Below are positions 1 through 52,593 of a DNA stretch of 52,593 nucleotides, piece by piece. Both the position numbers and the translations under genes were made by a program. Origin of the DNA: an uncultured bacterium (GTDB lineage: Bacteria; Actinomycetota; Actinomycetes; S36-B12; CAIYMF01); contig CAIYMF010000073.1 in the NCBI GenBank assembly GCA_903927265.1, positions 1 through 52,593 of the forward strand. The letters are read 5' to 3'. Every line of letters starts with the position of its first letter. Positions within the stretch are counted from its first letter, which is position 1. The notes beneath the pieces were generated by a model. That model made no database searches. It was not told where the DNA came from and worked only from the letters and a program-made list of their open reading frames with translations.

Positions 1-1708
1 CGCCAACCTGGCTGCTCTTGGAAATGGTGCTGGCGTAGTAGGCCGATGAATTCGCTGGCTTAGTCCACGTTCCGGTACTACTCACACTGCGTTCGTCGAA
101 GGGCGTGATGGTGCAACGGAGGGCACCTGCCTGCGAGTTGCTGCTCTGGTCGGTTGCCACCACCTCGACGCAGGTCTTAGACCCGCGAGTGGCGGTGACG
201 AGTGCCGACCTCACGGTCGGACCAACGCTGGTGGGGCTACTCCAGACCCCGGTGCTGCCTTTGTAGTTGGTCGTGCGTGAGCGCACTCGGAATGACGCGA
301 GCCCTCCGGCGTCCGACGCGGTCCATCGTTGGACGAAGGAACTGCCCAGGTTCACGGGAGTAAGCGCGGTCGTGGCGATGGTGGGCTTTGTGGTGTCTGC
401 TGTTGGTCGATCGATGGTGACAAGGGCGCTACTTCCACCGGAAGCAAGCGCATTGCCGGCGGCATCGTGAATGTTGCTGCCGGACAGGACGTAGAACCTC
501 AGTTGGGAGTCGGCGGTGCTGAGACCCACTGGGACGGTCACAGTTTGTACTTGCGCGTATCCCGTTGCGGGGGTGAAGGTCACCGTGCCGGTTGAAATGT
601 TCGAGGCGGACATGGTGGTCGCGTACGGACCATTGAGTCCAGTCACGGGTTCACTGAAAGTGACCCTGAAAAGCGCATTCGGGCTGGTCACCGGGTTGGC
701 GAGTGCCGTTACCGACAGCACCGTGGGTGCCACAGCGTCGGCTGCGACTGCTACGAACGTTTGGTCAGCACCGCAGACGGGAGATCCCGAATTTGGCGTG
801 AAGCACAGACGCCAGTGGTAAGTCTGATCGGCGGTGAAGGTATTTGCCGTTGGAGCCCAGTCGTCCCAGACGAGCCATGTGTCAGCTCCAGGAATCGACA
901 CCGGGTCGTTGATAAGCCCATACGACGTGGTGGTTCCCAGTTGCAAATGAGCTGTTCCTGCGACTCCGGTAGTGAGTAGCGCATTGGATTTGTACGTGGG
1001 TGTCGCTCCGCGGGTGATGTCGGTTGACGGAGTCTTGTACCCGATGCTCGGAGGGCCGCTCGTACCGTTGGGGGCTACGTACATTCCGACGCTGGGTGTG
1101 AGCCACGGATTGCTGTTGCCATCGAGAGCTTTGACGTAGGCCTGCATCGTCGCACTGACCGTGTTCGATGCCTTCACTGGCAACAGGAATTCCAACGTGC
1201 CGCCTGTGGGCACCGGCCAGATTTGATTGTCGAAACCACTGCCCGGCTGGACGAACGAAACAGCGCCTGGGTGATAGGGCGAGGCGATCAGGTTGCAGGC
1301 TTGGAAGGAACTGACGCTCTGGGTGTTGGTGTACTTGCATCGCATGGGGTTGGCGAGGGAGATGTCGGTGCTCACACCTGTCGGCAGTGCGAGGTCGACC
1401 CACGCGTACTGGCCAGCGCATGAGTTTCCTGCTCCTCCTACAACGACGTGAACGTAGAAGGTGTCTCCGGCCTTGGGTGAGGGAGGGCTGGAGTTGAGGT
1501 CGCCGTAGTAGCCGGTGTAGGTCATGAGACCAAATTCGCTGTAGGGCGAACCCCAGATGATTGAGCCGCAGTTGATGATCGAACTGTTGGCGAAGGCTCC
1601 GTCGAGGTAGCCAGGAGACGCCGCGGCAGGGCCGACCCCGGCAAGCAGTGGTAGACCGAGGGCCATCAGGGCTAGGGCGAGTACTCGCGTGAGCCAACGA
1701 CACATCAT
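1..1708 (-). CDS. Secreted multi-domain protein with bacterial Ig-like module, C-terminus beyond window
   Basis: An uninterrupted minus-strand reading frame runs from an ATG at 1708 to the window edge (569 codons, no stop). The start follows a strong GGAGGG site 8 nt upstream; a second ATG follows at once. The N-terminus is a classical signal peptide (basic MMCRW, a hydrophobic stretch rich in Leu/Ala, then PAAASPG, cleavage near residue 30). The mature part is Ser/Thr/Gly/Asn-rich, as in secreted actinobacterial proteins. Around residues 330-430 lies a bacterial Ig-like module (DAVAPTVLSV..., VTFSEPVTGL, ...DAAGNALA). A second beta-rich repeat follows (RVRSRTTNYKG ... CVEVVATDQSSN). No catalytic motif is visible, so a role in adhesion, cell surface or matrix is inference. 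It is transcribed away from the rest of the window. Confidence 0.8.
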   Translation of the reverse strand, partial: MMCRWLTRVLALALMALGLPLLAGVGPAAASPGYLDGAFANSSIINCGSIIWGSPYSEFGLMTYTGYYGDLNSSPPSPKAGDTFYVHVVVGGAGNSCAGQYAWVDLALPTGVSTDISLANPMRCKYTNTQSVSSFQACNLIASPYHPGAVSFVQPGSGFDNQIWPVPTGGTLEFLLPVKASNTVSATMQAYVKALDGNSNPWLTPSVGMYVAPNGTSGPPSIGYKTPSTDITRGATPTYKSNALLTTGVAGTAHLQLGTTTSYGLINDPVSIPGADTWLVWDDWAPTANTFTADQTYHWRLCFTPNSGSPVCGADQTFVAVAADAVAPTVLSVTALANPVTSPNALFRVTFSEPVTGLNGPYATTMSASNISTGTVTFTPATGYAQVQTVTVPVGLSTADSQLRFYVLSGSNIHDAAGNALASGGSSALVTIDRPTADTTKPTIATTALTPVNLGSSFVQRWTASDAGGLASFRVRSRTTNYKGSTGVWSSPTSVGPTVRSALVTATRGSKTCVEVVATDQSSNSQAGALRCTITPFDERSVSSTGTWTKPANSSAYYASTISKSSQVG

Positions 1709-1885
1709 GAAAGTAACCCTCCGTAATCGGCACAATTCTTTGTGTGACACGAGGGTAAGGGATAACCGCACCCTTTGACTGTCACCGAGATAACAAATGA
1801 ATAGCGACCAAATGGGTGAGGTGTCTGAGCGCACCGTCATCTGCGTGACAGACAGGGGCACCGGGGGCGCGGCCACGCCGCTGGA

Positions 1886-2040
1886 TCCGGGGTGTGGTCG
1901 TCGTGGCAGCCAAGCGCTACGACGTGGGGAAGCGTGGGTCGGGCACGCGTGTACTCCGATACCGGTGCAGTTGCCGGCGCGACGTATCAGTTTCAGGTGC
2001 GTGCAGTGAACGCCAGTGGACCAGGTGCGGCGGCCCACGG
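1886..2040 (+). pseudogene. Degenerate fibronectin type III-like fragment in the 1709-2077 gap
   Basis: The 369-bp gap between the secreted protein and the HD gene holds no convincing intact gene. One plus-strand frame reads GVWSSWQPSATTWG and then, from about 1956, YSDTGAVAGATYQFQVRAVN followed by ASGPG. That resembles the last strands of an Fn3 or related extracellular module. It has no start, no ribosome-binding site and no upstream domain, and the frame runs on into the tail of the HD gene on the other strand. It is best read as the remnant of a lost modular surface protein, possibly related to the neighbouring 1-1708 gene. A chance match cannot be excluded. Confidence 0.4.
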
Positions 2041-2077
2041 CGACGTTTGTGCAGCCTGGCTAAGAGTCGCGTGCGGG

Positions 2078-2824
2078 TTAGCGACCCTTGTAGTTTCCTT
2101 CGCGGTTGATCTTGATGTGAGCGTAGAACTGGTCGCCCGGTGAGAGTGATGAATCGTCGATGCTCGCGGCGTCGAGGTTGAAGACCTCGAAGAGCTGCAC
2201 CACCAGGCGTCGAAGATGGGCGGATGCTTTCGCGGGCGCCGTCTCGGCCGTGGCACGGTACATGCCGCGGTAGTAGGCCGCGGTTCCTTCGACGCGGCCC
2301 TTGAATACATGCATGTACTTCTCGCGATTGTCGGCGTCGAGAAGAGCAAGATCCTCGAGCACTTCTTCGAGGTTGGCGATCTTGTCGCACACGGTGACCA
2401 GTGCGATGCCGGCATCGTCGGTCGCGTCAACGCTGGCAATGTGGTGGCGCTTGCGTGCGGGGTACGGTGCCTTGTCTTCCGGGTCGACGGTGAGCGAATC
2501 GCTGCAGGCTTCGACAATTTCGGCAACGCGCGGCCCGAATCGCCACGCGATGTCGCGAAGGCGCACCTCGCCGCCCTGATCTTCGGCGGTGTCGTGCAGT
2601 GCCCCCGCGATCACCACCGCATCGGCGTCGGGCCACGCGGTTTCGCGGTAGCGCAGTGCCAATTGCGACACTCGCAGCAGGTGGGTGAGGTAAGGCTCGT
2701 GTTCCTTACCCTTTCGTGACTGGCAGACGTGCGCCGTCGCGGCGTAGGAGAGAGCGTCGGCCACTGAGTGACCGTAGAGCGGGGCGCATCGTGAGTCGGC
2801 GCCTTCATGGAAGTGGTGCGTCAT
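2078..2824 (-). CDS. HD-domain protein, RelA/SpoT-type (p)ppGpp hydrolase-like
   Basis: A 248-residue protein with the HD fold of RSH alarmone hydrolases. His32, then RKGKEHEPYLTHLLRVS (residues 37-53), then ALHDTAED with His77-Asp78, and further on VTVCDKIANL match the order of metal and substrate residues in the SpoT/MESH1 hydrolase domain (RKG...PYxxH, HDxxED, DK.xN). No synthetase, TGS or ACT domain is present, so it would be a small alarmone hydrolase; the C-terminal 90 residues are longer than in MESH1. By family it would remove the 3'-pyrophosphate from (p)ppGpp in the cytoplasm with Mn2+, but another nucleotide substrate is possible. The start has a GGGGGA site 5 nt upstream. It stands alone. 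Confidence 0.75.
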   Translation of the reverse strand: MTHHFHEGADSRCAPLYGHSVADALSYAATAHVCQSRKGKEHEPYLTHLLRVSQLALRYRETAWPDADAVVIAGALHDTAEDQGGEVRLRDIAWRFGPRVAEIVEACSDSLTVDPEDKAPYPARKRHHIASVDATDDAGIALVTVCDKIANLEEVLEDLALLDADNREKYMHVFKGRVEGTAAYYRGMYRATAETAPAKASAHLRRLVVQLFEVFNLDAASIDDSSLSPGDQFYAHIKINREGNYKGR

Positions 2825-3059
2825 GGTCCCCCTTTCTCGGGTGAAGCCTTACCCCACCCTCACTACCCAGAGTAGCGACAGGGTGTGACATCAGTGGGGC
2901 GTCTGAACGCGCTAGGGGCGCGCTTGGGTGCCCCCGATGCAGATGTGGAACGAGGGTGAAGACGACCAGGGTTAGGCCGAGTGGGTGATGGTGGGGCAGA
3001 TCACGTGTGGTGAGGCCTCGAATGGTCGATAAGGGAACTATGCGGCAGAAGCTGTACCG

Positions 3060-4421
3060 ATGAAGCGCGTCTGGGGCCTTGCCCTCATGGTGCCGGCACT
3101 TGCTGTCGGCCTGCTCTCTGCTGGGGTCTCGCCGGCGGTGTCAGTGACGCCCACGGCGGTGCGCACAGCGGCAGCGCCCGTACCGGTACGGGGCACCCTG
3201 TTTGGAATGCATCCCGTCGATGGAACCGTGACCGCTCCGGCCGGAAGTTGGCGGCTATGGGACTCCGGGGTGTCATGGCCCGCACTGAACCCGGCGCCCG
3301 GAACCTACAACTGGGCGCCACTCAAGGCGATGGTCGACGCCGGTCATCTGCGCGGAGTCAACGACTTCGTCATGGTGCTCGGCATCACTCCGTCATGGGC
3401 GACCACGAACACCAGCCATGTGCTGCCCTGGGATCACGCGTCAACGTCCTCCCCGCCGGACAACCTGAACTCGTACTACACCTTCGTGAAGGCACTGGCC
3501 GAGTACAACCGCGACTCACTCGGTGGCGCAATCACCGGTTTCCAGGTGTGGAACGAAATGAACCTCTCCACTTTTTGGACTGGCACACCTGCACAGATGG
3601 CAACGATGACAGGCCGCGTTGACACCATCATCAAGTCCGTCGATGCGACGTATCCCTCTCGTCACGTGTCGCGAACGGTCGCACCGAGTGTGACGTTAAG
3701 GCGCGGAATGCTGCCGACGACCTCAACGGCATGCGCGAAGGTTTCCCAACGTGATGCGTGCTTCTTCGGTCGGTACCTGAGTGCGCTTGCGTCAGTGAAG
3801 GGTTACGGGTCACGGTCGTGGCCCATCGATGTCTTCACGATGCATACCTACCCCTACCGCGATCAGGGGCCCGCCGAACGGGCTGCTCTCATCACGTCGA
3901 TGCGTGCGCGTCTGACCGAGCGTCGTGCCCCCGCGCGCGAATTGTGGGACACCGAAGTGAACTACGGGCTTCGTGGGGTGAACGTCGCAGCGTGCGGAAG
4001 TGCCACCCCGTGTGTGCGACACATTGACGGAAACACTGCAGCCCAGTACGTGGCGCGCACGTATCTCGACTCGGTGCGCCTGGGTGTATCACGTGTCTAC
4101 TGGTACGCGTGGGTTGGCGCGAGCGACGTTCTTGGAATCACCATGCAGACTGGCTCATCGTCAGCAACGGGCTACGCGGCCGTGAGGTCGTGGATCAGTG
4201 GCGCGTCATTCACTGGATGTACGACGGTGTCGGGCGTCTACAACTGCGGGTTCACCAAATCAGGCAAGGCGTTCCGGGTGCTATGGGCGAATGTCGGTAC
4301 TCACACCGTTTCGGTGAAGCCGTCGTCGAAGCTGTGCGCGCTGGGCAAGGTGTGCACCCTGTCGTCGCCAGCGGCAACAGCCACGGTGCGCGTGGGTCAA
4401 ACTCCTATTCGCGTGGGGTAG
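3060..4421 (+). CDS. Secreted clan GH-A glycoside hydrolase (GH39/GH5-like)
   Basis: A 453-residue exported protein. A signal peptide (MKRVWGLALMVPALAVGLLS..., cleavage near residue 30-38) precedes a TIM-barrel glycosidase. The acid/base glutamate is Glu166 in FQVWNEMN and the likely nucleophile is Glu298 in ELWDTEVNYG. Conserved His261/Tyr263 (FTMHTYPY) lie between them, the typical clan GH-A order. The last ~80 residues (GCTTVSG ... VRVG) look like a small beta-domain. The substrate is unknown. Beside exopolysaccharide genes, it may trim or release a self-made polymer, as PslG-type hydrolases do (inference). No strong ribosome-binding site precedes the ATG, only a weak AGAAG. The next gene begins 24 bp later on the same strand. 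Confidence 0.75.
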   Translation: MKRVWGLALMVPALAVGLLSAGVSPAVSVTPTAVRTAAAPVPVRGTLFGMHPVDGTVTAPAGSWRLWDSGVSWPALNPAPGTYNWAPLKAMVDAGHLRGVNDFVMVLGITPSWATTNTSHVLPWDHASTSSPPDNLNSYYTFVKALAEYNRDSLGGAITGFQVWNEMNLSTFWTGTPAQMATMTGRVDTIIKSVDATYPSRHVSRTVAPSVTLRRGMLPTTSTACAKVSQRDACFFGRYLSALASVKGYGSRSWPIDVFTMHTYPYRDQGPAERAALITSMRARLTERRAPARELWDTEVNYGLRGVNVAACGSATPCVRHIDGNTAAQYVARTYLDSVRLGVSRVYWYAWVGASDVLGITMQTGSSSATGYAAVRSWISGASFTGCTTVSGVYNCGFTKSGKAFRVLWANVGTHTVSVKPSSKLCALGKVCTLSSPAATATVRVGQTPIRVG

Positions 4422-4433
4422 AGGGCTCCGGTA

Positions 4434-4439
4434 TAACGT
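4434..4439 (+). promoter_or_regulatory. Putative -10 box of a leaderless transcript
   Basis: TAACGT ends 6 nt before the ATG at 4446, and no Shine-Dalgarno sequence is present. This is the geometry expected of a leaderless actinobacterial mRNA. It lies only 12 bp after the glycoside hydrolase stop, so read-through from that gene is also possible. Confidence 0.4.
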
Positions 4440-4445
4440 GGGCGC

Positions 4446-5885
4446 ATGTGGCCGAAGCGCGGAGGGCAGTCAGCGACGACTGCTGAGAGTGTCCCGGACC
4501 TAGAGGCGCAACTCACCACTCTTCGTCAGCGCATTCCCGACGCGGTGTGGAAAGCTGACTCTCCCGTGTCGGCCCTGCTCGACTTGCTGGCCGACCTTGA
4601 CGGTAACCCGCTGCTCGCAACGCCGACGGGTGCGATGGTCAATGCACAGGCGGTAGCAGCGCTGCGGGATGGCGATCGCATTCCTGCCGCGCTGACACTT
4701 CTCGATCCCCATGCAGGTAACCCGTGGGTTGACCTCAGCCGCGTCGATCTTCTGCGCATCGTGGGACGAAACGATGAGGCAGCCGCAGTCGTTGAGGCGC
4801 AACTTCCGAACATTCCGTTGATGGATAGCGCTCTGCAGGCGCAATGGCTGTTTGCCGCTAGCCGGGTCAACGCGACATGTGCCGGTGCTGCGGCGAGAGT
4901 GCTTTCCGGAAGCGCGATTGCTGACGAGTGGCCGCTTGAATTCGCAATGGGTGAACAGATCAGTGAGGAACGCATCGCCTACTTCGCCCAAGTGCTGCGT
5001 GCACTCGACAGTCGCTACTGCGCGTTCACCGATGATGACGCCTTGACCGTCATTCGACTTCTCGTCGACCTTCAGCAAAACCCGCGTTCGATTCGCACTC
5101 AGACCGTGCCGTGGCATGAGGTCGACGCGATCGATTCTGCCTATGTCGAATCAGTTGTCGACCGGGTGCTCGATGCGGTGACGTCGCATACCGGGTACAG
5201 CCTGGTGCGACTGGGCGATGGCGAAGGCGTCGTGATGCGAGGCCAACGCGCAAACCTTGGTGGCGCCGTTGGTCGCCGACCCGACGGGCATTTGCGGGAA
5301 CTCGACGACGCTGTGCATGAGCAGTTTCTTGCGGATTTGACTGCGAGCCTGCTCACTGCTGACCTCGTCGGCATCCCCGACCTCGTGCAGTGTCTCCATG
5401 GACCTGTTGACGCGCGCACAGTTCCGCTCTCGGTACTCGACGCGGGCATCGATCGTGAGCGGATTGTCTCTGGCGGCTGGTACCTACACCTCGCACTTGA
5501 GGCCAGTGGCCAGGTTCAACGACTGCTGCCGCATCTCAGCGGTGTGATTGGGCCAGTGGATCCCCGCGACATGCGACCCATTGCCGATCGCACCGACATC
5601 GAATGGCTTTCGGTGCCTGGCGAGATCTTCTATTACGACTATGCCGACGCCTCAGCTTCACACTGGGATGACTGCTATCGCGACATCATGACGTACCCGT
5701 TTGAGCCAGGACAGTTGTGGCTCGTAGGCGCCGGCACTCTGGGCAAGATGTACTGCGGCGCCATTCGGGCGGCGGGTGGTGTTGCGATCGACATTGGAGC
5801 ACTGTTCGATCTGTGGTCGGGTAGAGCCGATACTCGCGGCGAAGTGCGCCAGAATCCCTGGATCACGTTGCCGTACCGACCCTGA
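4446..5885 (+). CDS. GT-D fold glycosyltransferase (DUF1792-like) with helical N-terminal region
   Basis: A 479-residue cytoplasmic protein. The C-terminal half carries the two hallmarks of the GT-D family: YSLVRLGDGEGVV (residues ~255-267, the usual S-hydrophobic-R-F/L-GDGE nucleotide-sugar/metal motif) and a late WLVGAGTLGKMYCGAIRAAG followed by VAIDIGALFDLWSG. The first ~220 residues are Leu/Ala-rich and look like TPR-like helices (LTLLDPHAGNPWVDLSRVDLL...). By family it would move a sugar from a nucleotide donor onto a glycan or glycoprotein; donor and acceptor cannot be read. It sits between a secreted glycosidase and other polysaccharide genes. Confidence 0.65.
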   Translation: MWPKRGGQSATTAESVPDLEAQLTTLRQRIPDAVWKADSPVSALLDLLADLDGNPLLATPTGAMVNAQAVAALRDGDRIPAALTLLDPHAGNPWVDLSRVDLLRIVGRNDEAAAVVEAQLPNIPLMDSALQAQWLFAASRVNATCAGAAARVLSGSAIADEWPLEFAMGEQISEERIAYFAQVLRALDSRYCAFTDDDALTVIRLLVDLQQNPRSIRTQTVPWHEVDAIDSAYVESVVDRVLDAVTSHTGYSLVRLGDGEGVVMRGQRANLGGAVGRRPDGHLRELDDAVHEQFLADLTASLLTADLVGIPDLVQCLHGPVDARTVPLSVLDAGIDRERIVSGGWYLHLALEASGQVQRLLPHLSGVIGPVDPRDMRPIADRTDIEWLSVPGEIFYYDYADASASHWDDCYRDIMTYPFEPGQLWLVGAGTLGKMYCGAIRAAGGVAIDIGALFDLWSGRADTRGEVRQNPWITLPYRP

Positions 5886-5922
5886 GCGAATCAACGAACG
5901 AGCGTGTGAGACGGAGACTCAG

Positions 5923-6642
5923 GTGGCCGACATCGTTCTCGTTCACGGCGCGATGCACGGGGGATGGTGCTGGGCGCAGGTTGCGGAACTTCTGCGCATC
6001 CGCGGGCACCGCGTCATCACACCAACGTTGACCGGCCAAGGCGAACGTCGACACCTGCTGACACCCGACGTCGGAGTTTCGACTCACGTCGAAGACATCA
6101 CCAACGCGGTGTGGTTTGAAGGATTCGACCGCGTGACGCTGGTTCTTCATTCATACTCGGGTGTTCTAGCAGGGCCTTTGGCCACACGGCTGCGTGGCTC
6201 AGTGGAGCGGGTGGTCGCGGCCGGTGGGTTCCTCGCTGACTCCGGACAGTGCCTGCTCGACGTCGAACCACCGGAAACGGCGAAGCGATATCGCTCGTTG
6301 GCGGCCACCGCGGGAGATGGTTGGCGGGTGCCAGCGTCGGATGCGTTCCTTGATCAGTGGGGCGTTACGGATCCGAGCCTGTGTGCTGTGATTGCCCCGC
6401 GGCTCACTGACTTTCCGTTGCGGTGCGCCACGGAAGCGGTCGTGTTCGACGAGCCAGACCTCGCTCTACTTCCGCGGGTGTACATCGAGCACACCGCCCC
6501 GCCGCTGCCCTCGTTGGCAACATCGATCGCACACGCGCGCGACACGGGGTGGGCCATGTGTCAGATCGCGACCGGCCACGACCTCATGCTCGCGGATCCA
6601 GTGGGTACGGCTGACCTCATCACCGAACTGTGTGCGAACTGA
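5923..6642 (+). CDS. Alpha/beta hydrolase, EstC/hydroxynitrile-lyase-like
   Basis: A 239-residue alpha/beta hydrolase. The GTG at 5923 is chosen because GGAG lies 7 nt upstream and the protein then begins VADIVLVHGAMHGGWCW, the normal N-terminus of this family; the frame is open further upstream but that stretch overlaps the previous gene and is not conserved-looking. The oxyanion-hole motif is HGAMHGG, the nucleophile lies in LVLHSYSGVLAG (HSYSG instead of the usual GHSxGG), and the catalytic His is in ATGHDLM. Relatives act on small esters, lactones or cyanohydrins. It may act on an acyl group of the polysaccharide, but this is only suggested by position. It converges on the GSCFA gene with no gap. 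Confidence 0.75.
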   Translation: MADIVLVHGAMHGGWCWAQVAELLRIRGHRVITPTLTGQGERRHLLTPDVGVSTHVEDITNAVWFEGFDRVTLVLHSYSGVLAGPLATRLRGSVERVVAAGGFLADSGQCLLDVEPPETAKRYRSLAATAGDGWRVPASDAFLDQWGVTDPSLCAVIAPRLTDFPLRCATEAVVFDEPDLALLPRVYIEHTAPPLPSLATSIAHARDTGWAMCQIATGHDLMLADPVGTADLITELCAN

Positions 6643-7689
6643 CTACTGCGCGTTGGGATCAAGTAGTTCGTCGTCGCAGATGACACGGCCACCTTCGACG
6701 TATTCGGCGACCAGCGAGTCGTCGGTGGAGTGCGTGAGTGTGCGCGGGTCGAGATAGTGAGCGCCAAAGAGGCGCATCACGTGTTGCACACCGATGGGGC
6801 GCACGCTGCGTAGGTCGTCGTCGTAGTAGGTGCCCGCGTTGAGCGGACTCGTGATGACTTCGTAGGAAGGGAAGTAGTCGACGAGTTCGTGCGCCCGCGC
6901 GGCGTCCTGTGCCACAGCGACGAGCACTGCCTTGCTGTACGTGGTTGATACCCAGACGTTGCGGTTTTCGAAAGTGGCGCTGAGGGGCACAGGGCTGACG
7001 GTGAGAATCACGCGTACACCCGGATTCACTTCGCGCAGGCGGGCGATGAATCGATCGAGATCGGCGCGTACCTGCGGGTAGTCGTAATTGAGGAACTCGT
7101 GTTCGGTTTCGTCGAACCGCGAGGCCACCACACCAGGCGCGATCGGAAACACAGCGTCGGTTGCTCGACTGCGCCATCCCTCTGTCAGTCCGAGAGTGAA
7201 CACGACCACGTCGGCGGTGGTGAACAGTTCGCGCACCGCGGCGAGGTGCACTGAGCGATCGGCCTCAAGTGCGCCGAGACTGCCAAAGCCGCCCGGTTCG
7301 GCCGTGGGTCGGAAAGCGTCGTGCCAGCGGTCGTCGCGCTGCCATGCGGCGTCGTCGAAGGTCGCTCCATCGAAGGCACGTTCGAGTAACTGTGCCGCTT
7401 GAGCGACGGTGTACACATTGCCGTAGCGCGCAGAGAACAGGCTGTAGCTTTCCTTCTTCTCAGCCGAACTGCCTTCAGGCGCAGTCTCTGTCACCAAGTA
7501 GCGATAGCCACTCGCGCGGATACTCGCCGCCACGTGTTGGGCGAAGCACGAGCCCAGCGTGGCGATACGGTCGTTGCGGTCGATGGTGAAACTGACCTCA
7601 CCCACGGGGTCGAACAATCCGGGGGCCGCATCAGCAACAGCTGAGTTCCAAAAGCGTTCGGCAGGTAAGCCGCGGTAGGGATGGCTCAT
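6643..7689 (-). CDS. GSCFA domain protein
   Basis: A 348-residue protein named for its signature, seen here as RIATLGSCFAQHVA with Gly46-Ser47-Cys48-Phe49-Ala50. The family has an SGNH/GDSL-like arrangement. Supporting motifs include a TLGLTEGWRS stretch, ILTVSPVPLSATF and an HxL-containing FGAHYLDP near the C-terminus. GSCFA proteins often lie in exopolysaccharide or glycan-modification loci and are suspected acyl transferases or esterases; the reaction is not established. Its start overlaps the WcbI gene stop by 4 bp (ATGA), so the two are translationally coupled and probably act together. Confidence 0.75.
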   Translation of the reverse strand: MSHPYRGLPAERFWNSAVADAAPGLFDPVGEVSFTIDRNDRIATLGSCFAQHVAASIRASGYRYLVTETAPEGSSAEKKESYSLFSARYGNVYTVAQAAQLLERAFDGATFDDAAWQRDDRWHDAFRPTAEPGGFGSLGALEADRSVHLAAVRELFTTADVVVFTLGLTEGWRSRATDAVFPIAPGVVASRFDETEHEFLNYDYPQVRADLDRFIARLREVNPGVRVILTVSPVPLSATFENRNVWVSTTYSKAVLVAVAQDAARAHELVDYFPSYEVITSPLNAGTYYDDDLRSVRPIGVQHVMRLFGAHYLDPRTLTHSTDDSLVAEYVEGGRVICDDELLDPNAQ

Positions 7690-8585
7690 CGCGACATCGC
7701 CCCCGCAAACGAGACGAGCGTGTTGAGTTCATGCTGCGACAGTGAGGGTAGACACGAAGCGTTGGTGCTGACGCCGCGTTCGGCCCAGTCGGTGTAGCAC
7801 CCGGCGACAAACTCAGTCCAAGGGATGAAGCGTCCGTTGATCTTGACCACCTCAACGGCTGGAACTGCGAGGCGCGCCGCCACCGGCTCATGCACCGGCC
7901 AGATCACCGACGTGGCGAGCGCGTCGTAGAGAACACCTTCAACGGTGTGTGCCGGACGAGGTTGCAGTCCGAGTCGATCGCGACACACCTGTTCGGCCAG
8001 TGCCGCCACCGCGAGTGGGCGGGGGTGGTTGAGACCGTGCATGAAGACGCCGGTGCGCTTGGTGGCGCGCATCCACTGCGTGAAATCGAAGCCTGTCTCG
8101 TCGAACCGAACGCGCAGGGCTTCCGTCGACGGGTTCCAACGGTCGAGATAGCCCAGTGCATCGAAGCACGGCGTTGAATACATCGCCAGCGTTTGCTCGA
8201 GGGTGAGGCCCAGACTGTAAGCGCCGATCGCGATGCGCGGAACCCAGTCTGTTCCCCAGGGACTGCGCACGCGCTCGTCACCGTCAAAGCCGTAGCCCAA
8301 GTCTGGGTGAAAGCCAGCGAAATAGAGGCCGGGAACGGCCACGACCGTCTGGGGCGCATACCCGACTCGGGCACATTCTTCGGCGACTTCAGCCACGAGT
8401 TCGTTGACAACGATGAGGGTGTCGCAGCCGGCGGCACTGGCCGCAGCCACGGAACCGGCGAGATCGACGGTGACCCCCACATGGAAAGAACAGGCGATAT
8501 CGACATCGCTGACAAGTGCCTGCAGTGAGTCAGCCCAGAGCGGTGCCTGGCAATTCATCAGCACGGCAATACGGTGTGTGGTCAA
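7686..8585 (-). CDS. WcbI-family polysaccharide biosynthesis putative acetyltransferase, TTG start
   Basis: A 299-residue protein of the WcbI family, capsule-associated putative acetyltransferases that bind CoA. The N-terminal signature is RIAVLMNCQAPLWADSL (NCQ motif); later YFAGFHPDLGY and the C-terminal SLSQHELNTLV fit the family. The start is unusual: TTG at 8585, supported by a strong GGGAGGAG 4 nt upstream. No ATG or GTG gives the full IAVLMNCQ motif. Coupled to the GSCFA gene (4-bp overlap), it probably supplies acyl decoration of an exopolysaccharide (inference). It is divergent from the DUF1972 glycosyltransferase with only 30 bp between the starts. Confidence 0.7.
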   Translation of the reverse strand: MTTHRIAVLMNCQAPLWADSLQALVSDVDIACSFHVGVTVDLAGSVAAASAAGCDTLIVVNELVAEVAEECARVGYAPQTVVAVPGLYFAGFHPDLGYGFDGDERVRSPWGTDWVPRIAIGAYSLGLTLEQTLAMYSTPCFDALGYLDRWNPSTEALRVRFDETGFDFTQWMRATKRTGVFMHGLNHPRPLAVAALAEQVCRDRLGLQPRPAHTVEGVLYDALATSVIWPVHEPVAARLAVPAVEVVKINGRFIPWTEFVAGCYTDWAERGVSTNASCLPSLSQHELNTLVSFAGAMSR

Positions 8586-8603
8586 CGCGCTCCTCCCGGT
8601 CGC

Positions 8604-8609
8604 TACTCT
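8604..8609 (+). promoter_or_regulatory. Putative -10 box of a leaderless transcript
   Basis: TACTCT ends 6 nt before the GTG at 8616, with no ribosome-binding site for that gene. It lies inside the 30-bp divergent spacer and next to the Shine-Dalgarno sequence of wcbI on the other strand. Confidence 0.5.
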
Positions 8610-8615
8610 AGTGGC

Positions 8616-9719
8616 GTGCGGGTCGCCATGGTCGGAACGCGAGGTGTGCCCGCCCGGTACGGAGGGTTCGAGTCAGCCGTTGAAGAAATCGGCTGGCGAC
8701 TGGCCGAACGCGGACACGAGGTCATCGTCTATTGCCGTAATGAGGGCCAGACGATCACTGAGTACCGCGGAATGCAGTTGGTCAATCTTCCGGCCCTTCG
8801 ATTGCGTTCGACCGAGACGTTGACGCATGGGGCGCTGAGCGCCACGCACGCGGTATTGAAGGCCAAACCCGAGATGGCCTTCGTCTTCAATGCTGCCAAC
8901 GCGCCCTTCGTGACCGGACTTCGTCGTGGCGGTGTTCCGACGGCTGTGAACATTGACGGCTTCGAGTCCAAGCGCGCGAAGTGGGAAGGCATGGGGGCGA
9001 AGTACTACCGGTGGGCCGAGCGCGCAAGCGTCCTACGTACCGACGCGATCATTGCCGACTCGCGAGTAATGCAGGCACACGTGTTGGCGGCCTATGGCCG
9101 TGAAGCGCAGTACATCCCCTACGGCGCACCCATCGCGCATCCAGGTGACGATCTGCTCGCCGCTGCGGGTCTGCACGCTGCCGGCTACCACCTCATCGTT
9201 GCTCGGTTCGAGCCGGAAAATCAGGTGCGCGAGTTGGTGCAGGGGTACATCGCGAGTTCGGCCACGGCACCTCTTGTCGTGGTGGGCGCCGCGCCGTATG
9301 CCGAGAGCTATACGCAGAGTGTGCGTGCGGCGGCAGGTGACGACCCTCGCGTGCGATTCCTAGGCGCTGTCTGGAATCAGGTGTTGCTCGACCAGCTGTA
9401 CGCCGGCTGCCTGACATACCTGCATGGCCACACAGTGGGAGGCACGAATCCTTCTCTGCTGCGGGCCATGGGTGCGGCGGCGCCGGTGCTGGCCGACGAC
9501 AACCCCTTTAACCGAGAAGTGGCCGGGAGGGGGGCTGAGTTTGTCACCCACCCGGGTGATCTTGCCCCCCATCTGGCCGCTGCAGAGAGTGACCCCGCGG
9601 CGGCACAGGCGAGAGGCCTTCTAGGGCAGGAATGGGTGGCACAGCACTACCGCTGGGACGATGTGGTCGACAAATATGAGGCTTTGGGCACTCAATTGGG
9701 TGACTTGGCGCGCCGATAA
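8616..9719 (+). CDS. Glycosyltransferase, DUF1972/GT4 type (rhamnosyltransferase-like)
   Basis: A 367-residue GT-B glycosyltransferase. The GTG at 8616 gives VRVAMVGTRGVPARYGGFES, the exact hallmark of the DUF1972 group (cps2F/WbbL-like enzymes). The donor-binding half contains LIVARFEPENQVRELVQGY, FLGAVWN and HGHTVGGTNPSLLRAMGAAAPVLADDNPFNREV, in which the EPEN and GGTNPSLLEA-type stretches are characteristic. It would add a sugar, in relatives often rhamnose, to a lipid-linked intermediate at the inner membrane face. The initiating transferase follows 43 bp downstream. Confidence 0.85.
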   Translation: MRVAMVGTRGVPARYGGFESAVEEIGWRLAERGHEVIVYCRNEGQTITEYRGMQLVNLPALRLRSTETLTHGALSATHAVLKAKPEMAFVFNAANAPFVTGLRRGGVPTAVNIDGFESKRAKWEGMGAKYYRWAERASVLRTDAIIADSRVMQAHVLAAYGREAQYIPYGAPIAHPGDDLLAAAGLHAAGYHLIVARFEPENQVRELVQGYIASSATAPLVVVGAAPYAESYTQSVRAAAGDDPRVRFLGAVWNQVLLDQLYAGCLTYLHGHTVGGTNPSLLRAMGAAAPVLADDNPFNREVAGRGAEFVTHPGDLAPHLAAAESDPAAAQARGLLGQEWVAQHYRWDDVVDKYEALGTQLGDLARR

Positions 9720-9762
9720 CAGGGTCGTAGGGTGAAATTGCCGTCCCTAGAACCGAGGACAC

Positions 9763-11223
9763 GTGACACTCGAACTACCTGTAGCAGTTGCCCGCCCGCG
9801 CACCAGTGCGCCCGCGGTGGCTCCTACGCGTTCGACGCATTCATCCTCATCACGTGATCCGATGGCCCCCTATGTGTGGGCCGCTCTTGTTCTCGATCCG
9901 ATCGCGATCGTGGTGGCGCTCCTCACCGTGCACCTCGGTGCCTCGCTCTGGGCGCCGAGTTCGATTCTTGACGGAATGCTCCTACGCGGAGCGGCCGTCG
10001 TGGGTCTCTGGCTGGTTCTGCTGGCAGTTGTCGGTGCCTACGACACCCGCATCGTGGGTGGAGGGTCTGAGGAGTTCCGGCGAGTCGTGATCGCCACGCT
10101 CTGGCTCGTCTGCCTTGTCTCGGTGCTGGTCTTCCTCTTCGAACTACAGACATCGCGCCTCGTTGCCATGCTGACGTTCGGTGTGGGGATGCTGCTGTTG
10201 CTCGGCGGTCGCTGGATGCTGCACGTCGTGCTGCGTCAGCGTCGCCTGCGTGGACACTTCCAACACCGCAGCATCGTCATTGGCGACGGTATCGCGGCAC
10301 ATCAACTTGAAGTTCAGTTAGCCAACCAGTCTTTCGGCTACACGGTCACGTCGTTCGTGGCGGCTCCGGGCGACGATGACGACGTTGAGGTGTGGCTCGA
10401 TCAGTTGGCAGCGCGCATTCACGAAGAACATGCTCACGCTGTTGTGGTGGGTGAAGCGTCAACGTCGGTGCGCGACCTGTTACGTCGCCTTTCGTGGCGC
10501 CTCGATGGCATGCCCATTGATCTCTTGGTGATTCCGGCACTCGGTGATGTGGCCGGTCCGCGTCTTGCGGTGCGTCCGGTTCCGTGGCTCAAATTGCTGC
10601 AACTTGATGAGCCGACGCTCTCGGGAGCCAAGCGCTTCATGAAGCGCTTCTTTGACATTGTGATCGCGATTCCCATCATCATCGTGCTGCTGCCTGTGTT
10701 CGCAGTCGTCGCGCTGCTGGTGGCGTTCTCCAGCCGTGGACCGGTGTTGTATCGCCACGATCGTGTGGCCGAGCGTGGAGGCACCTTTCGTTGCGTGAAG
10801 TTCCGCACGATGGTTGTTAACGCTTCAGAACAACGGCACGAAGTCATTGGCGAGCCCGACCGCTACATTGCCGAGCGCTACCGCTCCGACCCGCGCGTTA
10901 CCCCCGTGGGCCGCTTCTTGCGTCGGTGGTCGCTCGATGAGCTGCCACAGTTGTTCCACGTGTTGAGCGGTCAAATGTCGCTCGTGGGTCCTCGACCGAT
11001 GTTGCATGAAGAGCTGCCGTTGCTCACCGATGAGCACCACCGTCGTCACATCATCCGTCCTGGCCTGACCGGACTGTGGCAGGTCAAGGGACGCAAGAAC
11101 GTCTCATGGGAAGAGCGCATGCGACTCGATCTCGAGTACGTCGACCGTTGGTCGGTTCCGCTCGACGCCGTCATCATGCTCAAGTCGGTCTACGTGGTCA
11201 TCACTGGCCGAGGTGCGTACTAG
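9763..11223 (+). CDS. Polyprenyl-phosphate sugar-1-phosphate transferase (WbaP/exopolysaccharide type)
   Basis: A 486-residue membrane protein that by family starts lipid-linked glycan synthesis by moving a sugar-1-phosphate onto undecaprenyl phosphate. It has the WbaP layout: four to five N-terminal membrane spans (residues ~38-165), a Rossmann-like middle domain (~165-275), one membrane-associated helix (RFFDIVIAIPIIIVLLPVF, ~293) and the C-terminal catalytic domain (LYRHDRVAERGGTFRCVKFRTM, then VGRFLRRWSLDELPQLFHVL and SLVGPRPML, ending GLTGLWQVKGRK). The GTG start follows a GAGGA site. It marks the 3-11 kb region as an exopolysaccharide or surface glycan locus. Confidence 0.9.
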   Translation: MTLELPVAVARPRTSAPAVAPTRSTHSSSSRDPMAPYVWAALVLDPIAIVVALLTVHLGASLWAPSSILDGMLLRGAAVVGLWLVLLAVVGAYDTRIVGGGSEEFRRVVIATLWLVCLVSVLVFLFELQTSRLVAMLTFGVGMLLLLGGRWMLHVVLRQRRLRGHFQHRSIVIGDGIAAHQLEVQLANQSFGYTVTSFVAAPGDDDDVEVWLDQLAARIHEEHAHAVVVGEASTSVRDLLRRLSWRLDGMPIDLLVIPALGDVAGPRLAVRPVPWLKLLQLDEPTLSGAKRFMKRFFDIVIAIPIIIVLLPVFAVVALLVAFSSRGPVLYRHDRVAERGGTFRCVKFRTMVVNASEQRHEVIGEPDRYIAERYRSDPRVTPVGRFLRRWSLDELPQLFHVLSGQMSLVGPRPMLHEELPLLTDEHHRRHIIRPGLTGLWQVKGRKNVSWEERMRLDLEYVDRWSVPLDAVIMLKSVYVVITGRGAY

Positions 11224-11226
11224 TTC

Positions 11227-11991
11227 CTACAGCAGTTGAGGAAGTAGCAGCATCCGCACGATGCAGAAGATGAGCAGCACGAGCGACAAGATGATCAAGA
11301 TCACCTGCGTTTTCGGTGCCCCAAACTTGGTGGCAACGCTGGCGATAAACAGCACCAGTGCCAGCAGCACTGCCAGTTGCACGAAGCGACTCGCATTGGA
11401 TGAGGCCCGATCAGCCTCGGCCAGACTCGCCTCCGCTTGGGCAGAGAGCATGTCGGCATTGATCCTCGAGGGGACGATGTAGGTCGGCAGGTCGAGTGGC
11501 GTCCCTGCGGGAACCTTCGCGGGATTGCCTTGGGCGTCGACGGGCACCGAGCCAAGCCACTCCTTCTGTGCGGCCGCTAATTCCGGCGAAAAGCGCGTGC
11601 GAAAGAAAAAGGCGCGGTCTTTTTGGCCGTTGGCTTCGGCCTGAAGCCAGCTGAGCCACATCTGCGAGTTGACGATCTCTTCGGAGGTGGCGTCACTTGC
11701 GGCGCGGTTTGCGTCACTTCGCTGAATGGCCGACGCCGATTGCGCATCCGATTGTGAACCGGCCCACTCACCTGCCTGGAAGGTGGCCCATGCAGTAGCG
11801 ACCGCAGCCAGAGCCAAGATGATCGCTGTCCATGAGTCGAGAATGCGCTGCCGGCGTTCCCATCGGTCTTCGGGTTCGGTTGGCCCGAGGTCGTCAGCGA
11901 GTACAACGTCGACTACGTCTTCAACCATTTCGAAAACGCTGTCGGACTCGCCATCGGTGGGGGTCGTCGGAGTGAGTGCGCTGTCGTCCAT
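11227..11991 (-). CDS. DUF4337-like membrane protein
   Basis: About 254 residues. An acidic N-terminus (DDSALTPTTPTDGESDSVFEMVEDVV) precedes one membrane span (WTAIILALAAVATAWATFQAGEWAG). A long Ala/Ser/Gln-rich helical loop follows, then two closely spaced C-terminal spans (FVQLAVLLALVLFIASVATKF and VILIILSLVLLIFCIVRMLLL). The order and the WATFQ...W motif resemble DUF4337 proteins, whose function is unknown. I prefer the ATG at 11991; a GTG at 12009 would add six residues, and neither has a clear ribosome-binding site. It lies just downstream of the MFS-cNMP gene on the same strand and may be co-transcribed with it. Confidence 0.65.
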   Translation of the reverse strand: MDDSALTPTTPTDGESDSVFEMVEDVVDVVLADDLGPTEPEDRWERRQRILDSWTAIILALAAVATAWATFQAGEWAGSQSDAQSASAIQRSDANRAASDATSEEIVNSQMWLSWLQAEANGQKDRAFFFRTRFSPELAAAQKEWLGSVPVDAQGNPAKVPAGTPLDLPTYIVPSRINADMLSAQAEASLAEADRASSNASRFVQLAVLLALVLFIASVATKFGAPKTQVILIILSLVLLIFCIVRMLLLPQLL

Positions 11992-12021
11992 GAGGAGAAT
12001 TGATACCACGATTGCACCGTT

Positions 12022-13626
12022 TTAGCGCGCGTTGTCGGCATCCCGCGTCAGATGCGCAGTGGCCACTTCGTGGGCGATGAGATGTCCGTCAGGATTGCCC
12101 GTAACAGCGGTGAGGAAGTCGTCGCGTTCGATGCGCAGTAGCCGGCATGGCTCGATCGACGTGATAGTCGCGGTTCGCGGTACATCGTGCAGCAGAGCGA
12201 TCTCGCCGAAGCCTTCGCCGGCGACGAGAGTGTGAGTACGCACGACGCCGTCGACCGTGACCGACAGGCGACCGCTCTCAACAACGTAGTAGGCATCCCC
12301 GACGTCGCCCTGCGTAATCACCGCGGTTTCGGTGGCGATCTCGAGCCAGTCTGCCGATTGCGAGAGCCGATCAACGGCCGGTGGGGGGAGTGCCACGAGG
12401 AAGTCGACGCGGCGCAGCACTGCGACAACATCGGGGCGGAAGACGGCCCGAAGATCGAGGCGACGAATGGCAGGCAACGTGAGCAACGCGGTGCCGATGA
12501 GTGCGAGCCCCACAGGTAAGTAGGAGTACGCCGCACCCACCCACGCGATGAGTGCGGGGCCAATGAGCGCGCCGAGTGAAAGGCCGAGCAGCAGCACGGC
12601 TTCTTGAACGGCGAAGACGCGCGCGAGCAGGCCTGCGTCGGTGGTGCGTTGCAGCAACGTGCGGGCGGCAACCGACGAGACCGCGATTCCGATGCCGCAC
12701 AGAGTGAGCAACGCTACGGCGACCGGCAAGCGGCCAACAGCGGCCATCACAAGCAGCGGTAGTCCTGCTGCACCGAGGCTGACGACCACGGGTAGTGCAA
12801 GTTTCGCCCGCATGGCGAGCCCAGCGGCTGCGATGGAGCCGATGAGTACGCCGATGCCCGCGGCGCCGATCATGACGCCGGATGTCGATTCGGCGCCTCC
12901 GAGAGTATCGGTTGCGAAGGCCACGCCCAGAATCTCGAATGATCCGGTGACCACATACGACAAACCCACCAGCAGTAGCAGGATGAGGATCGGCCTGTCA
13001 CGTGCGACGGCTCGTACTCCCGAGAGTGCACCCTCGTCGGCGTCATCGTCGGACGTGGACGCCATGGGGAGTCCGAGGCGCACGGTCAATGCGGCCGCGG
13101 TGAGCATGGCGACGGCACTGAGTGCCGAGACCAGCCACAGACCAGCAATCTGGGCGAGGAGTCCTGCGATGGCTGGTCCGATGAAGACGCCGAGCCCGTC
13201 GGTCAGACTCGATCCTGCATTGGCGCGTACGAGCCGCTTGGGTGTTGGTGCGAGTTGTGGAAGAGCCGCGAAATGCAGCGGCCGAGCCACGGAAACGGCG
13301 ATCGTTGCGAGAGCGGAGAGCCCCACGATGAGTGCCAAGGGAGCGCCTGCGAAAGCAGCCGCCGCTAAGAGCACGAGAAACAGTCCCTCCATCGCGTACG
13401 ACAGCGAGAGCGCCGTACCGCGAGGAAACCGTTCCGCGTAGGCACCCAGCGGAGCCGCGAGAATGGCTGCTGGCAGCAGTTGAAGCAGCAGGACGATTCC
13501 AGCGAGTCCGGGTCCACCTTCGTCATACGCGTAGATCAATACGCCGGCCCAGTAGGCATACTCGATGACGGCGAACAGCGAGGCAGCGGCCATCACGCGG
13601 GTCAGGCGTGAGTCACTCGCTTTCAT
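12022..13626 (-). CDS. MFS transporter fused to a C-terminal cyclic-nucleotide-binding domain
   Basis: A 534-residue protein with two parts. Residues 1-~395 form a 12-span MFS permease (FAVIEYAYWAGVLIYAYDEGG, then LGAYAERFPRGTALSLSYAMEG as the loop 2-3 motif). Residues ~410-520 form a CRP-like cNMP-binding domain (ETAVITQGDVGDAYYVVESG, then GEGFGEIALLHDVPRTATI, the phosphate-binding cassette with Glu and Arg). The C-terminus contains no helix-turn-helix, so the domain probably gates or regulates the permease rather than binding DNA. Substrate and cognate nucleotide are unknown. The downstream DUF4337-like gene may share its transcript. Confidence 0.8.
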   Translation of the reverse strand: MKASDSRLTRVMAAASLFAVIEYAYWAGVLIYAYDEGGPGLAGIVLLLQLLPAAILAAPLGAYAERFPRGTALSLSYAMEGLFLVLLAAAAFAGAPLALIVGLSALATIAVSVARPLHFAALPQLAPTPKRLVRANAGSSLTDGLGVFIGPAIAGLLAQIAGLWLVSALSAVAMLTAAALTVRLGLPMASTSDDDADEGALSGVRAVARDRPILILLLLVGLSYVVTGSFEILGVAFATDTLGGAESTSGVMIGAAGIGVLIGSIAAAGLAMRAKLALPVVVSLGAAGLPLLVMAAVGRLPVAVALLTLCGIGIAVSSVAARTLLQRTTDAGLLARVFAVQEAVLLLGLSLGALIGPALIAWVGAAYSYLPVGLALIGTALLTLPAIRRLDLRAVFRPDVVAVLRRVDFLVALPPPAVDRLSQSADWLEIATETAVITQGDVGDAYYVVESGRLSVTVDGVVRTHTLVAGEGFGEIALLHDVPRTATITSIEPCRLLRIERDDFLTAVTGNPDGHLIAHEVATAHLTRDADNAR

Positions 13627-13663
13627 GCACCGAATACTGCCCTATGCAGGTTCAGGCGGCAGG

Positions 13664-14063
13664 CTAGTCCGAAAGGCGCTTGCGACGACGCAACCGCGGA
13701 TCGAGCATCGCGTCGGACCACTGAGCCACCATCGTGCGCGCTGGAATGGCGGCGAGGATGGCGAACACAAGAGCCACGACGGGGGCAATGACCGGGAAGC
13801 CGATGAGGTAGACGATCCAGGTGACAAAGCCGGCCACAAACAGACCCGCTGCGAAAGGAACCACGCCGGTAACGAAGGACACACGTGCCCGCTTCTCGTC
13901 AGGTACGACGGCCATCGCCGTGTGACGGGCCACGTCTCCGACACTCCACCTCGGAATCCACCAGCACAGGATTCCGAGCACCATCAGCGACAGCGGCTGG
14001 CAAGATCGCCAACGTTCCCGAGATGTTGAGCCGCTCCATGATGCGCGTGGTGTGGGGTGGCAT
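13664..14063 (-). pseudogene. Frameshifted C-terminal remnant of a multi-span transporter
   Basis: Two adjoining frames make one sensible protein. The first, from about 14063, reads TTRIMERLNISGTLAILPAA; after one extra base near 13999 the protein continues in the next frame with SLMVLGILCWWIPRWS, then VARHTAMAVVPDEKRARVSF and three hydrophobic spans to RRRKRLSD. The RxxMxxVVPDEKRARVSF loop resembles MFS/nucleotide-transporter-like permeases. The 5' part is missing: a stop sits at about 14069 and the IclR gene begins 55 bp further on. This looks like a decayed transporter, with no functional start. The 107 residues from an ATG at 13984 could conceivably still be made as a small membrane protein. 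Confidence 0.55.
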
Positions 14064-14123
14064 CGTTCAGATTGCATTGTGCCTGTTGCTTCGGTGCCCG
14101 ACTACCGTGATGCCACGGTGATC

Positions 14124-14879
14124 TTAGGCGAGCCTTTCGCGCACCGACGCCACGCAACTCAACAGAGCCGAGGCGAGTGCGTCCTCTCGACCCTCGAAAC
14201 GAGGAGTCGGCACAGGAATGCTGACGGCCACGATTTCACCGTGCACCGAGGTAAGCACTGCGCCTACGGCGCAGATGCCCTCAGACTGCTCCTCGCGGTC
14301 GTAGGCGACCCCGGTTTCGCTGATGGTGGCGATCTCGGTGCGCAGTGCGCGCACCGAGGTGATGGTGTGGGGGGTGAATCTCTCCAGTGGTCCGGCAAGG
14401 AGTCGATCGAGGTCAACTCGATCCATCGCGGCCAGCATGGCCTTGCCGTTGGCGCAGGCGTGCAGCGGAAATGCCTGACCGACGGCACTCACCGCGCGCA
14501 GGCGGTGGTCGGCGACCACCTGATCGAGAAACACTGCGCGATCTGCCTCGAGTAGCGAAAGGTCAACCGTCTCATTCACCTCGCGTGAGAGCGTCTCAAG
14601 GAATGGTCGCAGTTCCGCCAGCACACTGCGCCGAGCAGAAAGAGACATCGCGATGATCTCCGGACCGAGACGATACGGGCCGCGGGGCCCGACCGCTGTG
14701 ACGTAGCCGAGTTCTTCGAGTGCCAGCAGTAGTCTGCTCACCGTTGAACGCGGAAGGTCGACTCGCTCACCGATTTCGATCTGGGTAAGTCCCCCGGGGT
14801 GTCCCTGCAGACTACGCAGAATGTCGGCGGTGCGAGTCAACACCTGGATGCCGGAGCGAGAGTCGGCGGGAATGCTCAT
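14124..14879 (-). CDS. IclR-family regulator of the SDR/BKACE operon
   Basis: A 251-residue IclR regulator. A winged helix (residues ~10-75: LTRTADILRSLQGHPGGLTQ, VDLPRSTVSRLLLALEELGYV) precedes the IclR effector domain (LETLSREVNETVDLSLLEAD, VGQAFPLHACANGKAMLA, EEQSEGICAVGAVL). It is the last gene of a minus-strand operon, separated from the BKACE gene by one base, so it is likely co-transcribed with the enzymes it controls. The natural candidate operators are the 38-bp palindromes at 18660-18697 and 24495-24532 (inference). The effector is unknown; IclR proteins commonly sense an aromatic acid or pathway intermediate. Confidence 0.9.
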   Translation of the reverse strand: MSIPADSRSGIQVLTRTADILRSLQGHPGGLTQIEIGERVDLPRSTVSRLLLALEELGYVTAVGPRGPYRLGPEIIAMSLSARRSVLAELRPFLETLSREVNETVDLSLLEADRAVFLDQVVADHRLRAVSAVGQAFPLHACANGKAMLAAMDRVDLDRLLAGPLERFTPHTITSVRALRTEIATISETGVAYDREEQSEGICAVGAVLTSVHGEIVAVSIPVPTPRFEGREDALASALLSCVASVRERLA

Positions 14880-14880
14880 G

Positions 14881-15693
14881 TCAGACCGGCAATCCCAGAA
14901 GGCTCACTGTTTCGTCAACCGAGGCCACCGACAGGTCGAGGTCACGAATCAACTGCGCCGTGCGTGCTACGAGAGGGGTGTTGCCCTGAGTCATTTCGCC
15001 CTTGCGCAGGTAGAGAGTGTCTTCCATGCCGGCGCGAGCATTGCCACCGAGTGCAAGACCGATGGCGGTGAGTTCGAGATTGGCTTTGCCGATAGCGATG
15101 ATCTGCCAGACGGCACCTTCAGGCAGCCGACGAACCAAGGTCAGCAGGTTGTCGGGTGTAGCAGCGGCACCACCAGCAACTCCGAGCACGATACTGAACT
15201 GTAGTGGGCCGTCGAGAAGCCCTTCATCGCGCATTCGAAGGCACGCATCAAGGTGGCCGGTGTCGTAGATCTCTAGTTCGGGCTTCACGCCCAACTCCTG
15301 CATGCGGGCAGCGAGTCGCCGCACCCCGTCAGGCGGGTTGCGAAACTCTCCCGATCCGAAGCTCATCGTGCACGGGTTGAGTGTTGCCATGCGAGGACGT
15401 AATTCGACGAGCCTCTCGCGATCCTCGAACGAGACAGACAGTCCTACGCCCGTCGAAACCTGAATGAGAATCGGGCACCGCTCTTCAATCGCCGCAATGG
15501 TGTCGCGGGCGATTCCGAGATCGGCTGTTGGCCGCTCGTTCTCATCACGGAAGTGCAGGTGGGCAACTGCCGCCCCCTCGAGATACGCGGCGTGAACAGC
15601 CGCCGCGATCTCGAGGGGCTGCGTGGGCAGCGTCGAATTTTCAGCAGTGGTTGCGATGGGTCCCGTGGGGGCGACGGTGATGACGACGCCCAT
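14881..15693 (-). CDS. Beta-keto acid cleavage enzyme (BKACE, DUF849)
   Basis: A 270-residue TIM-barrel BKACE, the family of 3-keto-5-aminohexanoate cleavage enzyme. These use acetyl-CoA and Zn2+ to split a beta-keto acid into acetoacetate and a new CoA thioester. The zinc-binding HxH is in AVAHLHFRDE; VITVAPTGPI starts the barrel, and TMSFGSGEFRNPPD, ELEIYDTGHL and VWQIIAIGKANLEL are typical later strands. The start overlaps the cupin stop by one base (TGATG). With the 3-hydroxyacyl-CoA-dehydrogenase-like enzyme and the SDR in the same operon, it suggests that a beta-hydroxy acid is oxidised and then cleaved. Substrate specificity cannot be read from the sequence. Confidence 0.85.
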   Translation of the reverse strand: MGVVITVAPTGPIATTAENSTLPTQPLEIAAAVHAAYLEGAAVAHLHFRDENERPTADLGIARDTIAAIEERCPILIQVSTGVGLSVSFEDRERLVELRPRMATLNPCTMSFGSGEFRNPPDGVRRLAARMQELGVKPELEIYDTGHLDACLRMRDEGLLDGPLQFSIVLGVAGGAAATPDNLLTLVRRLPEGAVWQIIAIGKANLELTAIGLALGGNARAGMEDTLYLRKGEMTQGNTPLVARTAQLIRDLDLSVASVDETVSLLGLPV

Positions 15694-16040
15694 CAGGACT
15701 CGCGCGGATTGGCAATCGACACCAATAGAAGTGTGTCGCTGTCGCTACGGTTCTGCACTGACCGAATTTCACCCTCGTTCATGTGCAGTGAGTCGTACTT
15801 CGTCAACTCGTACTCAGTCCCGCCGACGGTGACGACGAGCACCCCTTCGAGTACCACGTAAATTGACTCAGCGCGCACAGGCGACTCATCAACTGAGGCT
15901 CCGGGGTGATACACCGAGAGCCCCACCCAATGGCTCTCGGTGGTGCTGGTGTCGCCACCCTGAAGTCGAAATGCGTCGACATCGTGGTGCAGTGGCGGAC
16001 TGTACGTGGGTGCCTGCGAAAAGGCGGTGAAATCAGCCAT
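15693..16040 (-). CDS. Small cupin-domain protein
   Basis: A 115-residue single-domain cupin. Its core reads GLSVYHPGASVDESPVRAESIYVVLEGVL...GTEYELTKYDSLHMNEGEIRSVQNRSDSDTLLL, with the second cupin motif well formed. The first motif lacks the usual HxH pair, having ESIYVVLEG, so metal binding is doubtful. It may be a non-catalytic cupin that binds a pathway intermediate, or an isomerase. It lies between the cyclase (3-bp gap) and the BKACE (1-bp overlap), so it is certainly part of the operon. Confidence 0.75.
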   Translation of the reverse strand: MADFTAFSQAPTYSPPLHHDVDAFRLQGGDTSTTESHWVGLSVYHPGASVDESPVRAESIYVVLEGVLVVTVGGTEYELTKYDSLHMNEGEIRSVQNRSDSDTLLLVSIANPRES

Positions 16041-16043
16041 GGC

Positions 16044-16877
16044 TCAGGCCTGACCGTTTTCGAGTCGGTACTCGCCGGTGGGGTCAATCATTGCGACCAA
16101 CCGCACGATGCAGCCGTCGCCGCCAACCCAGCGCCACGGGAATGCCGCGAAGGTCACGCGCTTTCCGGTGACTGCGTCGATGTCGCCGCCGACGTTTTCG
16201 AATCCGTAGATTCCCTTGCTCAAAATCGCGCGGTGGCACGGCTCCCACTCGGGGAAGTCGTCGAGCACCTTGCGGCCGGTCTCTTCTTCGTATTCGCGGC
16301 AGGCCCACGGAAGCAGGCCGCCGGTGGCCTCTGACGGTCCGTGCGGGCCAATGGCGGTTGCGAGCGGGTGGTCGAGCGCCTGGGTGTCGGTACCGACTGC
16401 CTTGACTCCCTTGGCAGCGAACCATTCGCCGGCTTCCTTGTAGAAACCGGGCGAGTAGGCGTAGTACTCGGCGGAGTCGGCGTACTTGTGGTGCCAACCG
16501 GTATTGACGAGCACGATGTCTCCGGCACGCACGGGCGTCTTCTTGCTGGCTTCTTCGAGGTCTTCGGCGGTGACAACTTCCCACTTGCCCTTAGGAATGT
16601 CGAGCACGACGCCGGTACCGAAGAAGTTGTGCAACGGAATTTCGTGCAGCAACGGAGTTCCCTCAATGACGTGTCCGGGTGCGTCAATATGCGTTCCGGA
16701 GTGCATCACGGTCGTGATCTTTTGAGTGAGCACCCGGCTCTTGGCCATGCCGTGCAAACGCTCGATCTTGACGTCCTCAAAGTAGGGCCACGCAGGAACT
16801 CCGTGCCCCCACGGGTGTGACAAATCGAAGAACTGGATTTCTGATTCCTTGGGGCTCACGGGCCAAGTCCAACTCAT
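16044..16877 (-). CDS. Cyclase-family metal hydrolase (kynurenine formamidase/isatin hydrolase-like)
   Basis: A 277-residue member of the cyclase family, Mn2+/Zn2+ amidohydrolases that open a ring or cut an amide. The signature HxGTHxDxPxH is present as TTVMHSGTHIDAPGHV (residues ~58-72). Upstream DLSHPWGHGVPAWPYF and downstream GDIVLVNTGWHHKY and VGTDTQALDHP fit the family. The GAGAGGAA site 6 nt before the ATG supports the start. Substrates of relatives include formylkynurenine, isatin and cyclic ketone-derived compounds. In this operon it may hydrolyse a cyclic precursor to the acid that the dehydrogenases and BKACE then handle (inference). Confidence 0.8.
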   Translation of the reverse strand: MSWTWPVSPKESEIQFFDLSHPWGHGVPAWPYFEDVKIERLHGMAKSRVLTQKITTVMHSGTHIDAPGHVIEGTPLLHEIPLHNFFGTGVVLDIPKGKWEVVTAEDLEEASKKTPVRAGDIVLVNTGWHHKYADSAEYYAYSPGFYKEAGEWFAAKGVKAVGTDTQALDHPLATAIGPHGPSEATGGLLPWACREYEEETGRKVLDDFPEWEPCHRAILSKGIYGFENVGGDIDAVTGKRVTFAAFPWRWVGGDGCIVRLVAMIDPTGEYRLENGQA

Positions 16878-16928
16878 GGTGGTTCCTCTCGTGGTGGGCA
16901 GTGCAGGGTTGGTGTTCAGGTGGTGTGT

Positions 16929-17837
16929 TCAGGTGGGCAGTTGAGATGACACATGTGCCGCGAGTGCGGCCGCTCGTTCTTCTCGGCGTCCGGCCGGCCA
17001 CTCAATAAATCCGCGACCGCTCTTGGCTCCGAGATCACCGCGCTCGATCATCGTGGTGAGTAGTGGGTTGGCAACGCCGTCAGTGTTGAGACTGGGAAGT
17101 ACTGCGTCGTGGATGGCACGCGTGAGGTCGAGGCCCACGTAGTCGGCCGTCTCAATCGGACCCATCTGTGCCAGTCTCAGCCCGATTGTGTTGCGGCACA
17201 CCAAATCCACCGTCTCGGCGTCGCACACTCCCTCAGAGACGAGGGCGATCGCTTCGCGCCACAGTGCGTGTTGCAGCCGATTGCCGACGAATCCCGGAAC
17301 GTCGCGCTCAACCCAGACCGCGAGCTTTCCAAGATGTTCGAGCAATGCCACCGTGCGCTGCATCACTGTGATGGAGGTGTGCTCGCCTTTCACCACCTCA
17401 ACGATGGGAATCAGGTCCGGCGGGTTCCACCAGTGGGTTCCGACTACTCGCTCGGGGTTGGTGGCGCGAGCGGCGATGCTGGTCACGGGAAGCACTGATG
17501 TGTTGGTGGCGATGATCGCGTGATCGTTGAGGGCACTGATGATCTCGATCAGTGATGCTTTGGCCTCAACGTCTTCGATGATCGCCTCGGTGATGTAGTC
17601 AGCATTCGCGACGGCTACAGCAAGGTCGTCGGAACCGGTCACGGTGCCGGGATTGGTGCTGTCGGCGGCCATCGCGCGAGCTACCTCGACGGCCTCATCA
17701 ATCGACTCGACGCGTGCGTCGTGCACGATAACGTCGGCACCGCCGCGCGCGAGAACCCCCGCAATGCGGCGACCCATCAATCCGGCACCCACCACAGTTG
17801 CGAAGCGAATTTCCCCCGGTAACGCCTCATTCAGCAT
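16929..17837 (-). CDS. 3-hydroxyacyl-CoA dehydrogenase family NAD-dependent enzyme
   Basis: A 302-residue dehydrogenase: an N-terminal Rossmann domain (FATVVGAGLMGRRIAGVLARGG, the GxGxMG dinucleotide motif), AIIEDVEAKASLIEIIS, NTSVLPVTSIA, GTHWWNPPDLIPIVEVV (catalytic-His region), then the C-terminal helical domain (VPGFVGNRLQHALWREAIALV). The family oxidises a beta-hydroxy group to a beta-keto group. Single-domain members of this size include L-carnitine and L-gulonate dehydrogenases acting on free acids. Paired with a BKACE, a free beta-hydroxy acid is the likely substrate (inference). Its start overlaps the SDR stop by 7 bp. Confidence 0.85.
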   Translation of the reverse strand: MLNEALPGEIRFATVVGAGLMGRRIAGVLARGGADVIVHDARVESIDEAVEVARAMAADSTNPGTVTGSDDLAVAVANADYITEAIIEDVEAKASLIEIISALNDHAIIATNTSVLPVTSIAARATNPERVVGTHWWNPPDLIPIVEVVKGEHTSITVMQRTVALLEHLGKLAVWVERDVPGFVGNRLQHALWREAIALVSEGVCDAETVDLVCRNTIGLRLAQMGPIETADYVGLDLTRAIHDAVLPSLNTDGVANPLLTTMIERGDLGAKSGRGFIEWPAGRREERAAALAAHVSSQLPT

Positions 17838-18628
17838 GAGGTGTATCCGCCATCGACGTACAGCACCTGGCCTGTCACGAACTTGGATGCGTCACTGAGC
17901 ATGTACATCAGGGCGCCGATGAAATCGTCGGGCTCGGCAAAACGGCGCAGCGGGATGCGCGCGAACATCGCTTCGCGTGTGGCACGACCCTTCTCATCGT
18001 CGGCAAACATCCATGCGGTGAGTTCACTTCGGAATACCGTGGGTGCGATGGCATTGACGCGAATCTGTGCACCGCCCCATTCGGCAGCAAGTGTCTTTGC
18101 CAGCAAATCAACGGCCGCCTTCGACGGGCAGTATGCCGAGTAGCCCGACGCCAGTCCCAATTTGCCGCGCGTTGATGACACGAGCACCACGCTGCCGCCG
18201 CGGTCTTGCGCGAGCATGACGCGACCGACTGCCTGACAGATGAGCCACGAGCCTTTGACGTTGGCATCCATCACGCTCTGCCACGTGTCGACATCCATGT
18301 CGACGATCGGGCCCACCTTGTTCATGCCCGACGCGACCAGCACCCCATCGATACCGCCAAAGGCGGCAACGGCGGCCGAGGTGATCTCAGCGGCGGCCTC
18401 GGGGGAGTCGGGACGAAGGCCGACGATCACCACATTGGCAGGGTCAACGCCACCAGAGATCAACTCCGCCGACAACTCGGTGAGTGCGGTGGTGTCACCC
18501 CCAGCGAGCGTCACTCGAGCTCCGGCGGTTGCCAGAGCCTGTGCCGCCACGCCCCCCAACGATCCGGTGGCGCCGGTAATCAGAATCGATCGCCCCTGTA
18601 CAGAGAACAGGTCGAGGGGGTGGGCCAT
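17831..18628 (-). CDS. Short-chain dehydrogenase/reductase, first gene of the catabolic operon
   Basis: A 265-residue classical SDR. The ATG at 18628 is chosen because GGAGG lies 4 nt upstream; an in-frame extension to 18655 lacks support. The cofactor motif is ITGATGSLGG, the catalytic residues lie in VVLVSSTRGKLG (Ser) and YSAYCPSKAAV (Tyr-x3-Lys), and it ends with GQVLYVDGGYTS. It oxidises or reduces a hydroxyl/keto group with NAD(P). It heads the minus-strand operon SDR - 3HCDH-like - cyclase - cupin - BKACE - IclR. A long palindrome 32 bp upstream is the probable operator. Confidence 0.85.
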   Translation of the reverse strand: MAHPLDLFSVQGRSILITGATGSLGGVAAQALATAGARVTLAGGDTTALTELSAELISGGVDPANVVIVGLRPDSPEAAAEITSAAVAAFGGIDGVLVASGMNKVGPIVDMDVDTWQSVMDANVKGSWLICQAVGRVMLAQDRGGSVVLVSSTRGKLGLASGYSAYCPSKAAVDLLAKTLAAEWGGAQIRVNAIAPTVFRSELTAWMFADDEKGRATREAMFARIPLRRFAEPDDFIGALMYMLSDASKFVTGQVLYVDGGYTSC

Positions 18629-18659
18629 GAGTCCTCCAGAGCGGGTGAAAGCCAACGTT

Positions 18660-18697
18660 ATCCTACTAGACGGGACAGTTGTCCCGCTAGATGGGAT
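18660..18697. promoter_or_regulatory. 38-bp palindromic operator upstream of the SDR/BKACE/IclR operon
   Basis: Inner arms CGGGACA (18671-18677) and TGTCCCG (18680-18686) are perfect and centred on 18678.5. Outer arms extend the symmetry: ATCC at the left edge answers GGGAT at the right edge, and CTAG faces CTAG. The right half-site reads TGTCCCGCTAGATGGGAT. The same layout recurs at 24495-24532 before the ABC-importer operon. The IclR regulator at 14124-14879 is the natural candidate binder; direct binding is inference. Confidence 0.65.
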
Positions 18698-18717
18698 TTT
18701 TGCGTTATTTGTGAGCG

Positions 18718-19566
18718 TTAGTGAGTGGGCTCGAGGGTGAAGTCAACGGCGCAGTGCAGCAGGCCGTCGTCGCCGGGCGTGAAGGCAGAGATGAGTGAAC
18801 CCTTGACGCCGAAGACCGTGTCACTGTCGAGGTAGTCGCTGGCCTCATCGAAAACGTGAGTAGTGACGGGCGCGAAACCAGGGGCGCTGACCTTGACGTG
18901 AATGTGGGCTGCGCGCATTTGGTGCCGTCCGGTCGCCGACAGCATCTTTCCAACCGGTCCGTCATCAGGGATGGGGTACGGGGTGGGTCGCACGGTGTGA
19001 ATCGAGTAGCGGCCCTGCACGTCGGTGCGGTAGATGCCACGCAAGTTCGTCGCTGGCTGAACATCGGGCTGCTGCACCGCGTAGAAGCCAGTGGCGGCGT
19101 TCTGCCACACGTCAATAACGGCTCCGGCGATGGGGGTGCCGTCGGGGCTCGTCACGCATCCTTCGACGAGAGATTCCTCGCCACCGTCGGCGTACTCAAT
19201 CATGGAGGCGCCAAACTCGCGCTCAGGCGAGTTGGGTACATAGAAGGGCCCGAGAATCGTGGGTTCGGTGACGCCCTCAACCATGCTTGCGTGGTTGATG
19301 AGGTCGACCATGGACGACAGACCGAGAGTGTCGGAGAGCAAGATGAACTCCTGCCGGTTTCCGTCCGTGATGTGACCCGCGGCCGTCAGGAATTGAATAC
19401 CAGTGAGCCACTCGTCATCGGTGAGTCGAACTTCGCGCGCGAAGGCATGCACGTGTCTGACCAGCGCCTGCATGACCTCACGCAGTCGGTCGTCGGGAGT
19501 TGACGCGAAGCGTTCGATGACGACATCGGTCAGTTCTTGTTCGGACATGGGTTGTAGTGAACTCAT
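18718..19566 (-). CDS. Hydroxyquinol 1,2-dioxygenase (intradiol)
   Basis: A 282-residue intradiol ring-cleavage dioxygenase. The non-haem Fe(III) ligands are all visible: Tyr162, Tyr197 (VRPTPYPIPDDGPVGKML), His221 and His223 (RAAHIHVKV). Numbering and surroundings closely match hydroxyquinol dioxygenases, including TILGPFYVPNSPEREFGAS. An N-terminal helical dimerisation domain covers residues 1-100. It opens hydroxyquinol (1,2,4-trihydroxybenzene) between the 1- and 2-hydroxyls to give maleylacetate, which the reductase at 24544-25656 can use. It is the last gene of the ABC-importer operon and overlaps the permease gene by 4 bp. Catechol 1,2-dioxygenase is a less likely reading. Confidence 0.88.
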   Translation of the reverse strand: MSSLQPMSEQELTDVVIERFASTPDDRLREVMQALVRHVHAFAREVRLTDDEWLTGIQFLTAAGHITDGNRQEFILLSDTLGLSSMVDLINHASMVEGVTEPTILGPFYVPNSPEREFGASMIEYADGGEESLVEGCVTSPDGTPIAGAVIDVWQNAATGFYAVQQPDVQPATNLRGIYRTDVQGRYSIHTVRPTPYPIPDDGPVGKMLSATGRHQMRAAHIHVKVSAPGFAPVTTHVFDEASDYLDSDTVFGVKGSLISAFTPGDDGLLHCAVDFTLEPTH

Positions 19567-20639
19567 GACGACTCTCCTTCACGTGAGTCAGGCGTACCGT
19601 TGGCAATGGGAGTTGGGAGTGGGGACGTCAATCGATAACCGGTGGGGAAAAGTCGCAGTCGCCCGTTGCCGGATATCAAGCCCCACAATCCCTTGGGCAG
19701 GAAGAGCACCATCGCGATGGCGATGATTCCGAGAATGACGAGGTACCAAAAACCCACGTCACCGATGTAGCGCTCGAGTGCGTAGAACACGATGGCTCCG
19801 ATGATCGGTCCCTCAATCGTACCGACCCCACCGATGATGACGATGAAAATCATGAAGGCAGTCCACTGGATCTTGAACACACTTCCGGGCTGCACATTGA
19901 GGGTGGTCATGGCCAGCAAGGTGCCTGCTAAACCGCAGCCCATTGCCGCGACGACCCAGGCAATTCGTCGCGAACGAGTGACATTGACGCCGAGGGTTGC
20001 TGCAGCTGTCGCATCGTCACGCACCGCCGTGAAGCCTGCGCCGAGACGCGACCGCAGCAGTAAGTAAGTGACGGCGACTGCGACCACCACGGCCGCGAGA
20101 GCGATCCAGTACACCACGGCAATGCGGATCTCTGGCTTGTAGCCGCGGAAGGCGGTAAATGAGATGCCAGCGCCAGCGCCCAGGGTGTTGATTTGAGTCG
20201 TGAGTAGGTAAATGACTTCCGCAATCACCCACGTTCCGATCGCGAAGTACCCACCGGAGAGGCGGAACGCGAGAAACGACACGAGGTAGGCGACTATTCC
20301 GGAGATTACGAGGGCAAGTGCGAGACCAATCCACAGCCCGAGGCCAAGGATGTCTGACGCGTAGACGATGCCGTACGCGCCGATTCCGATAAACGCCTGC
20401 TGGCCGATGGAGACCATCCCCGCGTAACCAGCCAGCAGGTTCCACATCGTTCCGAGAATGATGTAGATGAACAGCGTGGTGAGGTTTTGCTGGTTGCCCT
20501 TGGTGAGAAAGGCGAAGGGCCCGTAGGCGAGCGAGACGACGACAATGACCGCGACCACCAGTCCCACCAGAGAGGCACGAGTTGAGCGGTGTACCTGAGC
20601 GCGGTGGCCGGCCGTGTTATCCGACAGGGCGAGACTCAT
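19563..20639 (-). CDS. livM: ABC importer permease, branched-chain amino acid/aromatic type (LivM)
   Basis: A 358-residue inner-membrane permease with 9-10 hydrophobic spans. LivM hallmarks: ILGTMWNLLAGYAGMVSIGQQAFIGIGAY, FRLSGGYFAIGTWVIAE, the EAA-like loop AVRDDATAAATLGVNVTRSRRIAWVVAAM, and IGGVGTIEGPIIGAIVFYALE. The Ser/Pro-rich tail is not conserved. The start overlaps the livH stop by 4 bp, and its stop overlaps the hydroxyquinol dioxygenase start by 4 bp. Position in an aromatic operon suggests uptake of an aromatic compound or its precursor rather than amino acids (inference). Confidence 0.9.
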   Translation of the reverse strand: MSLALSDNTAGHRAQVHRSTRASLVGLVVAVIVVVSLAYGPFAFLTKGNQQNLTTLFIYIILGTMWNLLAGYAGMVSIGQQAFIGIGAYGIVYASDILGLGLWIGLALALVISGIVAYLVSFLAFRLSGGYFAIGTWVIAEVIYLLTTQINTLGAGAGISFTAFRGYKPEIRIAVVYWIALAAVVVAVAVTYLLLRSRLGAGFTAVRDDATAAATLGVNVTRSRRIAWVVAAMGCGLAGTLLAMTTLNVQPGSVFKIQWTAFMIFIVIIGGVGTIEGPIIGAIVFYALERYIGDVGFWYLVILGIIAIAMVLFLPKGLWGLISGNGRLRLFPTGYRLTSPLPTPIANGTPDSREGESS

Positions 20640-21505
20640 CCGTTCACCACCTTCGGGAAGAGGCCGGTCGGAAGGAACGCCAGGATCGCGAGAAAGACGA
20701 GATCGGCGAGCAAGGTTCCGGACGACGGAAATAGTTGTGCGCCCACGGTGGTGGCGACACCAAGAATCATGCCGCCTGCCAGTGTTCCCCAGAGTGAACC
20801 GAGACCACCGATGATGACGGCCTCAAACGCGAAAATCAGGTAGGTGTCACCTGAGTACGCGTTGAACTGAGTCTTGATTCCAATGAAGATTCCAGCAACC
20901 CCGACAATTGCGAGTGCAATCGCGGTAGCCAGTGCGTAGATGCGCTTGTTATCGATTCCCATCAGGGTTGCCGCCTCGCGGTCGTCGCTGGTGGCGCGCA
21001 TCGCTCGACCGGTCTTGGTTCGTGCCAAATATTGCTGCAGGGCGGCAATGACGATCACGCCCACGATGAAGGTGATGAGCGGGAAGACCCCGATGGCGAT
21101 CTCGGGGGTGATCTGAATGCTCGCTCCTGCAAGGTCGCCCACCTGAATACTGCGGTAGTCGGCCGTGAATAGTTGCAGCATGAGGTTCTGCAGAATCACT
21201 GCAAGGCCGAACGTGACGAGGATCGGAGCAAGTGCCTGCTTATTGAGTGCGGTGTTGAGCAGCGTGCTCTGCAGTACCCAACCGAGTGCCGCCATCACAG
21301 GAATCACCACGATGATGGTCGCGAACGGTGGCAGGCCTGTGTTCTGCACCAGTACGTAACCGAGGTACGCCGCTACGATCGCCAGCGCACCGTGGGCGAG
21401 ATTCACCAGACGCATGACCCCGAACATCAACGACAGTCCGGCGGCCAGAAGTGCGTAGAGACCGCCAAGCAGCAGTCCCTGCACCACAGCGTTTGCCCAT
21501 TCCAT
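20636..21505 (-). CDS. livH: ABC importer permease, branched-chain amino acid/aromatic type (LivH)
   Basis: A 289-residue permease with about eight spans. LivH hallmarks: VQGLLLGGLYALLAAGLSLMFGVMRLVNLAHGAL at the N-terminus, RTKTGRAMRATSDDREAATLMGID (cytoplasmic EAA-like loop that contacts the ATPase), and AFEAVIIGGLGSLWGTLAGGMILG near the C-terminus. An AGGGG site precedes the ATG. It forms the membrane pore together with the LivM product; the ATPase genes lie directly upstream in the transcript. Confidence 0.9.
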   Translation of the reverse strand: MEWANAVVQGLLLGGLYALLAAGLSLMFGVMRLVNLAHGALAIVAAYLGYVLVQNTGLPPFATIIVVIPVMAALGWVLQSTLLNTALNKQALAPILVTFGLAVILQNLMLQLFTADYRSIQVGDLAGASIQITPEIAIGVFPLITFIVGVIVIAALQQYLARTKTGRAMRATSDDREAATLMGIDNKRIYALATAIALAIVGVAGIFIGIKTQFNAYSGDTYLIFAFEAVIIGGLGSLWGTLAGGMILGVATTVGAQLFPSSGTLLADLVFLAILAFLPTGLFPKVVNG

Positions 21506-21516
21506 GACGTGACCCC

Positions 21517-22215
21517 TTAGATCCCGAAGTAGGCGGTGGCGATTTGATCGCGCGTGAGTTCGGCAGGTGTTCCCTCAAGGACCGTTCGGCCTTCGAGCAA
21601 GCACTGGACTCGATCGGCCACCCGTAGCGCGTGCATCACGTCCTGCTCCACCACCAACACGGTTGTTCCCTGAGCGGTGATGGTGGGCAGTGATGCGTAG
21701 ATCTGCTCGACCACCACGGGTGCCAAGCCGAGTGATACTTCATCAAGTAAGAGAAGTCGGGGGTTACACATGAGCGCACGACCAATAGCGGCGGCCTGTT
21801 GCTCGCCACCGGAGGCATTGTTGGCCAACCGCGATCTGCGATCTGACAACAGGGGAAAAGTGGCATAGACCGACTCAAGATTCCACGGACCTGGGCGTGA
21901 TTTGTGGGCTCCGACCAGCAGGTTCTCTTCAATAGTCATGCTCGGAAACATGCGGCGTCCCTCGGGAGTGAGCGCGATTCCCAAGGGCACTCGCTTGTGA
22001 GGAGGGAGCGTCGCGATGCTGGTGCCGTCGAATCGCACATCACCCGCACTCGGACGGCTAAGTCCGGCGATCGTTTTCAACAGTGTGCTCTTACCTGCTC
22101 CGTTGGCACCGATGACGGCGAGCGTCTCGCCTTCATCAACGCTGAGGGATATTCCGTAAATCGCTTGGAAGTCTCCGTAGAAGACGTCGATTGACTCGAC
22201 TTCGAGCAGAGCCAT
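21517..22215 (-). CDS. livF: ABC importer ATPase (LivF)
   Basis: A 232-residue ABC ATPase. Walker A is GANGAGKST, the signature is NASGGEQQAAAIGRAL (an ASGGE variant of LSGGQ), Walker B is RLLLLDEVSLGLAP, and the switch His is replaced by Gln in VLVVEQDV, as is usual for LivF-type ATPases. The GLAP motif after Walker B is typical of this importer class. Its start overlaps the stop of the livG-like gene by one base. It powers import together with the LivG-like ATPase. Confidence 0.9.
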   Translation of the reverse strand: MALLEVESIDVFYGDFQAIYGISLSVDEGETLAVIGANGAGKSTLLKTIAGLSRPSAGDVRFDGTSIATLPPHKRVPLGIALTPEGRRMFPSMTIEENLLVGAHKSRPGPWNLESVYATFPLLSDRRSRLANNASGGEQQAAAIGRALMCNPRLLLLDEVSLGLAPVVVEQIYASLPTITAQGTTVLVVEQDVMHALRVADRVQCLLEGRTVLEGTPAELTRDQIATAYFGI

Positions 22216-22967
22216 CAGCTTGCCCGTCCTTCGTCAATATCGAACGTGGTGCCGAGATACACCTCAATAACTTCGGGGCTACGCATCACTTCGTGTGGGT
22301 CGCCTAGCGCCAGAATGCGTCCTTCGGCCAGGCACATCAGTCGGTCGACGACTGACACGAGCGCGTGCACAATGTGTTCGATCCACACCACGGTGACACC
22401 GCTCGCGAGCAGTCCGCGAATGGTGTCGATGAGCGGTGGAATCTCCTTCTCGGTCAAGCCGCCAGCGATTTCGTCGAGCAAGATCAGTCGCGGGCCGGTC
22501 GCGAGAGCACGCGCGAGTTCGAGGCGTTTGCGGTCTAGTAAGCGCAGTTGTCCCGCGGGGGTCTCTGCAAGACCGAGGAGGCCGGTGGTTTCGAGTGCGG
22601 CATAGGCGCGGTCGTATCCGTGCTGGCCACGCGTGCCACCGGCAAAACTTGAGCCGACGTACACGTTTTCAAAAACGGTCATGTCGACGAATGGTCGAGG
22701 AATTTGAAACGACCGCGCGATTCCGACCTTGGCGCGATTGGCAGCCTTAAGTCGAGTGATGTCGCGGCCACCGAATTCGATGCTGCCTGCGTCGGGATCA
22801 ATCACGCCACCAATCAAATTCAGTAGCGTGCTCTTGCCGGCGCCGTTCGGTCCGACGATGCCGAACGCCTCACCCTCGCGGACGTCGAAGGTCACATCCT
22901 CGGCGGTGACGACTCGTCCGAATTTCTTGGACAGGCCCCGCACGGACAACAGTTGGGACTCAGACAT
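22215..22967 (-). CDS. livG: ABC importer ATPase (LivG)
   Basis: A 250-residue ABC ATPase. The ATG at 22967 is chosen for its GGAGA site 5 nt upstream; the open frame further upstream runs into a strong hairpin. Walker A is GPNGAGKST, and the Walker B region is RLILLDEIAGGLTEKE, where the GGL motif is typical of LivG. The signature is divergent: LRLLDRKRLELARALATGP replaces the LSGGQ core, as in a subset of aromatic importers. The switch His is in VVWIEHIVHAL. It pairs with the LivF-like ATPase encoded next. Confidence 0.87.
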   Translation of the reverse strand: MSESQLLSVRGLSKKFGRVVTAEDVTFDVREGEAFGIVGPNGAGKSTLLNLIGGVIDPDAGSIEFGGRDITRLKAANRAKVGIARSFQIPRPFVDMTVFENVYVGSSFAGGTRGQHGYDRAYAALETTGLLGLAETPAGQLRLLDRKRLELARALATGPRLILLDEIAGGLTEKEIPPLIDTIRGLLASGVTVVWIEHIVHALVSVVDRLMCLAEGRILALGDPHEVMRSPEVIEVYLGTTFDIDEGRAS

Positions 22968-22985
22968 GGATTCTCCGGTTCTGGA

Positions 22986-23028
22986 CGGGTGAGCCCGGCC
23001 GACCATGAAGGCCGACCGGGCTCACCCG
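22986..23028 (-). other. Strong intercistronic stem-loop after the substrate-binding protein gene
   Basis: Arms CGGGTGAGCCCGG (22986-22998) and CCGGGCTCACCCG (23016-23028) are perfectly complementary over 13 bp with a 17-nt loop. No U-tract follows. Lying just after the binding-protein stop and before the ATPase genes, it probably protects the upstream mRNA or causes partial termination, so the binding protein is made in excess. Confidence 0.7.
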
Positions 23029-23037
23029 AGGTGAGCG

Positions 23038-24411
23038 TCAGCTGCCGGGGATTGCTTCGGCCTTTGATCCGACGGGGATATCCAGGCCGCGCTTCTTTGC
23101 TACGGCGTTGGACACGATCACCAACTCGTACTTGTACTTGCTGCCCGCGGGGGCGAGGCGCCACTGTCCACCGGCAACCGGTGTGACTGCGACGTTCGGG
23201 CCGCCATCGGGACCCTTCTGGTTGGGATCCCACTGCACCTTGCCGACGATGGTGTCAGTGCCCAGGGTGCTGAGCGTCTTCACCAGTGCCGCCTTGTCAG
23301 TGGAACCTGACGTGGTGAGTGCGTTGGCTGCCACCTCGAAGAGGGCCTCGACGTAGCCGATCGGCTGCGTCCACTGCTTGCCCGTCTGCTCCTCGTAGAG
23401 GGCGCAGAATTCCTTCGGGGTCACACCGGTGAGGGAACTCGTGGTGGGCCAGGTCGGGTGCCACCACACCTCGGTCGACAGATCGTTACCGAGGTCGCCG
23501 AGTGCGTCGACGCTGCTCGGGAAGAGCAGGGCCTTACCGATGGTCGCTGCCTTCGGGTTGTATCCCTGCTGCTTGGCCTGCTTCCAGAACGTGGTGAAGT
23601 CAGGAGGGATCGGCACGCCGGTGAGAATCTCATCGTTCTGCTGCTTGAAGTAGTTGATCTGCGCAGTGAAGTCCTGAGTTCCGTTGGGGTACAGCGGGGG
23701 GAACGTCAACGTGTAACCGGCGGCCTTGTAGCCCTCGGGAAGGTTGGCGCTCCACGCCTGGCCATCAGGGTCGTTCGGGAAAAGTCCGCCGACCTTCTTG
23801 TTCGTGGGAATCTGGTTCCAGATGTCGACGAACGTGCCAGCGATGTCGCCCAGGCCCCAGAAGAAGTGGTAAGTCCACTGGAACTTGGCGTTGATGTCAC
23901 CCTTGCTGCGGCCGAGAACGTACGGCTGCCACGGCGCGTTGTCGGTGATACATGGCGTGGCGTTTGCCTCGCATGCATCGGCAACAGGGTTGACGATGTC
24001 GGGGGTTCCGGCGGCCATCACGATGTCGACGCCGTCGTTGTTGATCAGGTCAGCGGCTGCCTTGCCCGCCTTGGCGGAGTCGCTCTCAGCGTCCTTGACG
24101 ATGATGTCGACGTTGTAGGGCTTGCCACCGATTTGAAGGGGGTTCTTTGCGAAGTAGTCCTTCATGTAGTTGATGACGAAGGTGTCGCTCTCGCCAAACG
24201 GTGCCAAGGGTCCGGTCTGGGGTGACACGAAACCGATCTTGACGGTGCCAGCGGGTGCGGCGCTCTGGGATGCCGAGGCCGAGTCGGAAGCCGCTGTTGA
24301 GGCTGCCGCTGAACTGCTGCTGCTGTTGATACTTCCTCCGCCGCAGGCGGTGGCGCCCAGTGCTACTACTGCCACAAGGGCAGCAAACTGGGACTTCCTC
24401 CCGATCTTCAT
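23038..24411 (-). CDS. Lipoprotein substrate-binding protein of the ABC importer
   Basis: A 457-residue exported lipoprotein. The ATG at 24411 follows GGAG and gives MKIGRKSQFAALVAVVALGA, then the lipobox TACGGG (lipidated Cys near residue 23) and a Ser/Ala-rich linker. The mature protein has the type 1 periplasmic-binding fold of Leu/Ile/Val-binding proteins (TVKIGFVSPQTGPLAPFGES, then AADLINNDGVDIVMAAGTPDI). It catches the ligand outside the membrane and delivers it to LivHM. Ligand identity is unknown; operon context with a hydroxyquinol dioxygenase suggests an aromatic or aromatic-derived acid. It is the first gene of the operon, about 85 bp downstream of the palindrome at 24495-24532. 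Confidence 0.88.
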   Translation of the reverse strand: MKIGRKSQFAALVAVVALGATACGGGSINSSSSSAAASTAASDSASASQSAAPAGTVKIGFVSPQTGPLAPFGESDTFVINYMKDYFAKNPLQIGGKPYNVDIIVKDAESDSAKAGKAAADLINNDGVDIVMAAGTPDIVNPVADACEANATPCITDNAPWQPYVLGRSKGDINAKFQWTYHFFWGLGDIAGTFVDIWNQIPTNKKVGGLFPNDPDGQAWSANLPEGYKAAGYTLTFPPLYPNGTQDFTAQINYFKQQNDEILTGVPIPPDFTTFWKQAKQQGYNPKAATIGKALLFPSSVDALGDLGNDLSTEVWWHPTWPTTSSLTGVTPKEFCALYEEQTGKQWTQPIGYVEALFEVAANALTTSGSTDKAALVKTLSTLGTDTIVGKVQWDPNQKGPDGGPNVAVTPVAGGQWRLAPAGSKYKYELVIVSNAVAKKRGLDIPVGSKAEAIPGS

Positions 24412-24494
24412 CCACTCTCCTTCAAAGGGTCGCTGCTGAACATTGATGCCATCGGGGCCGGTTGGAACCGATGCGACGTACGTCACACTATTAC

Positions 24495-24532
24495 TTCCCG
24501 CCTCGCGGGACAATACTCCCGCTCAATGGGAT
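24495..24532. promoter_or_regulatory. Palindromic operator upstream of the ABC-importer/hydroxyquinol operon
   Basis: Inner arms GCGGGA (24505-24510) and TCCCGC (24517-24522) are perfect around a 6-bp centre. Outer CCC (24497-24499) faces GGG (24528-24530) at the same distances as in the 18660-18697 element. The two elements share GGGACA at the left arm and TCCCGCT followed by ATGGGATT at the right. The same regulator should bind both, most simply the IclR protein of 14124-14879. Confidence 0.62.
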
Positions 24533-24543
24533 TAATTGACTTT

Positions 24544-25656
24544 TCATTGATCGCGGATCGACTGAGGCGGGATTCCCGTCCAGGCATCCCGCAGTAGTTG
24601 CTCAATTGCTCCCTGATTGACCGGCCGTGGATTGACCATTCCCGCCGCTGCTACGGCCGCCGCCGCCGACGCGATATCGCCCTCGCGAAGACCAATCGAG
24701 GCCAGCGTGGTGGGTGCGCCGATGGCCTGTTCGAGCTCCCACATTCCGACCGCGGGGTTCACCGCGTTGATGCCGGCTGACACAAGAGCGCGCTGGGCTC
24801 GGTCAAGTGCCGCGGAAGCGTAATCAAGGTTGTAGGCGATCGCATAGGGCAGCACGACCGAGTGCACACTGGCGTGCGGTAAGTCGTAGTTACCCCCCAC
24901 GACATGGCAGATCTTGTGATGGATGCCCATGCCTGCTACTCCCAGCGTCCAGCCAGCCAACCAGGCGCCGTACAGCGCAGTCGAGCGGGCGGCGAGGTCA
25001 GAAGGATCGGCCACGACGAGCGGCAGTGCGGTGGCGAGCGCCCGCACTCCCTCTTCGGCGACGAGTGTGGTGATCGGTGAGGCGCCGGGGGCGTAGAGGC
25101 CCTCCACGAGATGTGCCATGGCATTCATGCCACTTGCGGCAGACAAATCCGAAGGCAGACTCAAGGTGAGTTCAGGGTCGTAGACAACGACCCGTGGCTG
25201 CACTCGCGGATCGCGACCTACTGTCTTGACCCCACCCTCGGTCAGACCCCAAATGGTCGTCATCTCGGAGCCGGCATAGGTGGTGGGAACAGCCAAAATG
25301 GGTAGCCCGCTCTCAAGAGCGATCGCTTTGGCTGCTCCCGTTGACGAACCCCCTCCGACGCAGACGACGAGATCGGCCTGTGCTGCTCGTGCGGCGTCTG
25401 CCGCTGCGCGCGCGACCTCAACGGGTACGTGCATCACGACATCAAAGAATCGACCTGCGAGTCGCGATCCGAGCGCATCGGCCAGTGAGTCCGCATAGGC
25501 CGCCTCGGGGCCTCCTGCGACGAGAAGGACGCGTGAGCACCCCATGCGATCTACTTCATCGGGCACCTCAGCGAGTCGGCCAGCGCCGAAGACGACTCTC
25601 ATCGGCGAACTCTCGTGTACGAACCCGTCAACAACAGCCTCGAATGACTCGATCAT
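24544..25656 (-). CDS. Maleylacetate reductase
   Basis: A 370-residue iron-type alcohol dehydrogenase family enzyme that reduces maleylacetate to 3-oxoadipate with NAD(P)H. The cofactor loop is VVCVGGGSSTGAAKAIAL, followed by PTTYAGSEMTTIWGLTE. The metal-site region reads MNAMAHLVEGLYAP and GMGIHHKICHVVGGNYDLPHASVHSVVLPYA, the diagnostic stretch of maleylacetate reductases. It is the last gene of the hydroquinone operon, overlapping the CoA-transferase gene by 4 bp. It is the junction enzyme for both branches, since hydroquinone and hydroxyquinol both yield maleylacetate. Confidence 0.92.
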   Translation of the reverse strand: MIESFEAVVDGFVHESSPMRVVFGAGRLAEVPDEVDRMGCSRVLLVAGGPEAAYADSLADALGSRLAGRFFDVVMHVPVEVARAAADAARAAQADLVVCVGGGSSTGAAKAIALESGLPILAVPTTYAGSEMTTIWGLTEGGVKTVGRDPRVQPRVVVYDPELTLSLPSDLSAASGMNAMAHLVEGLYAPGASPITTLVAEEGVRALATALPLVVADPSDLAARSTALYGAWLAGWTLGVAGMGIHHKICHVVGGNYDLPHASVHSVVLPYAIAYNLDYASAALDRAQRALVSAGINAVNPAVGMWELEQAIGAPTTLASIGLREGDIASAAAAVAAAGMVNPRPVNQGAIEQLLRDAWTGIPPQSIRDQ

Positions 25657-26435
25657 GAGCTACTCAATTCGCGCAGGGCCGCGAGTTCAGATGCGGTGGG
25701 TGGTTCAGTGGTGGTGAGTTCGTCGGAAACCCGCAGTGCCCATCCGGTGCCGTTGAGAGCCTCATCAATCGTGCGACCAGGGTGCAGGGAAACGAGGACG
25801 AGTTCGTGGGTGGTCACATCGGGTCGCAGGACTCCGATGTCGGTGATGATGATGCTCGGCCCACTTCCGGCAGCCCCGAGTGCGCGACGTGAACCATGGC
25901 CTTCGTAGTGGCCCACGCTCGAAATGAAGTCGAGTCGGTCAACGAAGGCGCGGGGGTTTTGGCGCAGAACGATCATCGTCTTGCGCGCGTTGAAGGCGAT
26001 TTCGGGCGCGCCACCCGCTCCGGGAAGACGCACGGTGGGATGGTCGTAGTCACCGACAACGGTGGTGTTGAGATTTCCCCAGCGATCAAGTTGGGCCGCG
26101 CCCAGAAAGCCAATGTCAATGCGCCCACCCTGCAACCAGTAGGAGAAAATCTCCGAGACGCTTACGACGGCGTCGGCAGTCTCGGCGAGTTCGCCATCGC
26201 CAATCGACAGAGGCGGTCGTGTGGGCTTCGTTCCGATCGTTCCCGATTCGTAAACGAGCACCACATTCGGTGCATGCGTGCGGCGGGCGAGGTTAGCGGC
26301 AGTGCTTGGAATACCGATGCCAACGAACACCACGTCACCATCGCTCAATTCGCGCGAGGCGACAATGGTCATCATCTCGTCGGCAGTGAACGTCAGGTCA
26401 GTGTCAAAGTCGAGTTGGGTCACCATGGTGATCAC
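25653..26435 (-). CDS. pcaJ: 3-oxoadipate CoA-transferase, beta subunit
   Basis: A 260-residue type I CoA-transferase beta subunit. The catalytic glutamate is Glu63 in VVLVYESGTIGTKP, which by family forms the glutamyl-CoA thioester. GDVVFVGIGIPSTAANLARR and GFLGAAQLDRWGNLNTTVVGDY are the family's core stretches. With the alpha subunit it would transfer CoA from succinyl-CoA to 3-oxoadipate. ATG 26435 overlaps the alpha stop by 4 bp; an ATG three codons later is an alternative start. A glutaconate-type specificity cannot be excluded from the sequence, but the maleylacetate reductase next to it makes 3-oxoadipate the clear choice. Confidence 0.87.
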   Translation of the reverse strand: MITMVTQLDFDTDLTFTADEMMTIVASRELSDGDVVFVGIGIPSTAANLARRTHAPNVVLVYESGTIGTKPTRPPLSIGDGELAETADAVVSVSEIFSYWLQGGRIDIGFLGAAQLDRWGNLNTTVVGDYDHPTVRLPGAGGAPEIAFNARKTMIVLRQNPRAFVDRLDFISSVGHYEGHGSRRALGAAGSGPSIIITDIGVLRPDVTTHELVLVSLHPGRTIDEALNGTGWALRVSDELTTTEPPTASELAALRELSSS

Positions 26436-27283
26436 ACCCCTGCCACATGCGGGGTCATAGCCAAATGTTGTGCGAAGTCTTCGGTGTCGTACACGTGTTG
26501 CTCAAGCCACTCGTTGAATCGGTCGTGATCGCGACTGATCTCGTCCCACTCGCGGTAGTACACGTTGTCGCGCTCGTAGTAACCGTGCGCATAGCTTGGG
26601 TGTGCGCCGCGTGGCACGACAGCGATGGCCGAGATTACCCATGACGGTAGAACGACTCGCACGCGACTATCAAAGGTGTCGACTACCTCCTCAACGGTGA
26701 CGATGCTGCGTCGCGACGCGAGTACCGCTTCTTTCTGTACTCCTTGGATTCCCCAGAGCCCGATGTTCCCGTCGCGGTCAGCCTGCTGCGCGTGAATAAT
26801 TCCGACGTCGGGGTTGAGAGCTGACACGGCCGCGAGTGATTCGCCGGTGAAGGGGCATTGAACCGTCGAAATTGAATCGGTGTACCGAGGCAGATCAGTT
26901 CCGGTGTAGCCGCGCAACACGCCGAACGGAAGCCCGCTCGCACCGGCCGAATAGCGAACCGCCATGCCGCCGTGACTGTGTTCTTCAATGCTGAGAGGGT
27001 GCGGATACCCCTTCTCGATGGCCTCGCGAAAACGATGGAGCGATCCGACGCCTGGATTTCCTCCCCACGAAAAAACAAGTGACGTCGCGGCGCCGGCCCC
27101 GATCATCTGGTCGTAGACGATGTCGGGTGTCATGCGTACCAGTCGAAGATCGCGGCGCCGTTGACGAATGATTTCGTGTCCGGCGGCAACTGGAATCAGA
27201 TGAGTGAATCCCTCGAGTGCGACGGTGTCACCGTCGTGCACGTGTTCGGCGACTGCATCATGCAAGGTGGTGATCGTGGGCAT
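26432..27283 (-). CDS. pcaI: 3-oxoadipate CoA-transferase, alpha subunit
   Basis: A 283-residue type I CoA-transferase alpha subunit: HVHDGDTVALEGFTHLIPVAAGHEIIRQ at the N-terminus, MTPDIVYDQMIGAGAATSLVFSWGGNPG, then NPDVGIIHAQQADRDGNIGLWGIQGVQKEAVLA, the usual conserved core. It resembles the glutaconate CoA-transferase alpha branch used as 3-oxoadipate transferase in actinobacteria. Lying seven bases after the aldehyde dehydrogenase gene and before the beta subunit, it forms a heteromeric enzyme that activates 3-oxoadipate for the thiolase encoded at 33322-34512. Confidence 0.87.
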   Translation of the reverse strand: MPTITTLHDAVAEHVHDGDTVALEGFTHLIPVAAGHEIIRQRRRDLRLVRMTPDIVYDQMIGAGAATSLVFSWGGNPGVGSLHRFREAIEKGYPHPLSIEEHSHGGMAVRYSAGASGLPFGVLRGYTGTDLPRYTDSISTVQCPFTGESLAAVSALNPDVGIIHAQQADRDGNIGLWGIQGVQKEAVLASRRSIVTVEEVVDTFDSRVRVVLPSWVISAIAVVPRGAHPSYAHGYYERDNVYYREWDEISRDHDRFNEWLEQHVYDTEDFAQHLAMTPHVAGV

Positions 27284-27290
27284 CAGGCAC

Positions 27291-28754
27291 TCACCGCGCG
27301 TAGAAGGGCGGAATGTCCGCGTCGACGTTGATCCAGATTGCTTTGGCTTCGGTGTACTCGTGCATCGCCTCGAAGCCCATCTCGCGCCCGTAGCCCGAGG
27401 CGCCCATGCCGCCGAAGGGTGATCCGGGGTGCGCCCGCTTATACGAGTTGACCCACACCATTCCGGCGTTGATGTCGCGGGCCATGCGGTGAGCGCGGCT
27501 CAGGTCGTTGGTCCAAAGGCCGCCGCCGAGTGCGAACTCAGTTTCGTTGGCGATGGCGAGCGCTTCCTCGTCGGTGCTGAACGTCTGCACTGTCATGAAG
27601 GGGCCGAAGACTTCCTCACACGTGACTCGCGAACCCGGTCGTGCACGCACCACCGTTGGTTCGACGTAGCATCCCTGGGTGAGTGCAGGATCGCTGGGAG
27701 CCTTGCCGCCGAGGAGTACTTCTCCGCCTTCGTCGACGGCCACCTGCACGTAATTGAGCACACGGTCGCGGTGCATGGGTGAAGTGAGTGGTCCCATCTC
27801 GGTGCTGGGATCCTTGGGGTCTCCGACTTTGATCGATGCAGCAAGAGTGAGGAAGCGTTCAAGAAATTCGTCGGCGACGGACTCGTGAATGATCAAGCGG
27901 CTGGCGGCAATACACGCCTGCCCCTGATTGTGAAAGATGCCGAATGCGGTGCCACCGACTGCTTTGGGAAGTGTGGCGTCTGCAAACACGATGTTGGCAC
28001 CCTTGCCGCCCAATTCAAGGTGCGTGCGAATTCCCAGACCCGCGGCCTGCGATGCAATCATGCGGCCAACCGGGGTGGATCCGGTGAATGAGATCTTGGC
28101 GATATCAGGGTGAGTGACTAGGCGCGCACCGGCAGTCTGCCCATAACCCGGAAGCACGTTGATGACACCGCGTGGAAAGCCCACCTGCGCGGCAAGTTCA
28201 GCGATGCGCAGTGCAGTCAGAGGCGTGAGCTCCGACGGCTTCATGACGATGCAGTTACCTGCGGCCAACGCAGGCGCCATCTTCCAGCTGACGAACATCA
28301 TGGGGAAATTCCATGGAACGATCGAACCGACGACGCCGAGAGGTTCGCGCACGACGTAGTCAAGGAATCCTCGGTCAACCGGTACTACCGCACCTTGAAA
28401 CTTGTCGGCCATTCCCCCGAAGTAGCGAAACTGCATGGCGGTGCGCACGAGATCGAGGCCGCGTGAATCGCGCAGAGGGTGACCCGTATCGCGCGTCTCA
28501 AGAAGCGCAAGCTCCTCACCGTGTTCCTCAATCGCGTCGGCAAGGCGCAACAGAAGTCGCCCACGATCGGTGGCCGACATGGCCTTCCACTCGGGGTAAG
28601 CGCGCTTGGCTGCCTCAACGGCACGATCGACATCAACTTCGGTCGCCTCGGAGATAGTGGCGAGCAGGCTCATGTCGTGCGGGTCGAAGACCTCGATGGT
28701 GCGTCCGTCGGCACCATCGGTGAACTCGCCATCGATAAACAACTGCGTCTGCAT
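27291..28754 (-). CDS. 4-hydroxymuconic semialdehyde dehydrogenase (aldehyde dehydrogenase family)
   Basis: A 487-residue NAD-dependent aldehyde dehydrogenase: GSIVPWNFPMMFVSWKMAPALAAGN (cofactor fold), ISFTGSTPVGRMIA, ELGGKGANIVF (general-base Glu) and FHNQGQACIAASRLI (catalytic Cys). The C-terminus VNSYKRAHPGSPFGGMGASGYGREMG is typical of semialdehyde dehydrogenases. Its place between hydroquinone 1,2-dioxygenase and the CoA-transferase/maleylacetate reductase genes mirrors hapE/pnpE, so it most likely oxidises 4-hydroxymuconic semialdehyde to maleylacetate. The enzyme class is certain; the substrate rests on context. Confidence 0.85.
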   Translation of the reverse strand: MQTQLFIDGEFTDGADGRTIEVFDPHDMSLLATISEATEVDVDRAVEAAKRAYPEWKAMSATDRGRLLLRLADAIEEHGEELALLETRDTGHPLRDSRGLDLVRTAMQFRYFGGMADKFQGAVVPVDRGFLDYVVREPLGVVGSIVPWNFPMMFVSWKMAPALAAGNCIVMKPSELTPLTALRIAELAAQVGFPRGVINVLPGYGQTAGARLVTHPDIAKISFTGSTPVGRMIASQAAGLGIRTHLELGGKGANIVFADATLPKAVGGTAFGIFHNQGQACIAASRLIIHESVADEFLERFLTLAASIKVGDPKDPSTEMGPLTSPMHRDRVLNYVQVAVDEGGEVLLGGKAPSDPALTQGCYVEPTVVRARPGSRVTCEEVFGPFMTVQTFSTDEEALAIANETEFALGGGLWTNDLSRAHRMARDINAGMVWVNSYKRAHPGSPFGGMGASGYGREMGFEAMHEYTEAKAIWINVDADIPPFYAR

Positions 28755-28777
28755 GAACTTCTCTCGGTGAGTGCGGT

Positions 28778-28813
28778 CCTCCCCGGCCCACAGGTATGGC
28801 CGGGCCGGGGAGG
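28778..28813 (-). other. Strong intercistronic stem-loop after the hydroquinone dioxygenase genes
   Basis: CCTCCCCGGCCC (28778-28789) and GGGCCGGGGAGG (28802-28813) form a perfect 12-bp GC stem with a 12-nt loop, 13 bp after the dioxygenase stop. No U-run follows, so it is more likely an mRNA-stabilising element or partial terminator that raises dioxygenase output over the downstream enzymes than a full terminator. Confidence 0.7.
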
Positions 28814-28826
28814 CAGGGCCGTCAGA

Positions 28827-29813
28827 TCAGAACTCGACCGGGTAGGTCGGCGCCTTGCCGCTGGCGATGAGTTCGGGAACGTCGGAACTGCCGTTCTCCC
28901 ACACCAACAGCATCGAGCGCTTGGGCGAGTAGCCCTGGTGGCGAATGTCGGCGGGCATGGCGCACACGTCGCCCGCCTTCATCGTGACGCGTGAACGCAC
29001 AGCACCGGTGTCGCGGTCTTCAACATCCCACGTGATCTGGTCGCTGAGTTGGATGAACCATTCGACGCGGTCGTTGCCGTGAATGATCGGCAGGATGTAC
29101 TCCTCGGTCGTGGGGCAGAAGAGCGAGTCCTTGCAGGCACTGACCACCGACGGGTTCCAGGTGACGTCAGAACGCGAGAGGTAAGAGAACAGGTTGAATG
29201 CCGCTACCTCACCTTCGAAGCCAGGCTCTGGCTCAACGACCGGCTCGGACTGGTCGACATCGAGGAACATACGGTTCACGGGCATTCCGGACTCGTCGCT
29301 GCGGATCTGCTCGTCGCCGGGAACTCCCACCATGCGAGCGGCCGCAACTCGGCGGCGCGTGACCGCCGAGATGTTGTCGCCGTTCTTCACTCCCCAGGCA
29401 GCGCCCGTCTCGTGCGGTGAAGCGAAAGGGTCGAACGTGGAGTTCGTCCAGTCGGCGAGAATCGACTTGAACGTTTCGCGAATAGCCGGCGTCTCGTGGT
29501 TTTCGCTGTAGTCGAGTTCAGCCTTGCGATACGAGTCGTTGTAGCGACCCGCGAACACGTCGACGGTGCCGTAGTGGTTGACGGTTCCGAACACGCCGTC
29601 GAAATTCACGATGCCGTAGAAGAAGTCCCAGGCGACATCGCGCTGAAGCGCGCGTAGGAAGGCGTCGACACTCATCATGTGCGAGCCGGTGGGCCAGGCA
29701 ATGTAGACGAAGTACTCATCACGGCTGAAGGTGAACTCGCCGAGTTGGAACTGGTGGTAGCCCTCGGTGTTGGGGCTGTCGCTCTTCACGACCTCAATGT
29801 CGGTGGCAGTCAT
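28827..29813 (-). CDS. Hydroquinone 1,2-dioxygenase, large subunit (HapD/PnpD type)
   Basis: A 328-residue catalytic subunit. Its N-terminal half has the family stretch VDAFLRALQRDVAWDFFYGI, then FDGVFGTVNHYGTVDVFAGR. The iron site is fully conserved: His245, Asn247 and Glu251 in PIIHGNDRVEWF, and His292 in PADIRHQGYSP. The +2, +6 and +47 spacings equal those I recall for PnpD (His256, Asn258, Glu262, His303). The C-terminus is a cupin barrel. It splits hydroquinone to 4-hydroxymuconic semialdehyde with O2 and Fe(II). A GAGGAGA site precedes the start, and the small-subunit gene ends 12 bp upstream. Confidence 0.87.
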   Translation of the reverse strand: MTATDIEVVKSDSPNTEGYHQFQLGEFTFSRDEYFVYIAWPTGSHMMSVDAFLRALQRDVAWDFFYGIVNFDGVFGTVNHYGTVDVFAGRYNDSYRKAELDYSENHETPAIRETFKSILADWTNSTFDPFASPHETGAAWGVKNGDNISAVTRRRVAAARMVGVPGDEQIRSDESGMPVNRMFLDVDQSEPVVEPEPGFEGEVAAFNLFSYLSRSDVTWNPSVVSACKDSLFCPTTEEYILPIIHGNDRVEWFIQLSDQITWDVEDRDTGAVRSRVTMKAGDVCAMPADIRHQGYSPKRSMLLVWENGSSDVPELIASGKAPTYPVEF

Positions 29814-29825
29814 GGTGTGTTCTCC

Positions 29826-30356
29826 TCAGACGGTCTGGCAGATTTCGGCCCAGCGGAACTGGGTGTCGGGTCCGGCAATGGTTTGCATCATCAGAACGGC
29901 CGGTGCTGCCGTGCTGAAGCGGTACGCGGCTCCCGAGGGAAGTAGCGCCTGGTGGCCGTGGCCGAGGTGAATGCGGCCCATCGGTCGGCCTGCGGGCTCA
30001 CCGTCGAGAGCGATCGAGCCCTCAGCGTCGGCAGCCAGGGGTGAAACGTCGAGCTTGACCAGCTCGACTGTCACGCGGCCGTCAAGGCAGACGACGAATT
30101 CATCGTGGGCGGCGGTGCGCCACTGCGACGTTCCCTCAGCGCGCACCGCTTCGAGGACGTATTCAAAGTTCTTGGCGACGGCGACCTTCTCCCACGGCTT
30201 ACTAGTCGCCGCTACCTCAAAGATGTTCGAAAAGGCGTAGTGCCGCGCGTCATCGTTGATCAGCTCGACCCCACCCTTGTCGTAGGAGTCAAGCGAGCCA
30301 AAGACCGTTGTGTAGGCGGATTTCTCGACTCCGCCGCTCTTCGAGGGGGTTCCCAT
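29826..30356 (-). CDS. Hydroquinone 1,2-dioxygenase, small subunit (HapC/PnpC type)
   Basis: A 176-residue cupin-fold subunit, the expected ~19 kDa partner of the large subunit. The barrel is visible in RTAAHDEFVVCLDGRVTVELVKLD and GRIHLGHGHQALLPSGAAYRFST; VELINDDARHYAFSNIFEVAA begins the fold. The ATG at 30356 has GGAG 7 nt upstream, while a GTG one codon earlier has worse spacing. In this two-subunit enzyme class the small subunit stabilises and caps the active site. It is the first gene of the hydroquinone operon, immediately behind a pair of 17-bp operator sites. Confidence 0.83.
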   Translation of the reverse strand: MGTPSKSGGVEKSAYTTVFGSLDSYDKGGVELINDDARHYAFSNIFEVAATSKPWEKVAVAKNFEYVLEAVRAEGTSQWRTAAHDEFVVCLDGRVTVELVKLDVSPLAADAEGSIALDGEPAGRPMGRIHLGHGHQALLPSGAAYRFSTAAPAVLMMQTIAGPDTQFRWAEICQTV

Positions 30357-30369
30357 CACAGTGCTCCTT

Positions 30370-30405
30370 TGTGCGTATAGCGAACTTTCGTTCGCTCTCA
30401 GAACA
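30370..30405. promoter_or_regulatory. Tandem operator pair, hydroquinone operon promoter
   Basis: Site 1 is TGTGCGTATAGCGAACT (30370-30386) and site 2 is CGTTCGCTCTCAGAACA (30389-30405), starting exactly 19 bp apart. Both match the shared consensus TGTTCGTCTAGCGAACA in their arms. Together they also contain the obvious inverted repeat AGCGAAC-TTTC-GTTCGCT (30379-30396). The pair begins 14 bp before the small-subunit start, so it covers the promoter or its immediate downstream edge. Confidence 0.68.
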
Positions 30406-30513
30406 GAGACTGGACCTTAGAGCAGGAGTAAGTCAATAGATCGGCCGAATTTTGTTGGGCGCCGGGTGATGGAATCAGGTGGTTCGGTAGCAGCCGTGCG
30501 CAGAGCGCGCGTC

Positions 30514-30530
30514 TGTTCGCACAACGCACA
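30514..30530. promoter_or_regulatory. Operator site at the PcaR-like regulator promoter
   Basis: TGTTCGCACAACGCACA matches the 17-bp operator family, with arms TGTTCG and CGCACA identical to those of the site at 31928-31944. It covers the -35 zone of the TAGAGT promoter at 30539-30544, a good position for autorepression. A weaker possible partner lies 19 bp upstream (30495-30511). Confidence 0.6.
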
Positions 30531-30538
30531 CTGTGCAC

Positions 30539-30544
30539 TAGAGT
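30539..30544 (+). promoter_or_regulatory. Putative -10 box of a leaderless transcript
   Basis: TAGAGT ends 6 nt before the ATG of the IclR regulator gene at 30551. No Shine-Dalgarno sequence is present. The identical hexamer at the same distance serves the VWA gene at 31964. Confidence 0.6.
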
Positions 30545-30550
30545 CATGGC

Positions 30551-31327
30551 ATGGCCGACGAAGAGCAGCGTCCGCTGGAGTTCGTTCAGTCGCTCGAGCG
30601 TGGCTTGGCCGTGATTCAAGCCTTTTCACGCGAGCGGCCGCGCCTGACGCTGTCGGATGTCGCACGCGAAACGGGCATGACTCGCGCTGCAGCTCGTCGA
30701 TTCCTGTTGACGCTTGAACATCTCGGGTACGTCTCGTCTGATGGCCGCCTGTTTAGTTTGCGGCCGCGGGTGCTGCAACTGGGATACGCCTACCTCTCGT
30801 CGTTTTCGTTGGCACAGAACGCCCAAGACCACTTAGAGGAACTTGCCGAGCAACTTCACGAGTCGTGCTCGGCCTCAGTACTCGACGGTGACGACATCGT
30901 CTATGTGGCGCGTGCGTCGACGAACAGGATCATGACCATCGGATTGTCAGTGGGTACCCGATTGCCGGCCTACTGCACGTCGATGGGGCGAGTGATGCTG
31001 GCATTCCTCGACGACTCTGCCATCGACGACTACCTCGATCGTGCCGAGCTCGTTCCTCGCACCTCGCGAACCGTCACTGATCCGGTAGCGCTGCGGGCTG
31101 AACTGATGCGCGTACGTCACCAGGGCTACTGCGTCATGGATCAAGAACTCGAAGACGGTGTGCGTTCCGTGGCGGTTCCGGTACATGACGCGGGCGGCCG
31201 AGTGGTGGCGGCAATCAATGCCAGTACTCACGCGGCACGTGTTCCGCTGAAGACTGTTGAGCACGATTTCTTACCACTTCTGCAAGCATGTGCTCGGCAG
31301 ATTGACCAAGGTCCTTCCGGGCGTTAG
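30551..31327 (+). CDS. IclR-family regulator, PcaR/PcaU/PobR type
   Basis: A 258-residue IclR regulator of the PcaR-PcaU-PobR branch, which in known cases controls beta-ketoadipate genes. The DNA-binding wing reads FVQSLERGLAVIQAFSRERP and VARETGMTRAAARRFLLTLEHLGYV. The effector domain contains ASVLDGDDIVYVARAST, LPAYCTSMGRVMLAFL and MDQELEDGVRSVAVPV, all characteristic. It is divergent from the hydroquinone operon. The paired 17-bp palindromes at three nearby promoters and one at its own promoter are its likely operators. The inducer is unknown, with 3-oxoadipate or hydroquinone as candidates by analogy. Confidence 0.9.
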   Translation: MADEEQRPLEFVQSLERGLAVIQAFSRERPRLTLSDVARETGMTRAAARRFLLTLEHLGYVSSDGRLFSLRPRVLQLGYAYLSSFSLAQNAQDHLEELAEQLHESCSASVLDGDDIVYVARASTNRIMTIGLSVGTRLPAYCTSMGRVMLAFLDDSAIDDYLDRAELVPRTSRTVTDPVALRAELMRVRHQGYCVMDQELEDGVRSVAVPVHDAGGRVVAAINASTHAARVPLKTVEHDFLPLLQACARQIDQGPSGR

Positions 31328-31896
31328 CGCCCGCCGTCACGCAGCACGGGCGTGGCGCCCACCACGAGGGCCCGAACTTGCGCGAGCAGGTCGGCGATAT
31401 CAAGTTCCTGAGGCACTGTGACGAGCAGTGTCTGTGCGCCAGCGCGAGCAAGCGCGAGTACCTGCTCTTGCGCCTGCTCAAAGGTTCCGAAGATGCCCGA
31501 CTCTTGAGGATGGGCCGCGCCGGCGAGCCGTGGATCGCGGTCAGCGCGAGCGACAGCCTCGTTGTGTGTGCGGCCGATCGACACTGAGACGGCGACGGTC
31601 AGTGCCCGATCGTCGCCCGTCGCTCTGAGTGTGGCGAGTCTCTCGCGCACTAGTTGGGGGTCGTTGCTTCGGACGATCGAGGGGTCGTCGGACCCGTCGT
31701 CTCTCACTACGCGCGTGGGTGCGGCTGCTCGGGTGAGATGTTCGAGGTCGCAGGCGGCGAACTGCTCGCCTGGGCTAGTCCGAACGTGAACGGCGGTGTA
31801 CCCAAGTCGGGATGCCAGCCGAGATTGATGTTCGTAGGTCGCCAGATCGCTGTCGTGGGGCAGCATCAGTGCCAGTGCAAGCAACTGATCGGCCAT
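31324..31896 (-). CDS. Short luciferase-like monooxygenase (LLM)-like protein
   Basis: A 190-residue protein. The ATG at 31896 has GGAG 5 nt upstream; the longer open frame overlaps the divergent VWA gene and is not supported. The start MADQLLALALMLPHDSD...YEHQSRLASRLGYTAVHVRTSP and the end GIFGTFEQAQEQVLALARAGAQTLLVTVP resemble the first strands and last third of the LLM TIM barrel, but the protein is barely over half the usual ~330 residues and the middle is missing. It may be a degenerate or regulatory, F420/FMN-free relative. It shares its promoter region and operator pair with the VWA gene. Its stop overlaps the convergent IclR gene by 4 bp. Confidence 0.55.
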   Translation of the reverse strand: MADQLLALALMLPHDSDLATYEHQSRLASRLGYTAVHVRTSPGEQFAACDLEHLTRAAAPTRVVRDDGSDDPSIVRSNDPQLVRERLATLRATGDDRALTVAVSVSIGRTHNEAVARADRDPRLAGAAHPQESGIFGTFEQAQEQVLALARAGAQTLLVTVPQELDIADLLAQVRALVVGATPVLRDGGR

Positions 31897-31908
31897 CACA
31901 TCTCCATC

Positions 31909-31944
31909 TGTTCTTCTGGCGAACATCTGTTCGTCAAGCGCACA
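31909..31944. promoter_or_regulatory. Tandem operator pair in the LLM/VWA divergent promoter
   Basis: TGTTCTTCTGGCGAACA (31909-31925) and TGTTCGTCAAGCGCACA (31928-31944) start exactly 19 bp apart. The first has perfect TGTTC/GAACA arms, the second TGTTCG/CGCACA. The pair lies between the LLM-like ATG (31896) and the VWA -10 box (31952-31957) and can control both directions. Confidence 0.68.
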
Positions 31945-31951
31945 CTCAGAG

Positions 31952-31957
31952 TAGAGT
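31952..31957 (+). promoter_or_regulatory. Putative -10 box of a leaderless transcript
   Basis: TAGAGT ends 6 nt before the GTG of the VWA gene at 31964, with no ribosome-binding site. It begins 8 bp after the operator pair, which would therefore occupy the -35 zone. Confidence 0.6.
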
Positions 31958-31963
31958 GCGGTC

Positions 31964-33325
31964 GTGGCCCTCGCAACAATCCCTCCGATCGAGGGGGTTC
32001 CTGCCGCCATTCTTGACGTGGTGCGTCGCATGCGGGCCGGTGGTCTACCGGTGTCAACCAGTGAGGTTCTCGACGCGACTGCCGCGCTCGCCACTGTTGA
32101 CTTTGATTCGCGGCCGGCGGTGCGTATGGCGCTGAAGGCGACCCTGGTGAAGGACGCCACTCACGACGTGTTGTTTGAGCGCACCTTCGAAGCAGTCTTT
32201 CCACACGTCCCACGACGCGGCACCATGAACGCGAGCGGCACCACAGCACCGCAGGGTGACGAGGAATTGATGGATGAACTCGTGCGGGCGATGCGCGAGG
32301 GTGACCTCGCTCAGATTGATGAACTGCTTGATGAAGCGGTCGAGCGTTACGCAGGAACGGACAAGAACACCGCATCCGCGGGGCATCACACCAACCGCGC
32401 ACTTCGCCGCATGAACATCGCATCGATCTATCAGCGCTACCTCCAAGGTGGCGACAGCGAATCGCGCTACGACCGCGCGGTTGATGCGGCCGAAGCCGGA
32501 GCGATGCTCGAGTCGATGAAATTGCGCATGGGTGACCTCGTGTCGGGTCGGTTGCGCGAAGCCGGAACTGAATCAACTCGTCAGGCACTAGAGGATCCAG
32601 AAGATCGACCGCTGTTGCTGGCTGGCCCCGACGAACTTGCCGCGATGCGTCAGGCGATGCGTCCGCTGGCACGTCGGCTTGCCACGCGTTTGGGAAACCG
32701 CCGTCGCCGAGGATTGTCTGGACTCGACATGCGACGCACGATTCGTTCGTCGATGGGTACCGGCGGTGTGCCGGTGAATCCGGTGCTGCGACGCAAGCGT
32801 CCGACAAAGCCTGACCTCATGGTGCTGTGCGATGTCTCGGGTTCGACCGCCGAGTTTGCCCCGTTCACACTGACGTTGCTGCACGCCGTGCACCAGGAGT
32901 TCAATCGCGTGCGTTCATTTGTCTTCGTTGATGGAATTGTTGAAATCACCGACATCCTCGCTGACTCACCGGGAGTACTTGATCCGCGTCAACTCTTGGG
33001 ACGCAAGGGTTTGGTCGTGGGTGACGGGCGCAGTGATTACCAGCAGGTGCTGCACCGTTTCCTCGAGACATGGGGTGACGGTGTCACAGGCAAGACCACC
33101 GTGATCGTGGCGGGCGATACGCGCTCACATCGCAAGCAGTCGGCGGTGCGCGAACTTGCTGAAATTCAGCATCGCGCTCGACGTCTCTACTGGCTTAACC
33201 CCGAACCGACACACGAATGGGATCTACTCGATTCATGCGCCTCTGAGTACGCCACCCACTGCACTGATTTCTTTGAGGTTGCGACCATTCGTCAACTGAT
33301 TGCGGCCGTGACTCAGATCGTTTAG
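31964..33325 (+). CDS. VWA-domain (CoxE-like) partner of the MoxR ATPase
   Basis: A 453-residue cytoplasmic protein. The N-terminus (ILDVVRRMRAGGLPVSTSEVLDATAAL) and the C-terminal von Willebrand A domain fit CoxE/YehP-type proteins. The MIDAS motif is DLMVLCDVSGSTAEF (DxSxS), with VIVAGDTRSHRK as the later metal-ligand loop. The middle, residues ~90-260, is charged and helical. VWA proteins of this kind act with a MoxR AAA+ ATPase to remodel or load metal into a client enzyme. The matching ATPase is at 34509-35387, on the other side of the thiolase. Its promoter carries the same operator pair as the hydroquinone operon. The GTG start is leaderless. Confidence 0.85.
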   Translation: MALATIPPIEGVPAAILDVVRRMRAGGLPVSTSEVLDATAALATVDFDSRPAVRMALKATLVKDATHDVLFERTFEAVFPHVPRRGTMNASGTTAPQGDEELMDELVRAMREGDLAQIDELLDEAVERYAGTDKNTASAGHHTNRALRRMNIASIYQRYLQGGDSESRYDRAVDAAEAGAMLESMKLRMGDLVSGRLREAGTESTRQALEDPEDRPLLLAGPDELAAMRQAMRPLARRLATRLGNRRRRGLSGLDMRRTIRSSMGTGGVPVNPVLRRKRPTKPDLMVLCDVSGSTAEFAPFTLTLLHAVHQEFNRVRSFVFVDGIVEITDILADSPGVLDPRQLLGRKGLVVGDGRSDYQQVLHRFLETWGDGVTGKTTVIVAGDTRSHRKQSAVRELAEIQHRARRLYWLNPEPTHEWDLLDSCASEYATHCTDFFEVATIRQLIAAVTQIV

Positions 33326-34512
33326 ACCCGCTCGATGATCATTGCTGCGCCCTGGCCTACGCCGATGCACAGTGAAGCGATTCCGTAACGGCCGCCGGTG
33401 CGTTCGAGGTGTCCGAGAAGTGAGACCACGATGCGCGCACCGCTCGATCCGAGGGGGTGGCCCAGAGCAATTGCGCCACCACCGGGATTGAGTTGGGCGC
33501 GATCGAGTCCCAATTCCTTCTCGCACACCAGTACCTGCGCCGCGAATGCCTCGTTGATGTCGACGACATCAATATCGGCAAGCGTGAGGCCCGCTTTCTC
33601 TAGCGCGTGCCTGATGGCAGGGACAGGTCCGGTGCCAAACAGGCTGGGTGCCACTGCGGCCACGGCGTAACTCACGATCCGCGCGCGAGGTGTGAGTGAG
33701 TGAGTTGCGATTGCCTGTTCTCCCGCAACCACGATTGCGCTCGCTCCGTCAGACAACGGCGATGAGTTACCCGCGGTACTGATTCCGTCTGCACTGAACG
33801 CTGGTTTGAGTCGGCTCAGTGACTCGCGCGTGGTGGTGGCGCGGATCGTTTCGTCGCGTGTGAAGGGGCCCGTCGATGTGTGCACGGCCACAATCTCCGC
33901 CTCGAAATCACCCCGATCGTTCGCGGCTGCTGCCAGCGTCTGAGAGCGCAGTGCGTACTCGTCGGCAGAGTCGCGAGAGATGCCGTACATGCGTGCGATC
34001 TTCTCGGTGCATTCGCCGAGAGACAGGGTGGCGTCTGCGTCATCGAGTGCCGCCATGCGCGGGTTGACCAAACGCCAGCCGAGCGCAGTGTCGAACATCG
34101 GTCCGGGTTTGGCCCACGCGGCGGAGGGCTTGCCCATCACCCACGGAGCACGGGTCATCGACTCAGCGCCGCCTGCGATGCCGAGGTCGATGTCACCGGA
34201 TCGAATCGCTTGAGCTGACGACGCGATCGCTTGAAGCCCTGAGGCACAGAGACGGTTGACCGTGTAGCCAGGAACGCTGTCTGGAAGGCCAGCCAGCAGA
34301 ACCGCCATGCGCGCGACGTTGCGGTTGTCGTCACCGGCCTGATTGGCCGCCCCCAACACCACATCATCAATGCGGTCTGCGGGGACACCGGTGCGCGCAA
34401 CAACTTCACTGACGACAAGGGCGGCAAGATCGTCGGGACGTACTTCGGCGAGAGCGCCGCCGTATCGTCCAACGGGTGTACGAACACCTCCGACGAGAAA
34501 GACTTCAGTCAT
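33322..34512 (-). CDS. pcaF: 3-oxoadipyl-CoA/acetyl-CoA acetyltransferase (thiolase)
   Basis: A 396-residue thiolase that would split 3-oxoadipyl-CoA into succinyl-CoA and acetyl-CoA. The nucleophilic Cys is in VNRLCASGLQAIASSAQ, the His is in GGAIALGHPLGSSGAR, and the second Cys is in IASLCIGVGQG. VDINEAFAAQVL is the NEAF motif. It is the last step of the hydroquinone/hydroxyquinol pathway encoded here, although a general acetyl-CoA acetyltransferase role is possible. Its start overlaps the MoxR ATPase stop by 4 bp. Its stop overlaps the convergent VWA gene by 4 bp. Confidence 0.87.
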   Translation of the reverse strand: MTEVFLVGGVRTPVGRYGGALAEVRPDDLAALVVSEVVARTGVPADRIDDVVLGAANQAGDDNRNVARMAVLLAGLPDSVPGYTVNRLCASGLQAIASSAQAIRSGDIDLGIAGGAESMTRAPWVMGKPSAAWAKPGPMFDTALGWRLVNPRMAALDDADATLSLGECTEKIARMYGISRDSADEYALRSQTLAAAANDRGDFEAEIVAVHTSTGPFTRDETIRATTTRESLSRLKPAFSADGISTAGNSSPLSDGASAIVVAGEQAIATHSLTPRARIVSYAVAAVAPSLFGTGPVPAIRHALEKAGLTLADIDVVDINEAFAAQVLVCEKELGLDRAQLNPGGGAIALGHPLGSSGARIVVSLLGHLERTGGRYGIASLCIGVGQGAAMIIERV

Positions 34513-35387
34513 CGCGACGATTCCAATCCGAATTGCTCAACGACGCGGTGGCGATCAGATTGGTGCTTGAGCACGACTCCCAGGGTTTGGCCAATTACTT
34601 CTTCAGTGAGCTCTGTGACGTTGAGAATCTGCATCGCCTGCGCCCAGTCGATCGTCTCGGCGACACTGGGTGCCTTGCGTAGATCCAGCGTTCGCATGGC
34701 ACGCACCGAACGCACAAGTTCGGTGGCCAGAGTTTCAGTGATCTCGGGTACGCGAGACATCACGATTGCGCGCTCGCGCGTTGCTTCGGGGTAATCGACG
34801 TGAGCGTAGAGGCAACGACGCTTGAGCGCTTCGGACAACTCGCGCGTGGCATTGGATGTCAACACAACGAAGGGTTTGTGCGTGGCAGTGATAGTGCCGA
34901 GTTCGGGCACGGTGACTTGAAATTCACTCAGGACTTCGAGCAGGAGCCCTTCAACTTCAACATCAGCTTTGTCGGTCTCATCAACGAGAAGAACAGTTGG
35001 GCCCTCTTGTCGAATTGCGGTGAGCAGGGGACGAGCAAGGAGAAATTCCTCGCTGAAAATATCGTCGTGAAGGGCGTGCCACTCATCTGAATCCTGATCG
35101 GTCTGCGCAGCTTGAATGCGCAGCAGTTGCTTGCGGTAGTTCCACTCGTACAGGGCGCGGGCTTCATCGAGACCCTCGTAGCACTGCAACCGCACCAAAG
35201 TCGCCCCGGTTGCTACCGCCACTGCCTTCGCCAGTTCGGTCTTACCGGTTCCGGCCGGACCTTCGAGCATGATCGGCTTGCCCAAGGCGTCACCGAGATA
35301 CACGACGGTCGCGAGGGCCTCGTCGACGAGGTAGCCGGTACTCGCCAGCTTTTCCCGTGCGTCGGTGATCGAGGTGAAGAAGGGCAT
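34509..35387 (-). CDS. MoxR-family AAA+ ATPase (CoxD-like)
   Basis: A 292-residue AAA+ ATPase: Walker A is MLEGPAGTGKTELAKAVA (residues ~40-57), Walker B is VLLVDETDKADVEVEG, sensor 1 is VVLTSNATREL, and the arginine-finger region is EALKRRCLYAHVDYP. MoxR/CoxD enzymes use ATP to remodel a client protein, usually with a VWA partner such as the CoxE-like protein at 31964-33325. It heads a two-gene operon with the thiolase, behind a tandem operator pair. The GGGAG site upstream fixes the ATG at 35387. The client could be the hydroquinone dioxygenase or the molybdenum hydroxylase at 41-45 kb (inference). Confidence 0.88.
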   Translation of the reverse strand: MPFFTSITDAREKLASTGYLVDEALATVVYLGDALGKPIMLEGPAGTGKTELAKAVAVATGATLVRLQCYEGLDEARALYEWNYRKQLLRIQAAQTDQDSDEWHALHDDIFSEEFLLARPLLTAIRQEGPTVLLVDETDKADVEVEGLLLEVLSEFQVTVPELGTITATHKPFVVLTSNATRELSEALKRRCLYAHVDYPEATRERAIVMSRVPEITETLATELVRSVRAMRTLDLRKAPSVAETIDWAQAMQILNVTELTEEVIGQTLGVVLKHQSDRHRVVEQFGLESSR

Positions 35388-35403
35388 GTCACTCCCAAGA
35401 TGA

Positions 35404-35439
35404 TGTTCGCATAGCGACCATATGTTCGTCTAGCGTACA
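35404..35439. promoter_or_regulatory. Tandem operator pair, MoxR-thiolase operon promoter
   Basis: TGTTCGCATAGCGACCA (35404-35420) and TGTTCGTCTAGCGTACA (35423-35439) start exactly 19 bp apart and closely match each other. They lie 17 bp before the ATG of the MoxR gene. They share consensus and spacing with the pairs at 30370-30405 and 31909-31944. Confidence 0.7.
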
Positions 35440-35473
35440 TGTCGCTGTGCGGTCGAGCAAGGCCTTGGTCCCG

Positions 35474-36469
35474 CTAGAACGCAGGTGGCGACGGCACACC
35501 GACTTGCGGAAGTTCATCGGATTCGTAGATGACCGAGGGAGGACCCACGATGAGAGGGTCAGGAGTTCCGATGATCGCAAGGTCTTTGCCGGGGTAGTCA
35601 AGTTGCGACAGAAACCAGCGCATTGCCTCGACGCGGCCGCGCTTCTTGTCGTTGCTGCGCACGACAGTCCAGGGTGCCCACTCGGTGTCGGTGCGCGCGA
35701 TCATCTCGGCCTTGGCTTCGGAGTAGTCGTCCCACCGATTCAGTGAGGCGAGGTCCATGGGGCTGAGTTTCCACTGCCGCACGGGATCGATGCGTCGAAT
35801 CGTGAATCGCGTGACCTGTTCCTTGCGCGAGACCGAGAACCAGAACTTGAACAGAATCGTCCCGCTATTGGTGAGCATCTCTTCGAACAATGGTGCCTGC
35901 CGCATGAACTCGCGGTACTCGTCATCGGTGCAAAAGCCCATCACTCGTTCAACACCGGCGCGGTTGTACCAAGAACGGTCGAACAACACGATTTCACCGG
36001 CGCTCGGCAAGTGCTGCACGTAGCGCTGGAAATACCACTGGCTACTTTCCTTGGGAGTGGGTTTGTTGAGCGCCACCACTCGAGCGTGCCGTGGGTTGAG
36101 ATGTTCCATGAATCGTTTGATGGTGCCGCCCTTGCCAGCAGCATCTCGACCCTCAAACACCATCGCGATCTTCTTGCCATCTTCCTGAACCCAGCTTTGC
36201 ACCTTGAGCAGTTCGATCTGCAGAAGTCGCTTGCTGATTTCGTACTCGTGTCGCGTCATCCGTTCTTCGTATGGATAGTTCTCCATCCAGGTGTCGACGG
36301 GCGTCCCGTCTGGCCCGAGCAATACCGGGTCGTCGACTTCATCAAGGGTGCCCTCAACTGCGAGACCATGCTCCTTGAGTTCCTCATCGCTCAACTCCTG
36401 CAAGCTCGCGATGATGTCGGCGAGATCGACAATCGACTCAACGTCAAGGTGTGCGAACGGCTCGTTCAC
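35474..36469 (-). CDS. ppk2: Polyphosphate kinase 2
   Basis: A 331-residue PPK2. The GTG at 36469 follows GGGAGG and overlaps the previous stop as GTGA; the open frame further upstream overlaps the flippase gene. Walker A is MVFEGRDAAGKGGTIKRFMEHLNPR, Walker B and lid are IVLFDRSWYNRAGVERVMGFC, and the rest (FKFWFSVSRKEQ, RRIDPVRQWKLSPMDL) matches class I PPK2. It would phosphorylate nucleoside diphosphates with polyphosphate, or run the reverse. The extended acidic N-terminus (~70 residues) is usual for actinobacterial members. It is translationally coupled to the flippase-like membrane protein. Confidence 0.92.
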   Translation of the reverse strand: MNEPFAHLDVESIVDLADIIASLQELSDEELKEHGLAVEGTLDEVDDPVLLGPDGTPVDTWMENYPYEERMTRHEYEISKRLLQIELLKVQSWVQEDGKKIAMVFEGRDAAGKGGTIKRFMEHLNPRHARVVALNKPTPKESSQWYFQRYVQHLPSAGEIVLFDRSWYNRAGVERVMGFCTDDEYREFMRQAPLFEEMLTNSGTILFKFWFSVSRKEQVTRFTIRRIDPVRQWKLSPMDLASLNRWDDYSEAKAEMIARTDTEWAPWTVVRSNDKKRGRVEAMRWFLSQLDYPGKDLAIIGTPDPLIVGPPSVIYESDELPQVGVPSPPAF

Positions 36470-37569
36470 GTGGCCTCCCCGAGGGCGGGTGTTGCGGGTC
36501 GTCGTCGTTTTCCAATGAGATAGATACCCATCGTCACCATGCCGACGAGTAGCTGAGGCAAGAACCATACAAGTCGCCAAATGAGGTCTGCGGCAACGGC
36601 AGTTGAACTTTCGGCGCCGAAGGCGACGAGCAATGCCACCAGCGCCGCATCAACGGTGCCGAGGCCACCGGGGGTGAGCGGAAACGAGGTGAGTACGAGT
36701 GCGATCGCGTACGCGGCGAAGAGTTCGACCGTGGTGACCGGCGTGGGGTAGGCACCCAAGCCGGCGAGCGCACACAGCAGCACGAAGAACGGCGTCAGTT
36801 GCGCGATCGTGTTGGTGATCGTTAGTTGAATCCAACGCTCTTTGACGAGCGTGGCGGCGTGACTGCGGAAGTCGACGAGTCCGGCAACTGCGTCGGGCGC
36901 ATCCTTGTGCAGGCGCTTGAACACGGGGTTGACCAGTTTCTGCGCGAAGGCGCCCACTTTGGTGGCTCCGGCGTCGCTGCGCAAAATGATGATGATCGCG
37001 ATGACACTCACGACCACCGCGACAGCGCCGACGACAGCGAGCGTGGTGTAGCCCGCAGTCGAGCGCCCCTCAATGACAAGCAGGATCACGGCGAGTGCGG
37101 GAAACCCGAGGGTCAGCAAATACGTCCAGATCGCATCAGCTGACACCGCTGCTGCGGCTCGCGACGCACTGACGCCGTAGCGCGACAAGATGGCGTACTG
37201 CGTACCGACAGCAAAGGCGCCCCCGCCAGGAATCACGTTGCTGACAAGAAATCCTGACTGGCGCTCAATGAACGCGTGACGGTATTTGAACTCCGGTATC
37301 GCTGCGGGCACGGTCAAGGGGTAGAGCACGATGTTGAGCACCCCTGCGACGACCAGTGCCACGAGCCACTGAGGGCTGAAGTTCTTGAGTTGCGCGAGTG
37401 CGTCACCGTACGAGCCCATCTTGGGAAAGAGGAGTGCGAAAACGCCCACCATGATGACCACGCCGATGATGCTGGTGATGACGAAGCTCTTGGTGCTGCG
37501 CTTGGGCGGCACCGGCAATTCCCCAGCCTCGATCTTGGCCTCGAGGGGGTTGGGTTCCGGCGACGACAT
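36466..37569 (-). CDS. Flippase-like membrane protein (lysylphosphatidylglycerol synthase TM region/UPF0104)
   Basis: A 367-residue polytopic protein with about eight hydrophobic spans (e.g. FVITSIIGVVIMVGVFALLF, WLVALVVAGVLNIVLYPLTV, TLGFPALAVILLVIEG). The family motif NVIPGGGAFAVGTQYAILSRYGVS and the C-terminal LTSFPLTPGGLGTVDAALVALLVAFG are diagnostic of the LPG-synthase TM/UPF0104 family. No catalytic LPG domain is present, so lipid or lipid-linked intermediate transport is the likely role. The ATG at 37569 is probably leaderless. It is followed by PPK2 with a 4-bp overlap. Confidence 0.82.
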   Translation of the reverse strand: MSSPEPNPLEAKIEAGELPVPPKRSTKSFVITSIIGVVIMVGVFALLFPKMGSYGDALAQLKNFSPQWLVALVVAGVLNIVLYPLTVPAAIPEFKYRHAFIERQSGFLVSNVIPGGGAFAVGTQYAILSRYGVSASRAAAAVSADAIWTYLLTLGFPALAVILLVIEGRSTAGYTTLAVVGAVAVVVSVIAIIIILRSDAGATKVGAFAQKLVNPVFKRLHKDAPDAVAGLVDFRSHAATLVKERWIQLTITNTIAQLTPFFVLLCALAGLGAYPTPVTTVELFAAYAIALVLTSFPLTPGGLGTVDAALVALLVAFGAESSTAVAADLIWRLVWFLPQLLVGMVTMGIYLIGKRRRPATPALGEAT

Positions 37570-37575
37570 GGAGCC

Positions 37576-37581
37576 AGACTA
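37576..37581 (-). promoter_or_regulatory. Putative -10 box of a leaderless transcript
   Basis: On the minus strand TAGTCT ends 6 nt before the ATG at 37569 of the flippase-PPK2 operon; no ribosome-binding site is present. Confidence 0.55.
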
Positions 37582-37633
37582 GGCGTACGCGGCGTTGTGT
37601 TTGGGATGGATACGCGGGTCGGTGCAGATTGGC

Positions 37634-37639
37634 TAGCCT
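37634..37639 (+). promoter_or_regulatory. Putative -10 box of a leaderless transcript
   Basis: TAGCCT ends 6 nt before the ATG at 37646 of the PhyH gene. The same hexamer at the same distance precedes the gene at 48638. The two divergent leaderless promoters here leave only 76 bp between start codons. Confidence 0.55.
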
Positions 37640-37645
37640 GAGCCC

Positions 37646-38446
37646 ATGGCGTTCACTCTGGAAGAGTCAGCGGTTGCCGACTACGCCCGCGATGGGGTGG
37701 TTGTGGTTCGGGGTGCTTTCAGCGCCGAGGACGTGGCCCTCGTGGCCGCCGGTATCGAAGCAAACCTCGCGTCCCCTGGCCCGCTGGTGGCCGTGGCGAG
37801 TGAGGCAGATGATCCGGGGCGCTTCATCGAAGACTTCTGCAACTGGCAGCGCATTGCCGAGTTCGACCAATTCATTCGCTCGTCGTGCGCTGCCTCGATT
37901 GCCCAGCAGTTGATGGCAAGCAGCACCGTGCGGCTGTACCACGACCATTTGTTGGTCAAGGAGGCGTCGACGCGTCAGCGCACGCCGTGGCATCAAGACA
38001 TTCCGTACTACAACGTCGATGGATTTCAGAATGTGTCGATGTGGATGCCCGTCGATCCGGTGCCCGTCGAGTCGACGCTTGAGTTCATCGCCGGCACCCA
38101 CCTCGGGCCGTGGCTCATGCCGCGCACCTTCAAGGACGCGCAGGCCAAGTGGTTTCCGGAAGGCACGCTTGCTGACCTGCCCGACATCGAAGCCGACCGC
38201 GACGCTTTCCCAATACTGGCGTGGGCACTCGAGCCTGGTGACGCGGTGTTCTTCCACATGCTGACGGTGCACGGTGCGGCCGGAAGTTCAGCGCTGCGAA
38301 GGGTTTTCTCGGTGCGATTCCTCGGCGATGACATGGTGCACGCGCCTCGCCGGTGGCGTACATCGCCCCAGTTCGAGGGTCTTGTTGATGAGCTGCCCGC
38401 TGGCGTTGCGATGGACCATCCGCTGTTCCCGCTACTCATTGGCTGA
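37646..38446 (+). CDS. Phytanoyl-CoA dioxygenase (PhyH) family protein
   Basis: A 266-residue Fe(II)/2-oxoglutarate oxygenase of the PhyH family. The facial triad is His116-x-Asp118 (TPWHQDIPYYN) and His209 (LTVHGAAGSS), with Arg218/219 (RRVFSVRFLG) for 2-oxoglutarate. The N-terminus DYARDGVVVVRGAFSAEDV and the stretch VESTLEFIAGTHLGPW are typical. It hydroxylates an unknown small molecule. It stands alone, followed by a 509-bp gap with repeats and hairpins. Confidence 0.85.
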   Translation: MAFTLEESAVADYARDGVVVVRGAFSAEDVALVAAGIEANLASPGPLVAVASEADDPGRFIEDFCNWQRIAEFDQFIRSSCAASIAQQLMASSTVRLYHDHLLVKEASTRQRTPWHQDIPYYNVDGFQNVSMWMPVDPVPVESTLEFIAGTHLGPWLMPRTFKDAQAKWFPEGTLADLPDIEADRDAFPILAWALEPGDAVFFHMLTVHGAAGSSALRRVFSVRFLGDDMVHAPRRWRTSPQFEGLVDELPAGVAMDHPLFPLLIG

Positions 38447-38449
38447 GTC

Positions 38450-38480
38450 GGTGCTGCAGGTGCGGCAGGTGCTGCAGGTG
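38450..38480 (+). repeat. 9-bp tandem repeat just after the PhyH stop
   Basis: GGTGCTGCA is repeated three times in a row (middle copy GGTGCGGCA) and followed by a partial fourth copy. It begins 4 bp after the PhyH stop codon. It could arise by slippage; no function is visible. Confidence 0.6.
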
Positions 38481-38499
38481 TAGCTGTGGATGAACTTGG

Positions 38500-38820
38500 G
38501 GACTACCTGTGCACAACTGCGGGTGAATCGGTGGGTAACCGGTGGATATCTCTGTGGGTATGAAATATATCGAGAAGTTCGCCGAAAGCTCTTGTGTAGC
38601 AACGGAATCGGGGAGTAGAACTATGTCTGCAAGCAGGAACGACAGTCGGACCGGAAGAGACAGGGAAACCTGAGGAGCCGGGAGAGCGGATCGGGAAACC
38701 GGATCGCGCGGCGGAAAGCTCGGGAAACCGAGTGGGACGTCGGATGGCAGTCAGGAATGCAGGCAACGCCGGTGTAAGGCGAGGGCCGCGGGTAACCGAG
38801 GTTCATGCCAGCGCAGGCAC
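38500..38820 (+). ncRNA. Candidate structured RNA with several GNRA-capped hairpins
   Basis: The 38447-38955 gap contains no credible gene. On the plus strand it carries hairpins closed by GNRA tetraloops: CAGG-GAAA-CCTG (38661-38672), GATCGG-GAAA-CCGGATC with one bulge (38689-38705), CTCGG-GAAA-CCGAG (38719-38732) and CGG-GTAA-CCG (38789-38798). A CGCC/GGCG stem and a further GG-GTAA-CC near 38540 add to it. On the other strand the loops would read TTTC, so the plus strand is the likely RNA. A very strong terminator stem follows at 38822-38858. It matches no RNA class I know (not RNase P, tmRNA, SRP, 6S or a cobalamin riboswitch). Start, end and function are unknown. Confidence 0.4.
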
Positions 38821-38821
38821 A

Positions 38822-38858
38822 GTGGGGCCCCTTGAGCTCATACCTCAAGGGGCCCCAC
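38822..38858. terminator. Strong bidirectional stem-loop terminator candidate
   Basis: GTGGGGCCCCTTGAG (38822-38836) and CTCAAGGGGCCCCAC (38844-38858) are perfect 15-bp arms with a 7-nt loop. CACAG before and CTGTG after can extend the stem. There is no U-tract, as is common in actinobacteria. It can end transcripts from the plus strand (PhyH or the candidate RNA) and from the converging RDD gene. Confidence 0.7.
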
Positions 38859-38955
38859 GACTGTGTCCACACGGGTAGCTGATCTCTACGAGTGCTGTTA
38901 TTGAGCCTAGCCTTGTGAAGGCGCTTCGCCCGCCAGCGACATTCCGCTGTGTTGA

Positions 38956-39654
38956 TCAGTTGCGCACGACGTAGGTTCCGGCAGCCTTGTCCATCCACGC
39001 CTGTCGTTTGGGATCCCTCAGCATCGAAAGGTAGTTGACGATCCCGCCGATGGCAGCGATGAAGCCAACAAAGGGGATTGCGGCGGCGAGATTGAATCCG
39101 GCAACGATGCCTTCGCGCAGGAAGGAAGCGCCCCAGGTGGGGTTGTTTCCGTTCTCGTCAACGCAGCGGATTCCAACCGCGAGGCCACCGATGGTGCGTC
39201 CCCACACGTGCAGTGCGATGCCGAAGTAGAGCAGATTGAGCGCGGCTGAGATCAGCGTGATTCCGGCGAGGGCGGTGACTGGAATCGAGTTCGTCAACTG
39301 CTCGCTGAGGTTGTTGATTTGGTCAGGGGTCGGGTTGGGGCCGAGCGCCTCAATCTTCTTGGTCATGTCAGCGATCGCCGGCCGCAACGCGTTGGCGAGC
39401 AGAATTAGCATCGGAATGGCTAGGAGGAGGCCGTCAATCGTGAGTCCGAAGAAGCGGCGCCAGAATCCTGCGTAAGGTCGCCCACCAGGACCGAGCGGTA
39501 ACGCTGTTCGCGTGGCACCGGCACCCACGGGGGCGACGTTGGCGGTCCACTGGCTGCCATCCCAGTAGCGCAGTTGCCCTGGGTCTGACGGATCGGGATA
39601 CCAGTTGGCCGAGGGATTCTGCGGGGTTTCCGGAGGCAGCGGAGGAAAACTCAT
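38956..39654 (-). CDS. DUF2510 and RDD domain membrane protein
   Basis: A 232-residue protein. The N-terminal DUF2510 motif is ANWYPDPSDPGQLRYWDGSQWT (residues ~16-37), an actinobacterial cytoplasmic tag. The RDD domain follows: RPYAGFWRRFFGLTIDGLLL (Arg and Asp-Asp-like positions), a span at LLAIPMLILLANAL, TALAGITLISAALNLLYFGI and GRTIGGLAVGIRCVDENG, and a final span. The function of RDD proteins is unclear; some act as Na+(Li+)/H+ antiporters or compatible-solute-related proteins. It lies downstream of the candidate RNA on the opposite strand. Confidence 0.85.
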   Translation of the reverse strand: MSFPPLPPETPQNPSANWYPDPSDPGQLRYWDGSQWTANVAPVGAGATRTALPLGPGGRPYAGFWRRFFGLTIDGLLLAIPMLILLANALRPAIADMTKKIEALGPNPTPDQINNLSEQLTNSIPVTALAGITLISAALNLLYFGIALHVWGRTIGGLAVGIRCVDENGNNPTWGASFLREGIVAGFNLAAAIPFVGFIAAIGGIVNYLSMLRDPKRQAWMDKAAGTYVVRN

Positions 39655-39704
39655 GCCTCCATGATCACACCCAGTCGTTGAGTAGCGGTGGAGGCGCCGT
39701 CAGG

Positions 39705-40904
39705 ATGGTCGGTATGGCGGCCGATGAGACCGCGTCGCGACTGACGCGCAGGTTGGGATTGGCGGGTGCCACGGCCGTGGGCCTTGGCGCGATGCTGGGG
39801 ACGGGCGTCTTTGCCGCGTGGACTCCCGCTCTCCTGTTCGCAGGTGATCAACTGCTCATCGCGCTCGTGATCGCGGCGGTTGTTGCTTCTCTCAATGCGT
39901 GGTCGTCGGTGCGACTTGCAGCCGCGCACCCTGTGTCGGGCGGCTCCTACGCGTACGGCCGGCGTTGGTTGGGCCGCGGGCCAGGTGTCACCGCTGGCGT
40001 GGCTTTTGTTGTGGGGAAGTCGGCATCGGCGGGTGCGGCCGCCTTGACGATTGGCGCCTATCTCGCGCCGGAGTATCAGCGCTGGATTGCTCTGGCAGCG
40101 GTTGTCATCATGCTTGCGGTCGACCTTGTGGGAGTGAAGTTCTCGGCAGCAGTCACGGGGGTACTCAGTCTCGTCGTGATTTTGGTGTTGGTCTGGCTCG
40201 TCTGGCGAGTGACGCTCGGAATCAATACGACCGCAACGAACAGTGCGTCGCTGGCCGGAGTGAACCACGGTTTAAGGGGGTTGCTGGCGGCGTCGGCGGT
40301 CTTGTTCGTCGCGTTCGCTGGGTACGCGCGTGTGACCGTGCTCGGCGAGGAAGTGCGTCAGCCGCGTAGAAACATTCCGCGCGCTGTCGCGGTGTCGTTG
40401 GCGGTGACGTTGGTGCTCTATGTCGGCGTCGGATTCGCTGTGCTTCTCGCTAGTAATGCGGGTATCGCCTTGGGGCGCGCACCTCTGAGTGACATCGCTG
40501 CGGTGTGTGGCCCGGAGCTGCTTGCGAGCGTTGTTCCCGTCGCCGCGGTGATTGCTGCTGGAACCGCGCTGATGTCGCTGATTGCGGGCTTGGGCCGCAC
40601 GATCTTTGCCATGGCGGATGAAGGCGATGCGCCGGGCCGACTTGCGGCAGTGAGCGCGCGCAAGGTTCCGGTGATGGCTGAGCTGGCAGCTGTCGTGCTT
40701 GTGCTGGTGGTGGTGGCGGCGGGGGGTATCGCAGGCGCTCTGGCTCTCTCGGCTGGCTCTATCGGTATCTACTACGCAGTCGCTCATCTGTCGGCACTGC
40801 GCATGGGATCTGAGGGCCGACCGCCGCTGTGGGTTCCGATATCGGGTCTGGTGGGATGTCTGACCCTGGTGGTGGGGGCACTGCTCGCGATCTCGGCGGG
40901 CTAG
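39705..40904 (+). CDS. APC-family amino acid permease
   Basis: About 399 residues, polytopic (12 or so spans). The APC signature is present at the N-terminus (RRLGLAGATAVGLGAMLGTGVFAAWTPAL) and VSGGSYAYGRRWLGRGPGVTAGVAFVVGKSASAG follows, the substrate-binding unwound-helix region. AVLFVAFAGYARVTVLGEEVRQPRRNIPRAV is the conserved middle loop of the APC superfamily. It would bring in an amino acid or polyamine with H+. The start is either the ATG at 39705 (GGAGG 10 nt upstream) or the ATG at 39714; I prefer the first. Divergent from the RDD gene. Confidence 0.82.
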   Translation: MVGMAADETASRLTRRLGLAGATAVGLGAMLGTGVFAAWTPALLFAGDQLLIALVIAAVVASLNAWSSVRLAAAHPVSGGSYAYGRRWLGRGPGVTAGVAFVVGKSASAGAAALTIGAYLAPEYQRWIALAAVVIMLAVDLVGVKFSAAVTGVLSLVVILVLVWLVWRVTLGINTTATNSASLAGVNHGLRGLLAASAVLFVAFAGYARVTVLGEEVRQPRRNIPRAVAVSLAVTLVLYVGVGFAVLLASNAGIALGRAPLSDIAAVCGPELLASVVPVAAVIAAGTALMSLIAGLGRTIFAMADEGDAPGRLAAVSARKVPVMAELAAVVLVLVVVAAGGIAGALALSAGSIGIYYAVAHLSALRMGSEGRPPLWVPISGLVGCLTLVVGALLAISAG

Positions 40905-40987
40905 GTCGTCGCATGGCTGGGGTAAGAAAACTGCGCCTATGCGTGCTTAATGTCCCCCCATGCGGAAAAGGGCAGGGGGAATGGGGG

Positions 40988-41026
40988 AAGGGCCGGCGTG
41001 GTGCCGAAGCACCAACGCCGACCCTT
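40988..41026 (-). terminator. Terminator hairpin of the molybdenum hydroxylase operon
   Basis: On the minus strand a stem of about 15 bp with TTCG tetraloop (GGTGC-TTCG-GCACC at its tip), one bulge and one mismatch, begins 11 bp after the stop of the FAD subunit gene. A C/T-rich tail follows. It separates the operon from the convergent permease gene. Confidence 0.75.
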
Positions 41027-41036
41027 CCTGGTGAAG

Positions 41037-41891
41037 CTAGATACCCGAAGCTGCCTCAACGGCGCGACGGGTGAGAACCGCCGCGAGGTGCTTGCGGTAC
41101 TCACTGTCGGCGTGCAGGTCGCTGGTGGGCGACGTACCGTCGGCAGCCTTGCTGGCCGCGGCCGCGATTGCGTCAGACGACGACGCGCCTGCCAGAGCGG
41201 CCTCAACACCAGTGGCACGGATAGGAGTGGCACCCATGTTGGTCAGCGCCACTCGTGCCTCGGTGATGGTTCCGTTCTCGCTCTTGACCGCTGCGGCAAC
41301 GCCGACGATGGCCCACGCCTGAGCGGTGCGGTTGAACTTCTGGTAGTTGTAACTCCAGCCAGCGCCCAACTTCGGAACGCGGACTGCCACCAGAACTTCG
41401 TCAGCTGCGAGCGCGGTGGTGAAGTAGTCAACGAAGAAGTCCTTCGCCGCTACCGTGCGCCGGCCGTTGGGACCAGCAATCACCATTTCGCAATCGAGTG
41501 CGGCCGCCACGGTGGGCAGGTCTCCCGCGGGGTCAGCGTGTGCCACTGAGCCGCCGAAGGTTCCCTTGTGACGAATCGCAGGGTCTGCCACCGCACCGGC
41601 CGTCAGCGACAGCAGGCCAGCGTGTTCCTTGACGAGTTCGCTGTGCATGACCTCGTAGGTGGTGACGGATGCGCCGATGAGCAGGGCGTCGCCATCGTCA
41701 GTCAGTGCGCGCATCTCGCCCACCTCGCTGACGTCGATGAGGACACTGGGTGCGTTGAGCCGCAAGCGAAGCACCGGCAGCAATGACTGCCCTCCACCGA
41801 GAACCTTGGCGTCTTCACCACCCTTGACGAGTGCTGCCACCGCCTCGTCAACGGTCGATGCCTTCACGTAGTCGAAGGATGCGGGAATCAT
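41037..41891 (-). CDS. Molybdenum hydroxylase FAD-binding subunit (CoxM-like)
   Basis: A 284-residue FAD-binding subunit of a xanthine-dehydrogenase/CO-dehydrogenase type enzyme. The ATG at 41891 has AGGAGG 7 nt upstream and shares its A with the large-subunit stop (TGATG). The FAD motifs are AKVLGGGQSLLPVLRLRL (residues ~29-46) and AIRHKGTFGGSVAHADPAGDLP (the TxGGxxxxxDPxxD stretch). It carries electrons from the 2Fe-2S subunit to the acceptor. It is the last gene of the operon and a strong hairpin follows. The earlier ATG seen in frame overlaps the large subunit and is rejected. Confidence 0.9.
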   Translation of the reverse strand: MIPASFDYVKASTVDEAVAALVKGGEDAKVLGGGQSLLPVLRLRLNAPSVLIDVSEVGEMRALTDDGDALLIGASVTTYEVMHSELVKEHAGLLSLTAGAVADPAIRHKGTFGGSVAHADPAGDLPTVAAALDCEMVIAGPNGRRTVAAKDFFVDYFTTALAADEVLVAVRVPKLGAGWSYNYQKFNRTAQAWAIVGVAAAVKSENGTITEARVALTNMGATPIRATGVEAALAGASSSDAIAAAASKAADGTSPTSDLHADSEYRKHLAAVLTRRAVEAASGI

Positions 41892-44260
41892 CAGTTGCCT
41901 CCTGACTTCGCGGCCTGAATAGCTCGCCACACAGTCATCGGACTGGCGGGCATATCAATGTTGTTGACACCGAGGTGACGAATCGCGTCGATCACGCCGT
42001 TGATGATGGCGGGGGTTGAAGCGATAGCGCCGGCCTCGCCGATTCCCTTAGTACCCAACGGGTGGGTCGTTGAGGGAGTGACGGTGCGGTCGGTGTCGAA
42101 CGACGGCAGGTCAGCCGCGCTCGGCAGGAGGTACTCGGCCAGTGATGCCGTGAGCAGGTTGCCCTCGGCGTCGTAGACCGCGCCCTCGTACATTGCCTGG
42201 GCGATGCCTTGGGCGAGGCCTCCGTGCACCTGACCCTCGACGATCATCGGGTTGATCTGCACACCGCAGTCGTCGACGCAGACGTACTTGCGCAACGTGA
42301 CCTTGCCGGTCTCGGTGTCGACCTCCATGGCCGCAAGGTGAGTGCCGTGCGGGTACGAGAAGTCGAGCGGGTCGACGGTGGCCTCACCGCTAAGCGTCGG
42401 CTCGACGCCATCAGGAAGGTTGTGCGCCGTGAACGCCTCGAATGCCACCGCTTGAATGGTGGTGGACTTCTCGGGGTCTCCCTTGACCGAGTACGTACCA
42501 GCAGCGAACTCGATGTCGTCGGGGCTCACCTCGAGCTGGTGTGCCGCGATGATGCGGGCCTTCTCGACCAGACGCTCACCGGCCAACTTGATGGCCTGAC
42601 CACCGACAGCCAGTGAACGCGAGCCGTAGGTGTCCATGCCGTAAGGCGAGCGACCGGTGTCGCCGTGCACGACCTCGATGTCTTCGACAGGAACGCCGAT
42701 GATGTCGCTGGCGATCTGACTCCACGCGGTTTCGTGTCCCTGACCGTGAGGTGAGGTTCCGGTGATGAGTTCGATTTTGCCGGTGGGCAGAGCGCGAACC
42801 GTGCAGTGCTCCCAGCCACCCGCGACGTACTTGAGGGCGCCGAGTGTGCGCGACGGTGCCAGACCGCACATCTCGGTGAACGTCGAGATACCGATACCGA
42901 GCTGCACTGGATCGCCAGCCGCGCGACGCGCTTCCTGTTCGACGCGCAGTGCCTCGTAGCCGAACATTTCCATCGCACGCTCAGTGGCCGCCTCGTAGTT
43001 TCCGGTGTCGTACGTGAGGCCAGCGATCTGCGTGTAGGGGAACTCTTCGTGCTTGATCCAATTCTTCTTGCGCAGTTCCATGGGCTCCATGCCGAGCTCG
43101 GCAGCGAGTTCGTCCATGATGCGCTCGATGGCGTACGTCGACTCGGGTCGACCAGCGCCGCGGTAGGCGTCGGTGGGCGTCTTCGTCGTGTACACGCCGG
43201 TACACGTGAAGTCGAGTGCTTCCATCTTGTAGATGCCCGAGTACATGAACATGCCGAGAAGCGGAGTTCCGGGCGTGATGATCTGCAGGTAGGCACCCAT
43301 GTCGGCCAACAGGTCGACCTTCATGCCCAGAACAGTGCCGTCCTTGGTCGCGGCGATCTCGATGTCCTGGATCTGGTCGCGGCCGTGGTGGGTTGAGACG
43401 AAGTGCTCACTGCGCGATTCAGTCCACTTGACCGGACGGCCCAACTTCTTGGCCAGTACCAGTGCGAGAACCTCTTCGCGGTTGATCTGCAACTTCGCGC
43501 CGAAGCCGCCACCAACGTCGGGGGCAACTACGCGGATGTGGTTCTCCGGAATTCCCGTGAGCAACGCGAGCAGTACGCGCAACACGTGAGGAATCTGGGT
43601 AGAGGTCCAGATCGTGATTTCATCGCTCATTCCCATGGGGGCAGCGACAACTGAACGCGGCTCCATGGTGTTGGGAATCAAGCGCTGGTTGATGAAGCGA
43701 CGCGAGACAACGACATCGGCCTTTGCCTTGGCAGCTTCGTAGTCACCGCAGGGCATCTTGGCCGTGTAGCACAGGTTGGTTCCGGCCGACTCGTGCACGA
43801 GGGGTGAGCCGGGCTTGAGCGCCTCTTCCATGTCGACCACGGCACCGAGGGGTTCGTAGTCGATATCGATGAGCTGCAATGCGTCGACAGCGAGGTTCTG
43901 GTCGGTGGCAAGCACGATGGCCACGACGTCACCGACGTAACGAACTTCGTCGGTGCAGATCGCGGGCATGTGACTCATGACGATGTCGTCAGTGACCGGC
44001 CACACGCACGTGGTTCCGGGCAGATCAGGGAAGTCGGCGCCGATGTAGACGTGAAGGACGCCCTCGGAGGCAAGCGCTGCCGAGATGTCGATGTTGGTGA
44101 TTTTCGCGTGTGCCATGGGGCTGCGAAGGGTTGCCATGTGAATGGTGCCCGGAAGCTGGATGTTGTCGGTCCAGTTTGTGCGACCGTGCAGCAGTCGCTC
44201 ATCTTCCTTGCGACGAATCGGGCGGCCGATGGCCCCCGTGGTCTCGGCGGTGGCGGTCAC
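41891..44260 (-). CDS. Molybdenum hydroxylase large subunit (form II CoxL-like)
   Basis: A 789-residue molybdopterin-binding subunit. GTG 44260 forms a GTGA overlap with the small-subunit stop and has GGGAG upstream. N-terminus: [20 protein letters not shown]. The active-site loop is [12 protein letters not shown], the form II motif AYRGAGR; true CO dehydrogenases (form I) have AYxCSFR, so CO oxidation is unlikely. [13 protein letters not shown] binds the cofactor, and [12 protein letters not shown] carries the catalytic Glu. The substrate is an unknown heterocycle or aldehyde. The operon lacks its own CoxD/E/F maturation genes; a CoxD/CoxE-like pair lies at 32-35 kb. Confidence 0.9.
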
Positions 44261-44730
44261 GTGGTCGCTCCCATCTCCGCGGCAGCCGTCTGGACGGCCT
44301 TCACGATGTTGTGGTAACCCGTACAGCGGCACAGGTTGCCCTCGAGGCCTTCACGAATCTCGGCTTCGGTGGGGTTGGGGTTCTCGCTCAGCAGGTCAAC
44401 GGAGGCCATCACCATGCCGGGGGTGCAGTAGCCGCACTGCAGGCCATGGCACTCCTTGAAGGCCCTCTGCACGGGGTGCCAATCCTCGCCCTCGGCGAGT
44501 CCTTGGATCGTGGTCACCGACTTGCCATCAATTTGAACGGCAAGCACGCTGCACGACTTCACGCTGCGACCATCGACGAGCACCGTGCAGGCGCCGCAGT
44601 TCGAGGTGTCGCATCCGACGGTGGTGCCGACTTGGCCGAGGGATTCGCGCAGCCAGTGAACGAGGAGCGTACGAGGCTCCACCTCTCCTTGGCGGTGCAC
44701 TCCGTCGACCGTCGCGCTGATGTGAGTCAT
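44257..44730 (-). CDS. Molybdenum hydroxylase 2Fe-2S subunit (CoxS-like)
   Basis: A 157-residue iron-sulfur subunit. ATG 44730 follows AGGAG at 8 nt and gives [20 protein letters not shown]. The plant-type cluster is [16 protein letters not shown]...CS (Cys x4) and the second cluster is [12 protein letters not shown] and [16 protein letters not shown]. The earlier in-frame extension to 44925 crosses the regulatory region and is rejected. It is the first gene of the cox-like operon S-L-M, and passes electrons from Mo to FAD. Confidence 0.92.
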
Positions 44731-44859
44731 CGTGGGTCTCCTGAAGATGGGTGGCATTCTGTACCGGTCTGACCGTTGACCGTGGCGCCACACTAGGGCC
44801 ACTGCGGGTACTTTGCAGCCCGATTGGTGAAGGCTGTACGCCGAGGGGATTCCCGTAGG

Positions 44860-44928
44860 TATCAGAAAATTATCACGGGAAGATAACGGTAGCGTCCGAT
44901 AATCGGGAAATTGGGCGTGACTCACGCC
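44860..44928. promoter_or_regulatory. Cluster of palindromic sites upstream of the cox-like operon
   Basis: GGCGTGA-C-TCACGCC (44914-44928) is a perfect 15-bp palindrome. CCGAT-A-ATCGG (44896-44906) is a perfect 11-bp one. TTATC (44870-44874) faces GATAA (44882-44886). Four GATA/TATC cores lie in 45 bp. This 276-bp spacer separates the operon from the divergent small gene at 45007, so one or more regulators probably bind here. No candidate regulator is encoded in the immediate vicinity. Confidence 0.45.
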
Positions 44929-45006
44929 ACTTTCCTCGTGTAAACGTTCACATGGCGGTTACCGCAGTGGTGGGATGGAGTCACATTCGCCCGTTAGGAA
45001 GGCATC

Positions 45007-45297
45007 ATGACCACCACGCAGAGTTCATCGTCCATTCCCACTTCCGGCACCTGGTTTTCGCGCTGGAGCGGTGCCTACGAGTTGACCTCCGGTGTCGACT
45101 ACGCAGGTGCCCTGACACTCGCTACTTCGTGGGCGACCGTGGGACTGGTTGAATCCGATGTTGCGGTTGAGGTCGAGGTCTTCCCGTCTGGCAACGAGTG
45201 GCTCGTCGACGTGGTCGCTCACGAGCGCACCTCGCCGTTCTCGACCTTGGGCCGCCGCCAGGCGCGCATCGACAGCTCTGGCCGCCTCGTCGCCTAG
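45007..45297 (+). CDS. Small conserved-looking protein of unknown function
   Basis: A 96-residue protein with AGGAAGG 5 nt upstream of the ATG. It begins with a Ser/Thr-rich tail (MTTTQSSSSIPTSG) and continues as a compact globular-looking domain with alternating polar and hydrophobic residues (GVDYAGALTLATSWATVGLVES, VEVEVFPSGNEWLVDVVAHERT). I do not recognise it. It has no signal peptide, membrane span, Cys or His cluster. Divergent from the molybdenum hydroxylase operon. Confidence 0.6.
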   Translation: MTTTQSSSSIPTSGTWFSRWSGAYELTSGVDYAGALTLATSWATVGLVESDVAVEVEVFPSGNEWLVDVVAHERTSPFSTLGRRQARIDSSGRLVA

Positions 45298-45318
45298 TTT
45301 TTCGAACCCAGCGTCGCT

Positions 45319-46962
45319 CTAGATTCGCTTGCCGAGAGCATCGGTGAGTCGTGTCAGGGCGGCGCTGGGAACTCCCTTAGGAACCAACGCGCGGATGATC
45401 ACCAGTTCGTCGGCGTTCACTGCCCGCTTGAGTGCGGCATCAAGTTCGTCCTCGGTGCCGCATAGTGCGCCGTGGCCAGTTCCGAATGCCTCGGGTAGTA
45501 GTTCTGACTTCAGCTGCGGGATGTCGTTGAACGGTCCGTCGAGCATCGGCCGCTGAGTTCCGTAGCCTTCGTTGTCGATCACGATGATGATCGGGTGCAC
45601 TCCGTGGAATGCCGCGTGCATCGCTTCGAGGCCGGTCATCAGGAATCCGCCATCACCCACCAGAACGACGGGCCGGCGGGTGGGGTCGGCTTTACCGGCT
45701 CCGAGAGCTGCGGGTACTGAGTAGCCCATCGTCGCGTAGTAGGCGCTGCTTAACGACCACGCCGGTGCTGCCAGATCGACCGAAGCGAAAAGGCATTCGC
45801 CCGGCTCGATGATCAAACCGTGCCGCTGGTCGATGGCAGCCTCAACGCACTCCATGATCGTCTCGACACTGAGGGCCACTCCAGGCCTTGGCGTAAACCC
45901 AATCTCGGCGTCGGGAGTCTCGCCGTGAATACCGAGGCGGCCCTTACCCGCCGCTTCTGCGAGTGCAGGAATGAATGCATGCAGTGGAACATCGCGGAAG
46001 GTGCGCAGTCCGACAGTGACATCGTGATCGGTGCACTCGATCAGCCGCGCATCATCAAGTTCGGCGGTAAACGCGCCCATGGTGAGGTCGGTGTTGAGAA
46101 TGCCCAAACTCAGAATGACCTCAGCTTCTTCTACGCGCTCAACGATGTGTTCGGGGCTCACTGCCCCTTGGTAGATACCCAGAGCAAGTTCGTGTCGCTC
46201 GTCGAAGATGCCTTTCGACAATGCGCTGGTAGCAACGGGCATGCCGCTGCGCTCGGCGAAAAGCTTGAGTGAGCTGGCAAGGTCGCGTCGCCACACCATG
46301 ACACCGGCCATCGCGACGGCGGTTTCGGACAGCCGCAGTCGCCCCATGACTTCGCTGACAGCGGCGGTAAGCCGTGCTTCATCGACGCGGGGAAGTTCGC
46401 GCTGCAGTGGTCCCTCAACATCGCGAATTGCAACGCCGACCATGTCGCGTGGAACTTCGATGTAGCCGGGCCGTTGTTCAGCGAGCATGGCCACCAGTAC
46501 GCGGTCGATCTCTGTGGCAGCGATCAAGGGATTACTGAGCACTGCCTGCGCGATGGTGAGATCGGCAAAGACATCGTGCTGGGTGTCAAAGTCTTTGATC
46601 TTGTGATGCAGAAGAACACCCGGCTTCTGCTCGCTGACACCGGGAGCTCCGCTGAGCACAAGCAGCGGTACCTGCTCGGCCCACGCGCCGGCAGTGGCAT
46701 TGGCAACCTTGAGCCCTCCGACGCCGTAGGTGACACCGACCACCCCGAATCCGCGCAATCGTGCGTAGGCGTCGGCGGCAAACGCAGCACCCTGTTCATC
46801 GGCCGTGACCAGAAGCGGAAAACCCTCGTCGTAGATTGCCGCAAACAGACGGAGGGCGAAATCGCCGACGATACCGAAGCCCTCGTCAGCGCCGAGTTCG
46901 CGGAAGCGCCGCACGAGGTGGGCGGCGATGGTGGTAGTTCCGGGTTCATTCAACACGCTCAT
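45319..46962 (-). CDS. Thiamine-pyrophosphate-dependent decarboxylase (indolepyruvate/pyruvate decarboxylase-like)
   Basis: A 547-residue TPP enzyme of the PDC/IPDC/acetolactate-synthase superfamily. The activating glutamate is in LLVTADEQGAAFAADAYAR; the TPP/Mg motif is VVLVGDGGFLMTGLEAMHAAF, ending VIDNEGYGTQ (GDG-x25-N). GVTYGVGGLKVANATAGAWAEQVP is typical of the PYR domain of IPDC-type enzymes. A 2-keto acid decarboxylase is most likely, with a phenylglyoxylate or indolepyruvate-type substrate as a possibility; it cannot be fixed from sequence alone. The start at 46962 is leaderless. No partner genes are adjacent. Confidence 0.82.
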   Translation of the reverse strand: MSVLNEPGTTTIAAHLVRRFRELGADEGFGIVGDFALRLFAAIYDEGFPLLVTADEQGAAFAADAYARLRGFGVVGVTYGVGGLKVANATAGAWAEQVPLLVLSGAPGVSEQKPGVLLHHKIKDFDTQHDVFADLTIAQAVLSNPLIAATEIDRVLVAMLAEQRPGYIEVPRDMVGVAIRDVEGPLQRELPRVDEARLTAAVSEVMGRLRLSETAVAMAGVMVWRRDLASSLKLFAERSGMPVATSALSKGIFDERHELALGIYQGAVSPEHIVERVEEAEVILSLGILNTDLTMGAFTAELDDARLIECTDHDVTVGLRTFRDVPLHAFIPALAEAAGKGRLGIHGETPDAEIGFTPRPGVALSVETIMECVEAAIDQRHGLIIEPGECLFASVDLAAPAWSLSSAYYATMGYSVPAALGAGKADPTRRPVVLVGDGGFLMTGLEAMHAAFHGVHPIIIVIDNEGYGTQRPMLDGPFNDIPQLKSELLPEAFGTGHGALCGTEDELDAALKRAVNADELVIIRALVPKGVPSAALTRLTDALGKRI

Positions 46963-46968
46963 GACGAC

Positions 46969-46974
46969 ACGATA
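46969..46974 (-). promoter_or_regulatory. Putative -10 box of a leaderless transcript
   Basis: On the minus strand TATCGT ends 6 nt before the ATG at 46962 of the TPP enzyme gene. No ribosome-binding site is present. The in-frame ATG farther upstream lies before this box. Confidence 0.55.
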
Positions 46975-47009
46975 GTGCGATGGCATTTTCGCCGACGACG
47001 GCTCGGTGC

Positions 47010-47015
47010 TACGTT
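47010..47015 (+). promoter_or_regulatory. Putative -10 box of a leaderless transcript
   Basis: TACGTT ends 7 nt before the ATG at 47023 of the YcnI-like gene, again without a Shine-Dalgarno sequence. It is divergent from the TPP enzyme promoter, with 61 bp between the start codons. Confidence 0.5.
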
Positions 47016-47022
47016 CTCGGAC

Positions 47023-47553
47023 ATGACACTTCGAAACCTGTTCTCCCTGCGCAGTGCCTCATTCACCGCAGCGACCACGCTCGCCACCGTGGGTGTGCTT
47101 GCGGCAGGGGTCGTGCCCGCCGAGGCGCACGCGATCATCGAGCTCAAGGGCAAGCAGGCCTACGCCGGCCAGACGAGCATCTACACGATGGAGATTCAGC
47201 ACGGATGCATGTCGAACGAGGGTGAAACGCTCAAGGTGATGGTGTTCTACGGCGCCGCCTTCCGTAACCTCGGGCCGCGCAATGTTGCTGGCTGGAAGTC
47301 GCGGGTTGTGGCTGGCCGCAATGGTGGTCACACGGTCGTGTGGACTACTCAAGGTGCTGCCCAGCCGTTCAATGTGCCGCTGTACTTGCCGACCCGTGTG
47401 ACCTGGCCGCATCGTGCGGGCGTCTACGGAATTCCGGTCAAGCAGTTCTGCAAGGGGGGAACGTCAGTGGCGTGGACGACGCCCTTTGCGCCGGCAACTG
47501 CGAACGCGCCTTCGCCGCCGCTCACCCCGCTTCCGCAGATTCAGGTGAAGTAG
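47023..47553 (+). CDS. Secreted YcnI/DUF1775-like protein
   Basis: A 176-residue exported protein. The ATG at 47023 begins a signal peptide (MTLRNLFSLRSASFTAATTL...GVVPAEA) cut before His36, so the mature protein starts HAIIELKGKQAYAGQ. A histidine as first mature residue is the copper ligand of YcnI (mono-histidine brace). A later glutamate (Glu66 or Glu68 in SNEGETLKV) and Trp91 (NVAGWKSRV) are candidate partners. HGCMSNEGETLKV and PRNVAGWKSRVV fit the DUF1775 pattern of c..ETxxVxV..P....kPGW. The usual membrane span at the C-terminus is absent, and no copper transport genes are adjacent. Copper binding is inference. Confidence 0.6.
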   Translation: MTLRNLFSLRSASFTAATTLATVGVLAAGVVPAEAHAIIELKGKQAYAGQTSIYTMEIQHGCMSNEGETLKVMVFYGAAFRNLGPRNVAGWKSRVVAGRNGGHTVVWTTQGAAQPFNVPLYLPTRVTWPHRAGVYGIPVKQFCKGGTSVAWTTPFAPATANAPSPPLTPLPQIQVK

Positions 47554-47651
47554 GTCACCGCTGTTCCTCGGTGCCGTGAAATAGGTCGCTCCGTGTGACA
47601 CTGGAAGTCAGTTTTCTCGGGCTTTCGGCAAACCGACTGGAGCACCAGACA

Positions 47652-48563
47652 GTGAGAACGCGCACCGCTCTTCTTGCAGCGGCAACCTCGATCGCAGTGG
47701 GTTGTGTGGCGGTCGCTCCTTCGATCGCGCAAACACCTTCTCAGACGCGCACCGTGCCGCTCATTGCTGCAGCGTCGGTGAACAGTGATGCGATCGCTCA
47801 TCCGACGTGGTTTCCAAATTGGGCGCCGGGGGCGGGTAAGGGAAACCCGGTGTCGTGGCCGTCGTCATGGCCGCGGCCGCGCTTGTTGAAGCCAGCGGTA
47901 ACCGGGCCTTTGACAGGTCGCGTCATCGTGATCGACCCTGGTCACAACCTGGGCAACTCATCGCACGTTCGCCAGATCAATCGGCACTACTGGGTGGGTC
48001 TCGACAAGATCTGTAACACCACGGGCACGCAGTCGCGCGGAGGATTGCCGGAGGCGACGTACACCTACGACGTGGCGAAGCGGCTCGCGCAGCGACTGAC
48101 CGCTGCGGGAGCGGTCGTCGTCTTGACGCGCAATGCCAACAATTGGACGACGTACGGTCCCTGCATCCAGGCGCGCGGACTACTTGGCGGTCAGGTGCAT
48201 GCCGATATCGAAGTGTCGATTCACGCTGACGGTGGGCCGAGTTACGGACGTGGCGCCTTCGTCTATACGCCGGCCCGCATGACGGGGTACACATCCCTTG
48301 CCAAGGCAACGAAGTCGGTGACTCTGGCCAAGCGCATTCTCAGTGGGCTTGCGGCAAACGGGCTGCGTGGTTCGACGTACCTCGTTCCCAACATTGCGCC
48401 CGACCGCATGCAGGGCACACTCAACGTTTCGACCATCCCAACCGTGATCGTTGAAACGTTGAACATGCGCAATAGGGCCGACGCCGCCATCGCGGAGTCG
48501 AAGTCTGGCCGTCAGCGTGTGGCTGATGGCTTGTTCGATGGAATTCGCAGCTACTTGGGCTGA
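47652..48563 (+). CDS. Exported N-acetylmuramoyl-L-alanine amidase (Amidase_3)
   Basis: A 303-residue secreted cell-wall hydrolase. GTG 47652 has GGAG 9 nt upstream and gives a signal peptide (RTRTALLAAATSIAVGCVAVAPSIAQ). After a Pro/Trp-rich linker, the Amidase_3 fold starts at RVIVIDPGHNLGN (Zn His), followed by GGLPEATYTYDVAKRL (Zn Glu), EVSIHADGGPSYGRG (Zn His) and TVIVETLNMRNRADA (catalytic Glu). It removes the peptide from the glycan of peptidoglycan. No separate wall-binding domain is present. It is independent of the flanking genes, about 98 bp behind the YcnI-like gene. Confidence 0.87.
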   Translation: MRTRTALLAAATSIAVGCVAVAPSIAQTPSQTRTVPLIAAASVNSDAIAHPTWFPNWAPGAGKGNPVSWPSSWPRPRLLKPAVTGPLTGRVIVIDPGHNLGNSSHVRQINRHYWVGLDKICNTTGTQSRGGLPEATYTYDVAKRLAQRLTAAGAVVVLTRNANNWTTYGPCIQARGLLGGQVHADIEVSIHADGGPSYGRGAFVYTPARMTGYTSLAKATKSVTLAKRILSGLAANGLRGSTYLVPNIAPDRMQGTLNVSTIPTVIVETLNMRNRADAAIAESKSGRQRVADGLFDGIRSYLG

Positions 48564-48625
48564 TTCGCGGCTCTTGGCGCGTCTCGGGACCTGCGCTTCT
48601 CGCGTCCACACGCCTCACCCCGCGC

Positions 48626-48631
48626 TAGCCT
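48626..48631 (+). promoter_or_regulatory. Putative -10 box of a leaderless transcript
   Basis: TAGCCT ends 6 nt before the ATG at 48638 of the GPH transporter gene. Same hexamer and spacing as at 37634-37639. Confidence 0.55.
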
Positions 48632-48637
48632 CGCTTT

Positions 48638-50002
48638 ATGACTCAGGTCGACTCGCAGCAGATTCCAGATGTGCTGCCCAAACGGACCATTAATGGGTAC
48701 GCGTTCGGGTCGGTGGGAACGGGTGTTTTCTCGACCATCCCCGGTCTGGTGCTCGCGTACTTCCTGACTGACACCCTCGGCGTCGCCGCGGGCTTGGCTG
48801 CTCTGGTCGTCGCGCTACCCAAAGCATGGGACGTGTTCGCCCTGCCGATCGTCGGACGTCTGTCTGACCGTGCCGCTGCGGAGACAGGTCGCCGTACGCC
48901 GTTTCTGATCGGCGGTGGAATCGCTCTCGTGGCGCTGTTCATTCTGATGTTCGCGGTACCACCCGGTGCATCCCCTGCAGTGGCGGCTGCATGGGTATTC
49001 GTTCTCTTCGTGTTGTGTTCGACCGCATTCGCGTTCTTCCAAGTTCCGTACATCGCACTTTCGGCGGAAGTGACGAAGAATCCGCAGCAGCGGTCAACGC
49101 TGATGAGCCGACGCGTGGTCTTTCTTACCGTTGCGATTTTGCTCAGTGGCGCAGTCGCTCCCGCAATCCGCGACGCATTTGGCGGAGAGCGCCTCGGCTA
49201 TTTCGTGATGGCGTTAGCGATGGCCGCATTGATGGCGGCCGGAATCGCGCTCTGCGTATGGGGTTTGCGACCGGCGCCGATTGTCGTGAAGCCGCAAGCT
49301 GAAGGATCGTTCTTCGCGCAGGCGCGCGCGGTGTCGAGGCACCAGTCGTTTGTCACTTTGCTCGCCGCGTTCTTTCTGCAAGCGCTCGCTACCGCGTCAA
49401 TGCTTGCCGGTGCTCAGTACTACGCGACGTACGTGCTCAACAAGCCGGGAATGGTGACGGTGCTCTTTGCGTGTCTCGTCGCGCCCGCAATCTTGGTGAT
49501 GCCGTATTGGTCGCGCACGGCCAGGACCGCTGGTAAGCGTGCGGGGTACGTGCGTGCCTCACTGCTGTTCCTCGCTGGGACGATTCTGCTCGGAATCATG
49601 ACGTTGGTGGGTGCGCCGTTGATCGGCGTGATAGTGGCTGTCGTGATGTGCGGAGTTGCGTACGCAGGAATGCAGATGTTTCCGTTGTCGATGCTTCCTG
49701 ACACGATCGCCGCAGCAGCCAATATCGACGGCGAACAACGCAATGGCGTCTTCACCGGATTCTGGACCGCGGGCGAGACTCTCGGATTCGCGATTGGCCC
49801 GGCGTTGGTGCTGGGAATTCTGGCCCTCACGGGCTTCGTTTCCAGTTCCGATGGTCAGTCGGTGACGCAACCGTCGTCGGCAATTACAGGAGTGGGCTTG
49901 ACGATGACACTTCTTCCCACCGTGCTGACGGCTCTGAGTTTCATCTTCATTAACCGTTATCGACTCGATGAGTCCACGTCGGAGTACGCGGAGGCGTCAT
50001 GA
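48638..50002 (+). CDS. MFS/GPH-family (glycoside-pentoside-hexuronide) symporter
   Basis: A 454-residue permease with 12 predicted spans. The N-terminus reads INGYAFGSVGTGVFSTIPGLVLAYFLTDTLGVAAG. The loop 2-3 motif AWDVFALPIVGRLSDRAAAETGRRTPFLIGG (D-x-x-x-GxxSDR...GRRxPF) is diagnostic of the GPH:cation symporters. It probably imports a sugar or sugar acid with H+ or Na+. The start is leaderless. Its stop overlaps the following PLP enzyme gene by 4 bp, so transporter and enzyme are coupled and likely handle the same or related compound. Confidence 0.82.
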   Translation: MTQVDSQQIPDVLPKRTINGYAFGSVGTGVFSTIPGLVLAYFLTDTLGVAAGLAALVVALPKAWDVFALPIVGRLSDRAAAETGRRTPFLIGGGIALVALFILMFAVPPGASPAVAAAWVFVLFVLCSTAFAFFQVPYIALSAEVTKNPQQRSTLMSRRVVFLTVAILLSGAVAPAIRDAFGGERLGYFVMALAMAALMAAGIALCVWGLRPAPIVVKPQAEGSFFAQARAVSRHQSFVTLLAAFFLQALATASMLAGAQYYATYVLNKPGMVTVLFACLVAPAILVMPYWSRTARTAGKRAGYVRASLLFLAGTILLGIMTLVGAPLIGVIVAVVMCGVAYAGMQMFPLSMLPDTIAAAANIDGEQRNGVFTGFWTAGETLGFAIGPALVLGILALTGFVSSSDGQSVTQPSSAITGVGLTMTLLPTVLTALSFIFINRYRLDESTSEYAEAS

Positions 50003-51468
50003 ACCACGTAGCACCTCTTCCCGAGGACGGTATGACCGATGACGAGATCATCGCGGTGCTTCGCGCGTATCGCGCTGATGACGTTCCTACGACCGGTGGC
50101 CGCACTACGGCGTACGTTTACGACTCGGGGCTCGCTGGGCTTTCTGAACTCGGTGTACGCGCATACGAAGTGAGTCAGTCGGTCAACGGACTCGACCCGA
50201 CCGCATTTCCAAGTTTCGCTCGGATCGAAAACGATCTCGTGGCCGCCGCCGCCTCACTGCTGGGTGGCGATGAACGCACCGCTGGAACTGCGACGAGTGG
50301 CGGTACGGAATCGTGTGCACTTGCCGTGCTTGGTGCACGTGAACGCTGGCGCGCCAATGGCGGTGAAGGGCGCGCGCGGCTCGTCGCTGCGAGCAGTGCG
50401 CATCCTGCGTTCCGTAAAGCCGCCCATCTGTTCGACCTTGAGTACGTGGCAGTTCCCATTGATGCGACGACCGGTCGGGCCGACGTAGACGCGATGATTG
50501 CCGCGATGGATGCGCGCACTGCGTTGGTTGTCGTGTCATGGCCGTCGTATCCGCTCGGTGTTGTTGATCCAGTTGAGCCAATCGCAGCCGCTGCGTCAGA
50601 ACGCGGCATCTGGTGTCACCTCGATGCGTGCATCGGCGGGTGGGTGCTGCCGTTCATTCGTGAAGCAGAAGGTCTCCCTGCGATCGATCTACGCACGCCC
50701 GGTATCACGTCGGTGTCGGTCGACATTCATAAGTACGGCTACTCGCCGAAGGGTTCGTCGGTGCTGCTGCACCGGGATGCGTCGTTGCGTCGCTGGCATT
50801 GGTTCAGCACTGCTGATTGGCCCGGCTACCCGGTAGTGAACTCGACGTTATTGAGTACGCGTGCAGGCGGGCCGCCCGCTGTTGCCTGGGCGTTCGTGCA
50901 TCGCATCGGACGCGATGGGTATCGCGAACTTGCACTCGCAGCGCGTCGCACGGTGCTCGCGATGGCAGAGGGAATCAATGCGATCGAAGGCTTGCGGGTA
51001 GTGGGCTCGCCCGATGCCACCCTGATCGCGTTCACTGACACGGCGGGAGACGAGTCACCGGATGTCTTGGTGGTGGCTGATGAAATGTCGGCGCGCGGTT
51101 GGCTGATTGGATCGCAGCCTTCGCACAGCGGACTTCCGACGACGGTGCATGTGTCGGCCAGTGCGGTGCTTGAACCGGTGGTGCCGCAATTCCTCGACGA
51201 CCTGCGCGCTGCAGTGGCCGCTGCTCGCGAACTGCCGCGCGCAACCCCTGATGCGAATCTGGTTGCTTTCGCCGCGGCCATCGATCCGGCTGATCTCACG
51301 CCCGAACTCATTGCCTCGGCGCTGGAGGGCTTGGGTCTTGCCGGCGGTGGCGCGCTTCCGGAACGGATGGCGCCGATCAACGCATTGATGGGTGCGCTGC
51401 CAGCGCCACTGACCGAGATTCTCTTGACGGAGATTCTTTCGGGCATCTACACGCCGCAGCGCGACTGA
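49999..51468 (+). CDS. PLP-dependent decarboxylase/lyase (sphingosine-1-phosphate lyase-like)
   Basis: A 489-residue fold-type I PLP enzyme of the group II decarboxylase/S1P-lyase family. TATSGGTESCALAVLGARERW is the phosphate-binding loop (SGGTES), then HLDACIGGWVLPFIREAEG carries the Asp that pairs with the pyridine N, and SVDIHKYGYSPKGSSVLLHRD contains the PLP-binding Lys. Glutamate decarboxylases have the same order, but the HKYGYxPKG motif favours the S1P-lyase-like branch. The substrate is unknown; translational coupling with a GPH transporter suggests an imported compound. A strong hairpin follows. Confidence 0.8.
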   Translation: MNHVAPLPEDGMTDDEIIAVLRAYRADDVPTTGGRTTAYVYDSGLAGLSELGVRAYEVSQSVNGLDPTAFPSFARIENDLVAAAASLLGGDERTAGTATSGGTESCALAVLGARERWRANGGEGRARLVAASSAHPAFRKAAHLFDLEYVAVPIDATTGRADVDAMIAAMDARTALVVVSWPSYPLGVVDPVEPIAAAASERGIWCHLDACIGGWVLPFIREAEGLPAIDLRTPGITSVSVDIHKYGYSPKGSSVLLHRDASLRRWHWFSTADWPGYPVVNSTLLSTRAGGPPAVAWAFVHRIGRDGYRELALAARRTVLAMAEGINAIEGLRVVGSPDATLIAFTDTAGDESPDVLVVADEMSARGWLIGSQPSHSGLPTTVHVSASAVLEPVVPQFLDDLRAAVAAARELPRATPDANLVAFAAAIDPADLTPELIASALEGLGLAGGGALPERMAPINALMGALPAPLTEILLTEILSGIYTPQRD

Positions 51469-51480
51469 CTCGTTTGACTA

Positions 51481-51526
51481 CTAAGCCCTGCATCTCTCAG
51501 CGGGTTGTGAGCGATGCAGGGCTTAG
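51481..51526. terminator. Bidirectional terminator hairpin
   Basis: CTAAGCCCTGCATC (51481-51494) and GATGCAGGGCTTAG (51513-51526) are perfect 14-bp arms. The loop contains a second small stem (CTCA/TGAG). It lies between the convergent PLP enzyme and glycosyltransferase genes and can serve both. Confidence 0.82.
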
Positions 51527-51543
51527 CAATCGGGCACTGTGTT

Positions 51544-52593
51544 CTAGGAGGTAGTGCCCGACGTCGGTGCGGTGAGGTCGTAGACGGTGACGCCTCCGAC
51601 GGTCGTTGCGGTGAAGTTGGCCTGCACCCACGTGCTGATTTCCGACGCGCTACCACTGGTAGAGGGGCCGCCGGGACCACCACCGCCACCAGGTCCGTCG
51701 CCGCCCTCGATTCCGTAGTGAATCTTGTGGGCTGCAACCAGTGCTTGGAACTGCGCCAGCGTCGGGCTGGGGTCGCTTCCGTTGAAGCCACCGACCGCCA
51801 GTACTGGCTTTCCGGTGGCGAGTTGGTAACCCGCACCGCTGTTCGCGCCAACAGTCGCCGCTACCCAGGTGTACTGATCGGCGTTGGCGCTGAGCAGTGC
51901 GGTGAGCTCGGCGGTGGGTGTACTGCCGTTGAGTAGTCCACCTGCACCACCCGTTCCACCGGGGCCGCCTGTTCCACCGCCTGTTCCACCGCCGGGCAAG
52001 CCGCCGCCGGGGAGGCCGCCGCCGGGGAGGCCGCCGCCAGGAAGTGCACCGCCGGGCAATGTGCCACCAGGTAGCGCACCGCCGGGGAATGTGCCACCGC
52101 CGGGCACGGTCTGGCCGTTCTGACCGCCAGGTCCGCCAGCGCCACCGGGTCCGCGACCGCCACCGGGGCCGAAGCGACCGCCAGCGACCGCCGGGCCAGC
52201 CGTGGGAAGTGAACCCTCGTGGGCCGTCATTGCCGTGTTGACGGCGTACGCGGCGGGTCCTGCCAAGCCCGCGATCAGAGCGGCAGCGGCAATCACGAGC
52301 GCACCCCGTGCACTGAGCCAGTGCAAACCGAGCATTCCGGCCGCAGCGCCAATTCCGACAATGAGAACGGCCGGGGCTAGCCACGGTAGGAAGGTGCTCG
52401 AGCGACTGAGCAAGACCCACGCCCACCAGGCAGTGACAGCAGTCGTTGCCGCGAGTAGGACGCGCGCCCACAGATTCGCGCGTTCACGCCATAGCCACAC
52501 TGCGCCGATTCCAACAAGAGCGCCGATCGCTGGTGCAAGAGCCACCGTGTAGTACTCGTGAATGATTCCTTGGCTCAGTGAGATAACGAGGCC
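51544..52593 (-). CDS. GT39/ArnT-YkcB type glycosyltransferase, N-terminus beyond window
   Basis: The frame is open to the window edge (349 residues visible, 5' end missing). Its first visible residues GIIHEYYTVALAPAIGALVG are the conserved loop of ArnT/YkcB-like polyprenyl-phosphate-sugar transferases. Four hydrophobic spans follow, then a very long Gly/Pro linker, then the C-terminal domain typical of actinobacterial members (QYTWVAATVGANSGAGYQLATGKPVLAVGGFNGSDPSPTLAQFQ...IHYGIEGGDG). Such enzymes transfer a sugar from a polyprenyl-phosphate donor outside the membrane. A GTG at 52545 is only an internal codon, not the start. Confidence 0.85.
   Translation of the reverse strand, partial: GLVISLSQGIIHEYYTVALAPAIGALVGIGAVWLWRERANLWARVLLAATTAVTAWWAWVLLSRSSTFLPWLAPAVLIVGIGAAAGMLGLHWLSARGALVIAAAALIAGLAGPAAYAVNTAMTAHEGSLPTAGPAVAGGRFGPGGGRGPGGAGGPGGQNGQTVPGGGTFPGGALPGGTLPGGALPGGGLPGGGLPGGGLPGGGTGGGTGGPGGTGGAGGLLNGSTPTAELTALLSANADQYTWVAATVGANSGAGYQLATGKPVLAVGGFNGSDPSPTLAQFQALVAAHKIHYGIEGGDGPGGGGGPGGPSTSGSASEISTWVQANFTATTVGGVTVYDLTAPTSGTTS
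51938..52183 (-). repeat. Gly/Pro/Leu low-complexity repeat inside the glycosyltransferase
   Basis: About 80 codons encode GGG-x-LPGG repeats (GGALPGGTLPGGALPGGGLPGG and similar). At DNA level a 15-bp unit close to AGGCCGCCGCCGGGG is repeated near 52005-52050. It is a flexible linker between membrane and C-terminal domains and prone to length variation. Confidence 0.8.

Follow-up and report, generated by a model that had tools for sequence, protein, structure and literature searches.

Few clients of MoxR-VWA machines are known: NO reductase, CO dehydrogenase and Rubisco. CO dehydrogenase is matured by pairs of the CoxD/CoxE type. NO reductase has its non-haem iron inserted by NorQD (PMC9976466, PMC13036017), while CbbQO remodels inhibited Rubisco (PMC4660213). 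The closest sequence relatives of the pair analysed here are the proA-moxR-vwa-nadD pairs of Actinomycetota (identity of about 30-40% for VWA and of about 54-73% for MoxR). Many of these lie at a proB-proA-nadD locus with co-directional MoxR and VWA genes, unlike the present pair.

A preliminary description of this DNA had proposed the hydroquinone dioxygenase HapCD as a further client, calling the enzyme oxygen- and iron-labile and helped by no described MoxR-VWA pair. Our search of the open-access literature likewise found no such helper. The lability is confirmed for Sphingomonas hydroquinone dioxygenase, which loses activity in O2 and partly recovers it with Fe(II) and ascorbate, and which its own substrate inactivates irreversibly, with no rescue by Fe(II) (PMC3222310).

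Gene content of the locus

We analysed a 52.6-kb stretch of DNA, hereafter the window. Profile searches bear out the originally described gene arrangement: a VWA gene and a MoxR gene, both real ORFs at the correct coordinates and both intact, flank a thiolase gene.

24544-25656, minus strand: member of the iron-type alcohol dehydrogenase family, probably a maleylacetate reductase (MAR)
27291-28754, minus strand: aldehyde dehydrogenase (ALDH; 4-hydroxymuconic semialdehyde step)
28827-29813, minus strand: HapD, hydroquinone dioxygenase large subunit (PF18191, 3.2e-54; 5m21_B, 3.3e-147)
29826-30359, minus strand: HapC, hydroquinone dioxygenase small subunit (5m21_A, 1.4e-55)
30551-31327, plus strand: IclR-family regulator, PcaR/PcaU/PobR subfamily (TIGR02431, 356.5 bits against a cut-off of 284.75)
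31324-31896, minus strand: small luciferase-like ORF of about 190 aa, divergent from the VWA gene, a conserved companion (alignment A3, n=14)
31964-33325, plus strand: VWA adaptor, 453 aa (PF05762, 4.1e-42), a helical N-terminal domain followed by a VWA domain
33322-34512, minus strand: 3-oxoadipyl-CoA thiolase, pcaF-like (TIGR02430 pcaF, 500 bits, 4.5e-150)
34509-35387, minus strand: MoxR-type AAA+ ATPase, 292 aa (AAA_5/PF07728, 2.6e-12), Walker A GPAGTGKT, Walker B LLVDE

The VWA and thiolase genes are convergent with a 4-bp overlap, and the MoxR and thiolase genes also overlap by 4 bp. Homologues of the 24544-25656 ORF carry a maleylacetate reductase annotation beside proteobacterial HapCD, and one of the 14 aligned luciferase-like ORFs matches PF00296 (1.5e-5).

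Both dioxygenase subunits are homologous to those of solved HapCD and the metal ligands are retained, as in the HapCD/PnpCD group. In HapD, H245-N247-E251 and H292 align with the metal ligands of the solved enzymes and are kept across 23 loci, save where a contig stops. We take the corresponding ligands of PnpD in the PnpCD structure to be H256, N258, E262 and H303.

A shared operator pair

Exactly four sites in the window match the motif GTTCGNNNNNCGNAC, one at each of the hapC, iclR, VWA and MoxR promoters. Each is accompanied by a second site at exactly 19 bp (30371/30390, 30496/30515, 31910/31929 and 35405/35424). All other spacings between 10 and 39 bp gave no pair in the window, and neither did 40 order-1 shuffles of it.

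30371-30404, minus strand: operator pair upstream of hapC, also in L042, L044-L050, L065, L157, L161 and Dormibacterota L087
30496-30529, plus strand: operator pair upstream of iclR (putative autoregulation), the outer site with two mismatches
31910-31943, plus strand: operator pair in the divergent promoter of the VWA gene and the luciferase-like ORF, kept upstream of VWA in L042, L046, L049, L156 and L157
35405-35438, minus strand: operator pair upstream of MoxR-thiolase, kept in L042, L046, L047, L049 and L050

An IclR protein scoring above the TIGR02431 cut-off together with GTTCG-N5-CGnAC sites points to a PcaR/PcaU-type regulon; the P. putida PcaR site is GTTCGATAATCGCAC. Sigma-70 and terminator scans of 30300-35600 gave no matches. 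The four like operator pairs uphold the earlier placement of the MoxR-VWA pair, and sequence evidence supports its predicted membership of the hydroquinone regulon.

Features of the VWA and MoxR proteins

The pair shows the hallmarks of a MoxR AAA+ ATPase with a VWA partner, namely intact Walker A and B motifs and a MIDAS. The core nucleotide-motif residues of MoxR are invariant in 15 homologues. We assign the VWA MIDAS to D290-S292-S294, S357 (in place of the usual T) and D385; across 56 homologues D290, S292 and D385 are invariant, while S294 and S357 are at least 90% conserved.

The best NCBIfam match of MoxR is MadB. Identity with MadB/MadC was nonetheless rejected, as both scores stay below the curated cut-offs (MadB, 318 bits against 475; MadC, 162 bits against 600); in the open-access literature we found no explanation of these names for such a context.

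Because a sequence search of the VWA protein against the PDB returned no match up to E 0.01, we compared its modelled fold instead. Modelling with 15 sequences gave a weak result (pLDDT 69, pTM 0.46); 56 sequences raised the values to 78 and 0.51. In the model the C-terminal half (residues 221-453) matches the NorD VWA and the Rea1/MDN1 MIDAS domains with Z of 12-14. These alignments begin at residue 221, those with many generic VWAs at about 280. The segment in between, a possible counterpart of the finger that AAA+-partner VWAs extend into the ring, has a pLDDT mostly of 62-77, against a mean of 78 for the model. As modelled, the VWA protein shows a NorD/Rea1-like fold.

The likeness to NorQ/NorD includes a MoxR with a VWA partner, a client that would be a non-haem iron enzyme, and a modelled match to the NorD VWA over 194-213 residues (Z 11-14). 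The two systems differ in sequence family, in the client (soluble here, membrane-bound for NorQ/NorD) and in gene order, the window genes being convergent around the thiolase. There is no norCB linkage, the neighbours being hap/pca genes, and the pair was not assigned to NorQ/NorD.

The pair follows HapCD across genomes

We surveyed 166 genomes of the order and, independently, 396 genomes drawn from the phylum. In the order survey VWA occurs in 14 genomes, HapD in 13 and both in 12 (Fisher p 1.9e-15, the genomes not being independent), and the three mismatches are fragmented MAGs. Within genera g3, g12, g17 and g21 the pair is gained or lost together with HapD. The phylum draw yielded six further HapD genomes, four of which (G193, G207, G432 and G353) carry the VWA gene on the HapCD contig. 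Of the other two, G178 has its VWA assigned to HapCD by synteny, and G514 has HapCD without a linked VWA on a contig that stops inside the thiolase. G110, which is not among these six, has HapCD without a matching VWA or close MoxR on a contig that begins 49 bp before hapC. The Dormibacterota contig L087 carries HapD-HapC-LLM/VWA and is the one exception to the absence of HapD from the examined flanks of proA-nadD-type relatives. The proposed survey test, dioxygenase against molybdenum hydroxylase, accordingly came out for HapCD.

VWA is more tightly linked to HapCD than MoxR is. No MoxR adjoins VWA, within contig reach, in G193, G353, G432 and L087, four HapCD-linked VWA loci outside the order. 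In G207 MoxR immediately follows MAR in the hapCD gene run, and in G353 the VWA gene overlaps iclR.

G514, G110 and the loci with no adjacent MoxR count against HapCD as the client, and so do further observations. In genus g25, operators near VWA and MoxR were not found. Moreover, linkage cannot separate HapCD from ALDH and MAR, both almost always present: ALDH adjoins HapD in every HapD locus with sufficient contig. Inspection by eye revealed nothing in HapC or HapD that sets VWA-containing genomes apart.

Phylogeny and transfer of the block

All 19 HapCD-linked VWAs, one from Dormibacterota included, fall in one clade (100/99; 200/200 bootstraps), separate from the proA-nadD-linked and CoxE pairs. 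The HapCD group requires one label change in IQ-TREE (64 rows) versus two in FastTree (101 rows, minimum of three changes overall), and the exact root position is unsure because of the long branches of L161, L087 and CoxE.

The window block is a mosaic. HapD, HapC, IclR, VWA, thiolase and MoxR are nearer to another family (f5), and ALDH, MAR and LivK nearer to the window's own. From this boundary it follows that VWA and MoxR moved together with HapCD.

Proposed function and alternatives

We propose that the MoxR-VWA pair is a dedicated maintenance machine, a loader or reactivase, for HapCD (probability roughly 0.6). The IclR regulator would induce MoxR and VWA together with HapCD. The MoxR hexamer would grip the VWA domain via the segment preceding its first strand, and the VWA protein would in turn hold HapCD through its metal site and its helical N-terminal domain. 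ATP hydrolysis would then loosen HapCD, so that Fe(II) could enter the apo-enzyme or oxidised iron or a dead-end adduct could be cleared. We infer the physical contact with HapCD, the choice between iron loading and inhibitor removal, and the action of MoxR in trans where it is non-adjacent.

Proteobacteria may solve the same problem otherwise. Rieske ferredoxin is found in 9 of 12 proteobacterial hapCD loci and MoxR/VWA in none of the 12; no Rieske ferredoxin was found in the Actinomycetota and Dormibacterota loci. Rieske and XylT-type ferredoxins, which reactivate ring-cleavage dioxygenases, are unrelated to MoxR-VWA and would share only the role of keeping the Fe(II) dioxygenase active. Because proteobacterial HapCD works without the pair, the pair is not obligatory for the HapCD fold. 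We tentatively suggest, at somewhat less than even odds, that in Actinomycetota and Dormibacterota the Rieske ferredoxin of proteobacterial hydroquinone operons is replaced by an AAA+ activase or iron loader devoted to an aromatic ring-cleavage dioxygenase.

A version of the same explanation, with overlapping confidence, keeps HapCD as the client but has the pair remove a tight-binding inhibitor or suicide adduct rather than load iron. CbbQ/CbbO, likened to our pair by function and not by sequence, is also a MoxR-VWA remodeller of one specific enzyme, though its target is inhibitor-bound Rubisco (PMC4660213), and the substrate inactivation that Fe(II) does not undo fits such a role (PMC3222310). 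We nevertheless consider it unlikely, as the partial reversal of aerobic inactivation by Fe(II) and ascorbate (PMC3222310) points to the state of the iron, and the Rieske ferredoxin of proteobacterial operons to its redox state.

Somewhat less likely still is a client elsewhere in the hydroquinone cluster. The luciferase-like ORF is divergent from VWA at most loci, L087 included, but G353 has VWA with no such ORF nearby. ALDH and MAR accompany HapCD at nearly all loci; however, the mosaic boundary splits them from VWA and MoxR, and we know of no MoxR-VWA helper for enzymes of these types. The thiolase does not lie between MoxR and VWA in g25 and does not occur at the loci of G193 and G207, and an intradiol dioxygenase occurs in few of the loci.

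It is improbable that the pair is a general MoxR-VWA system copied as a passenger into a block-spreading catabolic island, with no specific client. The whole block was transferred between families as a unit, and related pairs exist both at proA-nadD and at a third locus, one rich in MaoC/VOC. Yet operators upstream of VWA persist in distant families despite altered gene order (G207, L156:3529; G432, L157:6806; G353, L161:9361), the VWAs linked to HapCD have a clade to themselves across two phyla, and VWA is retained where thiolase, CoA transferase or operon order differs.

Very improbable is the alternative client first suggested, the molybdenum hydroxylase at 41-45 kb: CoxD/CoxE-type precedent, a distance of about 6 kb and presence in 12 of 14 VWA genomes speak for it, but it has no operator, occurs without VWA in 60 genomes and is missing from two with VWA (G029 and G076), and its orthologues adjoin CoxE and CoxD in G002 (54% and 79% identical to the pair on C78) and CoxE in G003, the window genome having its own CoxD/CoxE pair on C78.

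The early label "CoxD/CoxE-like" holds for a PF05762 VWA with a MoxR ATPase, the window MoxR being 46% identical to the genome's CoxD-type ATPase. It is otherwise loose: the window VWA is distant from the genome's CoxE and the pair sits on another branch, with neither operators nor co-occurrence tying it to a molybdenum enzyme. Separately, the genome encodes a genuine form I CO dehydrogenase, whose operon (L003) includes a MoxR and a VWA of its own. Assignment to CoxD/CoxE of CO dehydrogenase was rejected, as coxMSL linkage and co-distribution were not seen, CoxDE lies on C78 and the orthologous Mo hydroxylase in g2 has its own CoxD/CoxE.

A dedicated HapCD maintenance machine would match a defined MoxR-VWA clade with one specific predicted client, which is soluble, structurally solved in homologues and easily assayed, making the action of these machines testable in vitro. 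It may also answer how bacteria keep working an enzyme that oxygen, peroxide and even its own substrate destroy, which is relevant to how hydroquinone, 4-nitrophenol and alkylphenols are broken down.

Arrangement of the pair in the hydroquinone locus

The positions that the preliminary description gave for the VWA, thiolase and MoxR genes are all correct and are listed here with the neighbouring IclR gene:

30551-31327: IclR protein that passes the PcaR/PcaU/PobR model
31964-33325, + strand: VWA protein (CoxE Pfam family)
33322-34512, - strand: pcaF-type thiolase
34509-35387, - strand: MoxR-type AAA+ ATPase

The thiolase gene overlaps its neighbour on either side by 4 bp and, because of this overlap, MoxR and thiolase probably form a single operon, toward which the VWA gene reads. 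The VWA protein retains its MIDAS residues and MoxR its nucleotide motifs. HapC and HapD match solved hydroquinone dioxygenases (5m21, 4zxa) with the metal-ligand positions kept, and the genes downstream encode an aldehyde dehydrogenase (ALDH), CoA transferase subunits, a branched-chain-type ABC transporter and a maleylacetate reductase (MAR)-like enzyme. The gene for a shrunken luciferase-like protein of about 190 aa (31324-31896, - strand) runs divergently from the VWA gene; this arrangement is conserved in the order, in genomes G193, G207 and G432 and at Dormibacterota locus L087, and no luciferase-like ORF lies near the VWA gene of G353.

Paired operators

The operator sites noted in the preliminary description match GTTCGNNNNNCGNAC, which resembles the PcaR site of P. 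putida. There are four exact matches in the window, every one in a promoter of the hydroquinone locus, and each is paired with a second, weaker site at exactly 19 bp. With the spacing varied from 10 to 39 bp, the window has pairs at 19 bp alone, and none turned up in 40 shuffles of it, which confirms the operator pairs at all four promoters. Single sites with one mismatch are found at chance frequency; thus the operator signal lies in the pairing. G207 and G432 also have the 19-bp pair upstream of the VWA gene; in G353 it lies between hapC and the IclR-VWA unit, and on the Dormibacterota contig it precedes hapC. In genus g25, no operator pair was found near VWA or MoxR.

The VWA gene tracks the dioxygenase

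Of 166 genomes surveyed in the order, 13 have HapD, 14 the VWA and 12 both (Fisher 1.9e-15, kinship of the genomes ignored), the VWA count leaving out a group at 34-36% identity with a different context. The two genomes with the VWA and no HapD (G107 and G109) are 61% and 87% complete, and their VWA gene lies on a short contig or near a contig end; in the one with HapD and no VWA (G110), the HapCD contig starts 49 bp before hapC. Within genera g3, g12, g17 and g21, only genomes with HapD carry the VWA.

The molybdenum hydroxylase (41-45 kb), the alternative client, reaches 718.8 bits, below the CO dehydrogenase cut-off of 991, and has no operator pair. Contig C78 of the same genome carries a genuine CO dehydrogenase (1270 bits) together with a MoxR and a VWA of its own. 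Counted at about 70% identity or more, the window-type hydroxylase occurs in 72 genomes of the order; 60 of these lack the VWA, and two VWA genomes lack the hydroxylase. Elsewhere, window-type CoxL-like hydroxylases adjoin CoxD and CoxE genes close to those of C78 (L202, G002:C38) or a CoxE gene (L203, G003:C106). Across the order, therefore, the VWA follows HapD and not the molybdenum hydroxylase, the reverse of the pattern that the preliminary description had named as speaking against a HapCD activase.

In a draw of 396 genomes across the Actinomycetota, based on HapD alone, six more HapD genomes came up; in four of them the VWA shares the HapCD contig, in varied gene order. The VWA gene adjoins the luciferase-like ORF in G193 and G432 and overlaps iclR in G353, while in G207 MoxR directly follows MAR within the hapCD gene run. 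In G178 the VWA gene lies close to the end of a broken contig, and the sequence downstream resembles the corresponding stretch of the sister genome G193. In G514, HapCD is accompanied only by a proA-nadD-type pair elsewhere in the genome; the contig with HapCD breaks off within the thiolase gene. A further scan added a Dormibacterota contig on which HapD, HapC and the luciferase-like ORF lie with a VWA gene in divergent orientation (37% identical). Outside the order, four HapCD-linked loci have no MoxR next to them; a MoxR encoded elsewhere would then be needed, and there are candidates for it. A hydroquinone cluster is also carried by record L067 (CAMDKQ010000164.1), titled as a Bifidobacterium breve MAG; the name is probably wrong, and the record matches contig C164 of G111, from the window's order.

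Shared inheritance of pair and dioxygenase

A careful tree built from 64 VWAs groups all 19 HapCD-linked proteins, three of them (G107, G109, G178) assigned by synteny with sister genomes and not by one contig, in one clade (100/99; 200/200 bootstrap trees), separate from CoxE and from the pairs often beside proA, proB and nadD. A faster tree of 101 rows places the labels at the minimum of three changes, and in it the HapCD group does not come out as one side of a branch. The inner branching order should not be trusted because of the long branches L161 and L087. The actinobacterial pair at the proB-proA-nadD locus is widespread (L077, L108, L176 and others). A third type in genus g22 (L055-L061, G086-G093; MoxR 57%, VWA 32-34%) shares its locus with acyl-CoA dehydrogenases, MaoC-like dehydratases and, in several cases, repeats of VOC-fold proteins; it may serve yet another client.

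Linkage alone does not separate HapCD from ALDH or MAR as the client. The window's HapD-HapC-IclR-VWA-thiolase-MoxR block is nearer to another family of the order (VWA 73-80%, MoxR 81-90% identity) than to its own (53-54% and 67%), and ALDH, MAR and LivK show the reverse pattern. The mosaic boundary falls between 28754 and 28827, with the ALDH side own-family-like and the HapD-to-MoxR side other-family-like. Judged by these opposite likenesses, the helper genes were inherited with HapCD, apart from the next pathway steps, although one contiguous exchange would suffice to explain this.

A putative stand-in for ferredoxin

Hydroquinone dioxygenase of Sphingomonas loses activity in air and regains part of it with Fe(II) and ascorbate; it is also inactivated by H2O2 and, irreversibly, by its substrate (PMC3222310). 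The authors of that study suggest that ferredoxins reverse the iron oxidation in vivo. Among 12 plasmid-borne proteobacterial hapCD operons, a small and taxonomically narrow set, nine contain a Rieske ferredoxin and none MoxR or VWA; no Rieske protein was seen in the actinobacterial and Dormibacterota hapCD loci examined. A YciI-family protein often precedes the proteobacterial ferredoxin (L154, L155, L178-L183, L185), and the two look like conserved pathway helpers.

The predicted VWA model has an overall pLDDT of 78. From about residue 221, 189-213 residues of its C-terminal half match the VWA fold of NorD, as seen in NorQD complexes, and the MIDAS domains of Rea1/MDN1; for many generic VWAs the match does not begin before about residue 280. 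A conserved stretch around residues 253-283 (LDMRRTIR..TGGVP) is a candidate for the finger described in MoxR-partner VWAs, and NorQD puts non-haem iron into NO reductase (PMC9976466, PMC13036017). Searches confined largely to open-access papers turned up no MoxR-VWA helper of a ring-cleavage dioxygenase.

Based on iron insertion by NorQD, the lability of the dioxygenase and the distribution of Rieske ferredoxin versus the pair, we favour the pair as a putative loader or reactivase of HapCD. Iron handling is somewhat more likely than adduct removal as its action: the pair would load iron into HapCD or reactivate it, in place of the ferredoxin.

Follow-up and report, generated by a model that had tools for sequence, protein, structure and literature searches.

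Large orphan RNAs of bacteria, such as OLE, ROOL, GOLLD and raiA, are branched, rich in GNRA loops and of unclear function; 6S RNA is shaped as a single long rod interrupted by a bubble at its centre. In Mycobacterium tuberculosis, the gap between the protein gene Rv3843c and the non-coding RNA RVnc0040 is described as one of five strongly bound DnaA regions (PMC7738170), and the small RNA MTS2975, which we assume to be the same RNA as RVnc0040, sits between Rv3843c and Rv3844 according to PMC3207917. In Escherichia coli, the tRNA-Gly operon glyV-X-Y is located upstream of the datA locus, which is described as regulated by transcription of that operon (PMC10950094). The oriC of E. coli contains arrays of low-affinity DnaA boxes arranged in the same direction with 2-bp spacing (as reported in PMC6727663), and weak DnaA boxes of this bacterium are stated to be three to four bases off the consensus (PMC4585315).

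Here we describe what appears to be one compact locus in a 52.6-kb window (the whole stretch of DNA analysed, 52,593 nucleotides) of an uncultured lake actinobacterium (genome G000). It would be composed of a 79-bp array of DnaA-box-like repeats, an AT-rich stretch, a putative branched RNA of about 250 nt with four GNRA-capped hairpins and a terminator-like stem. Like OLE, ROOL, GOLLD and raiA, the candidate RNA is branched and GNRA-rich; unlike them, it has no Rfam match, a narrower distribution and an unrelated context. With Ms1/6S RNA, as described in PMC9130861 and PMC3207917, it shares the character of a structured intergenic actinobacterial RNA of about 300 nt, but it forms a branched domain and not a long rod, has no HAD-hydrolase neighbour and matches no Rfam model. 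An assignment to the Ms1/6S type by synteny was rejected, the neighbours being PhyH and RDD genes and not the HAD-hydrolase and oxidoreductase genes reported for Ms1 (PMC9130861). A parallel in arrangement is the Rv3843c-RVnc0040 region, also in an actinobacterium, where a DnaA region sits in the gap that separates a protein gene from a non-coding RNA; the likeness is one of position, and DnaA binding was measured there (PMC7738170) whereas it is predicted here.

The gap at 38447-38955 separates a gene of the phytanoyl-CoA dioxygenase family (PhyH; 37646-38446, plus strand; Pfam PF05721, E 3e-21) from a gene for an RDD-family membrane protein with DUF2510 (38956-39654, minus strand; PF06271, E 3e-20), and the two genes converge. 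Within the genus, the locus and both neighbours recur in a single further genome, a MAG from Lake Pavin (G001, contig C3). Between the two genomes, the segment 38483-38858 is identical at 345 of 376 positions (91.8%) without indels, compared with 83 of 139 four-fold sites (60%) in PhyH and 89 of 125 (71%) in the RDD gene; as yardsticks, the RNase P RNA is 96.3% and the dnaA-dnaN gap (oriC) 87.4% identical. A protein-coding element was rejected, since the 30 substitutions over 330 aligned bases have no codon phase (10/9/11). The element is thus conserved beyond neutral sites, noncoding and, as set out below, preserved in its fold, as expected for a new family of structured RNA. Its left edge is marked by an unconserved 36-bp spacer after the PhyH stop codon (38447-38482, plus strand; 10 of 19 aligned bases identical, 17 gap columns). 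Right behind the stop codon, at 38450-38480, this spacer carries a tandem 9-mer, GGTGCTGCA, which is absent from G001. On the other side, a conserved tail (38859-38955; 86 of 97 positions identical, gapless) reaches the 3' end of the RDD gene and includes a DnaA-like 9-mer at 38863.

The evidence for folding was obtained on both strands. The fold energy of 38500-38870 lies well below that of shuffled sequences on the plus strand (z -5.2; minus strand, z -2.5), and for 38571-38820 alone the values are -3.8 and -0.9, respectively. Local fold energy is good but not unique within the window: among the 656 windows (160 nt each) of a coarse scan, the plus-strand segments 38816-38975 and 38656-38815 took ranks 4 and 20, and 38496-38655 took rank 559. 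Folds about as strong or stronger were seen at 51456-51615, 22976-23135, 33376-33535 and 40896-41055, all with ranks 1-7 of 656.

A consensus fold of 38571-38820 built from both genomes contains 76 pairs in 11 helices, every pair being formed in both sequences. Fourteen of the 76 pairs vary, each by a change on one side, and all are kept by alternation of G-U with G-C or A-U. The opposite strand would therefore carry A-C mismatches in one of the two species, and this alternation is the best argument pointing to an RNA read from the plus strand. The earlier note, which had proposed a structured RNA between the two genes, had named a lack of compensatory base changes in related genomes, together with the absence of a plus-strand transcript, as evidence against it. 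In the two sequences compared, double compensatory changes were found in none of the 76 pairs, so that the support from covariation appears real but thin.

We also placed the same substitutions at random positions and recomputed the consensus energy (200 randomisations with G001 as reference). On the plus strand, the observed energy of -94.7 was lower than the null mean of -78.1 (sd 5.1; P 0.005 with G000 as reference, 0 of 200 with G001). The real changes break three and three pairs of the reference MFE structures on this strand, fewer than the expected 6.9 and 7.0 (P 0.020 and 0.015). For the minus strand, four and eight pairs are broken, with 6.2 and 8.7 expected (P 0.12 and 0.45); the minus-strand consensus energy likewise falls below its null (P 0.005 and 0.025), but the MFE and broken-pair measures do not.

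In the consensus fold, the proposed RNA, including the terminator-like stem, occupies 38571-38858 of the plus strand, with an estimated 5' end. It begins with a stem-loop region (38576-38622), the least certain part, which folds differently in G000 alone. A central domain (38624-38765) is closed by a 9-bp stem and branches into three hairpins with GAAA loops: hairpin 1 at 38651-38681 (inner stem 38661-38672), hairpin 2 at 38686-38707 and hairpin 3 at 38709-38742, the latter two each with three varying pairs kept. A 3' hairpin (38768-38818) follows, with 19 pairs, a GUAA loop and four varying pairs kept. This structural model, built from two sequences, is provisional. An alternative longer fold starting at 38488 (103 pairs, 12 varying pairs kept) is consistent with both sequences and pairs 38490-38511 with 38787-38806; it was set aside because its 5' arm is filled by the repeat array. 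The true 5' end of the RNA decides between the long and the short fold.

The earlier note had also described at least four short stems with GAAA or GTAA loops in the plus sense. When GNRA loops closed by at least three Watson-Crick pairs were counted in 38500-38858, the plus strand indeed had four such stems, starting at 38661, 38692, 38719 and 38789, whereas the minus strand had none; with at least four pairs, the counts were two and zero. The mean number is 0.23 per 359-nt tile (5224 overlapping tiles, both strands of the window), and the 12 tiles that reach four stems all overlap this locus. In 3000 dinucleotide shuffles, the probability of at least four stems was 0.0007. In the longer fold, the upstream repeats are the pairing partner of the GTAA stretch, which then forms no hairpin of its own; the fourth GNRA loop thus depends on where the RNA starts.

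The perfect 15-bp terminator stem of the same description was confirmed as a stem, GTGGGGCCCCTTGAG/CTCAAGGGGCCCCAC being exact at 38822-38836/38844-38858 (plus strand; 7-nt loop), but not as an intrinsic terminator in the sense of a strong G+C stem followed by a T-run: the stem has no T-run behind it and is absent from the hits of the terminator scan. The stem is one of just two perfect hairpins of at least 11 bp (loop 3-10) in the window, and all 36 bases of 38823-38858 are identical in G001.

Neither a TANNNT -10 hexamer (plus strand, 38250-38620) nor any match in a promoter scan of 37000-40500 was detected. The transcript may therefore come from PhyH or from a promoter of an undetectable type. 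This bears on the explanation that the element is the 3' UTR of PhyH, a tail that protects or terminates the PhyH mRNA and is possibly later cut off as a small RNA. The two lie on the same strand, the conserved part begins 37 bases past the PhyH stop codon, a terminator-like stem stands at the end and an own promoter was not found. However, PhyH orthologues elsewhere in the family (58-68% identity) are closely followed by coding sequence or unrelated DNA, and a branched structure of 250 nt exceeds the needs of termination, which makes a mere mRNA tail improbable.

Searches for known families returned nothing that could account for the element. Rfam 15 (4227 models) gave no match at the gathering score over the whole window, in agreement with the earlier statement that no RNA family was recognised; in 38300-39000 at E up to 5, the matches were limited to two hairpins that fit microRNA models by chance. 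RNase P RNA class A (RF00010) was dismissed as a candidate, the genome's copy being on contig C353 (302 bits). A covariance search, which the earlier note had proposed, recovered G001 but no further confirmed homologue. In 166 genomes of the order, covariance model R1 matched G000 and G001 only. Among 394 genomes of the class, it gave weak matches in two further genomes; the two in G509 proved to be a PGEPG coding repeat, and that in G424 is GC-rich and scores 19.8 bits. With laxer filters in 40 relatives, the best match outside the genus was a 24-nt hairpin (E 0.019), and an unfiltered search of 11 PhyH/RDD loci yielded scattered weak matches of at best 13 bits. Model R2, run on 396 genomes of the phylum, found G000 and one match inside dnaN of G852, a distant actinobacterium. 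In this genome a 17-nt stretch, GGATCGCGCGGCGGAAA, identical to the RNA, lies antisense within dnaN (L091, 1300-1800), probably by chance. An antisense relation of the RNA to the dnaA-dnaN region was rejected, strong complementarity not being found. A pattern derived from a perfectly conserved 54-nt block retrieved one contig of GTDB r220, JAPLAU010000018.1 (Lake Pavin MAG), and had no match in viral contigs. Three viral contigs with the triple-hairpin pattern were discarded as simple or coding-type repeats.

Conservation, fold energy and G-U-compatible substitutions thus lend good support to the earlier proposal of a structured plus-strand RNA outside the known families, and we consider it very likely, as judged from the two sequences, that this candidate is real. 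Conservation of this strength in a structured RNA usually signals an important role, and the candidate has no match among the families of Rfam 15.

Besides the RNA, we found a repeat array that the earlier note had overlooked. Located just upstream, at 38484-38562, it consists of seven head-to-tail units of 11-12 bp (plus strand; boxes read on the minus strand), which start at 38484, 38496, 38507, 38518, 38529, 38540 and 38552. An AT-rich stretch, TATGAAATATAT (38559-38570, plus strand), lies immediately 3' of it and showed no TANNNT hexamer in the hexamer scan. The coordinates of the element should be widened upstream to 38484 to take in the array. Its chain score of 46/63 was reached by none of 150 shuffles (mean 35.8, sd 1.6), in a test that is post hoc, as the array was first noticed on inspection. 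Tandem Repeats Finder did not list it, as expected for copies this degenerate.

The unit consensus reads CTGTGGATAAA; its reverse complement, TTTATCCACAG, includes a DnaA box. When 38483-38590 was compared with TTATCCACA/TTGTCCACA, seven sites with at most two mismatches were found, where 0.64 are expected and 0 of 2000 shuffles gave as many; one of the seven overlaps on the opposite strand. Two sites had at most one mismatch (P 0.0025). In the frame used for the comparison, the 9-mers of the seven units differ from TTWTNCACA by 1, 3, 1, 5, 2, 2 and 2 bases in unit order. None is a perfect DnaA box, but six of the seven have the properties of a low-affinity array, i.e., 9-mers close to TTWTNCACA in the same direction at a spacing of about 11 bp; the fourth unit does not. 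Arrays of E. coli oriC are similar in having weak 9-mers in the same direction about 11 bp apart, as reported in PMC6727663, but the array described here lies outside oriC, has seven units and adjoins an RNA candidate.

To follow the array elsewhere, we used a pattern of three units cut from it. Within the order, G000 and G001 each contain a single match, and the remaining 164 genomes have none. In 394 genomes of the class, the pattern matched seven, the two of the genus and five outside. One of these matches lies in the dnaA-dnaN gap of G378, and another in an origin-proximal parS cluster of G166, beside parA, parB, gidB and yidC; the remaining three are perfect short repeats. As the pattern reversed for use as a control had matches in just as many of the 394 genomes (7), it is the places of the matches and not their raw count that speak for DnaA. 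We lean towards a DnaA-type array. In G166 (L064/L089), nine parS-type sites and DnaA-box arrays are grouped within a few kilobases around parA/parB.

Direct repeats spaced by 11 bp are also typical of PhoB/PhoP-type sites. It is conceivable, though unlikely, that there is a structured RNA alone, the repeats being an operator for another regulator or the 5' part of the RNA itself. In favour of this, the longer fold draws the repeats into pairing, regulators of the OmpR/PhoB type likewise recognise direct repeats at intervals of about 11 bp, and pstS of G000 is preceded by the repeats GTTCATC-N4-GTTCATG (read by eye). Nevertheless, CTGTGGATAAA, as the reverse complement of a DnaA-box-bearing sequence, differs from the pstS repeats, and arrays of the same type occur at an oriC (G378) and in an origin-proximal region (G166) of other actinobacteria. 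A Pho box (PhoP/RegX3 type) was rejected for the array, its consensus differing from the GTTCATC repeats of pstS. Such GTTCATC-type direct repeats, 11 bp apart, stand upstream of pstS in this genus (L059, L060) and are perhaps a Pho operator; the repeat matrix gave no array-like cluster upstream of pstS.

The array is the densest DnaA-like cluster of the window (7 per 100 nt) and, in G001, of the 150.6 kb of contig C3 (6 per 100 nt), above the dnaA contigs. Similarly to datA/DARS of E. coli, it is a DnaA-box cluster outside oriC beside a non-coding transcription unit (PMC10950094), but it has no strong box, and hydrolysis of DnaA-ATP or release of ADP is only putative here. An array that titrates DnaA or alters its nucleotide state, with the RNA incidental or acting through read-through transcription, would fit this density and the description of datA as regulated by read-through transcription from tRNA-Gly (glyV-X-Y; PMC10950094). 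Since the boxes are weak and the constraint on a plus-strand RNA would be left unexplained, such a role seems to us rather improbable.

The joint presence of a DnaA-like array, an AT-rich stretch and hairpins might also indicate an element that acts as DNA and encodes no functional RNA, such as a secondary origin or what is left of an integrated replicon, and a similar array occurs in at least 120 stretches of viral contigs. Yet GC skew keeps its sign at the locus, both in the window and in C3 of G001, and a chromosomal oriC was rejected for this reason. The sign changes at dnaA-dnaN in both genomes (G000, contig C272, from -0.108 to +0.064; G001, contig C23), and dnaA and dnaN of G000 flank a gap of their own, with exact DnaA boxes, on another contig. 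Each of the 14 varying pairs alternates with G-U and would be a mismatch in one species if the minus strand or the DNA were the folded form, and no plasmid or phage record matches the locus. A purely DNA-level element is accordingly very improbable. The viral stretches (including L092-L171) carry three GTGGRTA repeats in the same direction, 11-12 bp apart, which perhaps represent DnaA-type arrays in phages; model R2 gave no match in 80 viral loci with the array pattern.

Our preferred reading, a structured non-coding RNA restricted to the genus and controlled by DnaA on the array, is tentative as a whole, and a functional link between array and RNA is plausible without being probable. As no promoter was found, we infer the link to DnaA, including transcription of the RNA, binding of DnaA and the direction of control. 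In the most likely scenario, cooperative binding of DnaA to the array would govern transcription into the RNA; RNA output would then track the DnaA-ATP state and, with it, the replication cycle, and the RNA may act in trans as a folded scaffold. If the array binds DnaA, the locus ties replication initiation to a non-coding RNA, and the role of DnaA sites outside oriC in actinobacteria becomes directly testable. The stronger version, in which a large structured RNA is switched by polymerisation of DnaA-ATP on the seven boxes of an array outside oriC, is doubtful; if true, the cell-cycle initiator directly times an RNA effector, and the locus would join Rv3843c-RVnc0040 as a second case among actinobacteria in which a DnaA site accompanies a non-coding RNA gene.

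Two minor observations concern the terminator-like stem. Long near-perfect hairpins without T-runs, resembling the one at 38822-38858, are present at 51456-51615 and 22976-23135. Finally, a TAGGCT hexamer of the TANNNT type, also present in G001, lies on the minus strand at 38904-38909, between the end of the RDD gene and the 15-bp stem, and could mark the start of a short minus-strand transcript with this stem as its stop.
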